Below are positions 1 through 64,000 of a DNA stretch of 64,000 nt, one piece after another. This stretch comes from Motilibacter rhizosphaerae (GTDB lineage Bacteria > Actinomycetota > Actinomycetes > Motilibacterales > Motilibacteraceae), in the NCBI RefSeq assembly GCF_004216915.1, contig NZ_SGXD01000005.1:186001-250000 (forward strand). The letters are read 5' to 3'. The notes beneath the pieces are model-generated. The model did no database searches and was not told where the DNA came from. It saw only the letters and a program-made list of their open reading frames with translations. The position numbers and the translations under genes are program-made. The stretch's first letter is position 1. Each line of letters begins with the position of its first letter.

Positions 1-53
1 TCGAGCGGCTGGCGGGGTACGGCCCCTCGTGGCAGATGGAGGAGCGGGCATGA
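1..53 (+). CDS. C-terminal end of an upstream gene (partial)
   Basis: The frame starting at base 3 is open from the window edge and reads ERLAGYGPSWQMEERA before a TGA at 51-53. That stop overlaps the ATG of the next gene as ATGA, the arrangement used repeatedly in this window for translationally coupled genes. Only 16 residues are visible, so no family can be assigned. The inference is that the dehydrogenase is a downstream member of an operon that begins outside the window. Confidence 0.45.
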   Translation, partial: ERLAGYGPSWQMEERA

Positions 54-1519
54 GCGAGCGCGAGCGCGAGCTGCTGCGGAGGGTCCCGACGCAGCTGTTC
101 ATCGGCGGGCAGTGGCGGGACGCGGAGGGGGCCCGTACGGTCCCGGTCGACGACCCCGCCACGCAGGAGGTGCTCGTCGAGGTCGCCGACGCGAGCGTCG
201 CGGACGGGCGCGCCGCGCTCGACGCCGCGGTCGCGGCTCAGGCGTCCTGGGCGGGCACGGCCCCCCGCGACCGCGCCGAGATCCTGCGCCGGGCCTTCGA
301 GACCATCACGGCGCGCGCCGAGGAGCTGGCCCTCCTCATGACCCTGGAGATGGGCAAGCCCGTCAAGGAGTCGCTGGGCGAGATCACCTACGCTGCGGAG
401 TTCTTCCGCTGGTTCTCCGAGGAGGCCGTGCGCGTGCACGGCCGCTGGTCGGCCAACCCGAACGGCCAGACCCGGCTGCTCACGATGAAGCAGCCGGTGG
501 GTCCGTGCCTGTTCATCACGCCGTGGAACTTCCCGCTGGCGATGGGCACCCGCAAGATCGGCCCGGCGATCGCCGCGGGCTGCACGATGGTCGTCAAGCC
601 CGCGACGCAGACGCCGCTCTCGATGCTGGCCCTGGCGCAGATCCTCGCCGAGGTCGGCCTGCCCGACGGCGTGCTCAACGTCGTCACGACGACGAGCACC
701 GCCGAGGTCATGGAGCCGCTCATCCGCGACCCGCGGCTGCGCAAGCTCTCCTTCACCGGCTCCACGGCGGTCGGCAAGAAGCTCGTCGAGCAGTCCGCCG
801 AGCAGCTGCTCCGCGTCTCGATGGAGCTCGGCGGCAACGCGCCGTTCCTCGTCTTCGGCGACGCCGACCTCGACGCGGCCGTCGAGGGCGCGATGCTGGC
901 CAAGATGCGCAACATGGGCGAGGCCTGCACGGCGGCCAACCGCTTCCTCGTCCACGAGTCCGTCGCCGACGAGTTCGCCCGCCGGCTCTCCGAGCGGATG
1001 GGCGGGCTGCGCGTCGGGCGCGGCACCGAGGACGGCGTCGACGTCGGTCCGCTGGTCGACGAGAAGTCCCGCGACAAGGTCGAGCGGCTCGTCGACGACG
1101 CCGTCTCGGCCGGCGCCGACGTGCTGACCGGCGGGTCGCGCACGGGGGAGCGCGGGTGGTTCTACTCGCCGACCGTGCTCGCGGGCGTGCCGACGAGCGC
1201 GCAGCTCTTCCGCGAGGAGATCTTCGGGCCCGTCGCGCCCGTCATCCCGTTCGGCACGGACGACGAGGGCGTGGCGCTCGCCAACGACACCGAGTACGGC
1301 TTGGTCGCCTACGCGTTCACGAAGGACCTCGACCGCGCCCTCCGGGTGTCCGAGGCGCTGGAGAGCGGCATGGTCGGCCTCAACACCGGCATCGTCTCCA
1401 ACCCCGCCGCGCCGTTCGGCGGGGTGAAGCAGAGCGGGTTCGGGCGCGAGGGCGGCTTCGAGGGGATCGACGAGTACCTCGAGACGAAGTACGTCGCCAT
1501 CCCGCTCGCGCCCCGCTAG
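50..1519 (+). CDS. gabD: NAD(P)-dependent aldehyde dehydrogenase, succinate-semialdehyde dehydrogenase type
   Basis: Oxidises an aldehyde, probably succinate semialdehyde, to the acid in GABA or related catabolism; cytoplasmic. The full ALDH fold is present in 489 residues, the usual length. ITPWNFP marks the nucleotide-binding start, E259 in MELGGN is the general base and C293 in GEACTAANR is the catalytic cysteine. FTGSTAVG and the C-terminal PFGGVKQSGFGREGG agree with the GabD branch. An in-frame GTG at 29 exists, but ATG 50 is preferred because GGAGGAG lies 5 bp upstream and the ATG overlaps the preceding stop. The gene converges on the tetR gene with a 4-bp overlap. Substrate assignment within ALDH is inferred from motif similarity. 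Confidence 0.85.
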   Translation: MSERERELLRRVPTQLFIGGQWRDAEGARTVPVDDPATQEVLVEVADASVADGRAALDAAVAAQASWAGTAPRDRAEILRRAFETITARAEELALLMTLEMGKPVKESLGEITYAAEFFRWFSEEAVRVHGRWSANPNGQTRLLTMKQPVGPCLFITPWNFPLAMGTRKIGPAIAAGCTMVVKPATQTPLSMLALAQILAEVGLPDGVLNVVTTTSTAEVMEPLIRDPRLRKLSFTGSTAVGKKLVEQSAEQLLRVSMELGGNAPFLVFGDADLDAAVEGAMLAKMRNMGEACTAANRFLVHESVADEFARRLSERMGGLRVGRGTEDGVDVGPLVDEKSRDKVERLVDDAVSAGADVLTGGSRTGERGWFYSPTVLAGVPTSAQLFREEIFGPVAPVIPFGTDDEGVALANDTEYGLVAYAFTKDLDRALRVSEALESGMVGLNTGIVSNPAAPFGGVKQSGFGREGGFEGIDEYLETKYVAIPLAPR

Positions 1520-2253
1520 TCCGCGCCGGTGGCGCCGATGAGCTCGGCGACGCCGTCGAGGATGCGACCCAGCCCGAACTCGTAGCTCGCCTCGGCGAAG
1601 TCGACCTCCTGCGGCTCGTCCTCGAGCGCGCCGCTGGCCTGCGCGGCCCACACGTGCGGATGGGACTCGGGGCTGACCAGGGCCCGCAGGTGCAGGACGT
1701 AGCGCAGCGCCGCCTCGGGGCTGTCGGCCGATTGCACCTGCAGGCCGAGCAGCGTCTGCCCGCGCGTGTAGACGTCGCCGAGCAGGATGGTGTCGAGCCG
1801 CTGCTGCTGGGTGAGCGGGGTGCGGGCGAGCGCGGCGAGGCCGGCCTCCATCCAGCCCAGCGCGTACGGCGTGAGCGGCGGCTCGGTCACCGGGATCTGC
1901 AGCACCCACGGGTGCCGGAGCAGGCCACGGCGCATCGCGCGGCACCACGCGGCGAGCGCGGCGCGCCAGTCGTCCGCGGGCTCGGCGGGGACGGGGCAGG
2001 GCCCGTACGCCTCGTCGACCATGGCGAGGACGAGCTCGTCCTTGCTCGCGACGTAGCGGTAGAGCGCCATGGGCGTGACGCCGAGCTGCTTGGCGACGCG
2101 CGCCATGGACACGGCGGCGAGCCCCTCGGCGTCCGCGAGCTCGATGCCGGCGCGGGCGACGCCCGTCACGGTGAGCTGGGGGCGCGGCCCGCGCCTGGCG
2201 CCGCGCTCGATGCCCCAGAGCGCCTGAAGCACGGGCGGCAGCGGCTCGTCCAC
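1516..2253 (-). CDS. TetR family regulator, probable repressor of the adjacent MFS exporter
   Basis: DNA-binding repressor of 245 residues. The helix-turn-helix is near the N terminus (AVSMARVAKQLGVTPMALYR, then VASKDEL), and a TetR_C-like ligand-binding all-helical part follows. The start is GTG 2253, preceded by GGGAGG, because upstream sequence in this frame has no coding character. It is divergent from the MFS gene with 81 bp between starts, and that gap holds two copies of a 22-bp element (see the operator entry). By analogy with TetR/MFS pairs, a small-molecule substrate of the exporter is the likely inducer; the ligand is unknown. Confidence 0.85.
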   Translation of the reverse strand: MDEPLPPVLQALWGIERGARRGPRPQLTVTGVARAGIELADAEGLAAVSMARVAKQLGVTPMALYRYVASKDELVLAMVDEAYGPCPVPAEPADDWRAALAAWCRAMRRGLLRHPWVLQIPVTEPPLTPYALGWMEAGLAALARTPLTQQQRLDTILLGDVYTRGQTLLGLQVQSADSPEAALRYVLHLRALVSPESHPHVWAAQASGALEDEPQEVDFAEASYEFGLGRILDGVAELIGATGAD

Positions 2254-2262
2254 GTCCCCTCC

Positions 2263-2326
2263 CAACTGTTTACAACGTACGCGGTCGTGCCCTACCGTCA
2301 ACGGCAACTGCTTATGCCGTACGCGG
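2263..2326. promoter_or_regulatory. Two direct repeats between tetR and the MFS gene, putative TetR operators
   Basis: A 22-bp element at 2263-2284 recurs at 2305-2326 with four mismatches. Both begin CAACTG and end CGTACGCGG, and they lie 42 bp apart, about four helical turns. Each core reads as an imperfect palindrome, GTTTAC-AAC-GTACGC and GCTTAT-GCC-GTACGC. This is the same half-site/3-bp-spacer geometry as the perfect TetR boxes at 56262-56313. The left copy sits just upstream of tetR. The right copy ends in the ribosome binding site of the MFS gene. The operator role is inferred. Confidence 0.55.
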
Positions 2327-2334
2327 AGGCCGAC

Positions 2335-3855
2335 ATGATCCTCGCCCCTACTCTGCCAGCAGCACCTTCGCGCGCCGGGCGACCGTGGCTGGCCCTCGCC
2401 GTGCTCGCGCTGCCCCTGCTGCTCGTCTCGATGGACGTCTCGGTGCTCTACTTCGCGGTCCCCGACATCGCGCGGGACCTCCACGCCAGCGCGACCCAGC
2501 AGCTGTGGATGCTCGACGTCTACGGCCTCGTGCTCGCCGGGCTGCTGCTGCCGATGGGGGCGCTCGGCGACCGCGTCGGGCGGCGGCGGCTGCTGCTGTG
2601 CGGAGCGGCGGGCTTCGGTGCGGCGTCGCTCGCCGCGGCGTACGCGCCGAGCGCGGCGGCGCTCGTCGCTGCGCGCGCCGTGCTCGGCGTCGCGGGAGCC
2701 ACGCTGATGCCGTCGACGCTCGCGCTGGTCCGGCAGCTGTTCCCCGACGAGCGCGACCGGGCGCGGGCCATCGGGATCTGGAGCGGGGTGATGACCGGGG
2801 GAGTGGCGCTGGGGCCGGTGATCTCGGGGGTCCTGCTCGAGCACGCGTGGTGGGGCTCGGTCTTCCTCCTCAGCCTGCCGGCGATGGCGCTGCTCCTCGT
2901 GGTCGGCCCGGTGCTCCTGCCGGAGTCGGAGCCCCGGCGTACGCCGTTCGACGTCCCGGGCGCGGCCCTGTCCCTGCTCACCGTGCTGTCGGCGGTCTGG
3001 GCGGTGAAGCGGGCGGCCGCCGACGGGGTGGGCACCGCCTGCCTGGCCGCGGCCCTGCTCGCGCTCACGGCCGGCGCCGCCCTGGTGCAGCGGCTGCGCA
3101 CGACGCGGCACCCGCTCGTCGACCCAGCGCTGCTCCGGGCGCCGGCGGTGCGCGGGCCCGTGCTCGCCAACGCGCTGGCCATGGGCGCGCTCGTGGGCAA
3201 CGGGGTGCTGCTGACGGCGTACCTCCAGCTGGTGCTGGGGATGTCGCCGCTGCGCGCGGCGCTGTGGAGCCTCGCGCCCTCGCTCGTGGTCGGTGCCGCG
3301 GCTCCGCTCGCCACCGTGCTCGCGCAGCGGGTCGGGCGGCGGGCCGTCGTCGCGACGGGACTGGCGACGGGCGCGGCGGGGTTCGTGCTGCTCGCGCTGG
3401 TCGGCCGCCACGACCTCGCCCTGCTGGTCGTCGGGGCAGGGGTGCTCGCCAGCGGGCTGGTCGCGGTCGCCGCTGTCGCCACCGAGGCGGTCGTCGGGGG
3501 CGTGTCCGCAGCCGAGGCTGGCCGGGTGACCGCACTGTCGGAGACGTCGAGCGAGCTGGGCGGGGCGCTGGGCATCGCCCTGCTCGGCAGCGTGGCGGCC
3601 GCGGCGTACCGGCACGGGCTCGCCGACCGCGTTCCCGCCCCGCGCCCGGTCGGCGGGCTGGCCGGAGCCGTCGTCGCCGCGGCCGGGCTCCCCGGGCCCC
3701 GCTCGCGGGTGCTGCTCGAGGCGGCGCGCGACGCGTACGTCGGGGGCGTGCACGCCGCGTCCTGGGGCGGCGCCGGCGCGCTTCTCGTCGGTGCGGCGGG
3801 CGTCGCGCTCAGCGGGAGGGCTGCCAGCCGTCCTCCGCGCGCACCGCGCCCATGA
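2335..3855 (+). CDS. MFS drug exporter, DHA2 (14-helix) type
   Basis: Integral membrane proton antiporter of 506 residues, close to the usual DHA2 length. The sequence is almost wholly hydrophobic helices. It carries the MFS loop 2-3 motif GALGDRVGRRRLL and the motif C region GVALGPVISGVL typical of drug:proton antiporters. The early MDVSVLYFAVPDI matches TM1 of EmrB/QacA-like pumps. ATG 2335 has GGAGG 5 bp upstream. It is divergent from the TetR gene, which probably represses it, and its 3' end overlaps the convergent marR gene by 47 bp. Substrate unknown. Confidence 0.88.
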   Translation: MILAPTLPAAPSRAGRPWLALAVLALPLLLVSMDVSVLYFAVPDIARDLHASATQQLWMLDVYGLVLAGLLLPMGALGDRVGRRRLLLCGAAGFGAASLAAAYAPSAAALVAARAVLGVAGATLMPSTLALVRQLFPDERDRARAIGIWSGVMTGGVALGPVISGVLLEHAWWGSVFLLSLPAMALLLVVGPVLLPESEPRRTPFDVPGAALSLLTVLSAVWAVKRAAADGVGTACLAAALLALTAGAALVQRLRTTRHPLVDPALLRAPAVRGPVLANALAMGALVGNGVLLTAYLQLVLGMSPLRAALWSLAPSLVVGAAAPLATVLAQRVGRRAVVATGLATGAAGFVLLALVGRHDLALLVVGAGVLASGLVAVAAVATEAVVGGVSAAEAGRVTALSETSSELGGALGIALLGSVAAAAYRHGLADRVPAPRPVGGLAGAVVAAAGLPGPRSRVLLEAARDAYVGGVHAASWGGAGALLVGAAGVALSGRAASRPPRAPRP

Positions 3856-4279
3856 TCCGACGGCTGATCTCGCGCAGCTGGCGCACCTGCGCCGCCGTCA
3901 GCGGGTCGAGGACCAGGCGGCGGACGAGCTCGGCGTGGCCGGGCGCCGCCCCGTCCACCGTGCGCTGACCCTGCGCCGTCAGCGTCGCGAGGGTGTAGCG
4001 GCCGTCGGTCGGGTCGGGGGCGCGGCGCACGAGCCGGCGCGCCTCGAGCCGCGTCACGGCGCGCGAGAGCCGGGACAGCGTGCTATTGGAGTAGCCCGCC
4101 AGCACGCTCATCCGCAGGGTCCGGTCCTCGGCGTCGGACAGCGCCCAGAGGACGCCGTACTCGAAGTGGGTCAGTCCGGCGTCCTGCTGCAGCTGCGCGT
4201 CCAGCACCGGAGGCAGCCACTCCAGCACCGTGGCGAGCGCCGACCAGGTGCGGATCTCGTCGTCGTCGAGTGCGGACAT
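3809..4279 (-). CDS. MarR family regulator
   Basis: A 156-residue winged-helix dimeric regulator. The central part contains the recognition helix region (MSVLAGYSNSTLSRLSRAVT) followed by the wing (RRAPDPTDGRYTLATLT) with the usual D-x-R-G-like DPTDGR. MTHF-type N-terminal helices precede it (DAGLTHFEYGVL). It is divergent from the SDR gene, whose promoter carries paired CTTG-containing half-sites, so control of that enzyme and autoregulation are the simplest inference. Its last 47 bp overlap the convergent MFS gene. The effector is unknown. Confidence 0.88.
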   Translation of the reverse strand: MSALDDDEIRTWSALATVLEWLPPVLDAQLQQDAGLTHFEYGVLWALSDAEDRTLRMSVLAGYSNSTLSRLSRAVTRLEARRLVRRAPDPTDGRYTLATLTAQGQRTVDGAAPGHAELVRRLVLDPLTAAQVRQLREISRRIMGAVRAEDGWQPSR

Positions 4280-4311
4280 GCCTCGAGCATAGGCGGTCTC
4301 CGTGTCCGATC

Positions 4312-4359
4312 ACTTGACTGAGCACGCGATCCTCCGTAGCGTCGCTTGCTCAAGAAAGT
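4312..4359 (+). promoter_or_regulatory. SDR promoter with putative MarR half-sites
   Basis: TTGACT (4314-4319), a 17-bp spacer and TAGCGT (4337-4342) form a good actinobacterial promoter for the SDR gene. An inverted repeat flanks it. The 13-bp arms at 4312-4324 and 4347-4359 match at 10 of 13 positions; the first covers the -35 and the second lies just after the expected start of transcription. The second arm contains the perfect small palindrome CTTGCTCAAG (4345-4354). Binding by the neighbouring MarR protein is inferred. Confidence 0.55.
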
Positions 4360-4386
4360 CATCGCGGTCGAGAGGTGGAGCGTTCG

Positions 4387-5178
4387 GTGGATCTGCAGCT
4401 GGAGGGCCGGAGGGCGTTCGTCAGCGGGTCGACGCAGGGGATCGGCTACGCCGTGGCCGCGGGGCTGGCCGCCGAGGGGGCCGAGGTCGTGCTCAACGGG
4501 CGGGACGAGGCGCGGGTGGAGGCCGCGGTCGAGCGCCTCGCCGCGGCCGTGCCGGGAGCGGCCGTCTCCGGCCTGGCGGCCGACTTCGCCTCACCGGCCG
4601 CGGTGCAGGCACTGCTCGCGCGGCTCGGCGAGGTCGACATCCTCGTCAACAACGTGGGCGTCTTCGGCCTCGCGGAGTTCGAGCGCGTGCCTGACGAGGA
4701 GTGGCAGCGCTACCTCGAGGTCAACCTCATGAGCGCGGTCCGCCTGTCACGCGCACTGCTCGGCGGCATGCTCGCGCGCGGCTGGGGCCGGGTGGTCTTC
4801 GTCGGCAGCGAGTCCGGGGTCGACGTCCCGGGCGACATGCTGCCGTACGGCGTCAGCAAGGCTGCCGCGCTCGCCCTCGCCAACGGGCTCGCCAAGCTGA
4901 CCCGCGGCACCGGCGTCACCGTCACGACCGTGCTGGGCGGCCCCACCTGGTCCGACGGGGTCGCGGGGACGGTGGGACAGATCGCCGAGGCGCGGGGCGT
5001 GGGGAGCGACGAACTGCGCGCCGCGCTCGTCGCGGGACGCCCGACCTCGCTGGTCCAGCGCTTCCTCGACCCGGCCGAGATCGCGCACCTCGCCGTCTAC
5101 CTCGCGAGCCCGCTCTCCTCGGCGACCAACGGCGCGGCCGTCCGGGCGGACGGGGGAGTGCTGACGACGCTGGTGTGA
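4387..5178 (+). CDS. SDR family oxidoreductase
   Basis: Classical short-chain dehydrogenase of 263 residues, cytoplasmic, NAD(P)-dependent. The Rossmann motif is SGSTQGIG, the structural NNVG follows at about residue 90, and the catalytic Ser (VGSESG) and YGVSK pair are both present. GTG 4387 is chosen because AGAGGTGGAG ends 6 bp upstream; another in-frame GTG at 4375 would place the start inside that Shine-Dalgarno. Divergent from marR. The substrate is not predictable; the C terminus (VRADGGVLTTLV) is the standard end of this family. Confidence 0.87.
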   Translation: MDLQLEGRRAFVSGSTQGIGYAVAAGLAAEGAEVVLNGRDEARVEAAVERLAAAVPGAAVSGLAADFASPAAVQALLARLGEVDILVNNVGVFGLAEFERVPDEEWQRYLEVNLMSAVRLSRALLGGMLARGWGRVVFVGSESGVDVPGDMLPYGVSKAAALALANGLAKLTRGTGVTVTTVLGGPTWSDGVAGTVGQIAEARGVGSDELRAALVAGRPTSLVQRFLDPAEIAHLAVYLASPLSSATNGAAVRADGGVLTTLV

Positions 5179-5219
5179 GCCGCCCCGGCCCCCACGATGT
5201 GCATGATCACGGGGGAGGG

Positions 5220-5429
5220 TCAGTCCTTCTTCAGGGCGCCCGGCTTGTGCACCGCCTCGCCCCCGGACTTCTCGCTCTTGACGAGGTACTGCGGGTCGTC
5301 CTCGCTCGCGCGGACGGTCCGCCCCGCGGCCTCGGTGTCCTTGGTGATCTCCTTCTCGACGACGCCCTCGGCGGTGCCGCCGTGCGACTTCCAGGAGACG
5401 TGGTCGCCCTTCTCGAACTTCTCTGTCAT
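5220..5429 (-). CDS. DUF2945 / hypervirulence-associated TUDOR-domain small protein
   Basis: Sixty-nine residues, very hydrophilic. It matches the DUF2945 pattern from memory: F-x-x-GDHVSWKSHGGTAEG at the start, then E-K-I-T and the DPQYLVKSEKSGGEAVHKP segment near the end. The family is widespread in bacteria and has no established biochemical function; the name comes from a fungal TUDOR-like homologue. Monocistronic by appearance, between two plus-strand genes. The ATG is preceded by an A/G-rich stretch after a short gap. Confidence 0.8.
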   Translation of the reverse strand: MTEKFEKGDHVSWKSHGGTAEGVVEKEITKDTEAAGRTVRASEDDPQYLVKSEKSGGEAVHKPGALKKD

Positions 5430-5516
5430 GGCGGCGTCCTACCCGCGAGACCGCATGCTGAGACCCGGGGCGGGCCCTCCTTCGCGCAGCGCAGGACCGC
5501 CACGCAGGATGGGAGC

Positions 5517-6008
5517 ATGGCGCGCATCTTCGGCTTCCCCGACCCCGTCGACGAGGTCTCGGCCCGGCTGGTCGCCGGCGGGGTGTTCACCATGGCGACG
5601 ACGACCGTCCTGCTCGACCAGCCGTGGCTGCTCGGGCCGCTGACCTACGGGTTCGCCGCCCGCGTCGCCACCGGGCCGACGCTCAGCCCGCTCGGGCGGG
5701 TCGCGACGCAGGTCGTGCGGCCGCGGCTGCCCGTCGCGCCGAAGCACGTGCCGAGCCCGCCGAAGCGGCTGGCCCAGGGCGTCGGCCTCGCCGTCACCGG
5801 CACCGCGGTCGCGCTGCGCCTGTCCGGCCGCCGTCGCACCTCGAACGCCGTGCTGGCCGGGCTGGTCGTCGCGTCCGGGCTGGAGGCGTTCGCCGGGATC
5901 TGCCTGGCGTGCAAGGCGTTCCCGTACCTCATGAAGGCCGGGATCGTGCCGGCGGACGTGTGCGCCCGCTGCGTCGGCTCCGTGGACGAGGAGCCCGTGG
6001 CGGCCTAG
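5517..6008 (+). CDS. DUF4395 family membrane protein
   Basis: A 163-residue membrane protein with about four hydrophobic segments. It has the features of DUF4395: an N-terminal FPDPVDEVSARLVAGGVF, the P-x-x-GPLTYGFAAR core, then R-L-A-Q-G-V-G, and a Cys-containing C terminus (ICLACKAF and ADVCARC). The two CxxC motifs suggest metal or thiol chemistry, but no function is established. ATG 5517 follows GGATGGGAG. The 3' end overlaps the convergent acetyltransferase by 4 bp. Confidence 0.78.
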   Translation: MARIFGFPDPVDEVSARLVAGGVFTMATTTVLLDQPWLLGPLTYGFAARVATGPTLSPLGRVATQVVRPRLPVAPKHVPSPPKRLAQGVGLAVTGTAVALRLSGRRRTSNAVLAGLVVASGLEAFAGICLACKAFPYLMKAGIVPADVCARCVGSVDEEPVAA

Positions 6009-6541
6009 GGCGTCCAGGCCAGCGGCTCGGCCGGCTCGACCGGCGGGTCCTCGGGCACGAGCTGCCACCAGCCGACGTCGCGCCACTGGCCGTGCTTCCA
6101 GCCGACGTTGCGGTAGACCCCGACGGGGACGAACCCGAAGGACTCGTGCAGGCCGACGCTGCCGGGGTTCGGCAGCGCGATCCCCGCGTAGACCGAGACG
6201 TAGCGGAGGGCTCGGACCTCGGGGAGCAGCCGGGTGTAGAGGGCCCGCCCCGTCCCGCGCCGCCGCTCGCTGTCGTGCAGGTAGACCGAGACGTCGACCG
6301 ACCACCGGTACGCCGCACGCGCCCGGTGCGCCGCGGCGTACGCGAAGCCGACGACCTCGCCCTCGCGCTCCGCGACGAGCCACGGCAGCCGCGGCTCCGC
6401 GGTCATCCGGCGCAGGACCTCCTCAGCAGCGGGGGGTTCGGCCTCGAACGACGCGGCGGAGTCCGTGACGTGCGGCGCGTAGACGGCGGCGATCGCCGCC
6501 GCGTCGGCAGGTGCGGCCGCGCGGACCGTCGCCGCGCTCAG
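6005..6541 (-). CDS. GNAT N-acetyltransferase, phosphinothricin acetyltransferase-like
   Basis: About 178 residues. The fold begins at TVRAAAPADAAAIAAVYAPH and contains the acetyl-CoA loop RRRGTGRALYTRLL and the ESFGFVPVGVYRNVGWKHG segment characteristic of Pat/Bar-like enzymes that acetylate phosphinothricin or methionine sulfoximine. No ATG, GTG or TTG exists in frame before the first beta strand. The only candidate is CTG at 6541-6539, which overlaps the gnd stop as CTGA with GGGAG about 7 bp upstream. The first in-frame ATG would delete the first strand and helix. Probably translated by coupling to gnd. Confidence 0.75.
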   Translation of the reverse strand: MSAATVRAAAPADAAAIAAVYAPHVTDSAASFEAEPPAAEEVLRRMTAEPRLPWLVAEREGEVVGFAYAAAHRARAAYRWSVDVSVYLHDSERRRGTGRALYTRLLPEVRALRYVSVYAGIALPNPGSVGLHESFGFVPVGVYRNVGWKHGQWRDVGWWQLVPEDPPVEPAEPLAWTP

Positions 6542-8004
6542 TGCCCGCTCCCGCCCTCGCGCAGCTCCTCGCTGCGGTCGGCGCTCCAGAGCGTGTGGAA
6601 GATGCCGTCCTTGTCCACGCGCTTGTACGTGTGGGCACCGAAGAAGTCGCGCTGGCCCTGGATGAGCGCGGCGGGCAGCCGCTCCGAGGTCAGCGAGTCG
6701 TAGTAGGCGAGCGCCGCGGAGAACCCCGGCGCGGGCACCGCGGACAGCGCCGCGGTCGAGACCACCCGCCGCCACGCGGCCGCGCCCTTCGCCACGGCGT
6801 CGGCGAAGTACGGGTCGGCGAGCAGGCTCGGCAGCTGCGGGTCGCGGGCGTACGCCTCGACGATGCGGTCGAGGAACCGCGCCCGGATGATGCAGCCGGC
6901 GCGCCAGATCTTCGCCACGGCGCCGAGGTCGAGGTCCCAGTCGAACTCCTTCGCACCCGCCACCAGCAGGTCGAAGCCCTGCGCGTACGCCACGACCTTC
7001 GAGGCGTAGAGCGCGGCGCGCACGTCGTCGGCGAAGCCGTCGGGCGCGGCGACGGGGGAGGGGCGCTCGCCCGCGGCCGCGGTGACGGCCGCGCGCTGGC
7101 CCGGCAGGCTGGAGACCGCCCGCGCGAAGACCGCCTCGGCGATGCCGCCGACGGGGATGCCGAGCGACAGGGCGTTCTGCACCGTCCAGGTGCCGGTGCC
7201 CTTCTGCCCGGCGGCGTCGAGGACGACGTCGACGAACGGCTTGCCCGTCTCGGCGTCGGTGTGCCGCAGCACCTCGGCGGTGATCTCGATGAGGAACGAC
7301 TCGAGGTCGCCCTCGTTCCACTGCTCGACGACGTCGGCGATGGCGGGCGGCTCGAGCCCCGAGACCTTGCGCAGCAGGTCGTACGCCTCGGCGATGAGCT
7401 GCATGTCGGCGTACTCGATGCCGTTGTGCACCATCTTGACGAAGTGGCCCGCGCCGTCGGTCCCGAGGTGCACCACGCACGGCTCGCCCTCGGCCTGCGC
7501 GGCGATCGACTCGAGGATCGGGCCGAGCTTCTCGTAGGCCTGTGCGGAGCCGCCGGGCATGATGCTCGGCCCGTTGAGCGCCCCCTCCTCGCCGCCGGAG
7601 ATCCCGGTGCCGACGAAGTTGAGGCCCTTGCGCGCCAGGTCCCGCTCCCGGCGAATGGTGTCGCGGAAGTCGGCGTTGCCGCCGTCCACGATGATGTCGC
7701 CCTCCTCGAAGTGCTCGGCGAGCTGCTCGATAACGGCGTCGGTCCCGGCTCCGGCCTGGACCATGACGATCGCGGTGCGCGGCCGCTCCAGCGACGCGAC
7801 GAAGTCCTCGATCCGCTCGCTCGGCAGGAAGGTGCCCTCGCCGCCGTGCTGCTCGATGAGGCTGCGCGTCTTCTCGGGGGAGCGGTTGAAGACCGCCACC
7901 GTGTTGCCGTGCCGGGCCAGGTTGCGGGCGAGGTTGCTGCCCATCACCGCGAGGCCGACGACGCCGATGCTGGCCTGCTGGGGAGTCGCGTCCGAGATCG
8001 TCAT
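6538..8004 (-). CDS. gnd: 6-phosphogluconate dehydrogenase (decarboxylating)
   Basis: Third enzyme of the oxidative pentose phosphate pathway: 6-phosphogluconate to ribulose 5-phosphate plus CO2 and NAD(P)H. At 488 residues it is the long homodimeric form. The nucleotide fold opens with GVVGLAVMGSNLARNLARHG and FNRSPEKT. The catalytic region has GISGGEEGALNGPSIMPGG, GAGHFVKMVHNGIEY (with the active-site Lys and Asn) and the QKGTGTWT loop. It lies 18 bp after the aldo/keto reductase stop and has its own apparent leaderless promoter, so it may be transcribed both with and without that gene. Confidence 0.96.
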   Translation of the reverse strand: MTISDATPQQASIGVVGLAVMGSNLARNLARHGNTVAVFNRSPEKTRSLIEQHGGEGTFLPSERIEDFVASLERPRTAIVMVQAGAGTDAVIEQLAEHFEEGDIIVDGGNADFRDTIRRERDLARKGLNFVGTGISGGEEGALNGPSIMPGGSAQAYEKLGPILESIAAQAEGEPCVVHLGTDGAGHFVKMVHNGIEYADMQLIAEAYDLLRKVSGLEPPAIADVVEQWNEGDLESFLIEITAEVLRHTDAETGKPFVDVVLDAAGQKGTGTWTVQNALSLGIPVGGIAEAVFARAVSSLPGQRAAVTAAAGERPSPVAAPDGFADDVRAALYASKVVAYAQGFDLLVAGAKEFDWDLDLGAVAKIWRAGCIIRARFLDRIVEAYARDPQLPSLLADPYFADAVAKGAAAWRRVVSTAALSAVPAPGFSAALAYYDSLTSERLPAALIQGQRDFFGAHTYKRVDKDGIFHTLWSADRSEELREGGSGH

Positions 8005-8011
8005 GGTCCCG

Positions 8012-8017
8012 AACCTA
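8012..8017 (-). promoter_or_regulatory. -10 element of gnd, leaderless
   Basis: On the minus strand TAGGTT (TAnnnT consensus) is followed by seven bases and then the gnd ATG, so transcription would start at or next to the start codon. No convincing -35 is visible. The element lies between the aldo/keto reductase stop and gnd. Confidence 0.4.
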
Positions 8018-8022
8018 ACCGC

Positions 8023-9075
8023 TCAACCGACGTGCGGCGCGAGCAGGCTGAGGTCCGCGGCACTGAGCCGGTCGGACGCCGAGGCGGCCTGGTGCCAGTA
8101 CGGGTAGAGCAGGTCGGGGCGGCTGACCTCCTCGAGGCGCGCCACCTCCTCGGGCGCGAGCTCCAGCGAGGCGCTCGCGAGGTTGTCCTGCAGCTGCTCC
8201 GTGGTGCGCGCGCCGATGATGACCGACGAGACGGCGGGCCGGGTGAGCAGCCAGGCGAGCGCGACCTGGGCGGCGGAGACGCCGTGGCCCTGCGCGATCT
8301 CGACGAGGACCTCGACGATGTCGTAGAGCTTCTCCTGGTCGCGGACCGGCGGCTCGTTCCAGTCGGAGAGCCCGCGGCTGCCCTCGGGCGGCTGGTGTCC
8401 GCGGCGGTACTTGCCCGACAGCAGGCCGCCGGCCAGCGGGCTCCACACGAGGATGCCGAGCCCCTGGTCGAGCGACAGGGGGACGAGCTCGTACTCCGCC
8501 TCGCGGGCCTGCAGCGTGTAGTGGATCTGCTGGCTGACCGGGCGCACGGCACCCGTGCGCTCCGCGACGCCGAGCAGCTTCATCGCGTGCCAGGCGGAGA
8601 AGTTGGAGATGCCGACGTAGCGCGCCTTGCCCTGCTGGACGAGCGTGTCGAGCGCGGCCACGATCTCCTCGACCGGGGTCACGCCGTCCCACTGGTGGAG
8701 CTGGTAGAGGTCGAGGTAGTCCGTGCCGAGCCGGCGCAGGCTCGCCTCCGCGCCGCGCAGGATGTGGTGGCGCGAGAGCCCGGCGTCGTTCGGGCCGGAC
8801 CCCATCGCGAAGCGGACCTTGGAGGCGAGCAGCAGGTCGTCGCGCCGGCCCTTGACCGCCGCGCCCACGATCTCCTCGCTCAGGCCGTCGGAGTAGACGT
8901 CGGCGGTGTCGATGAGGTTGACGCCGGCCTCGAGCGCGAGGTCGACCTGGCGGGTGGCCTCCTCGTGCATGGTCGAGCCGACGAGGGCGAACTTCCCGCC
9001 ACCGCCGAACGTCATCGTGCCGAGCGTGAGCGCCGAGACCTTGAGGCCGGAGCTGCCGAGCGTGCGGTACTGCAT
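8023..9075 (-). CDS. Aldo/keto reductase
   Basis: A 350-residue (beta/alpha)8 NADPH oxidoreductase, similar in layout to the YghZ/Kv-beta group. The catalytic tetrad is visible: Asp in LIDTADVYSDG, Tyr in the same segment, Lys in LLLASKVRFAMG and His in LDLYQLHQWDG. The C-terminal cofactor region reads AWLLTRPAVSSVIIGARTTEQL. The ATG is followed closely by the first strand (YRTLGSSGLKVSALTLGTMTFGG). Probably co-transcribed with gnd 18 bp downstream, which would supply NADPH; the substrate is unknown. Confidence 0.92.
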   Translation of the reverse strand: MQYRTLGSSGLKVSALTLGTMTFGGGGKFALVGSTMHEEATRQVDLALEAGVNLIDTADVYSDGLSEEIVGAAVKGRRDDLLLASKVRFAMGSGPNDAGLSRHHILRGAEASLRRLGTDYLDLYQLHQWDGVTPVEEIVAALDTLVQQGKARYVGISNFSAWHAMKLLGVAERTGAVRPVSQQIHYTLQAREAEYELVPLSLDQGLGILVWSPLAGGLLSGKYRRGHQPPEGSRGLSDWNEPPVRDQEKLYDIVEVLVEIAQGHGVSAAQVALAWLLTRPAVSSVIIGARTTEQLQDNLASASLELAPEEVARLEEVSRPDLLYPYWHQAASASDRLSAADLSLLAPHVG

Positions 9076-9240
9076 GCGAGGACCCTTCGTCGCGGTGGTG
9101 CGGTGCGTGCGGGGGCAGCATGCCCCGTCGCGACGCAGAGATCACCCGTACGGTCCACGTCCGGGAGCGCGGTCGGGGGCCGCGCGTGCCGATCTTCTCC
9201 TCCGACGGGGCTGGCTCGACGGGGCGCGGAGGAGGCGACG

Positions 9241-10488
9241 ATGCCGGGTACGGCGCACGGCCTGACGACGACGACGTCCGTCACGCCGGTGCACGTGGGT
9301 CGTCAGCCGATCTACGACGCCGACGGGGACCTCCACGCGTACGAGCTGCTCTTCCGCTCCGCCGCGGGCGCGAGCAGCGCCAGCGTCGCGGACGAGGACG
9401 CGGCCACCACCGCGGTGATGCTCGCCGCCTTCGCCGACTTCAGCCCCTCGGTGCTGCTCAGCGGCCGCCGCGGGTTCGTCAACCTCAGCCGGTCGTTCGC
9501 CACCGGCGCCCTCCCCGTGCCCTTCTCGCCCTCCGACGGCGTGCTGGAGGTGCTCGAGAACCTCGCGGTCGACGACGAGCTCCTCGCCGGTGTCCGCGGC
9601 CTGCGCGACCAGGGGTACGCGATCGCGCTCGACGACTACGTGCTGACCGACGAGACCGCGACGCTGCTGCCGTTCGCCGACTACGTGAAGCTCGACGTGC
9701 TGGCCACGCCCTGGGACGAGGTCGTCCGGGTGGCGGGCGTCGTGCAGTCCTACGGTGCCGTGCTCCTCGCCGAGAAGGTCGAGGACGCCGAGATGCTCGA
9801 GCGCTGCCGGGGGCTCGGGTTCCAGCTGTTCCAGGGCTACCACCTCGGTCGCCCGCAGACGATGACGACGACGACGCTCGCCCCCGCCCAGCTCGCCGCC
9901 GTACGGCTGCTCGGCGCCCTGGCCGACGAGGACGTCGCCATCCCCGAGGTCGAGCTGCTGGTCATGCAGGAGCCGGCGCTGACGTACAAGCTGCTGCGCA
10001 TGGCCAACTCGGCCGGGTCGTCGTCGACCCGGACCATCCAGTCCGTGCGCGACGCGCTCATGCTCGTGGGCCTCGCCCAGCTGCGCGCCTGGGTCATGCT
10101 CCTCACGGTCTCCGACATCGCCGGCGACAGGGGCGACGGTCTCGACTCCGTCACTGCGCTCGCCCGGTCCTGCCAGGTGCTCGCCCAGCGGGTGCCCCGC
10201 GCCCAGCCGGACACGGCGTTCACCCTCGGCCTGCTCGAGGGCGTCGCCGGGCTGCTCGGTGTCGACGGCGCCGCCCTGCTCGACCAGATCGGGCTCACCG
10301 GGTCGCTGGCCGACGGGCTCCGCGGCCTCGACACCCCCGAGCGCCGCGTGCTCGACGCGGTCCTCGGCCACCAGCGCAACGACCTCGAGATCGCTGCCGC
10401 CAGCGGCATCGACATCGCGACGCTCTCCTCGACGTACCTCTCGGCGCTGCAGTGGTCCTTCGACACGCGGCAGAAGGCCGGCGTCTGA
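9241..10488 (+). CDS. EAL-HDOD signalling protein
   Basis: A 415-residue soluble protein with an EAL-type domain (about residues 15-215) followed by HDOD (about 215-400), the YuxH arrangement. The EAL motif reads E35-L-L, not EAL, but the other c-di-GMP phosphodiesterase positions look kept: FVNLS, VLEVLEN, LDDYVL, YVKLDVL, LLAEKVED and FQGYHLGRP. The enzyme could therefore be active, or bind the nucleotide without cleaving it. HDOD (LLVMQEPALTYKLLRMANSA) is a signalling output of unknown mechanism. GGAGGAGG lies before ATG 9241. Divergent from the aldo/keto reductase. Confidence 0.85.
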   Translation: MPGTAHGLTTTTSVTPVHVGRQPIYDADGDLHAYELLFRSAAGASSASVADEDAATTAVMLAAFADFSPSVLLSGRRGFVNLSRSFATGALPVPFSPSDGVLEVLENLAVDDELLAGVRGLRDQGYAIALDDYVLTDETATLLPFADYVKLDVLATPWDEVVRVAGVVQSYGAVLLAEKVEDAEMLERCRGLGFQLFQGYHLGRPQTMTTTTLAPAQLAAVRLLGALADEDVAIPEVELLVMQEPALTYKLLRMANSAGSSSTRTIQSVRDALMLVGLAQLRAWVMLLTVSDIAGDRGDGLDSVTALARSCQVLAQRVPRAQPDTAFTLGLLEGVAGLLGVDGAALLDQIGLTGSLADGLRGLDTPERRVLDAVLGHQRNDLEIAAASGIDIATLSSTYLSALQWSFDTRQKAGV

Positions 10489-10492
10489 GCGT

Positions 10493-12406
10493 CTAGCGAG
10501 CGACGAGCCACACGGCGGACCAGGGGGCGAGCCAGAGGTTGCCGTCCTCGCCCGCGCCGCACCCGCTGCCTGTCAGCGCGTCCACCGCATCGTCGAGCCC
10601 GAGCTCCGCGAGCCGGGGACCGGGCCAGGGGCGCCAGTCGCCGGTCACGTTGGCCAGCTCGAGCAGCGGCCCGAGCGGGTGCCGGCGCAGCACGGGCAGC
10701 ACGCCTGGGTCGGAGAGCTCGAGCACCTCCGCGGCGACCGACGCGTCGAGGTGCGGGAGCGCGGCGCGCGTGCGTGCGAGCTGCTGGAGCCCACAGAACA
10801 CCCTGCCCTGCAGCGTGTCCTCGTCATGCCGCTGCTCGGCGAGCTCCCACGGCAGTCGTGGCCGGTGCGCCCACCGGTTGTCGCCCTCATGGCCCGGCTC
10901 GTCGGCCCAGTGCGGGTCGTTGGGCAGCGCCAGCTCGTCGCCGGACCACAGCACCGGGATCCCGCCCCACCCGTACGCGATGGTGTGCGCGAGCAGGATC
11001 CGCGCTGCAGCAGCGCTTTCGTCCGATCTCACCCCGAGCAGGCTGGCGGTCGTGCCGCTGATGCGCCGGTCGCCCGTCGCCGGGTTGTGCTGGAACACCA
11101 GGCCGTCCGCGTCGGAGCCCGGGAACTCGCCGGAGTACCAGTCGCTGAGGAAGGCACGGTGCGCCGGCCCCGACAGGCCCGTACGCGCCGCGTCGCCGTC
11201 GTCGATCGCCCAGCCGATGTCGTCGTGGCAGCGGACGTAGGTGATCCACGCGGTCGTCGCCGGCACCGGCGGGAGGGCGCGCAGCGCGGTCACCGCGAGC
11301 CGCGCGTCGCGGGCCGCGAGCATCGACCAGACCTGCACCATGAGGCTGTTGTGGTAGGCGAGGTCGCTGACCTTGCCGTGGTGCGCGCCCTGGCCGAGGT
11401 AGTGCACGAGGTCGGCCGGGCCGACGATCGCCTCGGCCTTGAAAGCCAGTGCCGGGCAGGCGATCCGCGCCGTCGCCCGCAGCGCCTGCGTGATGGCGTG
11501 GACCTCGGGCTGGTTCTGGCAGTCCGTGCCCAGCCGCTTCCACAGGAACGCCACCGCGTCGAGGCGCAGCACCTCCACCCCGGCGTTGGCGAGCTCGAGG
11601 ACGATGCCGACGTACTCCAGCAGCACCTCCGGGTTGGACCAGTCGACGTCCCACTGGAAGGAGTTGAACGTCGTCCAGACCCACGCGCCCAGCTCGTCGT
11701 CCCAGGTGAAGCTGCCGGGGGCGAAGTCCGGGAACACCTCGGGCAGCGTCTGCTCGTAGGCGTCGGGCATCCTGCGGTCCGGGAACGTGCGGAAGTACGC
11801 CCGGTGGTGGGCGCTGCCCGCCCGCGCGGCCTGCGCCCACGGGTGCTCGCGCGCCACGTGGTTGAGCACGAGGTCGAGCACGAGGCTGATGCCCTCGCTG
11901 CGGAGGGCGGCGGCCAAGGACCGCAGGTCGTCCATCGTGCCGAGGTCGGGCCGGACCCGGCGGTAGTCCGCCACGGCGTACCCGCCGTCGCTGTCGCCCT
12001 CGCGCGGCAGCAGCAGCGGCATGAGGTGCAGGTAGGTGACGCCGAGCTCCCGCAGGTAGGGGATGCGGCGCGCGACGCCGGCGAGGTCCCCGGCGAAGCG
12101 GTCGGCGTAGGCGGCGTAGCCGACCATGCGCGGCGACTGGAACCACTCGGGCTCCAGCGTGCGGACGAGGTCGAGCCGGTGGAGCTCCTCGTCGCGCTCG
12201 AGGTACGCGGTGGCCGCCACCCGCACCAGCCGACGCGCGAGCCCGTCGGCGTCGGGGTAGACCGCGGCCAGCCCGTCGTGCAGGTCGCCCCACCACCGCT
12301 GCAGCCGCAGGTCGAACAGCTCGCGGCGGTGCTCCGCCGCGGGGGCGAGGACGTCCGCGGCGTCCGCTCGCGCCGCCTCCAGCAGGGAGCGGGCGGCCGT
12401 GTCCAC
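10493..12406 (-). CDS. Amylosucrase (GH13 glucan synthase)
   Basis: Transfers glucose from sucrose to an alpha-1,4-glucan, releasing fructose. All four GH13 signatures are present: [11 protein letters not shown] (region I), VLRLDAVAF with nucleophile D283, FKAEAIVG with acid/base E325, and [10 protein letters not shown] with H394-D395. Spacing and the N-terminal helical domain (about residues 1-95) match amylosucrase, and 637 residues is the normal length. There is no signal peptide, so it is intracellular. GTG 12406 lies 24 bp after the subtilase stop, so the two may share a transcript despite different locations. Could instead be a sucrose hydrolase. Confidence 0.88.
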
Positions 12407-12430
12407 GGAGCGGTTCTACACCCTCGGCGG

Positions 12431-15379
12431 CTACACCTGCAGGCCGGCGCAGCCGGTGTCGCAGCCGGTCTTCGCGAAGACGCTCTGGTCCAGCCCGGCG
12501 AGCGCGGGCGAGGCCACGAAGCGGACGGTCGTGACGGTGCCGGGCGTCGCGGCCGGGGTGGACGTGGCGCCAGCAGTGGGGCCGGCCGACGCACCGCCGG
12601 AGGCGCTCGCTGACGGCGCGGCCGAGGCCGTCCCGGTCGCGCCCGCGGAGGCGCTCGCGGTCGCCGAGGACCCGGCCGTCGCGGTCGCGCTCGCCGAGGC
12701 GGCGGCGGTCGAGCCCGACGACGGGGCGGCGGTCGCGGAGGCAGAGGTGCTGCTCCCGGCGGAAGCGCCGGGCGCGCCGAAGCTCGGCAGCGGCGCGGAG
12801 CCCGTCGTCGCGTACGTGAAGCCGTGCGCCAGCGTGCCCTGCCGGCCCTCGCCGGAGACCGTCACGTCGTAGGAGCCGGCGACGAACGCGGGCGAGCGGA
12901 AGGTGATCGAGGTGTCCGAGGCGCTGATGACCGTGACCGGGCTCGTGCCCAGCAGGACCGTGGGCCCGGTCGGGAAGGCGCTGCCGACGATGGTGACCCA
13001 GGTGCCCACCTGGCTGAGCTGCAGGTGGTTCGGCGAGACGCTCGAGATGAGCACCGGACTGCCGGTCGGGGTCGAGGCGGTCGGGTGGGCCGAGGCCGTG
13101 GCGCCGGTCGAGCTGCTCGCGGAGGCGCTGCTGGTCGCGCCGCCCGAGGCGGAGGCGGTCGACGACGCCGTCGCCGTGGCTGTGGCGGCCGCGGACGTCG
13201 TCGCGCTGGCGGAGGAGGTGGCGCTGCTGGTGGCGCTCGCCGAGCTCGACGCGGAGGCGCTGCCTGTGCTGGGCGGCCCCGCGGTGGCGCCGGCACTCGC
13301 GCCGGTCGAGGTGGGGCTCGGCAGGCTGGGCGCGGGCGGCGAGGTGTGCCCCGGGCTCGAGGTCGCGGACGCCGAGGCGGAGGCCGACCCGCTCGCGGAC
13401 GACGGAGCCGTCCCGGAGGCCGCGGGCGTGGGAGTGGGGGCGACGTGCACCGCGCCGACCGTGACCGGCGCGGCGTACGGCCGGGTGAGGGCGACGCCGC
13501 CGCTCTGCAGCTGGGCGAGCAGGGCGTACTGCCCGTCGGGCAGCGGGATCCCCAGCCGGAGCGTGGTGCCGTCGGCGTAGGAGACGGGGACGGTCACCGA
13601 CCCGTCGGCGGCGGTGTTCCACGTCGTCCCGCCGACGGAGATGCCGGCGCCGGCCACGGCGAGCACGTCGGGGCCCTGCTTGACCGCGAGGGTGAGGCGC
13701 ACGGCGTCCGGGGCCGTGGTCCCGCCGCTGATCGTGACGACGGGGTGGACGGTGCCGCTGGGCTGGTCGCCCGCACCGGAGAACTGGTACGCGTACGCCG
13801 ACCCCGACGCCGGGCCGAGGAACGAGACGTCGAGGACCCCGCCGCTGACGCAGAGCCCGGCCAGCGCGGGGACCTGGCGCACGTGCGCGAGCAGGGCGGC
13901 CTTGACCTGCGCCGCCGTCGCCCCAGGGTTGAGGCTGCGGTAGAGCGCGGCGGCGCCGGCCACGAGAGGCGCGGCCATGGACGTGCCGTCGACGAGGCGG
14001 AAGCCGCCGTCGTAGCCGGTGGTGTAGACGAGCCGGCCCGGCGCGTACAGGTCGACGGAGGTGGCGCCGAACGCCGAGGACCAGGTGGCGCCGTTCTGCT
14101 CCTGGAGGACCGGCCGGTCCAGCGCGTCCGACGCGGCGACCGTGACGATGTTCGCGTCGCTCCAGCTGGCCGGGAAGCTGAGCACGCCGTCCCGGCTCTG
14201 GCCGTCGTTGCCCGCCGCGGCGACGACGAGCACGTCGTGGGCGGCGGCGTACGCGACGGCCTGGTGGAAGGAGAGGTCGTCCGCGGGCGAGTCGAACGAG
14301 CAGACGACGGTCTTCGCTCCGTGGTCGACGGCGTAGCGAAGCGCCGCGGTCGCGGCCGTGATGTCGATGTAGGTCCCGTTCCCGGCGACCAGCGGCATGA
14401 CGGTCGCGGCAGGCGCGATGCCGGCGCTGCCCACCGCGTTGCCGATGCGCGCGGCCACGGCGCCCGCCACCCAGCCGCCGTGCTGGCCGTAGAACCCCTG
14501 GTCCAGCTGCGCCGAGCCGGTGTAGAAGTTCCAGCCGTGGCAGTCGCCGACCAGGCCGTCGCCGTCGGTGTCGAGCCCGCCGCCGCACACCTCGCCCGGG
14601 TTGCTCCACAGGGCACCGGCGAGATCGGCGTTGGCGCTGGCCCAGCCGGTGTCGATGACGGCGACCACCTGCCCCTGGCCGAGGGTCGAGTCCCAGGCCC
14701 GCGGGGCGTGGACGTCGGCGCCGGCGACGCTCGACTGCTGGTAGGCGTCGCCGTTGTTGCTGAAGTGCCAGGAGTACGCGTAGCCCGGGTCGCTCGGCGG
14801 GACGAAGGCGACGGTGCCGCGCGGCGAGGGGGACACCCGGCCGACACCGGGCACGGCCTCCAGCGCGCCGGCACCGCCCGAGGTCGCGACGAGCGCGGTC
14901 GTCGGAGAGACGCGCTGCGCCGACACCACGCCGGGGACGGCGGCGAGGGCCTGGAGGCTGTCGCTGACGTCCACGGGCCGGGCGACGGGCGCGGGCGGTG
15001 CCGCGTGCGTGCTCGTCCGGACGCCGACCGGCACGGCGCGGTCGCCGCGGGCGTAGACGAGGACGCCGCTGCGCCGGGTCAGGGCGCCGCCGGCGCCGAG
15101 GGCCGCGACGGCAGCGCGGTACGCCGCGGGGTCGACACTGCTGGTGGTCGTGCTGGTGGCGGTGGTGGTGGTAGCGCTGCCGGCGCTGCTGCGGGACGCG
15201 CCGAGGGTGACGACGTAGCGGTGCAGCCCGTCGCCGTCGGGCATCCCGCTCCACGCGGTGGTCGCCGGGGGCGCCGAGGACCGGCGCTCCAGCGCGTACC
15301 CCGCGCCGGTGGTGCCGACCAGGGCGGCGGCGGCGAGCGCGGCGACGGGCTTGCGCCGGAGCAGGGCAGGCAGTCGCAC
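12431..15379 (-). CDS. Secreted S8 family serine peptidase with IPT/TIG domain and Ser/Ala/Thr-rich linkers
   Basis: A 982-residue extracellular subtilase. Residues 1-30 form a signal peptide (basic RRK, then an Ala-rich core). A prodomain-like region runs to about 190. The triad is D243 (AVIDTG), H300 (QHGGWVAG, not the usual HGTHVAG) and S467 (DGTSMAAP), with oxyanion N391. Beyond about 640 come two long, low-complexity Ala/Ser/Thr segments enclosing one IPT/TIG domain (SSVSPNHLQLSQVGTWVTIV). The extreme C terminus holds two cysteines in TGCDTGCAG. No LPxTG motif is present. The linkers resemble glycosylated stalks of surface proteins; cell-wall attachment is inference. Confidence 0.9.
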   Translation of the reverse strand: MRLPALLRRKPVAALAAAALVGTTGAGYALERRSSAPPATTAWSGMPDGDGLHRYVVTLGASRSSAGSATTTTATSTTTSSVDPAAYRAAVAALGAGGALTRRSGVLVYARGDRAVPVGVRTSTHAAPPAPVARPVDVSDSLQALAAVPGVVSAQRVSPTTALVATSGGAGALEAVPGVGRVSPSPRGTVAFVPPSDPGYAYSWHFSNNGDAYQQSSVAGADVHAPRAWDSTLGQGQVVAVIDTGWASANADLAGALWSNPGEVCGGGLDTDGDGLVGDCHGWNFYTGSAQLDQGFYGQHGGWVAGAVAARIGNAVGSAGIAPAATVMPLVAGNGTYIDITAATAALRYAVDHGAKTVVCSFDSPADDLSFHQAVAYAAAHDVLVVAAAGNDGQSRDGVLSFPASWSDANIVTVAASDALDRPVLQEQNGATWSSAFGATSVDLYAPGRLVYTTGYDGGFRLVDGTSMAAPLVAGAAALYRSLNPGATAAQVKAALLAHVRQVPALAGLCVSGGVLDVSFLGPASGSAYAYQFSGAGDQPSGTVHPVVTISGGTTAPDAVRLTLAVKQGPDVLAVAGAGISVGGTTWNTAADGSVTVPVSYADGTTLRLGIPLPDGQYALLAQLQSGGVALTRPYAAPVTVGAVHVAPTPTPAASGTAPSSASGSASASASATSSPGHTSPPAPSLPSPTSTGASAGATAGPPSTGSASASSSASATSSATSSASATTSAAATATATASSTASASGGATSSASASSSTGATASAHPTASTPTGSPVLISSVSPNHLQLSQVGTWVTIVGSAFPTGPTVLLGTSPVTVISASDTSITFRSPAFVAGSYDVTVSGEGRQGTLAHGFTYATTGSAPLPSFGAPGASAGSSTSASATAAPSSGSTAAASASATATAGSSATASASAGATGTASAAPSASASGGASAGPTAGATSTPAATPGTVTTVRFVASPALAGLDQSVFAKTGCDTGCAGLQV

Positions 15380-15424
15380 GTCGGCCCCCTCCCGTCCGCG
15401 CGCTCCGTCCTGGTGCGCCTCAAT

Positions 15425-15443
15425 CCCCCGCTTCGGCAGGGGG
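15425..15443. terminator. G/C hairpin between amidohydrolase stop and subtilase start
   Basis: CCCCCGC and GCAGGGGG pair around a TTCG tetraloop, with one bulged A. It lies 31 bp after the amidohydrolase stop on the transcribed minus strand and before the subtilase gene. No T-run follows. It could end or attenuate the upstream transcript. Confidence 0.4.
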
Positions 15444-15473
15444 AGGGCCCGTCCGCAGGGCCGGCCGGGTGGG

Positions 15474-16838
15474 TCAGGCGAAGATCGGGCCGATGGCGGG
15501 GTACTGCGCGATGAGCGCGGCCCGCGTCTGCGGCAGCGGAGCGCTGGTGCCCGTGTCGAGCGCGACCGGCTTGCCCCACGCGATGAGCGGGTCGGCCGGT
15601 GGCGCGCCGGCCGGGCGCAGGGAGGCCATCCAGTCCGCGCGGCCGTACGCGGGGGCGCCGTCCAGCACGACCAGCTCGACCCAGCTCGGGTCCGCCTCGC
15701 AGACGTCCTCCCACGGGTCGTCGTGGTGGCGCTCGAGCACGAGCACGTCCGCGGCCCTGCCGGCCGCCAGCGTGCCGAGGTGCGCGTCGAGCCCCGCGAG
15801 CGCTGCGGCGCCGGAGGTGACCATCCGCACGAGGTCCGCCGGCTCGATCGGCGACCCCTGCTGCGCCAGCTCGCGGCGGGCGACCTTCATCTCCGCCAGC
15901 AGGCTCGTGCTGCCCGAGGGGAGCCAGTCCGCACCCAGGCCGAGGCGCACCCCGGCGGCGCGCGCGGCCGCGGCGTCGGTGGTGGTGCCGTAGAGGCGCA
16001 GGTGGCTCTGCGGCGACCAGACCAGTCCGCGACCCTCCGCGGCGAGCTGCTCGAACTGCGGGGGCGTGAGCGCCGTGCCGTGGATGAGCAGCGTCGCCGG
16101 GGTGAGCGCGCCGAGCTCGACGAGGCGCGGGAACTCCGCGGCGGACCGCGCGTCGCTGGGCAGGCCCTCGGCGAGGTGGAGGTAGAGCACGTCGACCTCA
16201 CCGGCGGCGATCGCCCGGAGGTCGGCCGCGAGCTGGTCGCCGCCGCGGCCGCTGAGCGAGTCCGGCAGGTCGATCATCGCGCGGGCGCGGCGCTGGCCGA
16301 AGACCCAGCCGTCGACGTTGCGCACCAGCGACTCCTGGTGCCGGGTCGCCCCGCCGGCACCCTGGATCGCGGTGACGCCGCCGACGAGGGCGCGCACCTC
16401 GGCGTAGGCCAGCTCGACGGGCGCGCCCGGGTCCACGAGCAGCTTGTTCTGCGGGTCGCGGACGAGGGCGTGGTACGCCTCGCTCGCCCGCCACTGGTAG
16501 CGGTTGCGGTAGGTCGACGACGGCTCCCAGGCCGCGAAGACGTTGAACTCCGGGTGGCCGTGCAGGTCGATCAGGCCCGGCAGGACGACCCCGCCGGTCT
16601 CGACGACGCGCACCCCGCTCGGCGGTGCCCCGGTGCCCACCGCGGAGATGCGCGCGCCCTCGACGACGACCCACCCGTCGTCGAGCCGCTCGGTCGGCGT
16701 GAGGACGCAGCCGGCCAGCGCGTACGCCTCGGGCGGGGAGGCGCGGCGCACGAGCTCGGCCGGGCGGGCGACGCTCGCGCGCCGGCCCCGCGGCGCGTCG
16801 AGGTCCAGGTAGGTGCGCAGGAACAGGTCCTCCGCCAC
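15474..16838 (-). CDS. Amidohydrolase family metal-dependent hydrolase
   Basis: A 454-residue cytoplasmic hydrolase of the imidazolonepropionase/adenosine-deaminase-like superfamily. Visible metal ligands are the HxH in LIDLHGHPEFN, His in YLHLAEG, His in LLIHGTAL and Asp in LGLGADWLPSGS. The C-terminal AGRAADVLVLE is typical. The GTG start at 16838 gives a 45-residue N-terminal extension with normal codon bias before the beta-sandwich begins (AYALAGCVLTP). It overlaps the SpoIIE frame upstream by 268 bp (see that entry). The substrate is unknown; cyclic amides or N-formyl compounds are possible. Confidence 0.82.
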   Translation of the reverse strand: MAEDLFLRTYLDLDAPRGRRASVARPAELVRRASPPEAYALAGCVLTPTERLDDGWVVVEGARISAVGTGAPPSGVRVVETGGVVLPGLIDLHGHPEFNVFAAWEPSSTYRNRYQWRASEAYHALVRDPQNKLLVDPGAPVELAYAEVRALVGGVTAIQGAGGATRHQESLVRNVDGWVFGQRRARAMIDLPDSLSGRGGDQLAADLRAIAAGEVDVLYLHLAEGLPSDARSAAEFPRLVELGALTPATLLIHGTALTPPQFEQLAAEGRGLVWSPQSHLRLYGTTTDAAAARAAGVRLGLGADWLPSGSTSLLAEMKVARRELAQQGSPIEPADLVRMVTSGAAALAGLDAHLGTLAAGRAADVLVLERHHDDPWEDVCEADPSWVELVVLDGAPAYGRADWMASLRPAGAPPADPLIAWGKPVALDTGTSAPLPQTRAALIAQYPAIGPIFA

Positions 16839-17560
16839 GGCTCCTCCTCGGTCGCGGGCTCCCAGTCCACCGCGTACCGGGCGCTAGCGGGACGATCCTG
16901 CCGGACCGGCGCCCTTCCGGGCAGGTCGGGCTCCGGGATCGTCACCGCGGCGAGCAGGACGTCGTCGTCGGAGCCGACCGCGAGCGCGCTGAAGACGCCG
17001 TCGACGAGGCCGCCGACGTCCTGCGCGTCGCCGGCCTCGAGCGTCGCGAGGAGGCGGTCGAGGCCGGAGTCGAGGTCCTCGCCGCGGCGCTCGACCAGGC
17101 CGTCGGTGTAGGCCAGCAGGAGCCCGCCCACCGGCAGCACGACGTCGTCGTACGCGCTGGCGAGCCCGAGCGGCGGCCCGGGCGGCACCGGGAGCAGGGT
17201 CGCGCCCGCCGCGTCGACCACCACGAGCGGCGGGTGCCCGGCGCTGGCGCAGACGGCCGTGCCCGCGACCGGGTCCACGACCGCGTACGCCGCGGTGGCG
17301 AGGGCCTCGTCGTCCGCGTCCCGCAGCTCGGCGTCCAGGGCCGCGAGCGCGCAGGCGGGCGTCGTGCCGACGGCGGCGAGGGCGCGCAGGCGGCGCTCCA
17401 GCCGTGCCGCCAGGGGGGCGGCGTCCTCGCCGTGGCCGCTCACGTCGACGACGGCGAGCACGACGCGGCCGTCGCGCAGCGTACGGACCACGGAGACGTC
17501 GCCGCCCGCAGCCGCGCCCCCCGCGACGCGGCTGCGCCGGGCGGTGGCGGTCGTGCTCAT
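16571..17560 (-). CDS. SpoIIE/PP2C-type serine phosphatase with run-on C terminus
   Basis: The phosphatase core lies within about residues 10-215: the metal aspartates are in AGGDVSVV, DVSGHGEDAAP, YTDGLVERR and SDDDVLLAAV, with SAGHPPLV between. Such RsbU-like enzymes dephosphorylate anti-sigma-factor antagonists. No sensor domain is attached. After the core the frame stays open through DWEPATEEEPW and on for 268 bp inside the amidohydrolase gene, ending at 16571 with an Arg/Ser/Pro-rich stretch that looks like out-of-frame translation. Either the overlap is real or an indel has removed the true stop. Start ATG 17560, divergent from the PE-POL gene by 96 bp. Confidence 0.75.
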   Translation of the reverse strand: MSTTATARRSRVAGGAAAGGDVSVVRTLRDGRVVLAVVDVSGHGEDAAPLAARLERRLRALAAVGTTPACALAALDAELRDADDEALATAAYAVVDPVAGTAVCASAGHPPLVVVDAAGATLLPVPPGPPLGLASAYDDVVLPVGGLLLAYTDGLVERRGEDLDSGLDRLLATLEAGDAQDVGGLVDGVFSALAVGSDDDVLLAAVTIPEPDLPGRAPVRQDRPASARYAVDWEPATEEEPWRRTCSCAPTWTSTRRGAGARASPARPSSCAAPPRPRRTRWPAASSRRPSGSTTGGSSSRARASPRWAPGHRRAGCASSRPAGSSCRA

Positions 17561-17656
17561 GCTGGAACCCTCGTCCGGCTGTCTGGGTGAGACGTGTGCT
17601 CTGCCTGTGGGGGTGCTGTGCGTCTGGCGCTCGGCCTGCTGGGGCAGGGTGGGGGC

Positions 17657-19243
17657 ATGGCGTTGGAGCGCTACCGCGAGATGCGGGACTTCGGGCGCAC
17701 GCCGGAGCCGGCGGGGTCGGGCGCGGCTGCGGGCGGACCCGTGCGGCGCTTCGTGGTGCAGCGGCACCGCGCCCGCCGGCTGCACTACGACCTGCGCCTC
17801 GAGATCGACGGCGTGCTCGTGTCCTGGGCGGTGCCCCGGGGGCCGACGCTCGATCCGGACGTGCGCCGCACGGCGGTGCACGTCGAGGACCACCCGCTGG
17901 AGTACCTCGACTTCGAGGGGGTCATCCCGCACGGAGAGTACGGCGGCGGCGACGTCATCGTCTGGGACATCGGGACGTGGGAGCCGCACGGGACGGACGA
18001 CCCGGCGGCCGCGGTTGCCGGCGGCGAGCTGCACGCGGACGTGAGGGGGGAGAAGCTGCGGGGCCGCTTCGTGCTGGTACGCCGCGGTCCCTCGTCCGCT
18101 CGCGCGGGCCGCGAGGACTGGCTGCTGGTGCACAAGCACGACGAGTCCGCGGTGCCCGGGTGGGACCCGGAGGAGCACCCGCGCTCCGCCCTGACCGGGC
18201 GGACCAACGACGAGGTGAAGGCCGACCCCGACCGGCTCTGGCGCTCGGACCTGCCCGCCGCGGAAGCCGCCGTCGTGCTGCGGCCGCCGGTGGTGCGCGC
18301 GACCGCGGACGAGCTCGCCGCTCTAGACGACCTGGGGGAGTCGGGGACGTGGGAGGTCTTCGGGCGCCGGCAGCGTGTGACCAACCTCGACAAGGTGCTG
18401 TTCCCGCCGCGGCCCGGGGGTGCACCGGTGACGAAGCGAGACCTTGTGCGCTACGCGGCGCGGATCGCGCCCGTCGCCGTGCCGTACCTCCAGGGGCGAC
18501 CGCTGAACATGCACCGCTACCCGAACGGTGCTGGTACGAAGGGCTTCTGGCACAAGCAGCTGCCCGCGCACGCGCCGGAGTGGCTGGCGCGCTGGGAGAA
18601 CCCGGAGGCCGACGACGGGGAGACCACCACGTACGTCGTGGTGGACGAGCCGGCGACGCTGGTGTGGGCGGCGAACTACGGCGCCCTCGAGTGGCACGCC
18701 TGGACGTCGAAGGCCGACGAGCCGCGCCTGCCGACGTACGCGCTGATCGACCTGGACCCGGGGACGAGCACGTCGTGGGAGGACGTGCTGGTGCTGGCCC
18801 GGTTGCACCGCACGGCGCTGGAGCACCTCGGGGTGCGGGCGCAGCCGAAGGTGACCGGCCGGCGCGGCATCCAGATCTGGGTGCCGATCGCGCGCGGGCC
18901 CGGCTTCGACGAGACCCGCGCGTGGGTGGAGCAGCTGTCGCACGCGGTGGGCGCGGTGGTGCCGGACCTGGTCAGCTGGAAGTGGACGGTGAGCTCGCGC
19001 GGCGGGCTCGCCCGGCTGGACTACACGCAGAACGCGATCAACAAGACGCTGGTCGCGCCGTACAGCCCGCGGGCGATGCCGGGGGCGTCGGTGTCGGCGC
19101 CGATCGCGTGGGAGGAGCTGGACGACCCCGCCCTGCGGCCCGACGGGTTCGGGCTGGAGGACGTGGTGGAGCGCGTCGAGCGGAGGGGCGACCTGTTCCG
19201 GCCCGTGCTGGCGGGGGAGCAGGTGCTGCCGGCGCTGGGGTGA
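17657..19243 (+). CDS. LigD-like 3'-phosphoesterase plus polymerase protein, ligase domain absent
   Basis: A 528-residue end-joining protein. The N-terminal phosphoesterase domain (about 1-200) has FVVQRHRARRLHYDLRLE, then VSWAVPRGP and the HGEYGGGDV loop. It cleans 3' ends. The C-terminal primase-polymerase domain (about 240-528) has YPNGAGTKGFWHKQ, the catalytic LIDLDPG and GRRGIQIWVPI. The ATP-dependent ligase domain of full LigD is missing, and the order is PE-POL, whereas in mycobacterial LigD it is POL-PE-LIG. No Ku gene is in the window. ATG 17657 is chosen at the first conserved residues; upstream starts lack coding character. Divergent from the SpoIIE gene. Confidence 0.9.
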   Translation: MALERYREMRDFGRTPEPAGSGAAAGGPVRRFVVQRHRARRLHYDLRLEIDGVLVSWAVPRGPTLDPDVRRTAVHVEDHPLEYLDFEGVIPHGEYGGGDVIVWDIGTWEPHGTDDPAAAVAGGELHADVRGEKLRGRFVLVRRGPSSARAGREDWLLVHKHDESAVPGWDPEEHPRSALTGRTNDEVKADPDRLWRSDLPAAEAAVVLRPPVVRATADELAALDDLGESGTWEVFGRRQRVTNLDKVLFPPRPGGAPVTKRDLVRYAARIAPVAVPYLQGRPLNMHRYPNGAGTKGFWHKQLPAHAPEWLARWENPEADDGETTTYVVVDEPATLVWAANYGALEWHAWTSKADEPRLPTYALIDLDPGTSTSWEDVLVLARLHRTALEHLGVRAQPKVTGRRGIQIWVPIARGPGFDETRAWVEQLSHAVGAVVPDLVSWKWTVSSRGGLARLDYTQNAINKTLVAPYSPRAMPGASVSAPIAWEELDDPALRPDGFGLEDVVERVERRGDLFRPVLAGEQVLPALG

Positions 19244-19272
19244 GTTGCAGCCCGCCCTCTGTCCGGCGTTGG

Positions 19273-19345
19273 CGCTGGTGCCAGCGTCTGGAGTTGATCA
19301 GGCTGCCGCACGAACTGGTGCCCGACAGCACGGCATTGCGTGCTG
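19273..19345. repeat. Two small inverted repeats downstream of the PE-POL gene
   Basis: In the 226-bp gap before the HNH gene there is CGCTGG-TG-CCAGCG (19273-19286) and a better hairpin CAGCACG-GCATTG-CGTGCTG (19326-19345). Either could end the PE-POL transcript. No T-run follows and nothing else recognisable lies in this gap. Confidence 0.35.
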
Positions 19346-19469
19346 CTGGTGCACATCTGGTGCTGCCGAGCGGAGCACCCGAGGCGACGGCCGTGATGGG
19401 TAGGAGTGTCTGCTGCTGCGGAGGTTCTGCGGCGCGAGCTCTGTCAGTGGTGGCGGCTAGGTTGAGTGC

Positions 19470-20819
19470 ATGACCCCGCCCGAGCCGCAGCCGGAGCAGC
19501 CCGCTCTGCCCCCGGCTCCGGAGCTGCACGGGCCCGACGTGCGTGAGCTGCTCGACCTGGGAGGTGACCTCTCCGGTGTGCCGGCGGCCGAGCTGGGGGA
19601 GCGGCTGCGGGTGCTGCACCGGTGGCGCTGCCAGCTCGACGCGGAGGCCGCGCGAGTGCTGGCCGCCTTCGACGCTCTCGGCGGCTACGAGGTCGACAAC
19701 GCGGTGACGGCGGCGTCGTGGCTGCGGCACGAGCTGCGCCTCGACGCCACCGAGGCTGCCGGTCAGGTGGCGGCGGCGCGCGTGCTGCGCGACCTGCCGC
19801 TGGCCGAGGAGGCCTACGCGGAGGGCGCCGTGTCCGCACGGCACGTCTCGGTCCTCGCGAGGGCCGGCAAGCGCCTCGGAGGACAGGTGCTGTCCCACGC
19901 CGAGGGCGTGCTCGTCGCCACGGCGGTGCGCACCCGACCTGCTGACGTGCAGGTCGTCGTGGACCGGGTGGCGACGGCGGTCGAGGCCGACGAGTCCGTG
20001 GAGCAGGCGGCTGAGCGCATCCACCAGTCCCGCTGGTTCGCGGTGACGAAGGGCCTCGACGGCTGGAACCTCGCCGGCTTGCTCGACCCCGAGCAGGGGC
20101 GCGTCGTGCAGGCCGCGCTCGCCCCGTTCCTCGCCCCGCAGCCCGAGCCCGACGGCTCCCGCGATCCGCGCACTCCGGCCCAGCGTCGCGCGGACGCCCT
20201 CGTCGACGTCGCCCAGCTCGCGATGGCCGTCAGCGGCGGGACTCCAGCGGGCAGCGAGGAGCGCTCGGACGGGGAGCCGGTCATCGCCGCGCAGGTCGTC
20301 ATCGCTCCCGCCGCCGACGTCACGCTTGTGCTCGACCTCGCCACCCTGCGCGGGGAGCTCGAGCCCGGTCAGCCGCTCACCGGCACCGCCGCGCTGCTCG
20401 GGCAGGCGTTCCCGACCGCCGGGCTGCAGCACGCGACGTGCACGGCGCACGTGACCCCCGTCCTGCTCGGGCAGACCGGGGTGCCGCTGGCCCTCGGGCG
20501 CACGGTCCGCCTCGCCTCCAAGAAGCAGCTCCGCGCGCTGTACGCCCGGGACGGGGGCTGCGTCGCCCCCGACTGCGACCGGCGCGCGGTCCACGCCCAC
20601 CACATCGTCCACTGGGCGGAGGGAGGGGCGACCGACCTCGACAACCTCGTGCTGCTCTGCCCGCGCCACCACCGGCTGCTGCACCTCGGGAGCTGGCGGC
20701 TCGGTCCGGACCCGGGCAGGCCGGGGCTCTTCCAGTGGCTGCGCCCGGACGGCGGCCCACCGGTGCCGGCGATGCACGCGGTGGACCGCGGCCCCGGCGC
20801 CACCACGAGGCTGTGGTGA
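19470..20819 (+). CDS. DUF222 / HNH endonuclease domain protein
   Basis: A 449-residue protein of the DUF222-HNH (13E12-like) type, which is multicopy in actinobacteria. The N-terminal helical DUF222 part (about 20-330) is followed by an HNH nuclease: CVAPDC (Zn Cys pair), HAHHIVHW, DLDNLVLLC and PRHHRLLH. The nuclease motif appears intact. Function is not established; some relatives are mobile-element or repeat associated. It stands alone with no partner gene. The start is ATG 19470, 8 bp after GGCTAGG. Confidence 0.88.
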   Translation: MTPPEPQPEQPALPPAPELHGPDVRELLDLGGDLSGVPAAELGERLRVLHRWRCQLDAEAARVLAAFDALGGYEVDNAVTAASWLRHELRLDATEAAGQVAAARVLRDLPLAEEAYAEGAVSARHVSVLARAGKRLGGQVLSHAEGVLVATAVRTRPADVQVVVDRVATAVEADESVEQAAERIHQSRWFAVTKGLDGWNLAGLLDPEQGRVVQAALAPFLAPQPEPDGSRDPRTPAQRRADALVDVAQLAMAVSGGTPAGSEERSDGEPVIAAQVVIAPAADVTLVLDLATLRGELEPGQPLTGTAALLGQAFPTAGLQHATCTAHVTPVLLGQTGVPLALGRTVRLASKKQLRALYARDGGCVAPDCDRRAVHAHHIVHWAEGGATDLDNLVLLCPRHHRLLHLGSWRLGPDPGRPGLFQWLRPDGGPPVPAMHAVDRGPGATTRLW

Positions 20820-20921
20820 GTCCGCGGTCCGGGGGCGCGCAGCTCTGGGGTGCTGCCCGGCTCCGCGTACGTCCCACGCTGCCCGGGTACGCCCCACCCG
20901 CCCGCCGACGGAAGGACCCGC

Positions 20922-21752
20922 ATGACGACCTGGCTGCTCACCGGCTGCTCCACCGGCCTCGGCCGCGCGCTCGCCGAGGCGGTCCTCGAGCGGGGCGAGT
21001 CCGCCGTCGTGACGGCACGCGACCCGGGCACCGTGCGGGACCTGGCCGACGCGTACCCGGAGCGTGCTCTGGCGCTCCCGCTGGACGTGACCGACCCCGA
21101 GCAGGTCGCGGCGGCGGTCCGGGAGGCCGAGGCGCGGTTCGGCGGGATCGACGTGCTCGTCAACAACGCGGGCTACGGCTACCGCGCGGCCGTGGAGGAG
21201 GGCGAGGACGAGGCGGTGCAGCGGCTGTTCGCCACCAACCTGTTCGGCGCCGTCGCCATGGTCAAGGCCGTGCTGCCCGGCATGCGCGCGCGCCGCAGCG
21301 GCGCCGTGGTCAACATCTCGTCCATCGGTGCGATGGTCTGCCCGCCGGGCTCGGGCTACTACGCCGCGTCCAAGGCCGCGCTCGAGGGCATCTCGAGCTC
21401 CTTGCGCAAGGAGCTCCAGCCCCTCGGCATCGCCGTGGTCGCGGTCGAGCCCGGCGGCTTCCGCACCGACTTCTCCGGCCGCTCGCTGACCCAGGCGGCG
21501 ACGCCCATCGCCGACTACGCGGAGACCGCGGGCAAGCGGCGCAAGGAGAACGACACCGTGCACGGGACGCAGCCGGGCGACCCCGCGCGCGCCGCGCAGG
21601 CGATCATCACGGCCGTCACGTCGCCCGAGCCGCCCGCCATGCTCGTGCTGGGGAGCGACGCGCTCACCGCGTACGCCGCGGTGCTCGACGCGCAGCGCGC
21701 GGAGCTGGAGGCGTGGCGCGGGCTCAGCGCGTCGACGGACTTCCCGAGCTGA
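20922..21752 (+). CDS. SDR family oxidoreductase
   Basis: A 276-residue classical short-chain dehydrogenase. TGCSTGLGRALAEA is the cofactor motif, VNNAGYG the structural motif, and the catalytic Ser (VVNISSIGAM) with YYAASKAALEG the active site. The early aspartate/arginine TARDPG after strand 2 suggests NADP preference. GGAAGG lies upstream of ATG 20922. The last 29 bp overlap the convergent DyP peroxidase gene. A link to the redox island next door is possible but rests only on position. Confidence 0.87.
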   Translation: MTTWLLTGCSTGLGRALAEAVLERGESAVVTARDPGTVRDLADAYPERALALPLDVTDPEQVAAAVREAEARFGGIDVLVNNAGYGYRAAVEEGEDEAVQRLFATNLFGAVAMVKAVLPGMRARRSGAVVNISSIGAMVCPPGSGYYAASKAALEGISSSLRKELQPLGIAVVAVEPGGFRTDFSGRSLTQAATPIADYAETAGKRRKENDTVHGTQPGDPARAAQAIITAVTSPEPPAMLVLGSDALTAYAAVLDAQRAELEAWRGLSASTDFPS

Positions 21753-23127
21753 GCCAGCGCACGGCCCGCCGCCCCGGCAGGAAGAAGTACGCGCCGCCCC
21801 GCGGCGTGACGAACGACGGCAGGTCGCGGTAGCGGGTCCGCACCGGCACGCGCTGCACGGTGAAGTCGTGCCTTCCGCTGGTGTGGCCGCCGAGCAGCGG
21901 GTCGGGATCGGCGTACAGCGCGGAGAAGTTCGGGTTCATCGCCCACGTGTGCTGGACGAACTCGAACTGCCGCGCGAGGTCGGCGCACAGGCAGACGAAG
22001 TGCAGCCCCCGCTCCGGCTCGTCCGGACCGGCGGGCCCGAGCGCGGCGGCCCGGTCGAGGAAGGGGCCGTACTCCCTCCCGCGGCGCAGCAGGCGGTGGC
22101 GCTTCCCGACGGCGACCGACGTCGGTGTCCCCGGCTTCGGGGGCAGGGATTCCCGCGGGTTGGTGCGCCGGACGTGGGCACCCAGCGGGCAGCGCAGGCC
22201 CTGGGCGTCGGAGGCGTAGCCGAAGTCGTTGCTGCCGGCCGCCTCCGGGTCGTCGCGGTCGGGTGAGACGGCGAGCGCGGCCCCGCTGGGCCAGCGGCCG
22301 ACCATGCGAGCGGCGAGCCGCACCGACCCCGCGTCGTCGCCACCGGCGGCGGAGTCCACCCAGGACCAGAAGGCCCGCACGTCCTGGCGCAGCTGGCGCA
22401 GCACGAGGTACGACCCGTTGCGCCCGAGGTCGCGCAGCCCTGAGCCCCGGGAGGAGCGCGGCAGCAGGCCTCGCGGGTCCAGCGCGTCGGGGAGCAGCGG
22501 GCTCGCCGGACGCTGGCCGTGCTCGTTGTCGTAGCCGAGCACGAACTCACCCGGCGCGATGGTGTGCAGGGGCGTCGACGTCCGCGCCGTTCCGGCGGGC
22601 ACCGGTTGCGAAACACCGTCGGTGAAGCCGAAGTGCTCCACGGACCCGATGTCCTCGGTGTCGAGCACCGCGAGCACGCCGAGCCCCGCAAATGCGATGC
22701 CCGCGCGCAGCTCCGCGATCCGCTCGGCCAGCTCCTCGACCCCGGGGGCGTAGACGAGCAGCACGGCATCAGGGGCAGGCTGCCCCGGGCCGCCCCAGGC
22801 CCACTGCTCGGGCGCAGCCGCGCCCTCGTCGCCCAGCAGCCGGCGGCGGTGCGGGCTCGTCATGCCCTCCTGGAACTCCAGCGAGAACTGCCGGAGCACC
22901 TCCTCCGGGACACCGAGCCGGCGCAGTCCGCGGGGTGTGAGCGCGAGGTTGACGGCGTACGCGCCGGGCCTGTCCTCGCCGTAGGAGAGCGACGGCTCCA
23001 GACCGGCGAGCCACGTCCGCGCGCGAGACGTGTCGTCACCCAGCTCCAGCAGGATGTACGCCGCGGCGCGCAGCCGCCCGTACCCCTGGAAGACGATCGC
23101 CTGGATGTCGTCGCTCTCGAGTGTCAC
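21724..23127 (-). CDS. DyP-type haem peroxidase
   Basis: A 467-residue dye-decolourising peroxidase without a Tat or Sec signal, so cytoplasmic or carried by a partner. The family GxxDG motif is GFTDGVSQP, with the catalytic Asp. The proximal haem His is in GAHVRRTNPRESLPP, and FGYASDAQGLRCPLG precedes it. The N terminus (QAIVFQGYGRLRAAAYILLEL) is the first ferredoxin-like strand. GTG 23127 overlaps the upstream stop as GTGA, so translation is coupled to the unknown 413-residue protein. Last gene of a four-gene leftward operon with FAD oxidase, SnoaL-like and unknown membrane protein. Substrate unknown. Confidence 0.9.
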   Translation of the reverse strand: MTLESDDIQAIVFQGYGRLRAAAYILLELGDDTSRARTWLAGLEPSLSYGEDRPGAYAVNLALTPRGLRRLGVPEEVLRQFSLEFQEGMTSPHRRRLLGDEGAAAPEQWAWGGPGQPAPDAVLLVYAPGVEELAERIAELRAGIAFAGLGVLAVLDTEDIGSVEHFGFTDGVSQPVPAGTARTSTPLHTIAPGEFVLGYDNEHGQRPASPLLPDALDPRGLLPRSSRGSGLRDLGRNGSYLVLRQLRQDVRAFWSWVDSAAGGDDAGSVRLAARMVGRWPSGAALAVSPDRDDPEAAGSNDFGYASDAQGLRCPLGAHVRRTNPRESLPPKPGTPTSVAVGKRHRLLRRGREYGPFLDRAAALGPAGPDEPERGLHFVCLCADLARQFEFVQHTWAMNPNFSALYADPDPLLGGHTSGRHDFTVQRVPVRTRYRDLPSFVTPRGGAYFFLPGRRAVRWLSSGSPSTR

Positions 23128-24365
23128 AGCAGCTGCAGCCACTCCTGCGCCTCCTGCTCGCTCATCGGGCCCGACAGCCCGAGCCGCGCCCGCGCCCGCC
23201 GGTCGATCGTCGCGGCGGGCTGGTCGGGGTAGGCGGAGTACCAGACGGCGGTGGGGATCTGCGAGCCGCGGATGAACGCCTTGAAGCCCCGCTCGTCGCG
23301 CGCGCCGGCGAGGACGAGCCACCGCGTACGCGGGAAGCCCTGCTGGTAGCCGAAGACGGTGTTGAGCACCCAGGCGACCTGGTCCACGAAGTCGTTGTTG
23401 TAGCTCTCGAGGCTGCCGTCGTAGTAGCTGGTGAACAGCAGCCGCGACCCGACCCGCTGGAACCGCGCGAAGTGCACCGTCCGCAGGCCGGAGAGGCTGC
23501 CGTGGGTGAAGACGTGCCGGGCGGTGTAGTTCCCGACGAGCTGCGACATCCGCGCGCTCAGTGCCCAGAAGCGCCCGGGCTTCACCTCCGCGATGCTGGT
23601 GAAGGCGTTCTGCGCGCCGACGTCCTCCGCGTCGCCGAGCAGCGTCATCCGCTCGGGCTCGAGCACGGGCGGCACCACGTGCTGTCGCAGCTCGGTCACC
23701 CGGAGCGCGACCACCCAGGCCAGCAGCGCGGGCACGACCACGGGGGCGGACACGAGCAGCAGCGCGGGGACCGCGACCGCGTGAGCACCCTCGCGCAGCC
23801 GGAACAGCAGCCCGGGGCGCTCGGGCGGCTCCAGAGCCCACGCCAGGTCTGGGCGGGAGGCCACGAAGCGGCGTACCTCCTCCCGCACGGCGCGCGCGGT
23901 CGAGCCCGAGAAGTCCTGGCGGTCGAGGAAGTCCTCGATCTCCCGCACCAGCCGGACCTCACCGGTGACCTGGTCCACCGTGCGCCCCAGCACGTGGACG
24001 TAGGGCACCGAGGAGCGCTGGGCGCAGCGGCGCAGGAAGGCCCGGCGCGTCCGTGACCGCGGCTCGGCGGGGTAGCCCGCGCAGTGTCCGAAGAGCCGGT
24101 CGAGGCCCGCGCCGCACGCTCCGGCGAGGGCGCGTACGCGGAGGCGGGTCGGCGCGTCGCAGTCCAGCATGAGCACGAGCGACGGCGCGGGCGTGTCGTC
24201 GTCGAGCAGGAGCAGCCGCAGGAAGTGCGTGCCGGGCAGTGCCTCCAGGGGGAGGACGTCGTTCTGCGCCCCCGCCGCCTGCATCCCCGCCAGCACCTCG
24301 CGGAGCGCGGGCAGCCGACCAGGCGCCACCGGCGCGGAGAACGTCAGCAGCACCTGGTGCGGCAC
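23124..24365 (-). CDS. Unknown membrane-anchored protein with internally duplicated domain, coupled to DyP peroxidase
   Basis: I do not recognise a named family for these 413 residues. Two regions resemble each other. GAQN at 32-35, then PG at 44-45, HFxR at 47-50 and FGxxxGYP at 92-99 are echoed by GAQN at 250-253, PG at 263-264, HFxR at 298-301 and FGxxxGFP at 338-345. The second copy also has a YYDGSLESYNNDF segment. Between them, residues 197-222 form one hydrophobic span long enough for a membrane helix or re-entrant hairpin. The stop overlaps the DyP start by 4 bp and the SnoaL-like gene ends 8 bp upstream. A structural or electron-transfer partner of the peroxidase is an inference. Confidence 0.7.
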   Translation of the reverse strand: MPHQVLLTFSAPVAPGRLPALREVLAGMQAAGAQNDVLPLEALPGTHFLRLLLLDDDTPAPSLVLMLDCDAPTRLRVRALAGACGAGLDRLFGHCAGYPAEPRSRTRRAFLRRCAQRSSVPYVHVLGRTVDQVTGEVRLVREIEDFLDRQDFSGSTARAVREEVRRFVASRPDLAWALEPPERPGLLFRLREGAHAVAVPALLLVSAPVVVPALLAWVVALRVTELRQHVVPPVLEPERMTLLGDAEDVGAQNAFTSIAEVKPGRFWALSARMSQLVGNYTARHVFTHGSLSGLRTVHFARFQRVGSRLLFTSYYDGSLESYNNDFVDQVAWVLNTVFGYQQGFPRTRWLVLAGARDERGFKAFIRGSQIPTAVWYSAYPDQPAATIDRRARARLGLSGPMSEQEAQEWLQLL

Positions 24366-24373
24366 GGGACTCC

Positions 24374-24805
24374 CTAGAGCGGGTGGCGCAGGCCGCCGAG
24401 CTGCTCGACCAGCTCGAGGCGGTCGAAGGCGACGCGTACCTCGGTGATCTTGCCGTCGGCGACGTGGAAGATGTCGATGCCCGGGACGGAGACGTGCCGC
24501 TCGCTCACCGTGTGGCCGAGGAACGTCGCCTTGTGCGTGCCCGTCCAGGTGAAGCGCACCGCCGCGCGGTCGTCCTCCGCGAGGATGTCGTCGACGCTGA
24601 AGTGGACGTCGGGGAAGGCGCGGAAGAAGATCGTGAAGAAGCCGCGTACCTCCTCGAGCCCGTCGGCTCGGCCGCTGCCGACGATCGCCGGGTCGTGGAA
24701 GGCGATGTCGGGGGAGAAGAGCTCGTCGATCCGGCTGAGGTCCTGCTTGTTGGTGAGCAGGTCGAAGTAGCTCTGCGCCAGCGACCGGGCGTCAGAGGCG
24801 GACAC
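24374..24805 (-). CDS. SnoaL-like / ester cyclase family protein
   Basis: A 143-residue cone-shaped (NTF2-like) alpha+beta fold. LFSPDIAFHDP, the DGLEEVRGFFTIFFRAFPDVHFSV region and a C-terminal VADGKITEVRVAFD are characteristic of SnoaL polyketide cyclases and related ester cyclases. Whether this member is catalytic cannot be judged. Its ATG lies inside the last 14 bp of the FAD oxidase gene and its stop is 8 bp from the next gene, so it is part of the redox operon and may act on the oxidised product. Confidence 0.82.
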   Translation of the reverse strand: MSASDARSLAQSYFDLLTNKQDLSRIDELFSPDIAFHDPAIVGSGRADGLEEVRGFFTIFFRAFPDVHFSVDDILAEDDRAAVRFTWTGTHKATFLGHTVSERHVSVPGIDIFHVADGKITEVRVAFDRLELVEQLGGLRHPL

Positions 24806-26231
24806 GCTTGCCTGCCAGGTCGATGGACGCGTCGCGCTGGGTGCCGGGCTGGGTGGGGACCGTCCCGCCGGCGGGCGAGGCGAGCAGCTCGCGGAAGTAC
24901 GCGTTGAGCAGCCGGTCCTCGGGGTCGAAGCGCCGGCGGTAGCCCTCGAAGCGGGCGACCCGCTCCCCGAACGCCTTGTCGACCTGGGGGCGGGTGAGGA
25001 AGTTCGTCTGGTTGAACAGCGGCACCCCGCCCATCTGGCTGCACAGCTCGTTGTACTCCCGCAGGAACTGCTCCCACCCTTCGCTGCCGGTGGAGACCGG
25101 GTCGAAGGTGATGATGGTGCCGTCGTAGCTGTAGGAGAACAGCGAGCTGCGGTCGGAGAGGATCCGGTAGCCGACGCTCATGAGGTCGACGCGGTAGCCG
25201 GTGCGGCGGTAGTGCTCCTTGGTGAACTCGAAGTACCGCGTCAGGCAGTCGATGTAGCGGTCCTCCGGGAAGGCCCAGATGCTGAAGGTGTAGCGGCTGC
25301 TCCCGGACACCTCGGGGTAGCGGATCTGCTGCGCCTGCGGCAGGGTGTGCTTGCCGCGGACGAGGTTCGTCAGCGCGGCGCTGATGAGCCGGTTGTAGCC
25401 GTCGATGAGCATCCCGCGCAGCCGGCGGCTCGGCACCATCGTCGTGACCCGGTGGCCGAACAGCGGCGCGTAGTGGCTCCACACCGCGTCGCGCAGCCTC
25501 CACTGCCAGGTGCTGAGCTCGCGGGCGGGCGTCGGCTCGCCGTAGCGGCGCAGCTCGACGGTGATGAGGTCCTTGAACGGGTTGATGTAGAGCATCATCC
25601 CGGCGCCGCTCTCGCGCAGCGCCGGCAGCGCGGCGGCGAACTCCTCGAGGGTGAAGCGCTCGTGGTGGACGTCGAGCGCCGCCAGCCGCCGCACGCGGAA
25701 GGTCGCCTCGTAGACGACGCCGAACAGCCCGTAGCTCGAGCGCGCGACCTGGAGCAGGTCGGGGTCGCTGCCGTCGATCTCGACGAGCTCCCCGTCGGGC
25801 GTGACCATCTTGAGCACCATCGCGTACGACGCGACCTGCCCGAACTCGCCCTCCATGGAGGCGTCCTTCGTGCCCCCGGTGCAGGCGCTGCCGATGGTGA
25901 GGTTGCCGAGCTCGACGTTGACGAAGAACTGCAGACCCCGCTTCGCGAGCTCGAGGTTGACGTCCAGGTAGAGGGCGCCGGCCTGGGCGGTGACCGTGTC
26001 GTCACGGATCTCCACGATGCGGTCCATCTTCCGCATCACCAGCAGCGTCCCGCCCTCCGCGACGCCGCACGGGGTCGTCGAGTGGTTCGAGCCGACCGCG
26101 CGCACCGGGCTCGGGTAGCGCTCCTTGTCCTTCATCACGGCGACGATCTCGTCGACGCTCTGCACCTCGACCACGACCTGTGGCGAGGACGTGATGCTCC
26201 CGAACCAGTTGGTGACCGAGATCGTCTGCAC
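24792..26231 (-). CDS. FAD-linked oxidase (VAO/ALO-like)
   Basis: A 479-residue flavoprotein of the PCMH/VAO type, like sugar-1,4-lactone oxidases. The FAD-binding half has VRAVGSNHSTTPCGV and NLTIGSACTGGTKDAS. The C-terminal half has the ALO-type end (FEGYRRRFDPEDRLLNAYF). The usual histidyl-flavin site would be in the SNHS segment. GTG 26231 is preferred because GAGGAG stands 6 bp upstream and the family usually begins at TISVTNWFGS; ATG 26270 would add 13 acidic residues. First gene of the leftward operon, divergent from the small DUF4267-like gene. Product unknown; such enzymes yield H2O2, which could feed the DyP peroxidase. Confidence 0.85.
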   Translation of the reverse strand: MQTISVTNWFGSITSSPQVVVEVQSVDEIVAVMKDKERYPSPVRAVGSNHSTTPCGVAEGGTLLVMRKMDRIVEIRDDTVTAQAGALYLDVNLELAKRGLQFFVNVELGNLTIGSACTGGTKDASMEGEFGQVASYAMVLKMVTPDGELVEIDGSDPDLLQVARSSYGLFGVVYEATFRVRRLAALDVHHERFTLEEFAAALPALRESGAGMMLYINPFKDLITVELRRYGEPTPARELSTWQWRLRDAVWSHYAPLFGHRVTTMVPSRRLRGMLIDGYNRLISAALTNLVRGKHTLPQAQQIRYPEVSGSSRYTFSIWAFPEDRYIDCLTRYFEFTKEHYRRTGYRVDLMSVGYRILSDRSSLFSYSYDGTIITFDPVSTGSEGWEQFLREYNELCSQMGGVPLFNQTNFLTRPQVDKAFGERVARFEGYRRRFDPEDRLLNAYFRELLASPAGGTVPTQPGTQRDASIDLAGKRVRL

Positions 26232-26336
26232 GGCGTGCTCCTCGTCCTCGTCGACGGCCAGGACCAGCATGCGCAGGGCGGTCCGCGGCGGGGGAGGGCC
26301 GGGCGGTCGGCGTGCACGAAGGTGCAGGCGACGCCA

Positions 26337-26366
26337 TTGACACGGCTGGAGCGCGGGAGCCAGCGT
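26337..26366 (+). promoter_or_regulatory. Promoter of the DUF4267-like gene, leaderless
   Basis: TTGACA (26337-26342) is a perfect -35. After 18 bp comes CAGCGT (26361-26366), one base from the TAGCGT seen at other starts. Six bases later is ATG 26373. Confidence 0.5.
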
Positions 26367-26372
26367 CATGGC

Positions 26373-26744
26373 ATGGAGATGCGTCCCGACACCGCCGCCC
26401 GGGCCCTCGCCGCGGTTCGCCTCGTCAACGGCGCCCTGGGGCTCGTCGCCCCCGCGGTCCTCCTGCACGGGCTCGGGACCGATGCGCGGGCCGACCGCAG
26501 CGGCGTCTACCCCTTCCGCATGTTCGGGATCCGGACCGTCGTCCTCGGCGTCGACCTGTGGACGCAGCGTGGTGCCGCCGGCCGCGACGTACGCCGTCGA
26601 GCGGTGCTCATCCACGGCAGCGACGCGGTCATCGCCGCGGTGTCGGGGCTGCGCGGCGACCTGCCGCGGCGCGCCGCGCTGATGACGACCACGCTGTCGA
26701 CGGGCAACACCGTGCTGGCGCTGCTGGCCAACCGGGACGCCTGA
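26373..26744 (+). CDS. Small membrane protein, DUF4267-like
   Basis: A 123-residue protein with about three hydrophobic segments. It resembles DUF4267 in its R-L-V-N-G-A-L-G-L-V-A-P start, the YPFRMFGIRTVVLGVDL centre and a C-terminal TGNTVLALLANRDA. Function unknown. It has a promoter that places the ATG at the transcription start. It lies divergently from the FAD oxidase and converges on the haem peroxidase, with a palindromic terminator between. Confidence 0.6.
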   Translation: MEMRPDTAARALAAVRLVNGALGLVAPAVLLHGLGTDARADRSGVYPFRMFGIRTVVLGVDLWTQRGAAGRDVRRRAVLIHGSDAVIAAVSGLRGDLPRRAALMTTTLSTGNTVLALLANRDA

Positions 26745-26763
26745 GCAGCTGGTGCCTCGTCGG

Positions 26764-26812
26764 GGAGCGGAGCGCTCCGCTCCGCCCACGCGTACGGAGC
26801 GCTCCGCTCCGC
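26764..26812. terminator. Repeated GC palindrome, bidirectional terminator
   Basis: GGAGCGGAGC-GCTCCGCTCC (26764-26783) is a perfect 20-bp palindrome. A 17-bp part of it (26769-26785) is repeated directly at 26796-26812, itself containing the palindrome CGGAGC-GCTCCG. The element sits between two convergent genes, where either strand could fold into a long stem. No T-run. Confidence 0.55.
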
Positions 26813-26866
26813 GAGAAGGCACCCCGGGAGCGCCGCGAGTGCGGGACGGCGTGCGACGACGCCCGC

Positions 26867-28648
26867 TCAACCCCAGGGCTTGAACGCGTTGCTGGTCGCC
26901 GGCAGGTGCGGCGCGAGCGCCGGCAGGTGGCGCAGGAGCACCCCGCTCATCGTGGCGTCGTCGATCCACCGCGTGCCGAAGCGGGTGTAGACGCGGGCGT
27001 CGTAGTCACGGGTGAAGAAGCGGTCGCTGTTGAGCCGGCGGCTTGCCATGAGGATGAAGATGCGGAACGCCGTGTCGCTGAAGGCGAAGCCCGTCGGCCG
27101 CTCCTCCGCGAACATGCCGATCATGAGGTCGAGCTGCTCGACGTCGTCGTCGTAGAGCTCGCGCAGGTCGCGCACGGTCTGCGGGTGGTCGGACAGCTCC
27201 GCGAAGTCGCGTACGGGGTGGAGCCGGAGCAGCCGGCGGAACTCGTTGTAGCGCGGGACGCCGAACTCCCGGATCCGCAGCAGGTCGACCGCGGCGATGT
27301 CCATGGGCAGCCCGTTGTCAGGACGGGTGAACTGCTGGAGCCCGCGGGGGTAGTTGTGCAGGACGATCGCGCCGGCGTACGCCGTGCCGAAGCTGTAGAA
27401 GAGGTCCGCGAGCGAGCGCTCGGCGAAGACGGCCCGGCTGGCCGGCCCGGCGAGCTCGGCGAAGTCGACTGCCCGCTCGGGTGCGCCGGCGACCGACCGC
27501 AGGAGGTAGTCGTCGGGGACCAGCGGGTGCATCCGGTAGACCGCGGCGAACTCCTCGGTCAGCGAGTAGGGAACGCCGTAGTGGTCGGTGGGGGAGCCGG
27601 GGATGCCCGAGACCACCTCGCTGCGGCCGAGGCGGCCGACCGCCCGGTGCAGGCGCTCGCCCGCCACGCCGAACCAGTTGGCGCGCATGGCGTACTCCGT
27701 CGTGGGGTGCGCGATGACGGCCGGCGTCCACTCGATGGTGTGGATCTTGGCGGCGACGGCCGCGTTGATGAGCCGGGCCTTGTCGAACAGCTGCTGGTCG
27801 GTCCACGACGGGTGCTCGGCCCGCAGGCCGTCGCAGATGGCGTTGTGCTCCAGGGCGAACAGGCTGGCCATCATCCCGAGGCCGACCCACCAGCCGGGGA
27901 CCCGGGTGACGTCCGCCTCCGGATCGTCGTCGGGCAGCGGCATCACCGATCCGGGCGCGATGGCGAGCCGGCCGCCCTGGTGAGTGCGGATCCGCTGCTG
28001 CTGCGCTTCGGTCGTGCCGTAGACCGAGGAGAGGTCCCACCAGTGCGTGAGCGTGTTGACGAAGGTCGGCGTCCCCTCGGTGCCGGGCGGACGGGTCGGG
28101 TCGGGGATCGTGCGCGGCACGACCATCGGCTGCTGCGGGAAGGGGTCGTCCGCCGAGAGGGGGACGCGGTAGCCCGCGTCGGCGTCCCCGCTGCCGTGGC
28201 TGAACCAGTCCTTGACCATGAACTGCAGCCACGCGGCGACCAGGACGTTGACCGTCGTAGCGGGCTGGAACTCCGTGCGGGTCAGCAGCCGGCGCGACAC
28301 CTCGCGCGGGTTCGGGTGCAGCAGGTGGTCCTCGGGCCGGGGGTCCACTGCGGCGAGCGGGACGTTGCGGCCGAACCGCGTACCCGCCGCTCCCATCCAC
28401 GGGTCGGAGGGGTCGTTGCGCGTCCCGTCCGCCGAGCGCGCCTCCGGGTCGCCCGGAGGCGGCACCGGGCGCGGCAGCTGGGGCACGATGCCGGTGTCGT
28501 GGAGGTTGTGCCGGCGCAGCTCGTTGCGCAGGCCGATGAGCACGCCGAGCGCGACTGGTCGCGGCAGCCGGTCCCAGCCGTAGCGGCGGTCCAGCCGCGT
28601 CGATGCCGCGTCGAACAGTCGCCAGCCGATCCCCGAGCGGTACGCCAC
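26867..28648 (-). CDS. Animal-type haem peroxidase, alpha-dioxygenase/cyclooxygenase-like, atypical distal residue
   Basis: A 593-residue peroxidase of the myeloperoxidase-cyclooxygenase superfamily. YRMH (Y371, H374) before PLVPDDYLL matches the catalytic Tyr and proximal haem His of plant alpha-dioxygenases. LFALEHNAICDGL and HTIEWTPAVI are also family motifs. In the distal segment QFMVKDWFSHG, Lys146 stands where the distal His of THD/HDW motifs is expected (codon AAG, 28211-28213). GTG 28648 is chosen because TAGCGT ends 7 bp upstream; GTG 28672 would add 8 residues. There is no signal peptide. Fatty-acid oxygenation is the likely chemistry by family, but the altered distal site makes this uncertain. 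Confidence 0.82.
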   Translation of the reverse strand: MAYRSGIGWRLFDAASTRLDRRYGWDRLPRPVALGVLIGLRNELRRHNLHDTGIVPQLPRPVPPPGDPEARSADGTRNDPSDPWMGAAGTRFGRNVPLAAVDPRPEDHLLHPNPREVSRRLLTRTEFQPATTVNVLVAAWLQFMVKDWFSHGSGDADAGYRVPLSADDPFPQQPMVVPRTIPDPTRPPGTEGTPTFVNTLTHWWDLSSVYGTTEAQQQRIRTHQGGRLAIAPGSVMPLPDDDPEADVTRVPGWWVGLGMMASLFALEHNAICDGLRAEHPSWTDQQLFDKARLINAAVAAKIHTIEWTPAVIAHPTTEYAMRANWFGVAGERLHRAVGRLGRSEVVSGIPGSPTDHYGVPYSLTEEFAAVYRMHPLVPDDYLLRSVAGAPERAVDFAELAGPASRAVFAERSLADLFYSFGTAYAGAIVLHNYPRGLQQFTRPDNGLPMDIAAVDLLRIREFGVPRYNEFRRLLRLHPVRDFAELSDHPQTVRDLRELYDDDVEQLDLMIGMFAEERPTGFAFSDTAFRIFILMASRRLNSDRFFTRDYDARVYTRFGTRWIDDATMSGVLLRHLPALAPHLPATSNAFKPWG

Positions 28649-28655
28649 CCGCCCG

Positions 28656-28661
28656 ACGCTA
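28656..28661 (-). promoter_or_regulatory. -10 element of the haem peroxidase gene, leaderless
   Basis: Minus-strand TAGCGT, seven bases, then GTG 28648. It supports the shorter start over the in-frame GTG at 28672, which lies upstream of this element. No clear -35. Confidence 0.45.
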
Positions 28662-28775
28662 GGGAGGCGCACGCCCGGGCGGCAGGGGGAGGTGCCGAGC
28701 CCTGCCCGAAGGTGCGGCGGCGACAGGCCGGCGAGCTGGTCAGGATCCGAGAAGCCGTACGGGTCCCGCGCGTCC

Positions 28776-28781
28776 TAGCGT
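28776..28781 (+). promoter_or_regulatory. -10 element of the VOC/uvrA-like unit, leaderless
   Basis: TAGCGT, seven bases, then ATG 28789. The in-frame GTG at 28780 overlaps the element and is therefore unlikely to be the start. Confidence 0.5.
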
Positions 28782-28788
28782 GAGCGGC

Positions 28789-29229
28789 ATGGACCTCACC
28801 ATCGCCTCCAGCTTCCTCCCGCACTCCGACCCGGAGGCCTCCCTCGCGTTCTACCGCGACGTCCTCGGCTTCGAGGTCCGCGGCGACGTCGGCTACGGCG
28901 ACATGCGCTGGATCACCGTCGGCTCGCCCGAGCAGCCGGGCACCTCGATCGTGCTGCACCCGCCGATGGCGTACCCCGGGCTCACCGAGGACGAGCAGCG
29001 CACCATCGCCGAGATGATGGCGAAGGGGACCTACGCCATCGTCGTGCTCGCGACCCCGGACCTCGAGAAGACCTTCGACCAGCTCCAGGCCGCCGGCGCG
29101 GACGTGGTGCAGGAGCCGACCGACCAGCCGTACGGCATCCGCGACGCCGCGGTGCGCGACCCCGCCGGCAATCTGGTCCGGATCAACCACGTGCCGACCG
29201 ACCGCACGCCGTCGGACCGGGTGGGCTAG
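28789..29229 (+). CDS. VOC superfamily (glyoxalase-like) protein
   Basis: A 146-residue single-domain VOC protein. The first module begins ASSFLPHSDPEASLAFYRDV and LGFEVRGDVGYGDMRWITV. The second ends with YGIRDAAVRDPAGNLVRI, where the metal Glu of true glyoxalases is replaced by other residues. Function in the family ranges from glyoxalase to antibiotic binding. The stop is 3 bp before the UvrA-like gene, so the two form an operon. Pairing with a UvrA2/DrrC-like protein suggests a resistance role, but this is inference. Confidence 0.85.
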   Translation: MDLTIASSFLPHSDPEASLAFYRDVLGFEVRGDVGYGDMRWITVGSPEQPGTSIVLHPPMAYPGLTEDEQRTIAEMMAKGTYAIVVLATPDLEKTFDQLQAAGADVVQEPTDQPYGIRDAAVRDPAGNLVRINHVPTDRTPSDRVG

Positions 29230-29232
29230 CGG

Positions 29233-31587
<2,355 letters not shown>

Positions 31588-31599
31588 GGGCCGCCGTGG

Positions 31600-32085
31600 C
31601 TAGAGCTCGACCCTCTCGTTCTCGCCGCCCTCGTAGCGCTGCCCGGTCACCTTCGCCTTCGCGAAGCTCAGCACCGACGCGATCCGGCCGCCGGGCGTGT
31701 CCCAGTACTCCGCGGTGTCGGCGTCGAAGCGGATGAGCACGACGCTGTCGTCCTCGGGGCCCTGCGGGAGCCACGCCGCCGCGTACGGGTTCCACAGCTC
31801 GCGCTTCTTCGCCACGTCGTCGACGACGGAGCCCGTGCCGGTGAGCGAGATCCACGCGTCCGAGGAGGTCAGCGTCACCATCGCCGTCGGGTTGGCCGTG
31901 AGGTGCGCGACCTTGCGGGAGTCCCGCTCGGCGAAGAACCACAGCTCGCCGGCGGACTCGATGTCCTGCTGCGCCATCGGCCGGGCGACGAGCGTGCCGG
32001 ACGGGTCGACCGTCGTCAGCATCCCGACCCGGATGTCCTTCGCGAGCTCGGTGACCTTGTCCGCGCCCGTCTGCTCGTCCGCCAT
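31600..32085 (-). CDS. Pyridoxamine 5'-phosphate oxidase-like general stress protein
   Basis: A 161-residue split-barrel flavin-binding protein of the general stress protein 26 type. VGMLTTVDPSGTLVARPMAQQD is the first strand region, ELWFFAERDSRKVAHL follows, and EYWDTPGGRIASVLSFAKA is the usual C terminus with a Trp and a Gly-Gly. These bind FMN, FAD or F420 and may act in stress defence. Start ATG 32085 follows GGAAAGGCACGGAG. It converges with the UvrA-like gene and diverges from the AraC gene. Confidence 0.86.
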   Translation of the reverse strand: MADEQTGADKVTELAKDIRVGMLTTVDPSGTLVARPMAQQDIESAGELWFFAERDSRKVAHLTANPTAMVTLTSSDAWISLTGTGSVVDDVAKKRELWNPYAAAWLPQGPEDDSVVLIRFDADTAEYWDTPGGRIASVLSFAKAKVTGQRYEGGENERVEL

Positions 32086-32184
32086 CTCCGTGCCTTTCCC
32101 GTTGGGACCATCCGTCCCCCCCTGCCTACCCGCCACCGGCGCGATGACTCGACGGCGCCGGAGCGCGCGGGGGAGGATGGACGC

Positions 32185-32613
32185 GTGACGACGCAGGCTG
32201 CGGAGACCGTGGCGCCCCAGCGACTGCGCCACCTCGCCCTGCTGCGCAAGGTGCGCGACCGGATCGACCGCGACTACGCGGAGCCGCTCGACGTCGAGGC
32301 GCTCGCCCGCGGGGTGCACATGTCGGCGGGCTACCTCAGCCGGGAGTTCCGGCAGGCGTTCGGGGAGTCGCCGTACGCGTACCTCATGACCCGGCGGGTC
32401 GAGCGCGCGATGGCCCTGCTGCGCCGCGGCGACCTCAGCGTCACCGAGGTCTGCTTCGCGGTGGGCTGCTCGTCGCTCGGGACGTTCAGCACGCGGTTCA
32501 CCGAGCTGGTCGGGATGCCGCCGAGCACCTACCGCACGCTCGCCGCGGACGCGACGGTCGGACTGCCTGCGTGCGTCGCGAAGCAGGTGACCCGGCCCGT
32601 CCGCGGCAGGTAG
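32185..32613 (+). CDS. AraC family regulator, DNA-binding domain only
   Basis: 142 residues made up of the two helix-turn-helix motifs of AraC/XylS proteins, without an attached ligand-binding domain. Helices VEALARGVHMSAGYLSREFRQ and VTEVCFAVGCSSLGTFSTRF, then the closing GMPPSTYR, are typical. It resembles small MarA/SoxS-like activators in build. GTG 32185 has GGGAGG 8 bp upstream. It is divergent from the PPOX-like gene, its likely target; this is inference. The tail may be a short arm. Confidence 0.85.
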   Translation: MTTQAAETVAPQRLRHLALLRKVRDRIDRDYAEPLDVEALARGVHMSAGYLSREFRQAFGESPYAYLMTRRVERAMALLRRGDLSVTEVCFAVGCSSLGTFSTRFTELVGMPPSTYRTLAADATVGLPACVAKQVTRPVRGR

Positions 32614-32629
32614 CCGACCAGCCGGTCGC

Positions 32630-34107
<1,478 letters not shown>

Positions 34108-34193
34108 AGCGGGTTGATCATGAGCGGAGCGCCCCGCCGAGCAGGTCGGCACGGCATGCTCGGGCAGGGGCTCGACGAGGGGAGGAGAGCGAC

Positions 34194-34526
34194 GTGCAGG
34201 TGGTCCGCGCCGGCGTGCTGGCCGCGATCTTCGGCCTGGAGCTGCTGGCGCTGGCGTGCGTGGGCCGCTGGGGCTGGCACCTCGCGCCCGGGAGCGCCCC
34301 CGGAGCCGTCCTCGCCGTCGTCGCGGTCCTCGTCTGGGCAGGCGTGTGGGGCACGTTCCTCTCGCCCCGCGCCCAGGTCGCGATCCCTCGCGCGGCGGCG
34401 ACCGCCGGCCGGGCTGCGATGGTCGGCGCGGCCGCGCTCGGGGGCGCCGTGAGCGGATGGCCCTCCCTCGCCGTGGCCCTGGTCGTCGGCTGGGTCGCCT
34501 GCGCCGCCGTCGAGGCCGCCGTCTGA
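34194..34526 (+). CDS. DUF2568 (YrdB-like) small membrane protein
   Basis: 110 residues, four predicted transmembrane helices. LAAIFGLELLALACVGRWGW, VVAVLVWAGVWGTFLSPRA and the last ALVVGWVACAAVEAAV fit the DUF2568 pattern. Function unknown. GTG 34194 has GGGAGGAG 7-8 bp upstream. Divergent from argG. Confidence 0.75.
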   Translation: MQVVRAGVLAAIFGLELLALACVGRWGWHLAPGSAPGAVLAVVAVLVWAGVWGTFLSPRAQVAIPRAAATAGRAAMVGAAALGGAVSGWPSLAVALVVGWVACAAVEAAV

Positions 34527-34570
34527 TACCGCGTGCCGCGTGCCGCGTGCCGCGAGTCGCGGTCCGCCGC

Positions 34571-34576
34571 TAGCGT
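34571..34576 (+). promoter_or_regulatory. -10 element of the acetyltransferase gene, leaderless
   Basis: TAGCGT then eight bases then GTG 34585. The earlier in-frame GTG at 34579 is only 2 bp from this element. Confidence 0.45.
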
Positions 34577-34584
34577 GCGTGGAC

Positions 34585-35100
34585 GTGCTGGTACGCCGCG
34601 AGGCCCATGCCGACGTCACTGCCGTCGACGCGCTCCACCGCGCCGCCTTCGACCGCGACGCGGAGGCCGACCTGCTCGCCGCACTCCGCGCGGAGGGCGA
34701 CCTCGTGCGGCCGCTGTGCCGCGTCGCCGTCGCCGCCGGGCTGGTCGTCGGCTCGGTCGTGTGCAGCCGCGCCACCATCGCCGGGGCTGACCGCGTGGTC
34801 GGGCTGGGTCCGGTGGCAGTGCTGCCCGACCGGCAGGGCCGCGGCATCGGCAACGCGCTCGTGCACGACGTGCTCGGCGCGGCGGACGCCCTGGACCTGC
34901 AGGCGGTGGTGCTGCTCGGCAGTCCCGACCTCTACGCCCGCTTCGGCTTCGAGCCCGCCGCGGCGTACGGCGTGGACCCTCCGGTTCCCTCGTGGGGCAG
35001 GTACTTCCAGCTCCGCCCGCTGTCCGGGTGGGACGGCACGCTCAGGGGAGCGTTCCGCTACGCCCCGGCGTTCGAGCGGCTCGACCCGGCGGCCCAGTAG
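34585..35100 (+). CDS. GNAT N-acetyltransferase (YhbS-like)
   Basis: 171 residues. LVRREAHADVTAVDALHRAAF is the first strand and helices. The acetyl-CoA motif is VAVLPDRQGRGIGNALVHDVL, and LLGSPDLYARFGFEPA is the C-terminal signature of the YhbS-like branch. Substrate unknown. The -10 position selects GTG 34585. The last 43 bp overlap the convergent VOC gene. Confidence 0.85.
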   Translation: MLVRREAHADVTAVDALHRAAFDRDAEADLLAALRAEGDLVRPLCRVAVAAGLVVGSVVCSRATIAGADRVVGLGPVAVLPDRQGRGIGNALVHDVLGAADALDLQAVVLLGSPDLYARFGFEPAAAYGVDPPVPSWGRYFQLRPLSGWDGTLRGAFRYAPAFERLDPAAQ

Positions 35101-35798
35101 TCCTCGTCGGCCACGACGAACTCGTTGCCGTCGGGGTCGGCCAGCTCGACGGCACCACCGGGGAGGGTCCCGAGGCGTACGGCACCGTCCGCGACCAGCC
35201 GCTCGACCTCCCCGGCCAGGTCGTCCGCGACGAGCTCGAGGCGCTGGCGGCTGCGGCCGTGCTTCGGCGCCACCGGCGGGCCTCCCCACGCGACCTTCGT
35301 GCCGCCCGCCGGCGACTGCACCGCGGTCTCGCCGTCGGAGTCCCACACGAGCGGCCAGTTCAGCGCGCGGGACCAGAAGACGCCCACCTCGCGCGTCCCG
35401 TCGCAGGCGAGCTCGCCCAGCGGGCCGCAGCCGGCGAGGAAGGAGTTCTCCGGCTCGATGACGCAGAAGGCCGCGCCCTCCGGGTCCGCGAGGACGATGT
35501 GCCGCTCCTCGGGGAGCTGGCCCACGTCGAGGTGGCGGCCACCGAGGTCGAGCGCCGTGGTGACCAGCACGTCGCGCTGCTCCTCGCTGGTGCTCGTCAC
35601 ATGCAGGTGCACGCGCGCCGGTTCCGGTGCAGGGGCGTCACCGGGCACGAAGCGCAGGCCCACCTGGCGCTCGGTCCCCGGCAGGAGCGCTGTCGTCCTC
35701 TCACGGACGACCTCGCGGGGGAGCAGCGCGCCCCAGAACCGGGCGCGCAGCACGGGGTCCCGCGAGTCCAGGGCCAGGGCGGACAGGCGCAGCGGCAT
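35058..35798 (-). CDS. Two-module VOC superfamily protein
   Basis: 246 residues comprising two glyoxalase-like halves. The first begins LSALALDSRDPVLRARFWGAL and ends IVLADPEGAAFCVIE. The second spans about 120-235, with VFWSRALNWPLVWDSDG and VELADPDGNEFVVAD. This is the layout of proteins binding small hydrophobic ligands or drugs. No enzymatic activity can be assigned. It is the last gene before the lspA divergence and is probably leaderless. Confidence 0.82.
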   Translation of the reverse strand: MPLRLSALALDSRDPVLRARFWGALLPREVVRERTTALLPGTERQVGLRFVPGDAPAPEPARVHLHVTSTSEEQRDVLVTTALDLGGRHLDVGQLPEERHIVLADPEGAAFCVIEPENSFLAGCGPLGELACDGTREVGVFWSRALNWPLVWDSDGETAVQSPAGGTKVAWGGPPVAPKHGRSRQRLELVADDLAGEVERLVADGAVRLGTLPGGAVELADPDGNEFVVADEDYWAAGSSRSNAGA

Positions 35799-35804
35799 GG
35801 CTCC

Positions 35805-35810
35805 ACGCTA
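35805..35810 (-). promoter_or_regulatory. -10 element of the two-module VOC gene
   Basis: Minus-strand TAGCGT, six bases (GGAGCC), ATG 35798. Confidence 0.42.
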
Positions 35811-35891
35811 GGCACTCCCGGCCCTGCTGCGCCACGAGCAACGGGTGCTGTCCGGTAGCGTCGCCGGCGGACCTACGGAGGGGAGTCGAGG

Positions 35892-36404
35892 GTGGCAGTG
35901 GACGGTCGGGGACGGGTGCAGCGTCGCCGGGGCCTCGTCGCGGGGATCGCCGTCGCCGTCATCGCCGCCGACCTCGCGACGAAGGTGTGGGCCACACAGG
36001 TCCTGGCCGCGCACCCGGTCCGCCTGGTCGGGGACGACGTGGTGCTGACCGAGGGGCGCAACGCGGGCGCCGCGTTCGAGGTCGGGACCTCGCTGACCCC
36101 GCTGCTGGCCGTGCTCGCGATCGCCGCGGTCCTCGCCATGGCGTACGCCGCCCGCCGCCCGCAGGCGCTCCCCGTCGCGGTCGCGCTCGGTCTCGGCATC
36201 GGTGGCGCCGCGGGCAACGCGGGGGACCGGCTCTTCCGTGCGCCCGGGCCGCTGCGCGGGCACGTCGTCGACTGGATCGACATCGGGTCGTGGCCCACCT
36301 TCAACCTCGCCGATTCCGCACTCATGACCGCGGTCGCGGTCGCGGTCGTGGCATCGTCGCGAGGGGCGCGCGACGGCCGGGCGCTGAGCGGGCACCAGGC
36401 CTGA
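35892..36404 (+). CDS. lspA: Lipoprotein signal peptidase (signal peptidase II)
   Basis: Cleaves lipid-modified prolipoproteins in the membrane. 170 residues with four helices. The two catalytic aspartates are seen in GGAAGNAGDRLFR and FNLADSAL, and VVLTEGRNAGAAFEV is the conserved loop. GTG 35892 follows GGAGGGGAGTCGAG. Monocistronic by position; TAGCGT at 35856-35861 may be its -10. The lipoprotein at 41646 is a possible substrate in this window. Confidence 0.93.
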   Translation: MAVDGRGRVQRRRGLVAGIAVAVIAADLATKVWATQVLAAHPVRLVGDDVVLTEGRNAGAAFEVGTSLTPLLAVLAIAAVLAMAYAARRPQALPVAVALGLGIGGAAGNAGDRLFRAPGPLRGHVVDWIDIGSWPTFNLADSALMTAVAVAVVASSRGARDGRALSGHQA

Positions 36405-36475
36405 CGTCCCGGAGGCCGGACGAGTCGTCCTGCCGAAGTGCTCAGGCCAGGTCCTGGCCGGTCGATAGCGGTGCC

Positions 36476-36589
36476 ATGACCCGCTCGACTGCCACGCGCA
36501 CCGCCGTCCTCACCGCTGAGTACGCCCTGGAGCTGGCGTGCCTCGCCGGCGCCGCGCTCATCCCGGGGCGACGCTCCCGCCTGGGCTGA
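36476..36589 (+). CDS. Possible 37-residue small protein
   Basis: ATG 36476 opens 38 codons ending TGA. The product is basic, then mostly hydrophobic (TAVLTAEYALELACLAGAAL), then basic again, so it could span the membrane once. It lies in an otherwise empty gap downstream of lspA. A GATAGC element stands 8 bp upstream. No homology is recognised and the reading frame may be chance. Confidence 0.25.
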   Translation: MTRSTATRTAVLTAEYALELACLAGAALIPGRRSRLG

Positions 36590-36607
36590 GTTGGGGTCCT
36601 CGCGACG

Positions 36608-37477
36608 TCAGGGGCGCCGTCGGAACGAACGCACCAGGTCGCGTACGGCGTCGGTGGAGCCCCAGTCGTCGTCGAACATCGCCATGAGCGCCAGGTGCTG
36701 GCGCAGCTGCACGTACGCGAGGCGGTCCGTCCAGCCGGGCTGCTCCCCGGTGATCTCCGCGTAGACCGCGAAGAAGCGCTCGGCCGCAGGCGGTCGGGGC
36801 GTGGACCACAGGTGGGCGAGGTCGACGTCCGCCCAGGCGTACGACACGGCGGGGTCGATGACCGCCGGCAGACCGGCTGCTGTGGCGAGGATGTTCTGCA
36901 TCCAGAAGTCGCCGTGCGTGAGGCAGGCGGGCCGTACCGGCAGCAGCTGGGGGAGAGCGGCGCAGAGCCGCTCCAGCGCGTCCTGGTCGACGGGCTCGAG
37001 CTTGGCCTGCACACGGGGCTCCGGCAGCCAGCGCAGCACGCGGCACTCCGCGAAGAACGCGAAACCGTCGTCGTGCCAGGCGTTGTCCTGCCGCTCCGCG
37101 CCCAGCCAGCCGTCGTGGGGCCAGCCGAAGCGCTCGTGCGTCGTCGAGGTGTGCAGGGATGCCACATCCCCGGCGAGGCGTTCCCAGAACGCCGTCGTGT
37201 CGGGGCGCGGGGCGAGCAGGGACAGCACCAGCAGCTCGTCGCTGACGTGCAGCACGTCGGGGGTCCCCAGGGCGGCGCCACGCAGCGCACCGAGACCCTC
37301 CGCCTCGCTGGCGAAGAGTCCTGACGCCGGCTCCGGCAAGGTCTTCGCGAAGACCTCGCGGCCGTCGGCCAGCGTGGCGAAGCCGGAGACGGCGGCGAAG
37401 CCCTCATCGGCCGTACGGACGGCTGCGGGGGAGAGGCCGGCCGCGGACAGCCGTGCCAGCAGCAGGTCTGTCGACAC
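36608..37477 (-). CDS. Fructosamine kinase / APH-like kinase
   Basis: 289 residues of the protein-kinase-like small-molecule kinase fold. The brenner-type catalytic loop is LTHGDFWMQNIL with Asp and Asn, and the metal Asp follows in VIDPAVSYAWADVDLAHL. The N-lobe Lys is in VFAKTLPEP. It fits fructosamine-3-kinase-related proteins, which repair glycated amines, better than drug APHs; this is inferred from the HGDFW and AVIDPAV signatures. GTG 37477 is one base after the stop of the upstream membrane protein. Confidence 0.82.
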   Translation of the reverse strand: MSTDLLLARLSAAGLSPAAVRTADEGFAAVSGFATLADGREVFAKTLPEPASGLFASEAEGLGALRGAALGTPDVLHVSDELLVLSLLAPRPDTTAFWERLAGDVASLHTSTTHERFGWPHDGWLGAERQDNAWHDDGFAFFAECRVLRWLPEPRVQAKLEPVDQDALERLCAALPQLLPVRPACLTHGDFWMQNILATAAGLPAVIDPAVSYAWADVDLAHLWSTPRPPAAERFFAVYAEITGEQPGWTDRLAYVQLRQHLALMAMFDDDWGSTDAVRDLVRSFRRRP

Positions 37478-37478
37478 G

Positions 37479-37874
37479 TCAGACCCCCTGCCCGAGACCA
37501 CCGGTGCGCCGGGCGACGACTGCCGCGACGTACGGACCGGTGAGCCGGCAGGTGACGGCGAGCGGTGCGCACACGACCGCAGCGGAGGACCAGGACCAGG
37601 ACCAGGACCCGGACCAGAGCCGGAAGAGCAGCAGTCCCAGGAGCGTGCCGGCGAGCGCGTACGCCGCCAGGACCGGAAGTGCGTGACGGCGCGGGACGAC
37701 GCGCTCGATCAGCAGCGCGACGGGGACGCCGACGAGCGCGCTGACGAGGAACGCGCCCATGCCCAGCGCGGGGCCGAAGACGCCCAAGAACGGGGAGGCG
37801 GCGACGCCGAGGAGCACACTGCCCGCTGCTGCCCCGCAGAGCGCGCCGCCGGGTGTGAGCTCGGGCAGTGGCAC
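37479..37874 (-). CDS. Small membrane protein with WSWSWS segment
   Basis: 131 residues and about four transmembrane helices. Not recognised as a family. The third helix ends LFRLWSGSWSWSWSSAAVV, encoded by repeated GGACCA units (37586-37612 on the plus strand), so this part may vary in length between strains. GTG 37874 has GGAGG 6 bp upstream. It precedes the fructosamine kinase by 1 bp and is probably co-translated. Confidence 0.55.
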   Translation of the reverse strand: MPLPELTPGGALCGAAAGSVLLGVAASPFLGVFGPALGMGAFLVSALVGVPVALLIERVVPRRHALPVLAAYALAGTLLGLLLFRLWSGSWSWSWSSAAVVCAPLAVTCRLTGPYVAAVVARRTGGLGQGV

Positions 37875-37959
37875 GAGGACCTCCGGCGGGCGAACGGCAG
37901 CTGGCGCCCCGAGGCTAGCGGCTGGACGTGTCCGGGGGACCTGCTGCGATCCTGGGGGC

Positions 37960-38721
37960 ATGAGCGCGCCAGATCCTGCGCCGGCGCAGGAGGTCGAGGT
38001 CGTCGCCGCGTCCGCGGACCGAGCGACGGTGCGCTGTGGCAGCACGTTCGTCAAGATCGACTCGGATCGGGCGCGGGCGGAGGCCGAGGTCGCCGCGATG
38101 CGCCTGGCGCCCGTGCCCACACCGCAGGTGCTCTGGCACGAGCCTCCGGTCCTCGCGCTCGCCGCCGTACGCGGGACACCGCTCGGGCGCGTGGGACACC
38201 CCTCGACCGCGTCCGCGCGCGCCTGGACGGCTGCCGGCGCTGCAGTCCGCCGGCTCCACGACGCGCCGCTGCCACCGCGTACGGGGCCGAGTGCGGAGGA
38301 CCTCGCGAGGCGGCTGGCCGCTGAGTGCGACTGGCTGCGCGCGGAAGCGGCGCTGCCGTACGACCTGCTCGCCCGTCGGCGCCGGCAGGCGGAGAGCGTC
38401 CTGCGACCGTGGGAGCCGGTCTTCGTCCACGGGGACCTGCACGTCTCGCACGTGTTCGTCGACGGCGACGAGGTGACGGGCATCCTCGACTGGTCCGAAG
38501 CGGGGCAGGGAGATGCGCTGCAGGACATCGCGACGCTGACGCTGTCGCAGGAGCAGCACCTCGACGACCTCCTGTCCGGATACGGTCGGGACGTCGACTT
38601 GGACGTCGTGCGTGGCTGGTGGGCCTACCGCTGCCTCACGGCGATCCGCTGGTTGAGCGAGAACGGGTACGGCGACCCCGCGAGCCTCCCGGAGGCCGAG
38701 CTCCTGCGCAGGATGGACTGA
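37960..38721 (+). CDS. Aminoglycoside phosphotransferase family kinase
   Basis: 253 residues, shorter than full APH. Catalytic loop FVHGDLHVSHVFVD with the Asp, and the metal Asp in GILDWSEAGQGDALQDIA, are present. The N-lobe Lys is in STFVKIDSD. Substrate unknown; family members phosphorylate antibiotics, macrolides or metabolites. It is a single gene, oppositely oriented to the other small-molecule kinase. Confidence 0.82.
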   Translation: MSAPDPAPAQEVEVVAASADRATVRCGSTFVKIDSDRARAEAEVAAMRLAPVPTPQVLWHEPPVLALAAVRGTPLGRVGHPSTASARAWTAAGAAVRRLHDAPLPPRTGPSAEDLARRLAAECDWLRAEAALPYDLLARRRRQAESVLRPWEPVFVHGDLHVSHVFVDGDEVTGILDWSEAGQGDALQDIATLTLSQEQHLDDLLSGYGRDVDLDVVRGWWAYRCLTAIRWLSENGYGDPASLPEAELLRRMD

Positions 38722-38727
38722 CGACGC

Positions 38728-39135
38728 TCAGCCGGCGCCCAGCTCGCCGAGCAGCGTCTGGACACGGCGCTTGATCTCGTCGCGGATCGGGCGTACGGCG
38801 TCGACGCCCTTGCCGACAGGATCCTCGAGCTCCCAGTCGAGGTAGCGCTTGCCGGGGAAGACGGGGCAGGCGTCGCCGCAGCCCATCGTGATGACGACGT
38901 CGGAGGCCTGGACCGCGTCGGTCGTCAGGACCTTCGGGACCTGCGTGGAGATGTCGATCCCGACCTCGGCCATGGCCTGGACCGCGGAGGGGTTCACGGC
39001 GTCCTTGGGTGCCGAGCCCGCGGAGCGGACCTCGACGGTGTCGCCGGCGAGGGCGGTGAGCCACCCGGCGGCCATCTGGGAGCGGCCGGCGTTGTGCACG
39101 CAGACGAACAGGACGCTGGGCTTGCTGCCGGTCAT
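38728..39135 (-). CDS. arsC: Arsenate reductase, LMW-phosphatase fold
   Basis: 135 residues. The P-loop VCVHNAGRSQ gives C12 and R18. Two further cysteines, C86 and C90 in MGCGDACPVFPG, complete the thiol relay as in thioredoxin- or mycothiol-coupled ArsC. Reduces arsenate to arsenite. ATG overlaps the aquaporin stop as ATGA, and it is the last gene of the ars operon. Confidence 0.92.
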   Translation of the reverse strand: MTGSKPSVLFVCVHNAGRSQMAAGWLTALAGDTVEVRSAGSAPKDAVNPSAVQAMAEVGIDISTQVPKVLTTDAVQASDVVITMGCGDACPVFPGKRYLDWELEDPVGKGVDAVRPIRDEIKRRVQTLLGELGAG

Positions 39136-39872
39136 CGCGGGATCTCCAACGGCGTAGCGGGGTGGGGGACGAGGACGTCGTCGGCGGTGCTGCCGGCGTC
39201 AGGGTAGAGAGCGAGGACGAGGGCGGTTCCGAGCAGTCCGCCGACCAGCTGTGCGGCGATGAAGGGTGGCGTGGACGCGGGGGCGATGCCTGCGAACGTG
39301 TCGGTGAAGACCCGGCCGAGGGTGACAGCGGGGTTGGCGAACGAGGTTGAGCTGGTGAACCAGTAGGCCGCACCGACGTACGCGGCGACCACCGGAGCGG
39401 CCAGGGCCCCACGCCCGGTGCGGGCGAGGGCGAAGACGAGCGTGACGAGCACGCAGGTGGCGACGGCCTCGCCGAGCAGGTGCCCACCCGTCGCGCGGTG
39501 GGTGTGCGAGATCTCCAGCGCCCGCAGCCCGTACATGGCATTGGCGAGCAGGCTGCCCGCGACCGCCCCGACAGCCTGCGCCCCGACGTAGGGCAGGAGG
39601 TCGCGGGCAGCTATCCCCGTGCGCGTACGGCGGCCAAGAGCCCAGTCGACGATGCTGACGACGGGGTTGAGATGAGCGCCGGAGACGGGTCCGACCAGCA
39701 GGATCAGCACGGTGAGCCCCAGGACGGTGGCCGTGGAGTTCTCCAGCAGCTGCAGGCCGATGTCGTTCGGCGAGAGCTGCTGCGCGGCGATGCCGGACCC
39801 GACCACGACGGCGACGAGCAGGCAACTGCCGAGCCCTTCCGCGAGCAGCCTCCGGGGGAGCGGGACTCTCAC
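39132..39872 (-). CDS. Aquaporin/MIP channel of the ars operon (AqpS-like)
   Basis: 246 residues, six helices. The two half-helix motifs are SGAHLNPVVS (NPV for NPA) and FANPAVTL. GTG 39872 overlaps the arsM stop as GTGA, and its own stop overlaps arsC. Aquaglyceroporins conduct uncharged arsenite, and a channel beside ArsC in place of an active pump is known from Sinorhizobium (AqpS). Here it would let arsenite out downhill once ArsC forms it. Confidence 0.88.
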   Translation of the reverse strand: MRVPLPRRLLAEGLGSCLLVAVVVGSGIAAQQLSPNDIGLQLLENSTATVLGLTVLILLVGPVSGAHLNPVVSIVDWALGRRTRTGIAARDLLPYVGAQAVGAVAGSLLANAMYGLRALEISHTHRATGGHLLGEAVATCVLVTLVFALARTGRGALAAPVVAAYVGAAYWFTSSTSFANPAVTLGRVFTDTFAGIAPASTPPFIAAQLVGGLLGTALVLALYPDAGSTADDVLVPHPATPLEIPR

Positions 39873-40780
39873 CGGCAGCCGCACGACCCGGACGGGTGCC
39901 CGGCGCTGCAGCACTCCGCCTTCGCCGCTGGCGCGCAGCACGAAGCCTCGGCCCCGGTGGAGCAGCAGGCTCCCTCCACGTCGCCGGCGGACGTCAGCCC
40001 GGACGCGGGAGCCGTCGCCCTCGCCTCGGTGGTGGCTGCGGTGGGCTTCGTGGCACGGACGATCGCGCCGTGCAGGCCCTCGGCGGCTTCGTGGGTGAAC
40101 TCGACGGTCGCGTCGACGAACCCGGCGGCGGCGAGGCCCTCGAGGTACTCCCTGCGGGACAGGGCTCCGGCGATGCATCCGGCGTAGCTGCCCCGCTCGG
40201 CGCGCTGAGCCGGAGTGACGTGGTCCTCGGCGACGACGTCCGAGATCCCGATGCGACCGCCGGGGGCGAGGACCCTGAACATCTCCGCGAGGACAGCGGT
40301 CTTGTCGGTAGAGAGGTTGATGACGCAGTTGGAGATGATGACGTCGATTGTCCCCGCGGGCAGCGGGATCTCCTCGATATGGCCCTTGAGGAACTCGACG
40401 TTCGTGGCGCCGGCCTTCTCCTTGTTGGCCAGGGCGAGAGCCAGCATCTCGTCTGTCATGTCCAGGCCGTACGCCTTGCCGGTGGCACCGACCCGCTTCG
40501 CCGACAGCAGCACGTCGATCCCGCCGCCCGAGCCGAGGTCGAGGACACGCTCGCCAGGCTGCAGGTCAGCGACCACGAGCGGGTTGCCACAGCCGAGGGA
40601 GGCCGCGACAGCCTCCGCGGGCAGCCCGTCGAGCTCGTCGGTCGCGTAGCGCGCAGCGCCGAAGGCGTCCGTCTGGTCGAGAGCATCCGCGCTGCCGCAA
40701 GACCCGTGCCCACCCGCGGCGACCACGCGAGCCGCTGCGGCGTAGCGCTCGCGCACCTGCTCCCGCACGTCCTGGTCCAT
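39869..40780 (-). CDS. arsM: Arsenite S-adenosylmethionine methyltransferase with Cys-rich tail
   Basis: 303 residues. SAM site VLDLGSGGGIDVLL. The As(III)-binding cysteines are C64 (SLGCGNP), C152 (SNCVINLS) and C202 (YAGCIAG), matching the three essential ones of characterised ArsM; C28 is in GGHGSCGS. Methylates arsenite to volatile or less toxic forms. The tail after about residue 250 has CC pairs (EGACCS, ASCCAP, AECCSA) and ends CGCR, which could bind metal. AAGGAGGGAG precedes the ATG. First gene of arsM-aquaporin-arsC, divergent from arsR. Confidence 0.93.
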   Translation of the reverse strand: MDQDVREQVRERYAAAARVVAAGGHGSCGSADALDQTDAFGAARYATDELDGLPAEAVAASLGCGNPLVVADLQPGERVLDLGSGGGIDVLLSAKRVGATGKAYGLDMTDEMLALALANKEKAGATNVEFLKGHIEEIPLPAGTIDVIISNCVINLSTDKTAVLAEMFRVLAPGGRIGISDVVAEDHVTPAQRAERGSYAGCIAGALSRREYLEGLAAAGFVDATVEFTHEAAEGLHGAIVRATKPTAATTEARATAPASGLTSAGDVEGACCSTGAEASCCAPAAKAECCSAGHPSGSCGCR

Positions 40781-40798
40781 GCCGGCTCCCTCCTTGGG

Positions 40799-40856
40799 GC
40801 ATCGACGACCGTCGATGCCTGCTCAGACTGTGGCCTACGGATCGACACTCGTCAAT
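40799..40856. promoter_or_regulatory. Two ArsR operator boxes between arsM and arsR
   Basis: ATCGAC-GACC-GTCGAT (40801-40816; perfect palindrome, extended to GCATCGAC/GTCGATGC at 40799-40818) and ATCGAC-ACTC-GTCAAT (40841-40856; one mismatch) share half-site, spacer length and orientation. They are 40 bp apart centre to centre. The first lies close to arsM and the second near the arsR start. CAATAT (40853-40858) overlaps the second box and may be the arsR -10. Confidence 0.65.
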
Positions 40857-40876
40857 ATCCCGTGCATGCTGACCTC

Positions 40877-41215
40877 ATGACGACCGTCCTGCCACTGGCC
40901 GACGATGCGACGGCCCCACTGACCGCGGCGGCGCTGTCGGCCGAGGAGGCAGAACGGCTGGCGGTCCTGCTCAAGGCGGTGGCCGAGCCCACGCGGCTGC
41001 GACTGATCTCGCTCGTCGCTGCTCATGAGGGCCAGGAGGCGTGCGTGTGCGACCTCACCGAGCCCGTCGGACTGTCCCAGCCCACGGTGTCGCACCACCT
41101 GAAGGTGCTCGTCGACGCCGGGCTGCTCGAGCGCGAGAAGCGCGGGGTGTGGGCCTACTACCGACTGGTGCCGGGGCGGCTCGAGGACGTCGCGCGGGCG
41201 CTGCTGCTTGGGTGA
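40877..41215 (+). CDS. arsR: ArsR/SmtB arsenic-responsive repressor
   Basis: 112 residues. Winged helix with recognition region LSQPTVSHHLKVLVDAGLL and an EACVCDL motif, the As(III)-binding CxC of the E. coli/R773-type alpha-3 site. ATG 40877 is chosen; an in-frame GTG five codons upstream is possible. Divergent from arsM. The two palindromic boxes between them are its probable operators, giving coordinated induction by arsenite. Confidence 0.9.
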   Translation: MTTVLPLADDATAPLTAAALSAEEAERLAVLLKAVAEPTRLRLISLVAAHEGQEACVCDLTEPVGLSQPTVSHHLKVLVDAGLLEREKRGVWAYYRLVPGRLEDVARALLLG

Positions 41216-41218
41216 GCT

Positions 41219-41645
41219 CAGCCCCTCTCTGCTCCGCTGTGAAGCGCCGATAATGTGCATTATGTCGTGTCCGTGGCCGGTGGGCACTGCCCGGAGCCCG
41301 CAGCGGGTCCAGCGCGTCTCGCGTCGGCGCCCAGGAGCACTCTGCTTTGGCTGCACGCCCCCATCCCCGAGGGGCGTCGAGCTCGTCGAGGACCGAGACA
41401 TGCTGCCCTCCGTGCCGGTCGCGCTTGACGGGCGCCACTGGTTGGCGCGGTTGGACAGTGGTCTCGGCTATGGGGCCGCGCGCAGGCCTGGCAGAGCTTC
41501 CCGCGGTGCCTTGCACCGTGTGCTCCGGTAGTCGACATCGAAAGGGAGCCTCTGGTGTCCCCTCGGAGAGGCTCCAGCCGTGGCCGGGGTCTCCTCTGGG
41601 CAGGGAGGCGTCGGTCCCGACGTCACAGGTTCGTACTCTGACGCG
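41219..41645. other. 427-bp gap without a recognised gene; contains an AT-rich palindrome
   Basis: No convincing frame runs through this stretch; its short frames lack family features. ATAATG-TG-CATTAT (41250-41263), a perfect palindrome in otherwise GC-rich DNA, stands 32 bp after the arsR stop. The last 90 bp lead into the leaderless lipoprotein gene. Base composition falls toward the right. Confidence 0.5.
41634..41639 (+). promoter_or_regulatory. -10 element of the lipoprotein gene
   Basis: TACTCT followed by six bases and ATG 41646 gives a leaderless start. Confidence 0.4.
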
Positions 41646-42200
41646 ATGGAACCAGCACGAGGCCGGCTGCGTCTGATGGTCGTGAAGGATGGGCTCAGGG
41701 TCGTCCCGGTGGCAGTCGCAGCAGCTGCACTCCTGGGGTCCGCAGGGTGCTCACATGCACAGCACCTGCACCCGAGTTCGTCGTCCACCTCCTCACCGTC
41801 GCGAGTCGCCCAGCCGTGGTGGCTGAGCAGCTTGCCCGGCGTGTCACCAGGGGCGTACAGCACCTGCGGCCCGCCGGTAGCTATCCGCGTGCGCGGCGAA
41901 GTGACGAGTGTCGGGGACTGCGCTGGTGATCTGTACGCGCCCGCGCCAGTAGTGAGCCTCAGTGTCGGCGAGTCCTTTGATATGCACGTGGTGCCCGCCG
42001 TAAGTGGTCAACGCAAGCCGCGGTTTGCACTCCCTGACCCTCCCCCTAAGGGGGCCGTCGTCCTCTACGCGCGGAGCAAGGATGGGGAAACGGGCAGCTT
42101 TCGTGCTGTTGCGGCGGGATCGGTCGAGCTCTCGACCCTAGGCTGCAAGCTGTCGGCGCCCGACAAGCGGTGCGTTGTGGTGCGCGTAGTCGTGAAGTAG
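41646..42200 (+). CDS. Putative lipoprotein of unknown function
   Basis: 184 residues. A basic N terminus is followed by a hydrophobic core (VVPVAVAAAALLGSAGCSHA) ending in a lipobox-like SAGC, so it is likely lipidated and cleaved by LspA. A Ser-rich stretch follows. The rest is a small beta-rich domain with a late Cys pair (LGCKLSAPDKRC). No family recognised. Codon choice is less GC-extreme than in neighbours. It converges on the RHS fragment across a 19-bp inverted repeat and may belong to the same acquired segment. Confidence 0.6.
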   Translation: MEPARGRLRLMVVKDGLRVVPVAVAAAALLGSAGCSHAQHLHPSSSSTSSPSRVAQPWWLSSLPGVSPGAYSTCGPPVAIRVRGEVTSVGDCAGDLYAPAPVVSLSVGESFDMHVVPAVSGQRKPRFALPDPPPKGAVVLYARSKDGETGSFRAVAAGSVELSTLGCKLSAPDKRCVVVRVVVK

Positions 42201-42300
42201 GCGGTTGCGTCACGCGCGTCTCTTGGTGATTGTTGCTGTAGTTGTCGAAGCGCCCCGAACTGGTGCAGTCGGAGGCACAGGTGAGCGACTGCAATCGTCT

Positions 42301-42349
42301 CCTTCCGGCCGGAGTAGCGCCAGACCAAGCCGCTACTCCGGCCGGAAGG
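42301..42349. terminator. Perfect 19-bp inverted repeat, bidirectional terminator
   Basis: Arms 42301-42319 and 42331-42349 are exact reverse complements (CCTTCCGGCCGGAGTAGCG and its mate) with an 11-base loop. It stands between the convergent lipoprotein and RHS genes, the expected place for a shared terminator. No T-run. It is longer and more exact than other terminators here and could also be the trace of a mobile cassette end. Confidence 0.6.
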
Positions 42350-42425
42350 TTCGCCGACATCTCTCAGGCAGGCTGCGGGACCAGTCCTTATCAGAGGACT
42401 CCTCGTCGAGGGCGTGAGCGGCGCG

Positions 42426-43622
42426 TCAGCTGCACGCGTTCCACACGTCACTGAAGGCGTCAACAGAGGAGCCGGCCACCGGCTGACTCAGAACTTGACT
42501 GCCCTTCATCTGAATAAATGCGGCAGAAGGACCACTCCGCATATATCCGCTGACTGTGTTGAGAGAAGCCGGATTAGTCATGTACTCGGCATCGACCCAG
42601 CAGAAGTACTCCCCGAGCTCGGAAGCTCCGGCGGTAGGTGCGGCCGCTGCGCCGAGTACGAAGTTGCACCCCGTGTCCACAGCAACAGCAGTACCCACGC
42701 CAACCGCGTCAGCAATCAACTTCTTGGTGTCGCTGCTGAAGGCGTCAACGGTGGCGTTGTAGGCGTCATGGAACGCGGTCGCGTTCCGCACGAAGTCGCC
42801 GAAGGACTGCCCGCTGGGGTCCGTGTAGTCCACGGAGTCCCCGCCCGCGTACAGGTAGGTGTTGGCTTCCTGGCCGCTGGGGTCGGGCTGGGTGAAGCGC
42901 CCGATCTGGGGGTTGTAGTAGCGGGCACCGAGCTTGTACAGACCGGTCTCGCTGTCGAGGTAGCCGCCGGTGTAGCGCAGGGGGTTGCCGTTGGTGACGG
43001 TGGTGGCGGTGCCTGCTGCGGCCGGGGTGACGCCGGAGGTCTTGCCGAAGGGGTCGTAGGTGTAGGTGCCGACGAGCGCGCCGTTGGTGTCGATGAGGGC
43101 GACGACGGTGCCGAGGTTGTCGGTCAGGTAGTAGTAGATGCTGCCGCCGGTGAGGTACGCGACGGGCTCCCCGCCGGGGGGTGCGGATGAACCGGTCGGT
43201 GGCGGTGCCGCTGGTCTGGCTGGTGAGTCCGACGGGGCTGTTGAGGTAGCTGGTGGTGCTCGAGCCGATGGTCTTGGCGGTCCGCTCGTCGTTGCCGGTG
43301 CCGGCGTAGGTGTAGCTGGTGGCGGTGCCGGCGTTGACGGTGGCGGCCTGGTCTCCGCGGGGGTAGGTCCAGGTGCTGGCGGTGGCGTTGATGGCGCCGG
43401 TGAGCTGGTTGCCGTCGCCGTCGTAGGACCAGCCGGTGGTGCTGCCGTTGCGGCTGGTGAGCTCGTCGGCGGCGTTGTAGCCGTAGGTGTGGGAGTCGAC
43501 GTTGACGCCGTTGGAGTAGGTGACGTCGGAGAGCCGGTTGCCGTCGAGGTCGTAGCTGTACGTCCACTCGGCGGTGGTGCTGCTGCCGGAGACGGTCTCT
43601 GTGGCGTCGGTCAGGGGGAAGG
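42426..43622 (-). pseudogene. RHS-repeat protein C-terminal fragment with frameshift
   Basis: The reading frame on the minus strand from about 43622 contains RHS/YD repeats: YSYDLDGNRLSDVTYSNG, YGYNAADELTSRNG, and SYDGDGNQLTGA. After IRTP (43182) the coding continues in another frame with GGEPVAYLTGG and later YYNPQIGRFTQPDPSGQ, the conserved end of the RHS core. Removal of one base from the run of six G (43176-43181, plus strand) would restore the frame. A variable tip of about 130 residues (SFGDFVRNATAFHD to VWNACS) follows the core. The N-terminal shell is missing: the frame has no start and abuts the truncated hydrolase. Remnant of a polymorphic toxin, and no immunity gene is seen. Confidence 0.75.
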
Positions 43623-44513
43623 GACGCCGGGGGTGGCGGTGAAGGCCGTGTAGAACCAGGCGAGGTAGTCCTTCTCCCGGCCGGCGGTGAGCATCTCCGG
43701 CAGTCCCGCGATGCGGTGGAACTCCGCGAACCATGCGGTCCTCCCCTCCCCCTCGACAGTCCAAGGACCACTGGGCATCGCCTCCAGCACGGCCAGCCGA
43801 CGGACGAGCTCGGGCCGAGCGGCGGCGAACGCGAAGGCGGTGGACCCACCCCAGTCCTGTCCGGCGACGAGGACGGGCCCGAGGTCCAGCGAGGTGACGA
43901 GGGAGGTCACGTCGGAAGCGCCTGTCGGTACGTCGTTGGGCAGCTGCCCGGCCTCGGAGTCCCCCAGGCCGCGCAGGTCCAGCGCGTACACCGTGTAGTC
44001 ACCCGCGAGCCGCGTCATGACCTCGCGCCAGGCGTACCAGGTGTTCGGGAACCCGTGGAGCAGAAGGAGCGGGTCGCCAGAACCGCCGACCACGTAGTGC
44101 AGACGGGCGTCGTCGGTCTCGTGCCACGCGTGGGAGAAGCCCGGCGGCGGTTGCGCGGCGGGGACCGGCACGGCCGGGTACGGCGCCGGGAGCTCCGGCT
44201 GGAGCGGACGCCACCGCTGCACGTGCAACGGCTCGTCGGGGTCGACGACGAAGCTGGCGGACAGCTGGCGGAACCGCACCGTGTGTGGTTGGCGTGCGTG
44301 CTGGTCCAGCGCCGCCTGTGACTGCCAGACCTCGTAGCCGAGGATGCGGCTGTCGTCGACCGGGTCGAGCGCGACGTCGAAGCGGATGAGACCGCGATCC
44401 AGGGCGCGCGTCGCCGCGGCCAGCTCCTCGACCGCTCTCCTCGCCTGCTCCTGCGCGCCGGCGCGCACCCGGAGCTCGACGACCAGCGTCAGCTGCTCGC
44501 TCCCCTCGGACAC
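43611..44513 (-). pseudogene. Truncated ABM-alpha/beta hydrolase (epoxide hydrolase-like) fusion
   Basis: GTG 44513, with GGAGG upstream, opens a 300-residue frame. Residues 1-100 resemble an antibiotic-biosynthesis-monooxygenase (dimeric ferredoxin-like) domain (LTLVVELRVRAG, RFDVALDPVDD). From about 120 an alpha/beta hydrolase follows, with LLLLHGFPNTWYAWREVM and nucleophile elbow GQDWGGSTAFAF. The protein ends at TPGVPSP, about 90 residues after the elbow, so the cap and the C-terminal Asp/His of the triad are missing. The stop lies exactly where RHS sequence begins. It is therefore probably inactive, cut by a deletion or insertion. Confidence 0.72.
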
Positions 44514-44787
44514 CGGTGCCTCCTGCCGATGCACGCCCACCCCACCGCCTGGTGGCTCGAGCCCCCTATCGAAAGCCGCCCAGAGCAGGTGCGCCAAAGG
44601 CTTTCCGGTCGTCGGCGGGGTCCACCAGTGCGGAGGTGCGGTGGACGAGCATCTCGTGCTCCCGCACGCTCCCCCACCGCTCGCCCTCGGGCCCACCTCT
44701 GAGCCGGGCGGCGGACCGCCGCTCGGCAGCGGTCAGGCGGTCGGGCCGCGCTGTGTGCGGGATCCCCAGAGGGGGCAGGTATGCGGC

Positions 44788-45207
44788 ATGACGGCCGACG
44801 GCCCGCCGACGGACCCGTCGCGGCACCCCCAGTACGTCGAGGTCCCGCTGCCCCATGACCTCGAGTCCCCGCGCCTCGCCCGGACACGGGTCGAGGAGAT
44901 CCTCGCCAGCTGGCACCTCGACCGGCTCGTCGACCCGGTCAAGCTCGCCGTCAGCGAACTGGTCACCAACGCCGTCCGCTACGGCCGCCCGCCCCTGCAG
45001 GTGATCCTCCGCCGCTGGGACAACGAGGTCCTCGAGCTCGACGTGCGCGACGCCGACCCGAGCCCTCCTCGGCACCGCGAGCCGGACACCGACACCCAGT
45101 CCGGCCGAGGCCTCGGCATCGTCGAGGCACTCGCCAACACCGTCGAGGTCGAGCAGGTCCCTGAGGACGGCAAGGTCGTGCGCGCCCGCTTCGCCCTCGA
45201 CGACTGA
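44788..45207 (+). CDS. RsbW-like ATP-binding anti-sigma kinase
   Basis: 139 residues of a HATPase_c domain. VSELVTNAVRYGRPP holds the N-box Asn, and GRGLGIVEALANTVEV the G-box. These small kinases bind sigma factors or phosphorylate STAS antagonists, opposite to SpoIIE phosphatases such as that at 16571. ATG 44788 is chosen at the first plausible start. There is no adjacent sigma or STAS gene. Confidence 0.84.
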   Translation: MTADGPPTDPSRHPQYVEVPLPHDLESPRLARTRVEEILASWHLDRLVDPVKLAVSELVTNAVRYGRPPLQVILRRWDNEVLELDVRDADPSPPRHREPDTDTQSGRGLGIVEALANTVEVEQVPEDGKVVRARFALDD

Positions 45208-45355
45208 GCCCGCACCCCGGCGTGACGGCCGAGCGGGCGAGCCCTCCCGGCGCTCCTCGAGGCGGTGCTCGCCCGCGGCCGGGTCAGGGACCGCTCAGGA
45301 GCCGCTTCCAGCGAACCTCAAGTCGATCTCCAGTGCGGCTCGCCACCCTGGCGCC

Positions 45356-46072
45356 ATGACGACGACGAAGGCCGCATGGCCGACACAGATCCTGCTCCCC
45401 GGGCAAGCCGCCGCACCGGACGGCCCGGTCGACATGGCGAACATGTACTTGTTCCACCACGCGTTCCGCCGCGACCTCGACCGCTTCCTGCGAGCGGTCC
45501 CGCACGTCGCCCTCGACGACCTGGACGCGTGGCGGCGGCTCTCGGCGCGCTGGGGCGTGCTCGTGGGCCAGCTGCACCACCACCACGAGGCCGAGGACAC
45601 CGTGCTCTGGCCTTGGCTGCGCGAGCGCGCGACGCCCGAGCAGCTGCTGGTGCTCGACGCCATGGAGCAGGAGCACGACGAGATCGATCCCGGCCTGGCC
45701 CAGGTCACCGCGGCGCTGGCAGCGCTCGCGTCGGCCGGCGGTGAGCGCGCCGGCACTCGGGCGGCGTTGAGCGTACGGCTGGCGGGCGTGCGCGAGGTGC
45801 TCGACCGGCACCTCGGCCACGAGGAGACGGACGCGATCGCGCTCCTGCAGCAGGTGACGACGCAGGCGGAGTGGGTCGCGCTGGAGAAGCGCTTCAGCAA
45901 GGGCCAGCCGCCGACAGCGGTCCTGCAGATGCTCCCCTGGGTGGTGGACGGCGTCGACGAGCACCTGCTGCGGCGCGTCCTCTCGTCCGCCCCGGCGCCG
46001 ATGCGGCTGCTCGTACGGTTGCTCCACCCGCGGTTCTCGCGCCGGGAGCGCGAGATCTTCGCGACGACCTGA
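45356..46072 (+). CDS. Hemerythrin-like HHE cation-binding protein
   Basis: 238 residues. The four-helix hemerythrin fold is indicated by FHHAFRRDLDRFLRAV, QLHHHHEAEDTVLWPWL, EQEHDEIDPGL and HLGHEETDAIALL, giving the H-x-x-x-E, H-E and H-x-x-x-D iron ligands. It may bind O2 or NO or store iron. The C-terminal region (about 165-238) is an extension found in actinobacterial members. It ends 4 bp from the convergent AfsR-like gene. Confidence 0.86.
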   Translation: MTTTKAAWPTQILLPGQAAAPDGPVDMANMYLFHHAFRRDLDRFLRAVPHVALDDLDAWRRLSARWGVLVGQLHHHHEAEDTVLWPWLRERATPEQLLVLDAMEQEHDEIDPGLAQVTAALAALASAGGERAGTRAALSVRLAGVREVLDRHLGHEETDAIALLQQVTTQAEWVALEKRFSKGQPPTAVLQMLPWVVDGVDEHLLRRVLSSAPAPMRLLVRLLHPRFSRREREIFATT

Positions 46073-46076
46073 GCGG

Positions 46077-49000
46077 CTAGACGGCCCACTCCTCGCGGAA
46101 CCGGGCCACCCACCGCAGCACGGGCTCTGCTCGCCAGCGCTCGGCGACGCGTTCGGCGGCACTCGCGTGGCGGGAGGCGGTGTCCCGCTCACCGACCGCG
46201 AGGGCCGCCATCGCGAGGAAGGCGTCCGTCGGGCCGACGACGATGCCGGACCCGGCGGTGGCGGGGCGACCGGCGAGGGGCAGGAGGCGTCCGTACACCG
46301 CGGACGCGAGGGCGGGATCGCGCAGGCGCAGGGCGCACTCGGCGGCGAGGCTCCAGATCGCCGGGGAGAGCCAGTCGTCCTCCTCGATGCGCAGGCCCCG
46401 CGCGACGTACGCCGCGGCCTCCTCGAGGCGGCCGGTGCGGCACAGGACGACGGCCACGAAGGCGCTCACGGGGACGCCGGCCGCCTGCTCACCGGCGCGG
46501 ACGACGGCGAGCAGCTCCTCGTCGCGGTCGGACCACCAGAGCCGCATGAGCGCCACGGCGGCCGCGCTGCTCTGCAGCTGAGCGAGGTGCATGGGCTCGG
46601 CCAGCCGCGCCATGCCGGCGGCGAGCTGCTCGAGCCGGTCGTGCTCGCCGCGCACGGCGCACCAGCCGATCTCGATGCCGTCGAGCAGCAGCTGGCTGAA
46701 GAGCAGCTCGAGCTCGCGGGCCTGGGAGCGCGCGAGCTCCAGCGCCTGGGGCAGCTCCTCGACGAGGCCGAGGTCGTTGGCCGCCGCGACGTGGACCGTG
46801 AGCGCGTCCGCGAGGGCGAGCGGCAGCTGCAGCGTGCGCGCGAGCGCCACCGCCTCGACGGCCAGGGCGAGCTGCTCCTCCGAGCGCGCGCTGCGCCACA
46901 CCGAGGTGGCGCCGGCCAGGCAGGCGGTCAGCAGCAGCCGGTCATCCCCGAGGCGGCGCGCCATCGCCACGGCCTCGTCGACCAGCGCCTCGCGCTCCGC
47001 GCTCCCCGTGGCGTAGTACACCTCGCTGGCGAGGCTGAGCATCACGCGGCAGCGGCGGGGGTCGTCGTGGCGAGGGAGCGCCTCGAGGAGCTGGCGCAGC
47101 GCCGCGACGACGACCTCGTCGACCTGGCCGTACGGGCTCGCCAGCCAGTAGGCGCCGTCGGTCGGCAGGGTGGCCGCCGTGAACACCCGCTCGAGGTCGC
47201 CGAGCCGCTGCGCCGCCGCGAGCGCCTCATGGACCACCGGTCGCAGGTCCAGCCACTGCGCGCCGAGGCGCAGCGCGTCGCCCAGGGTGAGCAGCAGGTC
47301 GCACCGGTCTTCGGCGAGGGCGGCGGGGTCGTCGCCGACCGCGGCCAGCGCCTGCCGCAGCAGCTGCGCGCACTCGTCGTACGCGTACAGCCGCCGGGCA
47401 GCCGCCGCCGCCTCGCGTGCCGCCCGCCACGCCTTCGATGCGTGGGCAGGGCCGGCGGCCAGCCAGTGGTGCGCCAGGTCGCTCTCGCGTCCCGGCAGGC
47501 CGCGGGTCGAGAGGGCGGCGGCCGCCGCAGCGTGCAGCCGCGCCGCACGACTGCGGGTGACGCCGGCGCGGGCGGTCTCCCGCAGCAGGTCGTGCGCGAA
47601 GCGGAAGCGGTCGATCCCGGTCTCCTGCAGCAGCCCCGCGGCGTACGCGTCCTCGAGGTCCTCGACGACCTCGTCCTCGGTCGAGCCGACCGCCGCTGTG
47701 AGCGTGGCGACCTCGACGTCGCGCCCCAGGACCGCTGCCGCGGCGAGCGTGCGGGCCGCCTTCTCGCCCAGTGCGTCGATCCTGCGGCGCAACGCAGCCG
47801 TGATGCCCTCGGAGGAGGCGCCGCCAGCGACGAGCGCGTCCAGGTCGCCCCGCGCCGCGCGGGCCAGCTCGACGAGGAAGTACGGGTTGCCGCCCGTGCG
47901 CTCGTGCAGGGCCTGCGCCTGGGCGGGAGTCGGGGACGTTCCGCTCGTGAGGGCGAGGACCTGCGCCGACTGCGCGGTGTCCAACCCCTGCAGGGCGAGG
48001 GCGTGCGCGTGCCGCCGGGCGAGGGCGGCGGCGAGCTCGCGGACCGCCGGGGAGGGCTTGGCGCGCCAGGTGAGGACGAGGAGCAGGCGCGTCGGTCCCT
48101 CGGTCGTGGCGAGCAGGTGCAGCACCTGCAGGGTCGAGGCGTCGGCCCACTGGAGGTCCTCCACGAGCAGGAGGGCCGGACCACCCGTGGCCTCGAGCAG
48201 CGCGTCGACGCTGCGGAGCCGGGCGCGGTAGCCGGCGCCCACGTCGTCGGCGGGTTCCTCCTGGGCGACGCGCACTCCCGCTCCGCGCAGGAGCTGCGAC
48301 CAGGCCCACAGCGGCGGCGCTCCCGCGTCCTCCGGGCACCGAGCCGTGACGACAGTGGTCCCCCGCTCCTCGGCTCGGCGCGCGAGCGCGGTGACGAGCG
48401 CGCTCTTGCCGATGCCGGCCTCGCCGGTCACCAGGGCGACGACCGGCGGCCCGGGCGCCCTGACGACCTGCTCGTGCAGGTCGACGAGCTGTGCCAACTC
48501 CGAGCGGCGGCCGACGAGCTCGACCGACGGCGCTCGAGCGACCGGAGGAGCCGGACGACGCGACCGGAGCGCTGGCACGACGGCAGGGTCCTGCCGCAGG
48601 ACCGCGACCTGCACCGTGACCAGCTCCGGACCCGGGTCGATCCCGAGCTCGCGGGCGAGCACCTCGCGCACCTCGGCGAGCACGCCCAGGGCGTCGGCCT
48701 GCCGACCGGCGCGGCAGAGGGCGATGGCCCGGAGCGCCCACAACCGCTCGCGCAGCGGGTGGGCCGCCGTCATCGTCTCCAGGTCGACCGCCGCGCGCGC
48801 CGCGCCACCGGTCATGACCTCGAGCGCTGCACGGAGCTCGAGGCCGAGCAGCCTCAGCGCCTCGAGCCGGCGCCGCTCGGCGACGGCTCCGTCCCCGTCG
48901 CCGAGTTCCGGGTAGGGCGCCCCGCGCCAGAGGGCGAGGGCGGTACCGAGCTCGGCGAGCAGCTCGTCGACGTCCCCGACGAGCGAGGCCGGCAGGACTC

Positions 49001-49382
49001 CGGTGGCATCGCGCGGGCCGGAGAGCCGCTGGTCGACCCTCGCGACGACGGACTCGAGCCGGAGTGCGTCGACCGGTGGGGTGCTCAACGCGTACCCGGC
49101 GGACGTCCGCACGATGACCTCGCCGCGGGCGTGCGGGAGCCGCTCGTGCTCCAGCACCTTGCGCAACCCCGACAGGTACGTCTGGATCGTGTTGTCGGCC
49201 GCCGCTGGCGCCCGCTGTCCCCACACGAGCTCGACGAGCGCGTCCCTCGTCACCGGACGTCCGCCGTGCAGAGCCAGCGCCGCGAGGACCTTGCGCTGGA
49301 GCGGTGGCCCGAGTGGCAGGACGGTCCCGTCCCGCCGCGCCTCGACCGCGCCGAGCACCGCGAGCTCCGGACCCACCTCCAC
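46077..49382 (-). CDS. AfsR/SARP-type regulator with AAA ATPase and TPR-like region
   Basis: 1101 residues. The N-terminal winged helix (residues 1-90, with KVLAALALHGGRPVTRDALV and NTIQTYLSGLRKVLE) and BTAD domain (about 90-250) bind DNA. An ATPase domain follows, with Walker A TGEAGIGKSALV and Walker B ALLLVEDLQWADAST. A long helical, TPR-like C terminus from about 600 is Ala/Leu-rich. Such proteins control secondary metabolism or stress genes and usually oligomerise. GTG 49382 lies 7 bp after TAGGGT. No biosynthetic cluster is adjacent, so the target is open. Confidence 0.88.
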   Translation of the reverse strand: MEVGPELAVLGAVEARRDGTVLPLGPPLQRKVLAALALHGGRPVTRDALVELVWGQRAPAAADNTIQTYLSGLRKVLEHERLPHARGEVIVRTSAGYALSTPPVDALRLESVVARVDQRLSGPRDATGVLPASLVGDVDELLAELGTALALWRGAPYPELGDGDGAVAERRRLEALRLLGLELRAALEVMTGGAARAAVDLETMTAAHPLRERLWALRAIALCRAGRQADALGVLAEVREVLARELGIDPGPELVTVQVAVLRQDPAVVPALRSRRPAPPVARAPSVELVGRRSELAQLVDLHEQVVRAPGPPVVALVTGEAGIGKSALVTALARRAEERGTTVVTARCPEDAGAPPLWAWSQLLRGAGVRVAQEEPADDVGAGYRARLRSVDALLEATGGPALLLVEDLQWADASTLQVLHLLATTEGPTRLLLVLTWRAKPSPAVRELAAALARRHAHALALQGLDTAQSAQVLALTSGTSPTPAQAQALHERTGGNPYFLVELARAARGDLDALVAGGASSEGITAALRRRIDALGEKAARTLAAAAVLGRDVEVATLTAAVGSTEDEVVEDLEDAYAAGLLQETGIDRFRFAHDLLRETARAGVTRSRAARLHAAAAAALSTRGLPGRESDLAHHWLAAGPAHASKAWRAAREAAAAARRLYAYDECAQLLRQALAAVGDDPAALAEDRCDLLLTLGDALRLGAQWLDLRPVVHEALAAAQRLGDLERVFTAATLPTDGAYWLASPYGQVDEVVVAALRQLLEALPRHDDPRRCRVMLSLASEVYYATGSAEREALVDEAVAMARRLGDDRLLLTACLAGATSVWRSARSEEQLALAVEAVALARTLQLPLALADALTVHVAAANDLGLVEELPQALELARSQARELELLFSQLLLDGIEIGWCAVRGEHDRLEQLAAGMARLAEPMHLAQLQSSAAAVALMRLWWSDRDEELLAVVRAGEQAAGVPVSAFVAVVLCRTGRLEEAAAYVARGLRIEEDDWLSPAIWSLAAECALRLRDPALASAVYGRLLPLAGRPATAGSGIVVGPTDAFLAMAALAVGERDTASRHASAAERVAERWRAEPVLRWVARFREEWAV

Positions 49383-49389
49383 GGCGCCC

Positions 49390-49395
49390 ACCCTA
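49390..49395 (-). promoter_or_regulatory. -10 element of the AfsR-like gene, leaderless
   Basis: Minus-strand TAGGGT, seven bases, GTG 49382. It excludes the in-frame upstream start at 49433. Confidence 0.5.
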
Positions 49396-49550
49396 GGGAC
49401 CCGCACCCCGGGAGCGCACCGGAAGCCGGGCATCGATCCGCTCCCGCTCGCCGGTGCTCCACGACCTCAGCGGCTGGCCCCCGTCGCGCCCCGCTGCGCT
49501 GGCCGACGGGAAGCCGCCCGCGCGTCGAGCGGCTCTGGCACGGTCCTCCC

Positions 49551-50036
49551 ATGACCGACCCCCCTCGCCAGTGGCTCCCTGAGACCTTCGAGCACCCCCT
49601 GCACGTCGAACTGCCCACCGGCCAGCACCTGCGCCCCATCCGCGCGGCCGACGTCGACATCGACCTGCCGGCGGTCATGGGCTCGCGCGAGCGGCTGTGG
49701 AGCATCTACGGCGCCGCCTGGGGCTGGCCGCCAGTGGGCATGACGCGCCAGCAGGACCTCGACGACCTGGCCCACCACGAGGCGGAGATCGCCGCGCACG
49801 AGTCGTTCAACTACGCGCTGCTCGACGAGGGGGAGACCGAGCTGCTCGGCTGCGTCTACATCGATCCCGCGCGCGAGCCGGGCGTCGACGCGGACGTCTC
49901 GTGGTGGGTGGTGGACCGGCTGGTCGGTACGGAGGTGGAGCGGGCGCTCGACGAGCTGGTGCCCCGCTGGCTGGGCGAGGACTGGCCGTTCCGCGCACCG
50001 CGGCTGCTCCGCGACGACCTCGGCCCGCTGGGCTGA
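49551..50036 (+). CDS. GNAT-related acetyltransferase family protein
   Basis: 161 residues. HLRPIRAADVDIDLPAVMGSRERLW at the N terminus, then ESFNYALLDEGETELLGCVYIDP and VSWWVVDRLVGTEVERALDELVPRWL, follow the GNAT order, but the usual R/Q-x-x-G-x-G acetyl-CoA loop is not clear (VVDRLVGTEV stands there). Activity is therefore doubtful. ATG 49551 is placed at the first coding-like codon. It is an orphan gene. Confidence 0.68.
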   Translation: MTDPPRQWLPETFEHPLHVELPTGQHLRPIRAADVDIDLPAVMGSRERLWSIYGAAWGWPPVGMTRQQDLDDLAHHEAEIAAHESFNYALLDEGETELLGCVYIDPAREPGVDADVSWWVVDRLVGTEVERALDELVPRWLGEDWPFRAPRLLRDDLGPLG

Positions 50037-50100
50037 GCGCGGGAGGCCGGGGGAACCACGCAGCCGGGACCCGGAGTGCTCGTCGTGCCCGCGCTGCGGG

Positions 50101-50865
50101 TCAGCGCGACCGGTGCCCGGTGCTGACGTCGAGCGCTGCGTGCGACGGGTCCTGCCCGGTGGGTGACACCCAGTCGAGGTCGCGGACGCAGAAGCGGTGG
50201 TGCTCGAAGGTCTCGTCGAGCACCGTGCGCAGGCACTGCCGCACCGAGCGGCCCCGGGCGTACGGCGGCCAGACATCGCCGTCGGGCACTGGAGCCCGGG
50301 CGGCCAGCTCGGCAGCAGTGACCGTGCTGAGCCACGCCTCCAGCTCGGCCGCCTGAGCGTCCCGGACGCTGACGATCTCGTCCAGGGAGGGATCGGCCGA
50401 GAGGTCGAGCCCGTGCGCGCCGCGATAGGGCTCGATGCTCGTCCCGATGCCCATCGGCGTGAAGAGCCGGGGCGAGCCGAGGCAGCAGCGGCGGAACCAC
50501 GAGTCGTGGACGAAGACCAGGTGGCGCAGCGTCTGCACCGCCGACCACTCGTCGTCCACGCTGCGGCGCTCGATGCCGGGGGTTCGGCGGATCCGCTCGG
50601 TCGTGGCCGCCCAGGAAGCACGGAGCTGACGCGCTGCCTCGCGCAGGTCGGCAGGGTCCTCGGAGCGGATCAGCAGCCGTACCGGATGACGCCGGTCGAG
50701 CTCTGCCTCGACGTACGGCGTGACGTCCACACCGTTCACCACGACGTTGCTGACCGACCCGTCGATCACGACGTCGTGCATGACGACACCGACCAGGCGC
50801 GCGCCGCTCAGGTCGCACTCGCGGAACTCCGCACCGCGCAGATCCTCGTCGACATGCCGCGTCAT
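50101..50865 (-). CDS. Pentapeptide-DinB family protein
   Basis: 254 residues. The first 45 carry pentapeptide-like repeats (DLRGAEFRECDLSGARL, then VVMHDVVIDGSVSNVVVNG). The main part is a DinB/YfiT-like four-helix bundle, where metal-binding His residues are expected in SAVQTLRHLVFVHDSWF and LDETFEHHRFC. DinB proteins act as thiol S-transferases or stress proteins. ATG 50865 follows a TAGGGT -10 by 8 bp. Confidence 0.78.
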   Translation of the reverse strand: MTRHVDEDLRGAEFRECDLSGARLVGVVMHDVVIDGSVSNVVVNGVDVTPYVEAELDRRHPVRLLIRSEDPADLREAARQLRASWAATTERIRRTPGIERRSVDDEWSAVQTLRHLVFVHDSWFRRCCLGSPRLFTPMGIGTSIEPYRGAHGLDLSADPSLDEIVSVRDAQAAELEAWLSTVTAAELAARAPVPDGDVWPPYARGRSVRQCLRTVLDETFEHHRFCVRDLDWVSPTGQDPSHAALDVSTGHRSR

Positions 50866-50873
50866 GGCTCCAC

Positions 50874-50879
50874 ACCCTA
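50874..50879 (-). promoter_or_regulatory. -10 element of the pentapeptide-DinB gene
   Basis: Minus-strand TAGGGT, eight bases, ATG 50865. Confidence 0.42.
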
Positions 50880-51070
50880 GGACCGCGCACCGACGAGCCG
50901 GCGGCGCTGTGGGAGCGCACGCGCAGGGCTTCCTGCTGCACCGTCCGCTCCCGCTCCAGGACCTGCACCTGCTGCTGAGCCGCGGCCGTTGAACCCTGCC
51001 GGCGCTGCCGCCGCCTCGGCTGGAGACGGGGCATCGGACGCTTGAGCACGGATGGGCGCAGCATGGGCGC

Positions 51071-51658
51071 ATGGTCGACCTCGCGGACCCGGCAGCGGTC
51101 CTCATCCACTACCTCGCCCGCGCCCACGAGGGACTGCTGGCCAAGCTCGACGGGCTGTCGGAGCGTGAGCTGCGCATGCCGCGGACGCCGACGGGCACCA
51201 ACCTGCTCGGCATCGTCAAGCACTGCACCAACACCGAGTGGACCTACCTCGGCGCGAGCGTCGGCAGGACCTTCGGCGGCGAGCACCTGCTCGTGCCCGT
51301 GGAGTCCTACGACAGCGACCCGCAGGCCGACTGGTACGCGACGGCCGGCGAGTCAGCGGCGGCCACTGTCGCGCTCTACCGGAGGGTCGGCGTGGCCACG
51401 GAGCAGACCCTGCGCGAGCTCCCGCTCGACACCGTCGGGCGGGTGGCGCACTGGCCCGCCGAGCGGGCCGAGGCCACGCTGCACCACCTCGCCGTCCGCG
51501 TGATCGACGACACGTCGCGCCACGCCGGGCACGCCGACATCCTGCGCGAGCTGCACGACGGCGCGACGGGCCTGACCCCGGCGGCACCGAACCTGCCGGA
51601 GGGCTACGACTGGGCCGCGTACGTCGCCCGGCTCACCGCGCTGGCGGAGGGCGCCTGA
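51071..51658 (+). CDS. DinB family protein (DUF664-like)
   Basis: 195 residues of the DinB helical bundle. LIHYLARAHEGLLAKLDGLSE, NLLGIVKHCTNTEWTYLG and RVIDDTSRHAGHADILREL give the three His-containing helices expected to bind one metal. Probably a mycothiol- or other thiol-dependent enzyme; the reaction is unknown. It shares a fold but little sequence with the divergent 50101-50865 protein, so a recent duplication is not indicated. Confidence 0.85.
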   Translation: MVDLADPAAVLIHYLARAHEGLLAKLDGLSERELRMPRTPTGTNLLGIVKHCTNTEWTYLGASVGRTFGGEHLLVPVESYDSDPQADWYATAGESAAATVALYRRVGVATEQTLRELPLDTVGRVAHWPAERAEATLHHLAVRVIDDTSRHAGHADILRELHDGATGLTPAAPNLPEGYDWAAYVARLTALAEGA

Positions 51659-51665
51659 GCCGACG

Positions 51666-52472
51666 TCAGCCGCCGCTCTCGACGGCCCGGTAGCGCGCCT
51701 CGATGAAGCTGTACGCCGCGAAGACCACGAACCCGAGGGCGACCAGCACGACCCCGACCCGCCCCAGCGGCGCGCGGGCCGTCGTCATCAGCAGCGCGTC
51801 CAGCCCCTTCGCGTCCGAGCCGTCGCCGCTGACGGCACTGACGACGAGGAAGACGCCGATCGGCGCGAACGCCAGCGCGCGGGCGGGGATCCCGATGCGG
51901 GCCGTGGTGGTCGTGACCACCCGCATGGCCCGGGACATCCGCTCCGTGCGGAGGGTGTCGGCGAAGTCGCCCCCGACAGCGGTCCAGACCTGCCAGCAGC
52001 AGACCGCGATGAGGATGAGGCCTGCCACCGCGAGGATCTCGCGACCGAAGGGCAGGCCGAGCACCTTCCACGCCTCCTGGTGCTGCTGCTGCTCTGAACC
52101 GGTCGAGTGCTTGCCCACGAGGAAGGACGCCGTCGTGGCCGCGAGGACGACGTAGCTCAGCGCCTGTCCCCCGGTGCTGACCCGCCTCCACACGCCCTGC
52201 CGCTCGTCGCTGAGCGCGCCGAGCAACCGGGCCACGGCGAACGCCAGGAAGCCGACGACCGCGGCGGCGAGCAGCGCGAACCCCGCAGGGTTCGCCGCCA
52301 CCCGCCGCAGCGCACCGTTCGCGTTGGCCTGCGGGCTCGGGCCGGGGACGACGAGCGCCACCGAGAGTGCGGCCAGCACCAGGTAGAACACTCCCCGCGC
52401 CACCAGGCCCACCCGCGCCAGCCCGGTGAGGGCAGGGTGGTGCCGCAACCGGCGCAGGTCTGGCACGAGCAC
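51666..52472 (-). CDS. DUF1206 membrane protein
   Basis: 268 residues in three repeats of two helices, as in DUF1206. LTGLARVGLVARGVFYLVLAAL opens repeat one, STGGQALSYVVLAATTASFLVG the second, and TTTTARIGIPARALAFAPIGVFLV the third, each with a Gly-Arg/Arg-Gly turn. Function unknown. GTG 52472 has AGGGGAG upstream. It converges on the DinB gene. Confidence 0.85.
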   Translation of the reverse strand: MLVPDLRRLRHHPALTGLARVGLVARGVFYLVLAALSVALVVPGPSPQANANGALRRVAANPAGFALLAAAVVGFLAFAVARLLGALSDERQGVWRRVSTGGQALSYVVLAATTASFLVGKHSTGSEQQQHQEAWKVLGLPFGREILAVAGLILIAVCCWQVWTAVGGDFADTLRTERMSRAMRVVTTTTARIGIPARALAFAPIGVFLVVSAVSGDGSDAKGLDALLMTTARAPLGRVGVVLVALGFVVFAAYSFIEARYRAVESGG

Positions 52473-52522
52473 GCCGCTCCCCTACCCCAGGAGGCACGAC
52501 ATGTGCAGCCGGGAGAGCGACC

Positions 52523-53224
52523 TCAGGCCGCGAGCTCCGGGTACAGCGCGGGCACGCCCCCGGCGAGGCCCTGCTGCACGTGCCGGGAGACGTCGTCGGC
52601 GAGGATCTCCCAGGCGTCCTCGGCGACGCCGTCGGCCACGGCGCGCGCGACGTCACGCGGGTCGGACTTGGGCGCGTCGACGCCGGCGGCCATGTCGGTG
52701 TCCATGTAGCCGACGTGCAGCCCCGCCACGCGGATGCCCCGCGGGGCCAGCTCCACGCGTGCGCCGTTCGTCAGCGACCACGCCGCGGACTTCGCCGCGG
52801 AGTACGCGCCGACCCCCGGGTAGTTCAGCCACGAGAGCGCGGACAGCACGTTGACGATGGTGCCGCCGCCGTTGGCCTCGATGACCGGGGCGAAGGCCCG
52901 CACCATGGCGAGCGTGCCGAAGTAGTGCGTGTCCATCTCGAGGCGCACGTCGTCGAGCGACCCGCTCAGCAGTCCCGCACCCGTGGCCGACCCGGCGTTG
53001 TTCACGAGCAGCGTCACGTCACGGGCGAGCTCAGCGGCGGCGGCGACCGCGGCGGGATCGGTGATGTCGAGCGCCACCGGGGTCACCCCGGGGACGTCGA
53101 TGCGGCGCGGGTCCCGGGCTGCCGCGTACACCCGCACTCCCCTCCCCTGCAGCTCCTCCGCGAGGCGGCGCCCCAGCCCGCGGTTGGCACCGGTGACGAG
53201 CGCGACGGCTCCCTGCAGCTCCAT
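52523..53224 (-). CDS. SDR family oxidoreductase, HxlR-controlled
   Basis: 233 residues. TGANRGLGRRLAEEL binds the cofactor, LLVNNAGSATG follows, and the catalytic Ser (NVLSALSW) with YSAAKSAAWSL form the active site. It divides from the HxlR-type gene by 92 bp containing nested palindromes centred at one point. Such SDR/HxlR pairs are common and the regulator usually responds to an electrophile; the substrate here is unknown. Confidence 0.87.
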   Translation of the reverse strand: MELQGAVALVTGANRGLGRRLAEELQGRGVRVYAAARDPRRIDVPGVTPVALDITDPAAVAAAAELARDVTLLVNNAGSATGAGLLSGSLDDVRLEMDTHYFGTLAMVRAFAPVIEANGGGTIVNVLSALSWLNYPGVGAYSAAKSAAWSLTNGARVELAPRGIRVAGLHVGYMDTDMAAGVDAPKSDPRDVARAVADGVAEDAWEILADDVSRHVQQGLAGGVPALYPELAA

Positions 53225-53233
53225 GGCGTACTC

Positions 53234-53299
53234 CCTGGCTTAGTCCGGCTTGAGTCAGCAGTGACAGTACGTGGCTGACTGAGGGAAGAGCAAGCCAGG
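53234..53299. promoter_or_regulatory. Concentric palindromes between SDR and HxlR genes
   Basis: CCTGGCTT (53234-53241) pairs with AAGCCAGG (53292-53299) and AGTCAGC (53253-53259) with GCTGACT (53274-53280). Both pairs share the same centre, between bases 53266 and 53267. The arms are 8 and 7 bp and exact. Expected for one or two dimers of the divergently encoded HxlR protein; this is inference. Confidence 0.58.
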
Positions 53300-53316
53300 A
53301 GGAGTACGCTGTCAGC

Positions 53317-53787
53317 ATGGATCTCGTCGAGGACCGCGACAGCTGGCTCGGCGCGGCCTGCTCGATCTCCGCGGCGCTGGACGTCGTCGGGACCAGGTCG
53401 TCGTTCCTCCTGCTGCGCGAGGCGAGCTTCGGCACCACGCGCTTCGACGACTTCGTCCGCCGCGTCGGCGTCAGCGAGCCGGTCGCCGCCGCCCGGCTCA
53501 AGGAGCTGGTCGGCGCGGGCGTCCTCGAGCGCCGGCCCTACCGCGAGGAGGGGGCCCGCACGCGCTACGAGTACGCCCTCACCACCAAGGGCCGCGACCT
53601 CGTGCTCGTGCTCACCGCCATGCGGGAGTGGGGGGACACGTGGGCGGTCGGCCCGGAGCGCGCGACCATCGGGGTGGAGCACGAGGGCTGCGGGGCCGCG
53701 GTCCACCTGCGGCTGCGCTGCGCCGCTGGGCATGACGTCGAGCCCGACGAGCTGCACGTCGTGCGGGGCCCGGGCCTCGGCGGCTGA
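53317..53787 (+). CDS. HxlR family winged-helix regulator
   Basis: 156 residues. The HxlR start (CSISAALDVVGTRSSFLLLREASFG) has the cysteine typical of the thiol-sensing branch. The recognition region is GVSEPVAAARLKELVGAGVL and the wing is RTRYEYALTTKG. The C-terminal extension has three further cysteines (EGCGAAV, LRCAAGH), so a redox or metal response is plausible. It is divergent from the SDR; palindromes between them are likely operators. Confidence 0.87.
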   Translation: MDLVEDRDSWLGAACSISAALDVVGTRSSFLLLREASFGTTRFDDFVRRVGVSEPVAAARLKELVGAGVLERRPYREEGARTRYEYALTTKGRDLVLVLTAMREWGDTWAVGPERATIGVEHEGCGAAVHLRLRCAAGHDVEPDELHVVRGPGLGG

Positions 53788-53804
53788 CGGCCGGCCACGG
53801 GCCC

Positions 53805-54101
53805 CTAGCCCCCGCGTCGCAGGCGCTCGAGCATCGTGCGGACGTCATCCCCGCCGAGCAGGTCGCGGACGGGCTGGACCACGCCATCGTCGTCGGGCTC
53901 GGGCTCGATCTCCGGCTGCGGCGCCGGTCCTCCCGCAGGCTCGACGACGGCGGGAGCCGCCCGCTGCACGGCGAGGTACGCGCGCCGCGCCTCGGCCGCC
54001 GACACGAGGCGCGCGTAGACCCCGGCGTCGCGGGGCGACGAGAGCCACGCCTCCACCGCCGTGGCGACGCGGTCGTTGAGCGCCGCGAGCTGCTCGTCCA
54101 T
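53805..54101 (-). CDS. Small hypothetical protein
   Basis: 98 residues, no recognised family. Helical N terminus (LNDRVATAVEAWLSSPRDAGVYARLVSAAEARRAYLAV), then an acidic proline-rich linker (PQPEIEPEPDDDG) and a short C-terminal helix (RDLLGGDDVRTMLERLRRGG). It precedes no obvious partner. ATG 54101 follows GAGGGGGCAGGG. Coding bias is good, so I take it as real. Confidence 0.6.
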   Translation of the reverse strand: MDEQLAALNDRVATAVEAWLSSPRDAGVYARLVSAAEARRAYLAVQRAAPAVVEPAGGPAPQPEIEPEPDDDGVVQPVRDLLGGDDVRTMLERLRRGG

Positions 54102-54140
54102 CCCTGCCCCCTCGTGCGGTGCCCGCAGGCTAACCGGCGC

Positions 54141-54440
54141 TCAGAGCGCGTGGACCACCGCGGCGGTGAGCACGGCGGACATGACCACGACGAGGAACGG
54201 CGCTCGCAGCGCGACGGCCGCCAGCGCCACCCCGAGACCTGCGGCGCGGGGCTCCAGCACGTACGACGTCCCCGAGACGAAGGTCTGCGTCAGCACCAGC
54301 GCGGCCAGCAGCCCGGCCGGGGCGACCGCGGCGAACCGCTGCACGACAGGCGCTTCGAGCACCTGCTCCGGCACGAGGTGGCCGAGCAGCTTCGGCAGGT
54401 AGACGCCGGCGGCGAGGACGAGCACGAACGTCCAGCTCAT
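54141..54440 (-). CDS. azlD: AzlD family branched-chain amino acid exporter subunit
   Basis: 99 residues, three to four helices. TFVLVLAAGVYLPKLLGHLVPE and RFAAVAPAGLLAALVLTQTF are AzlD-like. Partner of AzlC in exporting amino acids such as valine or leucine analogues. Its start overlaps the azlC stop as ATGA, giving coupled translation. Confidence 0.85.
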   Translation of the reverse strand: MSWTFVLVLAAGVYLPKLLGHLVPEQVLEAPVVQRFAAVAPAGLLAALVLTQTFVSGTSYVLEPRAAGLGVALAAVALRAPFLVVVMSAVLTAAVVHAL

Positions 54441-55132
54441 GACGCCCGCGCTCCGCTCCGGCGGGCCGCGACGACGAGCGCGGGCAGGACGGCGAGGACG
54501 ACCGGGATCCCCGGCCGCGTCAGGGGGACCGCGACGGCGCAGAGCACGAGGCTCACCACGACCACCGGGAGGACCCCGCGGCGCCGGAGCTGCGGCGCGA
54601 GGAAGGCCGCGAAGGCAGCAGGAGCGGCCGCATCCAGCCCGTACGCCTCCGGGCGCCCGAGCGACTGCGCACCCAGTGCCCCGACGAGCGTGCCGAGGCT
54701 CCACAGCACGTAGACACTGACGCCGGTGAGCCAGAACCCGAGCTCGGCGGCAGTCGTGTCCGCCTCGTTCGCGACGGCGACGGCGGTCGACTCGTCGATC
54801 GTCACCTGGGCCGCAGCGAGGCGCACGGGCAGCCGGTGCCGGCGGACGAGCGGAGCGACGCGCAGGCCGTAGAACCCGTTGCGCAGCCCGAGGAGCCACG
54901 CGGCTGCCCACCCCGCGCCCCATGAGCCCCCCGCGCCGACCACCGACACGGCCGCGAACTGCGACCCGCCGGAGAACACCAGCAGCGACAGCGCGAGCGC
55001 CTGCCACGCGCTCGCCCCGGCGGAAGCGGCTGCCGCGCCGAAGGCCACGCCGTACGCGCCGGTGGTCGCCCCGATGACGAGCGAGGTGCGCACCACCGCG
55101 CCGTGTCGCCGCCACGCCGGAACCTGCTGCAC
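54437..55132 (-). CDS. azlC: AzlC family exporter, large subunit
   Basis: 231 residues and about six to seven helices. The family signature has GATTGAYGVAFGAAAASAG, then LLVFSGGSQFAAVSVVGAGG and ITIDEST-like VTIDESTAVAVA. AzlCD exports branched-chain amino acids or azaleucine. Cytoplasmic membrane. The ATP-independent mechanism contradicts its common ABC label. No Lrp-like regulator is next to it here. Confidence 0.9.
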   Translation of the reverse strand: MQQVPAWRRHGAVVRTSLVIGATTGAYGVAFGAAAASAGASAWQALALSLLVFSGGSQFAAVSVVGAGGSWGAGWAAAWLLGLRNGFYGLRVAPLVRRHRLPVRLAAAQVTIDESTAVAVANEADTTAAELGFWLTGVSVYVLWSLGTLVGALGAQSLGRPEAYGLDAAAPAAFAAFLAPQLRRRGVLPVVVVSLVLCAVAVPLTRPGIPVVLAVLPALVVAARRSGARAS

Positions 55133-55173
55133 CTGCGGGACGCTACGCCCTGCGGTGCGGCAGACTGCGGAGC

Positions 55174-55527
55174 ATGGAGCGCGTCCTCGGGATCGGCGGG
55201 TACTTCGTCCGGGCAGCCGACCCGGTCGCGCTCGGGCAGTGGTACCGCGACGCGCTCGGTCTCGACCTCGACGAGAACGGCCTGTGGCGCCAGCAGGACG
55301 GGCCCACGGTCTTCGCCGCGTTCGAGTCCGGGACGGACTACTTCGGGTCGGCGTCGCAGCGGACCATGCTGGACTTCCGCGTCCGGGACCTCGACGCCAT
55401 GCTCGCGCAGCTCCGGGCGCACGGGGCGGACGTGGACGGCGAGGTGCAGGAGATGGACGGTGTCGGTCGCTTCGGCTGGGTGCGCGACCCGGAGGGCAAC
55501 CGCATCGAGCTGTGGCAGCCGGCCTGA
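55174..55527 (+). CDS. VOC superfamily protein
   Basis: 117 residues. The first module starts VLGIGGYFVRAADPVALGQWYRDALGL and the second ends GRFGWVRDPEGNRIELWQP, keeping the last Glu (E in RIELW) that often ligates metal. A ferredoxin-like, single-module VOC chain that would dimerise. Convergent with the tetR gene, 4 bp apart. Function unspecified. Confidence 0.87.
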   Translation: MERVLGIGGYFVRAADPVALGQWYRDALGLDLDENGLWRQQDGPTVFAAFESGTDYFGSASQRTMLDFRVRDLDAMLAQLRAHGADVDGEVQEMDGVGRFGWVRDPEGNRIELWQPA

Positions 55528-55531
55528 CGGC

Positions 55532-56239
55532 TCAGCCCGCGGTCTCGCGCGCTCGCGAGCTCCAGCCTGCGCGGTGCAGCCGCTCGGCCGCGTCGAGCAC
55601 GAGGTCGAGCGCGAAGGCGAACTCGAACTCCTCGTCGCACCCACCACCCACTCCTGAGAGGTCGCCGCCGGTCGCCGCCACGGCGATCTGCAGGATGTGC
55701 GGGAACTGCTGGGCGAACTGCGTCGCCATCGCCTGCTGCTCGGCCTCCGTCAGCTCGCGACCCGGGCCGTCCTCCGGAGCGTCGAACAGCTCCGGGCTGA
55801 AGCCCCAGATGCGGTTGCCGAGGGTGTGCATGAGGTGGTGCACGAGGTCCGCCGACAGCCCACCGGAGAAGAACGCCCCGGAGACGGCGTCCATGTGACC
55901 GAGCACGGCGGGCGACCGGCGGGTCCGCGTCTCGATCGCGGTGCGTGCCCAGGGGTGGCGCAGGACGGCAGCCCGCGCGCCGGTCACCCTCCCGCGCACC
56001 GCGTCCTTCCACCCCAGCCCGTCCTCCGGCACGGCGAACTCGGCGATGACCGCATCCACCATGCCGTCGAGCAGCTGCTCCTTGTCCGCGACGTGCTTGT
56101 AGAGCGCCATCGGGACCACCCCGAGGTCCTGGGCGAGCCGGCGCATGCTCACACCGGCGATCCCCACGTCGTCGGCGAGGGCCACAGCAGCGCGCAGGAC
56201 CCGCTCGCGGTTCAGCGGCTCCCGGGTGCGGCCGGCCAT
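55532..56239 (-). CDS. TetR family regulator, autoregulated type
   Basis: 235 residues. Helix-turn-helix GVSMRRLAQDLGVVPMALYK, then HVADKEQLLDGMVD. The TetR_C-like domain follows. GGAGAGGGCGCC precedes ATG 56239; the in-frame start at 56278 would lie in the operator. Its recognition helix is similar to that of the TetR at 1516-2253, and both sets of boxes share an 8-3-8 plan. Two 19-bp boxes lie in the gap with the DUF4386 gene, the likely target. Confidence 0.87.
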   Translation of the reverse strand: MAGRTREPLNRERVLRAAVALADDVGIAGVSMRRLAQDLGVVPMALYKHVADKEQLLDGMVDAVIAEFAVPEDGLGWKDAVRGRVTGARAAVLRHPWARTAIETRTRRSPAVLGHMDAVSGAFFSGGLSADLVHHLMHTLGNRIWGFSPELFDAPEDGPGRELTEAEQQAMATQFAQQFPHILQIAVAATGGDLSGVGGGCDEEFEFAFALDLVLDAAERLHRAGWSSRARETAG

Positions 56240-56255
56240 GGGCGCCCTCTCCTGC

Positions 56256-56313
56256 TTGACGAGGTGGACAGCGTACACCTAGGGTCTGCCGCGAAGGTGT
56301 ACGGCGTACACCT
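56256..56313 (+). promoter_or_regulatory. DUF4386 promoter with two TetR operator boxes
   Basis: TTGACG (56256-56261), 18 bp and TAGGGT (56280-56285) form the promoter. Box A (56262-56280, AGGTGGAC-AGC-GTACACCT) fills the spacer. Box B (56295-56313, AGGTGTAC-GGC-GTACACCT) is a perfect palindrome around the expected transcription start. They differ in two bases and are 33 bp apart, three helical turns. Binding would occlude polymerase and block the divergent tetR as well. Confidence 0.75.
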
Positions 56314-56325
56314 CGGACGGAGGGA

Positions 56326-57027
56326 ATGGACGTGGGCGATCGCACGAGGGCCAGGACAGCGGGGGCGCTCTACCTGCTGACCTTCATCACGTCGGTCCCC
56401 ACCCTCGCCCTGTACGCCGCGGTGCGCGACCACGCGGACTTCGTCCTCGGCGCCGGCAGTCCCACCGGCGTGGTCACCGCAGCACTGCTCGAGGTCGCCC
56501 TCGCGGTGACCTGCGCCGCCACCGCGGTGACGCTGTTCCCGCTGCTGCGTCGGCACTCCGAGACAGCGGCGGTCGGGTTCCTCGCCGCCCGCGTCGTCGA
56601 GGCCGCGCTCATCCTCGTCGGGGTCACCAGCATGCTGGCCGTCGTCTCGCTCCGCGACGGGCGCGCGGCGTACGAGGTGCAGTCGCTCCGCGTCGCCCAG
56701 CGGGTGCTGGTCGAGGTCTACGACGGCACCTTCCTGCTGGGCCAGAGCCTGATGCCCGTCATCAGCGCCTGCTGCCTCGGCACCGTCCTGCTGCGGAACG
56801 GGCTCGTGCCGCGCTGGATCCCCCTGCTCGGGCTCGCCGGGGCTCCCCTGCTCCTCGCGAGCGACGTCGCGATCGCGTGCGGCGCCTACGAGCAGGGCTC
56901 GCCCGTCGCCGGAGTGGCCGCGCTCCCGGTCGCGGGGTGGGAGCTGGCACTGGGGGTCACGCTGCTGCTCAAGGGGTTCGGCTCTGCGCCCCGCGGACGA
57001 GTGCTCAGCGCGGCAGCAGCAGCCTGA
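56326..57027 (+). CDS. DUF4386 membrane protein
   Basis: 233 residues, six helices. ARTAGALYLLTFITSVPTLALY and GQSLMPVISACCLGTVLLRNGLVPRW are the DUF4386 marks. The family is often placed next to regulators and has no known function. GGAGGG is upstream of ATG 56326. Tightly controlled promoter as described; a role as drug or envelope-stress protein is only inference. Confidence 0.83.
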   Translation: MDVGDRTRARTAGALYLLTFITSVPTLALYAAVRDHADFVLGAGSPTGVVTAALLEVALAVTCAATAVTLFPLLRRHSETAAVGFLAARVVEAALILVGVTSMLAVVSLRDGRAAYEVQSLRVAQRVLVEVYDGTFLLGQSLMPVISACCLGTVLLRNGLVPRWIPLLGLAGAPLLLASDVAIACGAYEQGSPVAGVAALPVAGWELALGVTLLLKGFGSAPRGRVLSAAAAA

Positions 57028-57158
57028 CCTTCCCGGACGGCTCGTCCGCGGCGTCGACGATGCTCGCACGCGGGGCCCGCCGACGTGCCCCGACCCGGCC
57101 CCGTACGACTGTCGCCGACAGGCGAATGAGCCGGCGGGGTCGAGGGCAGGAGGCGGTC

Positions 57159-57851
57159 GTGCGACCGACCGACCAGGTGCTCGACGAACTCGCGACGACG
57201 GTGCTCGTCGATGAGCCGCGCGACGCCGTGCTGGCGCGGGTCACCGCGCTCGCGCGGGAGGCGATCGGACCTGCCGAGGACGTGTCACTCACGCTGCTGG
57301 AGGGCGAACGTGCCTTCACGGCCGCGCACACGGGGCAGCTCGCGCTGGACGCGGACGAGCTCCAGTACGAACGTGGGGCCGGCCCGTGCATGGACGCCGC
57401 CCGCGCCGGCGTGGTCCTCGTCGTCAGCGACATGGCGACCGAGGAGCGCTGGCCGTCGTACGCGCCCGCCGCCGCCGCGAAGGGCGTCGGGAGCTCGCTG
57501 TCGGTCCCGCTGCCGGTGCAGGTCAGCACCATCGGCGGCCTCAACGTCTACTCCACGAGCACGCACGCCTTCGACGACCCGGACGTCGTCGCCCTCAGCC
57601 AGCGGGTCGCTCAGCTCGCCGCCGTCGTCATCGCCAACGCGACGTCCTACGCCAGCGCCCTCGACCAGGCGCGCCAGCTGAGCGAGGCCATGGCCTCGCG
57701 GGCGGTCATCGAGCAGGCGAAGGGGATCATCATGGGTGCCCGGCGCTGCAGCGCGGATGACGCCTTCGCCGAGCTCGCGCGGGCCTCCCAGCACGCCAAC
57801 CGCAAGCTGCGTGACCTCGCGGTGGAGATCACGCAGGGCGTCATCCGCTGA
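57159..57851 (+). CDS. GAF-ANTAR transcription antitermination regulator
   Basis: 230 residues. The GAF domain (about 15-165) includes GPAEDVSLTLLEGERAFTAAH and SVPLPVQVSTIGGLNVYS. The ANTAR three-helix RNA-binding domain (about 175-225) has SRAVIEQAKGIIMGARRCS. ANTAR proteins bind double-hairpin RNA and stop termination. AGGAGG lies before GTG 57159. It converges on the MOSC gene (11-bp overlap). Likely sensor of small molecules or redox; ligand unknown. Confidence 0.9.
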   Translation: MRPTDQVLDELATTVLVDEPRDAVLARVTALAREAIGPAEDVSLTLLEGERAFTAAHTGQLALDADELQYERGAGPCMDAARAGVVLVVSDMATEERWPSYAPAAAAKGVGSSLSVPLPVQVSTIGGLNVYSTSTHAFDDPDVVALSQRVAQLAAVVIANATSYASALDQARQLSEAMASRAVIEQAKGIIMGARRCSADDAFAELARASQHANRKLRDLAVEITQGVIR

Positions 57852-58656
57852 GCACGGGGTCCCCCACCACGACGCTGCCCGGCTCGAGCACCTCGGCGTA
57901 GACGCCGAAGCACGCGCCCCGGCCGACTCCCGGCACCACCCGCCGGTGGTGTCGCGCGACCGTGGCGAGCAGCTCACGGTCGGGCGGGGTCGCTCCGGTG
58001 GGGTCGAGCCCCGGGACGACGCAGCGCACGGTCGGGGAGGCGACCTGCAGGACGAGGTCCCCGACGCGCAGCCGTTCTCCGGGCTCGGGGTCGCGCGGCG
58101 CGTCGATGACGAGGTTGGGTCTGAAGCGCACGGGATCGACGTCCGCCCGCCCCGCCTGGGACGCGAGCTGCGCGAGCGCGCCCGTCGTCACGAGGTGCAG
58201 CGCGCCGAAGTCGACGAAGCGGCCGGCGCGGGCACCGGGGACGTCGCTGAGCACCTCGCTGCCGGGCTCGACGTCGGCCATCCACTCGGGGATGAGGTCG
58301 GGGTCGTCGGGCACCTGCCGGTGCAGGCGCGGCGTCGCCGGCGGCGTGGTCGTGAGGCGTACGGGCCGCCCGACGAGCGCCGTCAGGGCCGTGTCCGCGG
58401 CAGGAGTGCCTGCCACGACAGAACTTCCCGCCACCTGCAGCACGACCTCGCCCGTGTCGGAGGTGGTCGCGCCCACCTCGAGCAGCCACGCCCACCGCCC
58501 GGGGTGCTTCGCGCTGCCCACCGTGCCGTCCACCGCGTCGAGGCACGCCCACTGCCGGTCCCAGCGCAGGCCTTCGGCGTCGACGGCGGCGGAGGACAGG
58601 CGCTCCGCGCGGGCGCTCTTCACGGGGTAGCGGAGCAGCGCGGCGAGGGTGGGCAC
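57841..58656 (-). CDS. MOSC domain protein
   Basis: 271 residues, with an N-terminal beta-barrel (LAALLRYPVKSARAERLSSA) and the MOSC domain (RFRPNLVIDAPRD, then VASPTVRCVVPGLDP with the conserved Cys). MOSC proteins bind molybdenum cofactor or transfer sulfur; relatives such as YcbX and mARC reduce N-hydroxylated compounds. It lies 31 bp after the SRPBCC gene in the ArsR-SRPBCC unit and may be co-transcribed. Confidence 0.88.
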   Translation of the reverse strand: MPTLAALLRYPVKSARAERLSSAAVDAEGLRWDRQWACLDAVDGTVGSAKHPGRWAWLLEVGATTSDTGEVVLQVAGSSVVAGTPAADTALTALVGRPVRLTTTPPATPRLHRQVPDDPDLIPEWMADVEPGSEVLSDVPGARAGRFVDFGALHLVTTGALAQLASQAGRADVDPVRFRPNLVIDAPRDPEPGERLRVGDLVLQVASPTVRCVVPGLDPTGATPPDRELLATVARHHRRVVPGVGRGACFGVYAEVLEPGSVVVGDPVLSG

Positions 58657-58687
58657 GGGCCCGAGTCTGCCCGATGCCTGGACGCAC

Positions 58688-59131
58688 TCAGTGCCAGTCG
58701 CTGATCTGCACGTCGCCGGGCGCAGGAGCGCCCTTGCCGTCCTCGACCAGGGACTTGAGGCTCAGCAGGAACGTCGCCCACTTCGTGCTGCAGTGGTTCA
58801 TGAACTCCACCTGCTCGCGCCAGTCCCGGTGCTCGAACAGCACGATCGTCCAGCCGTCGTCCTGGCGCAGCCTCCAGTCGATGGTGGTGCCGACCCACTC
58901 GGCGGGGCCGTCGACGACCCGCCAGGTCAGGCGCTCCCCCGGCTGCGCCTCGACGACCTCCATGTCGAAGCCCCCGACCGGCGGGAAGCGGAACAGCAGG
59001 GTCCCGCCGGGCTCGGCGCTCCCGGTCGTGTCCTCGGTCCACCAGCGGGCGAGCCCGTCGACGGTGGTGAGGGCGTTCCAGACCTGCTCAGGGCTCGAGG
59101 TGCGTACCCCGATGCGGTGCAGGATGTCCAT
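58688..59131 (-). CDS. SRPBCC (AHSA1-like) domain protein
   Basis: 147 residues of a START/Bet v1-like fold. HRIGVRTSSPEQVWNALTTVDGLARWW and TGSAEPGGTLLFRFPPVGGFDMEVVE start it; LTWRVVDGP and VEFMNHCSTKWATFLLSLKSLVE end it. These proteins bind hydrophobic ligands and are frequently co-operonic with an ArsR-like repressor, as here. Stop 31 bp from MOSC; ATG 24 bp after the ArsR stop. Confidence 0.85.
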   Translation of the reverse strand: MDILHRIGVRTSSPEQVWNALTTVDGLARWWTEDTTGSAEPGGTLLFRFPPVGGFDMEVVEAQPGERLTWRVVDGPAEWVGTTIDWRLRQDDGWTIVLFEHRDWREQVEFMNHCSTKWATFLLSLKSLVEDGKGAPAPGDVQISDWH

Positions 59132-59155
59132 GCTCGCAGTCCTTCCGTGAGGGTG

Positions 59156-59503
59156 TCAGTCCTGCTGCCGCTGCGCGACAGCCTCGGCGATGTCCTTGAT
59201 GCGGCGCAGCCGCGCGTCCCACGCGGAGCCCACCGACGACAGCTGGGCCACCGCGCGCTCCAGCCGGGGCTCATCCACGGCGTAGCGCTTCTCCCGGCCG
59301 GCGGTGCTCGCCCGAACGAGGCCGGCCCGGTCGAGGACCACGAGGTGCTTCGCGACGGCCTGGCGCGTGACCGGGAGCTGCGCGCTCAGCGAGGTGGCCG
59401 TGCCCGCGCCTGCCGCCAGCAGCAGGTCGAGCATCCGCCGGCGGGTGGGGTCGCCGACTGCCGACCACAGCTCGTCGTCGACGTCCAGCAGCGCGGGGCT
59501 CAC
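59156..59503 (-). CDS. ArsR-type repressor of the SRPBCC operon
   Basis: 115 residues. Winged helix with PTRRRMLDLLLAAG, recognition region LPVTRQAVAKHLVVLDRAGLV and wing GREKRYAV. No CxC metal motif, so it is the ArsR/HTH_20 group that pairs with SRPBCC proteins and not a metal sensor. GTG 59503 overlaps the SRPBCC stop as GTGA. The boxes at 59969-60030 fit its likely targets. Confidence 0.87.
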   Translation of the reverse strand: MSPALLDVDDELWSAVGDPTRRRMLDLLLAAGAGTATSLSAQLPVTRQAVAKHLVVLDRAGLVRASTAGREKRYAVDEPRLERAVAQLSSVGSAWDARLRRIKDIAEAVAQRQQD

Positions 59504-59958
59504 ACCTCCACCCCGAGCGAGGCGACGTAGCCCGGCAGCCGCGACAGGAAGAAGTCCCACCCGCGCGAGTGGTCCGCGTGGGTCTCGGCCACGACGGCCT
59601 CGCTCCACCCGCGCTCGCGGAAGCCGGTCTCCGTGAGCCGGAGCAGGGTCCCGCCGTCGCGCGCCACCAGCTCGAAGGTGACCAGCATGGAGTTCCCCAC
59701 CTCCGCCGGCTCGCCGACCTCCTGCGTCCAGCGGAACGAGAAGCTGCGCGGCGCCAGGGCCTCCACGACCGAGAAGCCCGCGACCTTGCGCCCGTCGCCG
59801 TCCCCGAAGGCGATGTGGCCGGGCGCGCCGGGGACCAGCTCGTACGCCGCCTCGTCCGGCCACCAGCGCCGGACGTGCTCCGGGTCGCTCACGACGGCGA
59901 AGACGACGTCCGGTTCCGCTGCGATGAAGATCTCCCGCTCGAGGGTGCCGAGCTCCAT
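59500..59958 (-). CDS. SRPBCC (AHSA1-like) domain protein, first gene of the ArsR operon
   Basis: 152 residues. LEREIFIAAEPDVVFAVVSDPEHVRRWW and FGDGDGRKVAGFSVVEALAP are typical; FRWTQEVGEP and TRLTETGFRE-like elements (LLRLTETGFRERGWSE) follow, with GWDFFLSRL at the end. Ligand unknown. AGGAGG is 6 bp before ATG 59958; an earlier start at 59973 would lie inside the operator. Paired with the ArsR and second SRPBCC gene downstream. Confidence 0.85.
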   Translation of the reverse strand: MELGTLEREIFIAAEPDVVFAVVSDPEHVRRWWPDEAAYELVPGAPGHIAFGDGDGRKVAGFSVVEALAPRSFSFRWTQEVGEPAEVGNSMLVTFELVARDGGTLLRLTETGFRERGWSEAVVAETHADHSRGWDFFLSRLPGYVASLGVEV

Positions 59959-59968
59959 GACCGCCTCC

Positions 59969-60030
59969 TGCAACTAGTGGTTGCGGATGACGGTAGACCG
60001 TGCCGGGCAGAAGCGCAACCACCAGTTGCG
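59969..60030 (-). promoter_or_regulatory. Two inverted 17-bp boxes, putative ArsR-type operators
   Basis: CGCAACCACCAGTTGCG (60014-60030, plus strand) is a palindrome with 6-bp arms around 5 bases. The same sequence occurs on the opposite strand at 59969-59985 with two changes. Centres are 45 bp apart. TACCGT on the minus strand between them could be the -10 of the SRPBCC operon, so the right box covers the -35 and the left the start region. Confidence 0.62.
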
Positions 60031-60036
60031 TACGGG

Positions 60037-61086
60037 TCAGGTCAGGTCGCGGCGCACCCGCCAGAACGAGAAGCCCAGCAGCAGCAGGCTGGTTCCGGAC
60101 AGCAGGCCGGTCTCGCGCCACTGCAGCGTCCAGAAGCTGCCGGCGCGGAAGGCGACGATGCGCTGGCGGTAGCCCTCCGCGGTGATCCGCGCGAAGCACG
60201 CCTGCATGTCGGCCCTGCTGGGCCGCGTGGTCGGTGGCGGGCTCCCGGGGTCCGGGGGCGTGGGGAAGCAGTTCGCGCTCGCCGGGAGCCGCTGGAGGTG
60301 CGTGCCACCTGGACCGGCCGTCGCGTCCGACAGCGTCCAGCTGCCCGCCGTCGGGGTGCGCACGATGTAGGAGTCGACCACGTCGGGGCCGCGCCCCCGC
60401 AGGCCGTCGACGTCGGTCAGGGTGAGCGGGATGCTGCTGACCTGCGGCCGGGCGAGGTGCTCGCGCACCAGCGTCGGCATGACGACCTGCACGGCGGCGA
60501 CCAGGACGAGCGTCAGCCCGATCGCCGGCACCGTGCGCCGCAGCACCAGCCCCACGGCCACCCCGAGCACGAGGGCGAGGGCGGCGTACGCGACGGGGAC
60601 CACGCCGCGCGCGGAGAAGAGCTCGGGCGAGATGCGGGGCAGGCTGAACGGGCCGGCAGCGTGCCCGCGGTCGACCGAGAGGTCGATCGGGCTGGACCAC
60701 CACTGCACGACCACGGCCAGCACGGCGGTCACGGCGAGGGCCGTGCCCCCGGTGACCGCGAGCTTCACCGCGAGCCAGCGCGTCCGCGTCACGCCCTGGG
60801 TCCAGACCAGCCGGTGCGTCCCCGCCTCCAGCTCGCGCGCGACCAGCGGCGCGCCCCAGAACCCGCCGATGACCGGGGGGACGAGGTAGAGCGCCACGAT
60901 GCCGGCGAGGTAGAGCGACTGGTCGGAGCGGACGGACTGCAGCCGGTCGAGGAAGGTGCTGTGCTGCAGGGCGTACGCGTCCATGAGACCGGGCCGGGTC
61001 AGCACGAGCAGCACGACGACGACAGCCGCGGCAGCGGCGACCGAGCAGAGGGAGAGGCGCGCCTGGCGCCAGGTGAGCCACGTCAT
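60037..61086 (-). CDS. ABC transporter permease (ABC-2 type)
   Basis: 349 residues, about six helices with one large extracytoplasmic loop (about 225-300). LTWRQARLSLCSVAAAAAVVVVLL is the first helix; the last is GLLSGTSLLLLGFSFW followed by RVRRDLT. It overlaps the ATPase stop as ATGA. Together with the ATPase and GntR protein this forms a YtrA-type operon that in other species responds to cell-wall antibiotics. Substrate unknown. Confidence 0.84.
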   Translation of the reverse strand: MTWLTWRQARLSLCSVAAAAAVVVVLLVLTRPGLMDAYALQHSTFLDRLQSVRSDQSLYLAGIVALYLVPPVIGGFWGAPLVARELEAGTHRLVWTQGVTRTRWLAVKLAVTGGTALAVTAVLAVVVQWWSSPIDLSVDRGHAAGPFSLPRISPELFSARGVVPVAYAALALVLGVAVGLVLRRTVPAIGLTLVLVAAVQVVMPTLVREHLARPQVSSIPLTLTDVDGLRGRGPDVVDSYIVRTPTAGSWTLSDATAGPGGTHLQRLPASANCFPTPPDPGSPPPTTRPSRADMQACFARITAEGYRQRIVAFRAGSFWTLQWRETGLLSGTSLLLLGFSFWRVRRDLT

Positions 61087-61979
61087 CGCTGGACCTCCAG
61101 CGCGGGACGGGGCGCGGTGTCGACCTCGTCGGTGGGCGCCATGTAGGCGAGGACGAGGTCCTCCAGGGTCAGCGGGGTGACCGTCCACCAGGGGTCGAGG
61201 ACCTGCTCCTCGCTGCGGACGACGAGCGTGGTCTGCCGCTCGGTGTGGCGTGCGGTGACGACGGTCTGGGACCGCGGCAGCGTCAGCGGGTCGCGGCGCG
61301 ACCCGGTCATCCGGACGTGCGTCGCGAGGAGGTCGTCGATGTCGCCGGCGATGCGCACCCGGGAGTCGACGAGGACGACGAGGTGGTCGCAGGTCCGCTC
61401 GACGTCGGAGACGAGGTGCGAGGAGAGGATGACGCTCAGCCCGTGCTCAGGGACGGTGCCCATGAGGTCCTGGAGGAACTCCCGTCGTGCCAGCGGGTCC
61501 AGGCTCGCGACGGGCTCGTCGAGGACGAGCAGCTCCGGCCGCTTGGCCACCCCGACGGTGAGCGCGAGCTGCGCGCGCTGACCGCCGGAGAGGCTGCCGG
61601 CCCGTCGGGACGGGTCCAGGCCGAGGCGGCTCACGCGCTCCGCCGCGAGCCCGGCGTCCCAGCTCGGGTTGAGCCGCGCGCCCAGGCGCAGGTGGTCGGC
61701 GATGCTGAGCCGCGCGTAGGTCGGCGTGTCCTGCGCGACGTAGCCGACGCGGCCGAGCCGCTCCGGGCTCCCGCCCGGGCGGTCGCCCAGGACCTCGATG
61801 CGGCCCTCGGACGGCCGCAGCAGGCCGACGGCGAGGTTGAGCAGCGTGCTCTTGCCCGCGCCGTTCGGCCCGACGAGCCCCACGACCTTGCCGGCAGGGA
61901 CGGAGAGCGTGCAGTCGCGGAGTGCCCAGCGGCGGCGGTACTCCTTGCCGAGGCCCTCGGCCCGCAGCACGTCGGTCAT
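61083..61979 (-). CDS. ABC transporter ATP-binding protein (YtrB-like)
   Basis: 298 residues. Walker A GLVGPNGAGKSTLLNL, signature LSGGQRAQLALT, Walker B ELLVLDEPVASLDPLARREF and the H-loop ILSSHLVSDVERTCD are all intact. The C-terminal 60 residues are a variable extension. ATG 61979 overlaps the GntR stop as ATGA and its stop overlaps the permease start. It drives export or import by the partner permease. Confidence 0.9.
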   Translation of the reverse strand: MTDVLRAEGLGKEYRRRWALRDCTLSVPAGKVVGLVGPNGAGKSTLLNLAVGLLRPSEGRIEVLGDRPGGSPERLGRVGYVAQDTPTYARLSIADHLRLGARLNPSWDAGLAAERVSRLGLDPSRRAGSLSGGQRAQLALTVGVAKRPELLVLDEPVASLDPLARREFLQDLMGTVPEHGLSVILSSHLVSDVERTCDHLVVLVDSRVRIAGDIDDLLATHVRMTGSRRDPLTLPRSQTVVTARHTERQTTLVVRSEEQVLDPWWTVTPLTLEDLVLAYMAPTDEVDTAPRPALEVQR

Positions 61980-62368
61980 GCGATCTCCTCCTCGGCCATG
62001 GCGCGGGAGGTGCTGCGGAACAGCGCCTCGATGCTCTCGTCGTCGAGCCCCGCCCGACGGGCCTTGGCCAACCACCGGCGCAGGTCCTGGCGGAGCGGCC
62101 CGAGGGCGGCGTGCGAGCTGCCGGTCAGGCTGCGCGTGACGAAGGTGCCGATGCCCGGCCGGGCCTGCACGAGCCCCTCGCGCTCGAGGTCGCGGTAGGC
62201 CTTGAGCACGGTATTGGGGTTGATGGCGAGGACGCTGACGACGTCCTTCACCGTGGGCAGCTGGTCGCCCTCGTGCAGCTGCCCGAGCCGCAGCGCGTGG
62301 CGGACCTGCTGCACGATCTGGAGGTAGGGCGAGACGCCCGAGCGCCCGTCGAGGTAGAACTCGATCAT
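61976..62368 (-). CDS. GntR family regulator, YtrA subfamily
   Basis: 130 residues. Short winged-helix protein (IVQQVRHALRLGQLHEGDQLPTVKDVVSV, LAINPNTVLKAYRDLEREGLV, RPGIGTFV) with about 45 C-terminal residues, the hallmark of YtrA members that precede ABC genes. It likely represses its own operon. ATG 62368 is preferred over 62425, since the intervening stretch holds promoter-like TATGGA. The imperfect inverted pair ACTATG/CACAAGT lies at 62373-62393. Confidence 0.88.
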   Translation of the reverse strand: MIEFYLDGRSGVSPYLQIVQQVRHALRLGQLHEGDQLPTVKDVVSVLAINPNTVLKAYRDLEREGLVQARPGIGTFVTRSLTGSSHAALGPLRQDLRRWLAKARRAGLDDESIEALFRSTSRAMAEEEIA

Positions 62369-62444
62369 GGCGCGACTTGTGCTAGGTCCATAGTTGATTA
62401 GACCGCTGCTGCTCGCCGCGGTCAAGCACTCCGTCGCCGGAGGG

Positions 62445-62900
62445 TCAGGGCTGCTCCTGCGCCTCCGCCCGGGCGATGTCCTCGACCGTGGCGTGCAGGA
62501 GGGGACGTACGCGCCGCCCGCCCAGCAGCTCGGCCACCAGCAGCACCCCGTGCCGGGTCACGGACGGCGGCGGGACCGGGGACTCCTCCTCGAGGTGCAC
62601 GCCCAGCGCGCCGGCGACGGCGGCCACCACGGCGTACGGGTCGATGTCGGGGAGCCACTCCCCCGCGGCGCGCGAGACCCGGACGACGACCGCCTGCACG
62701 TCGTCGGAGTCGAGCCCGTCGGCGTGCTGCTCCTCGAGCAGCCGACGCGCCAGCTCGCCGAGCACGCGGCCCGCCTGCTCGGGGCCGACGACCGCGACCC
62801 GCGCGAGCGCGGTGTCCAGCGCGTCGGGGTCGTGGGCGAGCGCGGCGTCCAGGGCGGCCTCGACGACGTCGGCCAGGGCGCGTACGGGCGGCGGGAGCAT
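62445..62900 (-). CDS. Hypothetical protein
   Basis: 151 residues, not recognised. Mostly helical: LADVVEAALDAALAHDPDALDTALARV, LGELARRLLEEQHADGLDSDDVQAVVVRV, then a shorter segment ending GGRRVRPLLHATVEDIARAEAQEQ. It looks soluble. Start ATG 62900 sits 8 bp after TACGCT. Divergent from the methyltransferase with 36 bp between starts. Confidence 0.6.
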   Translation of the reverse strand: MLPPPVRALADVVEAALDAALAHDPDALDTALARVAVVGPEQAGRVLGELARRLLEEQHADGLDSDDVQAVVVRVSRAAGEWLPDIDPYAVVAAVAGALGVHLEEESPVPPPSVTRHGVLLVAELLGGRRVRPLLHATVEDIARAEAQEQP

Positions 62901-62908
62901 GGCACGAG

Positions 62909-62914
62909 AGCGTA
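62909..62914 (-). promoter_or_regulatory. -10 element of the hypothetical gene
   Basis: Minus-strand TACGCT, eight bases, ATG 62900. Confidence 0.38.
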
Positions 62915-62936
62915 GGCGCAGTGCGACGATGGGCCC

Positions 62937-63539
62937 GTGACGGAGGAGAACCTGTGGACCCGGCGGCTGCGGGAGAGTCCGGGGCACTCGGAGTGGTACG
63001 TCGAGCGCTTCCGCCGGCTCGCCGCCGAGGGTGAGGACGTGGTCGGCGAGGCGCGGCTGGTCGACGCGATGCTGCCGCGGCACGCGCGGGTCCTCGACGC
63101 CGGGTGCGGCACGGGCCGCGTCGGCGGCCACCTCGCGCGCGCCGGGCACACCGTCATCGGCGTCGACGGGGACGCGGTCCTCGTCGCAGCGGCGCAGGAG
63201 GACCACCCCGAGGGCCAGTGGCTCGTCGGGGACCTCGCCGAGCTCGACCTGCCCGCGCTCGGGATCAGCGCGGGCTTCGCGGCGATCGTCTGCGCGGGCA
63301 ACGTCGCGGCGTTCCTCGCGCCCAGCACGCGGGTCGAGGTGCTCCGCCGGCTGCGCGACCACCTCGCCGACGACGGTCGGCTCGTCGTCGGGTTCGGCGC
63401 GGGACGCGGGTACGCGTTCGAGGAGTTCCGGGCCGACGGGCGGGAGGCCGGCCTGCGCGAGGAGCTGCTGCTCTCCACGTGGGACCTGCGCCCCTACAGC
63501 CCGTCCGCGGACTTCCTCGTGGCGGTGCTGGGCCGCTAG
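62937..63539 (+). CDS. Class I SAM-dependent methyltransferase
   Basis: 200 residues. SAM motif I is VLDAGCGTGRVGGHLA, motif II VIGVDGDAVLV, and WLVGDLAELDLP and AAIVCAGNVAAFL follow. The compact single-domain fold with the C-terminal LVVGFGAGRGYAFEEF suits a small-molecule methyltransferase. The N-terminal RRLRESPGHSEWYVERFRRLAAEG is a helical cap. Substrate unknown. Convergent with the 63536 gene by 4 bp. Confidence 0.87.
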   Translation: MTEENLWTRRLRESPGHSEWYVERFRRLAAEGEDVVGEARLVDAMLPRHARVLDAGCGTGRVGGHLARAGHTVIGVDGDAVLVAAAQEDHPEGQWLVGDLAELDLPALGISAGFAAIVCAGNVAAFLAPSTRVEVLRRLRDHLADDGRLVVGFGAGRGYAFEEFRADGREAGLREELLLSTWDLRPYSPSADFLVAVLGR

Positions 63540-63724
63540 GACTGGCCCCCAGGGTTGCCGAAGCCCTTCTCGCGGGCGACCTCCTCGGCGTCGCGGCCGA
63601 TCTCGTCGGGGGTCGTGGCCGTGGCCGGGTCGACCTTGCCGAGCGCGGTCTCGCCAGGCAGGTCGCGGACCGTGGCCTCCGCGCCCTCGCGGTCCTGGCC
63701 GGACGGCGTGGTGCTCTCGCTCAT
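63536..63724 (-). CDS. Small hydrophilic protein
   Basis: 62 residues, highly charged, no hydrophobic stretch. PSGQDREGAEATVRDLPGETALG and DEIGRDAEEVAREKGFGNPGG suggest a disordered stress-type protein. GGAGGCAG precedes the ATG at a good distance, so I believe it is a real gene. No family recognised. Confidence 0.55.
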   Translation of the reverse strand: MSESTTPSGQDREGAEATVRDLPGETALGKVDPATATTPDEIGRDAEEVAREKGFGNPGGQS

Positions 63725-63796
63725 GGCTGCCTCCTCGTGGTCCTGCTGTCCCTGCTGTCACCGGGCCGGTTCCCGGCACGCACACCGGTCAACCCG

Positions 63797-64000
63797 TCAG
63801 CGCACGGTGACGCGGACCGCGCCGTCCCCCGCGCCCTTGCTGGACAGCACGTAGGTCCCGGGGGCCAGCCGGTAGTGCGTGACGAGGTGCTGGTGCGCGC
63901 CGAGCGTCTGGAGGTACAGCGAGTCCTCGTAGCCCCCACCGAACCTCAGCAACTGCCGGTCGGAGAAGACGCCGCCGTACCTGATGATCGTCACCGTCTG
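63797..64000 (-). CDS. C-terminal part of an unknown protein (partial)
   Basis: The minus-strand frame is open from the window edge: QTVTIIRYGGVFSDRQLLRF to GAGDGAVRVTVR, 67 residues. An ATG at 63994 exists, but the frame continues and the sequence looks like the end of a beta-rich domain (YEDSLYLQTLGAHQHLVTHY, APGTYVLSSKGAG), as in repeat or pre-peptidase C-terminal-like modules of secreted proteins. The rest lies outside the window. Confidence 0.55.
   Translation of the reverse strand, partial: QTVTIIRYGGVFSDRQLLRFGGGYEDSLYLQTLGAHQHLVTHYRLAPGTYVLSSKGAGDGAVRVTVR

Follow-up and report, generated by a model that had tools for sequence, protein, structure and literature searches.

A divergent DyP-type peroxidase is paired with a duplicated barrel-like protein, often beside candidate lipid oxygenases, in diverse bacteria

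Several described systems resemble parts of a locus found in a 64,000 nt stretch of the genome of Motilibacter rhizosphaerae (the whole stretch is referred to as the window), which contains genes for a DyP-type peroxidase (DyP), a 413-aa protein (hereafter UNK) and an alpha-dioxygenase homolog (aDOX). Fatty acid alpha-dioxygenases from rice (4kvj) and cyanobacteria (CalDOX and LepDOX; PMC8720084) have in common with the window aDOX a catalytic Tyr, a proximal His and carboxylate-binding residues, and the distal haem His is only partially conserved across the family (PMC8720084). As described in the citing passages (Brash et al., 2014, via PMC13049297 and PMC9579011), Nostoc punctiforme possesses a COX-like linoleate 10S-dioxygenase and a catalase-related hydroperoxide lyase. 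This tandem places a haem peroxidase of the COX superfamily beside a catalase-related haemoprotein, as in many of the relatives' loci examined here, for which we propose the same kind of chemistry; conversely, the window contains an aDOX homolog and its genome (G000) gave no catalase-related match, in a search that had no positive control among its 21 genomes. The passages citing the Nostoc tandem make no mention of UNK, DyP, or the families that we designate C3 and S150. Fungal dioxygenase-P450 fusions (linoleate diol and allene oxide synthases) likewise join haem oxygenases in one chain, although the bacterial chain described below is P450-UNK-DyP and has no dioxygenase domain. The closest solved DyPs (8re3 and 8re2, "peroxidase, putative") share the GxxDG motif, proximal His and distal Arg with the window DyP, whereas the window type is always beside or fused to UNK and is weak to general DyP models. 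Lastly, WhiE-ORFI and AbxO (9lmn and 9ltx) display the tandem dimeric alpha/beta-barrel fold that is predicted for UNK; nevertheless, WhiE-ORFI and UNK are only about 11% identical and have no sequence family in common, and UNK differs from both in an inserted hydrophobic segment and in its constant DyP partner. We found no description of the UNK-DyP module, or of a P450-DyP fusion, in the open-licence literature.

The redox island of the window comprises four minus-strand genes coding for an FAD-linked VAO/ALO-type oxidoreductase (about 493 aa, 24792..about 26270; identified by Pfam and its GSNHS motif), a SnoaL-like protein of NTF2 fold (143 aa, 24374..24805; Pfam SnoaL, 1e-33, 116.3 bits against a cut-off of 28.4), UNK (23124..24365; characterized by its tandem barrel model and its neighborhoods) and a DyP-type haem peroxidase of a divergent subtype (467 aa, 21724..23127; family profiles and catalytic residues). 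In the window sequence, the FAD and SnoaL genes overlap by 14 bp, the SnoaL and UNK genes are separated by 8 bp, and the UNK and DyP genes overlap by 4 bp (GTGA), so the four genes likely form a single transcript. The plus-strand gene for C3, a hydrophobic membrane protein of about 122 aa (26376..26744; sequence, family map and alignment), points away from the FAD gene and toward the minus-strand aDOX gene (26867..28648/28672; An_peroxidase by Pfam, and PDB match), which probably starts at 28648, the homolog matches beginning at residue 9 of the ORF. Because C3 lies in the interval of some 600 bp that separates aDOX from the operon, aDOX is probably a separate transcription unit. A previous sequence-only reading had placed the five minus-strand genes at about these coordinates, and both its family assignments, now backed by profile and PDB matches, and its single four-gene transcript stand; it also correctly put aDOX upstream on the same strand, but it saw only a promoter in the intergenic region and overlooked C3. 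A scan of positions 26200-28900 for promoter and terminator consensus sequences returned nothing, as is expected of such a scan in DNA of 74% G+C. Two copies of a GC-rich inverted repeat, GGAGCGGAGCGCTCCGCTCC, occur in 26745-26866, where the C3 and aDOX genes converge; the repeat, absent from the terminator-scan list, is possibly a two-way terminator for both. By inspection, the flanking genes (SDR, VOC protein, UvrA-like ATPase, argininosuccinate synthase-like) are unrelated to the island.

Scanning genomes for UNK alone confirmed 286 relatives, the best 80 of which, taken with up to 10 kb of flanking sequence, were compared together with the window, its congener and six plasmid loci. In all of these 88 loci, which include 13 or more from Streptomyces and other close kin, so that counts of loci are not independent events, a DyP gene directly follows UNK on the same strand, with a median gap of 46 bp and five cases of fusion. 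Additionally, an independent sample of 396 Actinomycetota genomes contained the window plus four divergent UNK matches, with DyP again directly after UNK and on its strand in 4/4, and UNK therefore adjoins or is fused to DyP in 92/92 loci. Since loci were picked by UNK and not by DyP, this pairing is not a selection effect, and the base rates in sampled genomes of the phylum are 37/198 for DyP, 5/396 for UNK and 11/296 for aDOX; the association of UNK and DyP is far beyond chance. According to their record titles, the best 80 loci belong to about nine phyla (Actinomycetota, Chloroflexota, Cyanobacteriota, Pseudomonadota, Acidobacteriota, Bacteroidota, Gemmatimonadota, Myxococcota and, in a MAG, Desulfuromonadales).

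In tblastn comparisons against plasmids, the C-terminal half of UNK matched parts of proteins whose annotation was cytochrome P450 or DyP. Four of the five fused loci code for P450-UNK-DyP single chains of 1423-1620 aa, on plasmids from Pararhizobium, Sulfitobacter and Novosphingobium, and the Rhizobium locus codes for a UNK-DyP single chain; in Skermanella, P450, UNK and DyP are encoded by three adjacent but separate genes. In three loci (L004, L007 and L008), the P450-UNK-DyP chains are preceded by genes whose products, perhaps regulators, are SARP-like or of adenylate-cyclase type and share TPR-like C-terminal halves. The I-helix acid is lost in the five alphaproteobacterial linked P450s, whereas several other linked P450s keep D/E-T, and we thus rejected the idea that all linked P450s are hydroperoxide enzymes.

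UNK has no match to Pfam, NCBIfam or PHROG families and no credible sequence match in the PDB. Its N- and C-terminal halves are homologous (profile alignment, 99.4% probability, E 3e-21) and are separated by a hydrophobic stretch at about residues 196-222, with an equivalent in 63/63 homologs, which agrees with its previous description as a duplicated membrane protein. Residues H47 and H298, each within the [V/T]HFAR motif of its half, are invariant in the 63 sequences, as are D70, E225, E247, D248, N253, D316-S318 and E320-Y322; having one invariant His per half, the tandem barrel may itself be catalytic. The AlphaFold model (pLDDT 93.3, pTM 0.90) is a tandem dimeric alpha/beta barrel whose nearest solved fold is WhiE-ORFI (9lmn; VIA Z 13.3 over 223 residues, 4.3 A; Foldseek E 1.1e-4), followed by AbxO (Z 10.2), both being ABM/SchA-like barrels of polyketide pathways; UNK thus resembles these barrels by fold and not by sequence family. 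In this model both halves build one barrel and would consequently lie on the same side of the membrane, so that a single membrane crossing is a less likely arrangement than a hairpin or a monotopic anchor. Inspection of UNK, DyP and aDOX revealed no evident signal peptide.

The window DyP retains the GxxDG Asp, the proximal His and the distal Arg (D174, H322 and R352 in the 471-residue numbering of P0004), and these catalytic residues are conserved in all rows without gaps among the 88 loci. Its match to general models is borderline (Dyp_perox_C, 6e-4, 20.1 bits against a cut-off of 20.0; TIGR01413, 4e-28, 98.6 against 100.5), and its best PDB match is 8re3 (1e-51). A second, ordinary DyP is encoded away from the island (C1:118312-119352, minus strand; 314 bits to TIGR01413). 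The possibility that the DyP is encapsulin cargo was rejected, the shell gene (PF04454) being absent from G000 in a search with positive controls in 3/14 genomes.

The aDOX homolog matches An_peroxidase (5e-103), its best PDB sequence match being rice alpha-dioxygenase (4kvj, 1.5e-112), and keeps in its YRMH motif the catalytic Tyr379 and the proximal His382 (numbering of the 601-aa ORF). Likewise, H311, T316 and R546 align with H311, T316 and R559 of the rice enzyme. We take these rice residues to be those that bind the fatty-acid carboxylate. The window aDOX differs from the rice enzyme in that the distal haem His (H157 in rice) is replaced by Lys154, as it is by Arg or Lys in most actinobacterial relatives; at this position the alignment rows contain Arg (26), Lys (4) or His (18), with the window counted twice (REF and WIN). 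Actinobacterial relatives often have this substitution, whether UNK is present or not, and it was therefore rejected as a mark of UNK-linked aDOX. Nor is aDOX an obligate part of the module: the congener/sister genome (G001) carries the operon and C3 with no aDOX nearby, its own aDOX being on another contig, and aDOX is present without UNK in G002 and G003, as in most aDOX-bearing Actinomycetota.

Neighboring genes were counted within about 10 kb in the 88 loci using HMMs built from the loci, with family identities assigned partly by Pfam and, for the RoxA-like proteins, by sequence reading, since their sole Pfam matches, to cytochrome c, were weak. The most frequent neighbors were S150 (61 loci), catalase-related proteins (50), aDOX-type proteins (49), C3 (28) and P450 (20), followed by GMC oxidoreductases (18), RoxA-like dihaem proteins (12), patatin (11), DoxX (7), the FAD enzyme (6) and SnoaL (5). 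Therefore, from the set of genes singled out by the sequence-only reading as potentially co-occurring with UNK, DyP is a constant partner and the aDOX-type haem protein is often near, but the FAD enzyme is found in few loci. Only 10/88 loci, several of them short contigs, had none of aDOX, P450, GMC or RoxA-like genes. In 56 loci the gene immediately upstream of UNK is S150, and in 36 the one immediately downstream of DyP is catalase-related. The S150 model, with a pLDDT of only 75.7, is nearest to Tcur_1030 and then to fatty-acid-, bile-acid- and retinoid-binding proteins and lipocalins. S150 was not found in the window's genome, where the SnoaL gene occupies the position that the calycin-like S150 gene has in most other loci; S150 homologs also occur in two genomes of the same family in which UNK was not found (L098 in G002 and L099 in G003). 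The catalase-related proteins keep RxxxY (invariant R379 and Y383 of alignment A3) and, as judged by motif only, have Asn or Gln at the position of the catalase distal His. The C3 representative has no Pfam match and no family; C3 recurs beside aDOX among the loci compared (28 loci), and it also adjoins an aDOX gene in a contig without visible UNK (L111, G018).

Two further arrangements were observed. In seven gammaproteobacterial loci (L048, L051, L062, L073, L079, L081 and L084), the An_peroxidase is much longer (about 970-1000 aa) and has a distal His, and S150-UNK-DyP has a different catalase-related gene on each side. In eight loci from Acidobacteriota and others (L056, L058, L061, L064, L067, L072, L080 and L087), a GMC oxidoreductase and a RoxA-like protein stand in the place of aDOX, hinting at a different first substrate.

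We consider it reasonably plausible that UNK and DyP constitute a membrane-associated cytoplasmic unit handling (hydro)peroxides that come from neighboring lipid oxygenases. UNK would sit on the membrane via its hydrophobic segment and would dock DyP there, the docking and the membrane side being our proposal. In most hosts, a neighboring enzyme (aDOX-type, P450, or GMC plus RoxA-like) would oxygenate lipids or make lipid hydroperoxides, which DyP and UNK could consume or convert, with a presumed lipid substrate and direction of flux; a catalase-related haemoprotein would work beside the unit in most hosts, and S150 could be a calycin-like carrier. In the window, aDOX would be the first enzyme, putatively oxidizing fatty acids at C2, and the FAD enzyme and SnoaL might provide a lineage-specific tailoring that replaces S150 and the catalase-related protein. 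The constant adjacency of UNK and DyP with its cases of fusion, the tandem barrel model of UNK, the recurrence of neighbors of lipid-oxygenase type, the conservation in aDOX of the putative fatty-acid-carboxylate residues, the resemblance of the S150 model to fatty-acid-binding proteins and lipocalins, and the intact DyP active site support this proposal, and the precedent of the Nostoc dioxygenase and lyase, as cited, makes a lipid reading natural. Conversely, P450, GMC and RoxA-like enzymes are not lipid-specific. RoxA, for one, cleaves rubber. The unlinked aDOX of G001, the aDOX genes without UNK in G002, G003 and most aDOX-bearing Actinomycetota, the lack of S150 and of a catalase-related match in searches of the window's genome, and the identity of only about 11% between UNK and WhiE-ORFI also count against this proposal. 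More tentatively, a membrane-bound peroxidase complex not yet described, with UNK and DyP as its two obligate subunits, might be present in about nine phyla and take hydroperoxides from interchangeable lipid oxygenases; in some alphaproteobacteria, the single P450-UNK-DyP chain would then hold two haem sites and parallel the fusions of dioxygenase and P450 in fungi.

The same families might instead serve detoxification, with the module and the catalase-related protein removing lipid peroxides or H2O2 from neighboring oxygenases and building no product. DyP and catalase-related proteins do belong to peroxide-handling families, and the distribution of the module is sparse but broad; however, in the motif comparison the catalytic distal His is missing from the catalase-related proteins, an ordinary detoxifying DyP is encoded elsewhere in G000, and the P450 fusion fits product formation better, so that we regard this explanation as unlikely. 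We find it harder still to sustain the relay put forward in the sequence-only reading, by which H2O2 from the FAD oxidase would feed DyP, with the membrane protein just localizing the pair. The FAD enzyme (FAD_binding_4, 2e-20, plus ALO) has in its GSNHS the His of a covalent-FAD-type motif, kept in the four closest homologs. In favor of the relay, the FAD enzyme shares an operon with DyP and belongs to a VAO/ALO family that includes oxidases, and GMC oxidoreductases could serve the same role in 18/88 loci. Yet the FAD enzyme and SnoaL occur together in only 5/88 loci (the window, its congener, Nocardioides insulae, Marmoricola and a Dehalococcoidia MAG), which led us to reject the relay as a general mechanism, and in most loci with aDOX or P450 neither of the two flavin oxidoreductase types searched for is present. 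A rule based on an O2 "gatekeeper" position applies to related flavoproteins, and this putative position is Val in all close relatives, by a weak alignment, which makes H2O2 production by the FAD enzyme doubtful.

Alternatively, the SnoaL fold, the SchA-like barrel and the EncM/ALO-type flavoprotein might be parts of an aromatic polyketide pathway, and a role in polyketide-type tailoring would agree with the closest folds of UNK being the polyketide enzymes WhiE-ORFI and AbxO, with the presence of a SnoaL family member and with a weak PDB match of the FAD enzyme to EncM. This role is highly improbable and was rejected, because the contig of the window has no ketosynthase, the three matches in the genome being on the contigs numbered C2 and C3; additionally, the neighboring genes are of housekeeping type by inspection.

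Under the proposal of a membrane-associated unit for (hydro)peroxides, UNK looks like an undescribed and widely shared part of the bacterial lipid-oxidation machinery, and three nameless families (UNK, S150 and C3) gain a context among peroxide- and lipid-oxidation enzymes. The cellular role of bacterial DyP peroxidases is, to our knowledge, a long-open question, for which the strict pairing with UNK and the natural fusions offer a handle. Likewise, these results point to oxylipin-type chemistry in bacteria beyond the cyanobacteria, and to aDOX enzymes with Lys or Arg at the position of the distal haem His.
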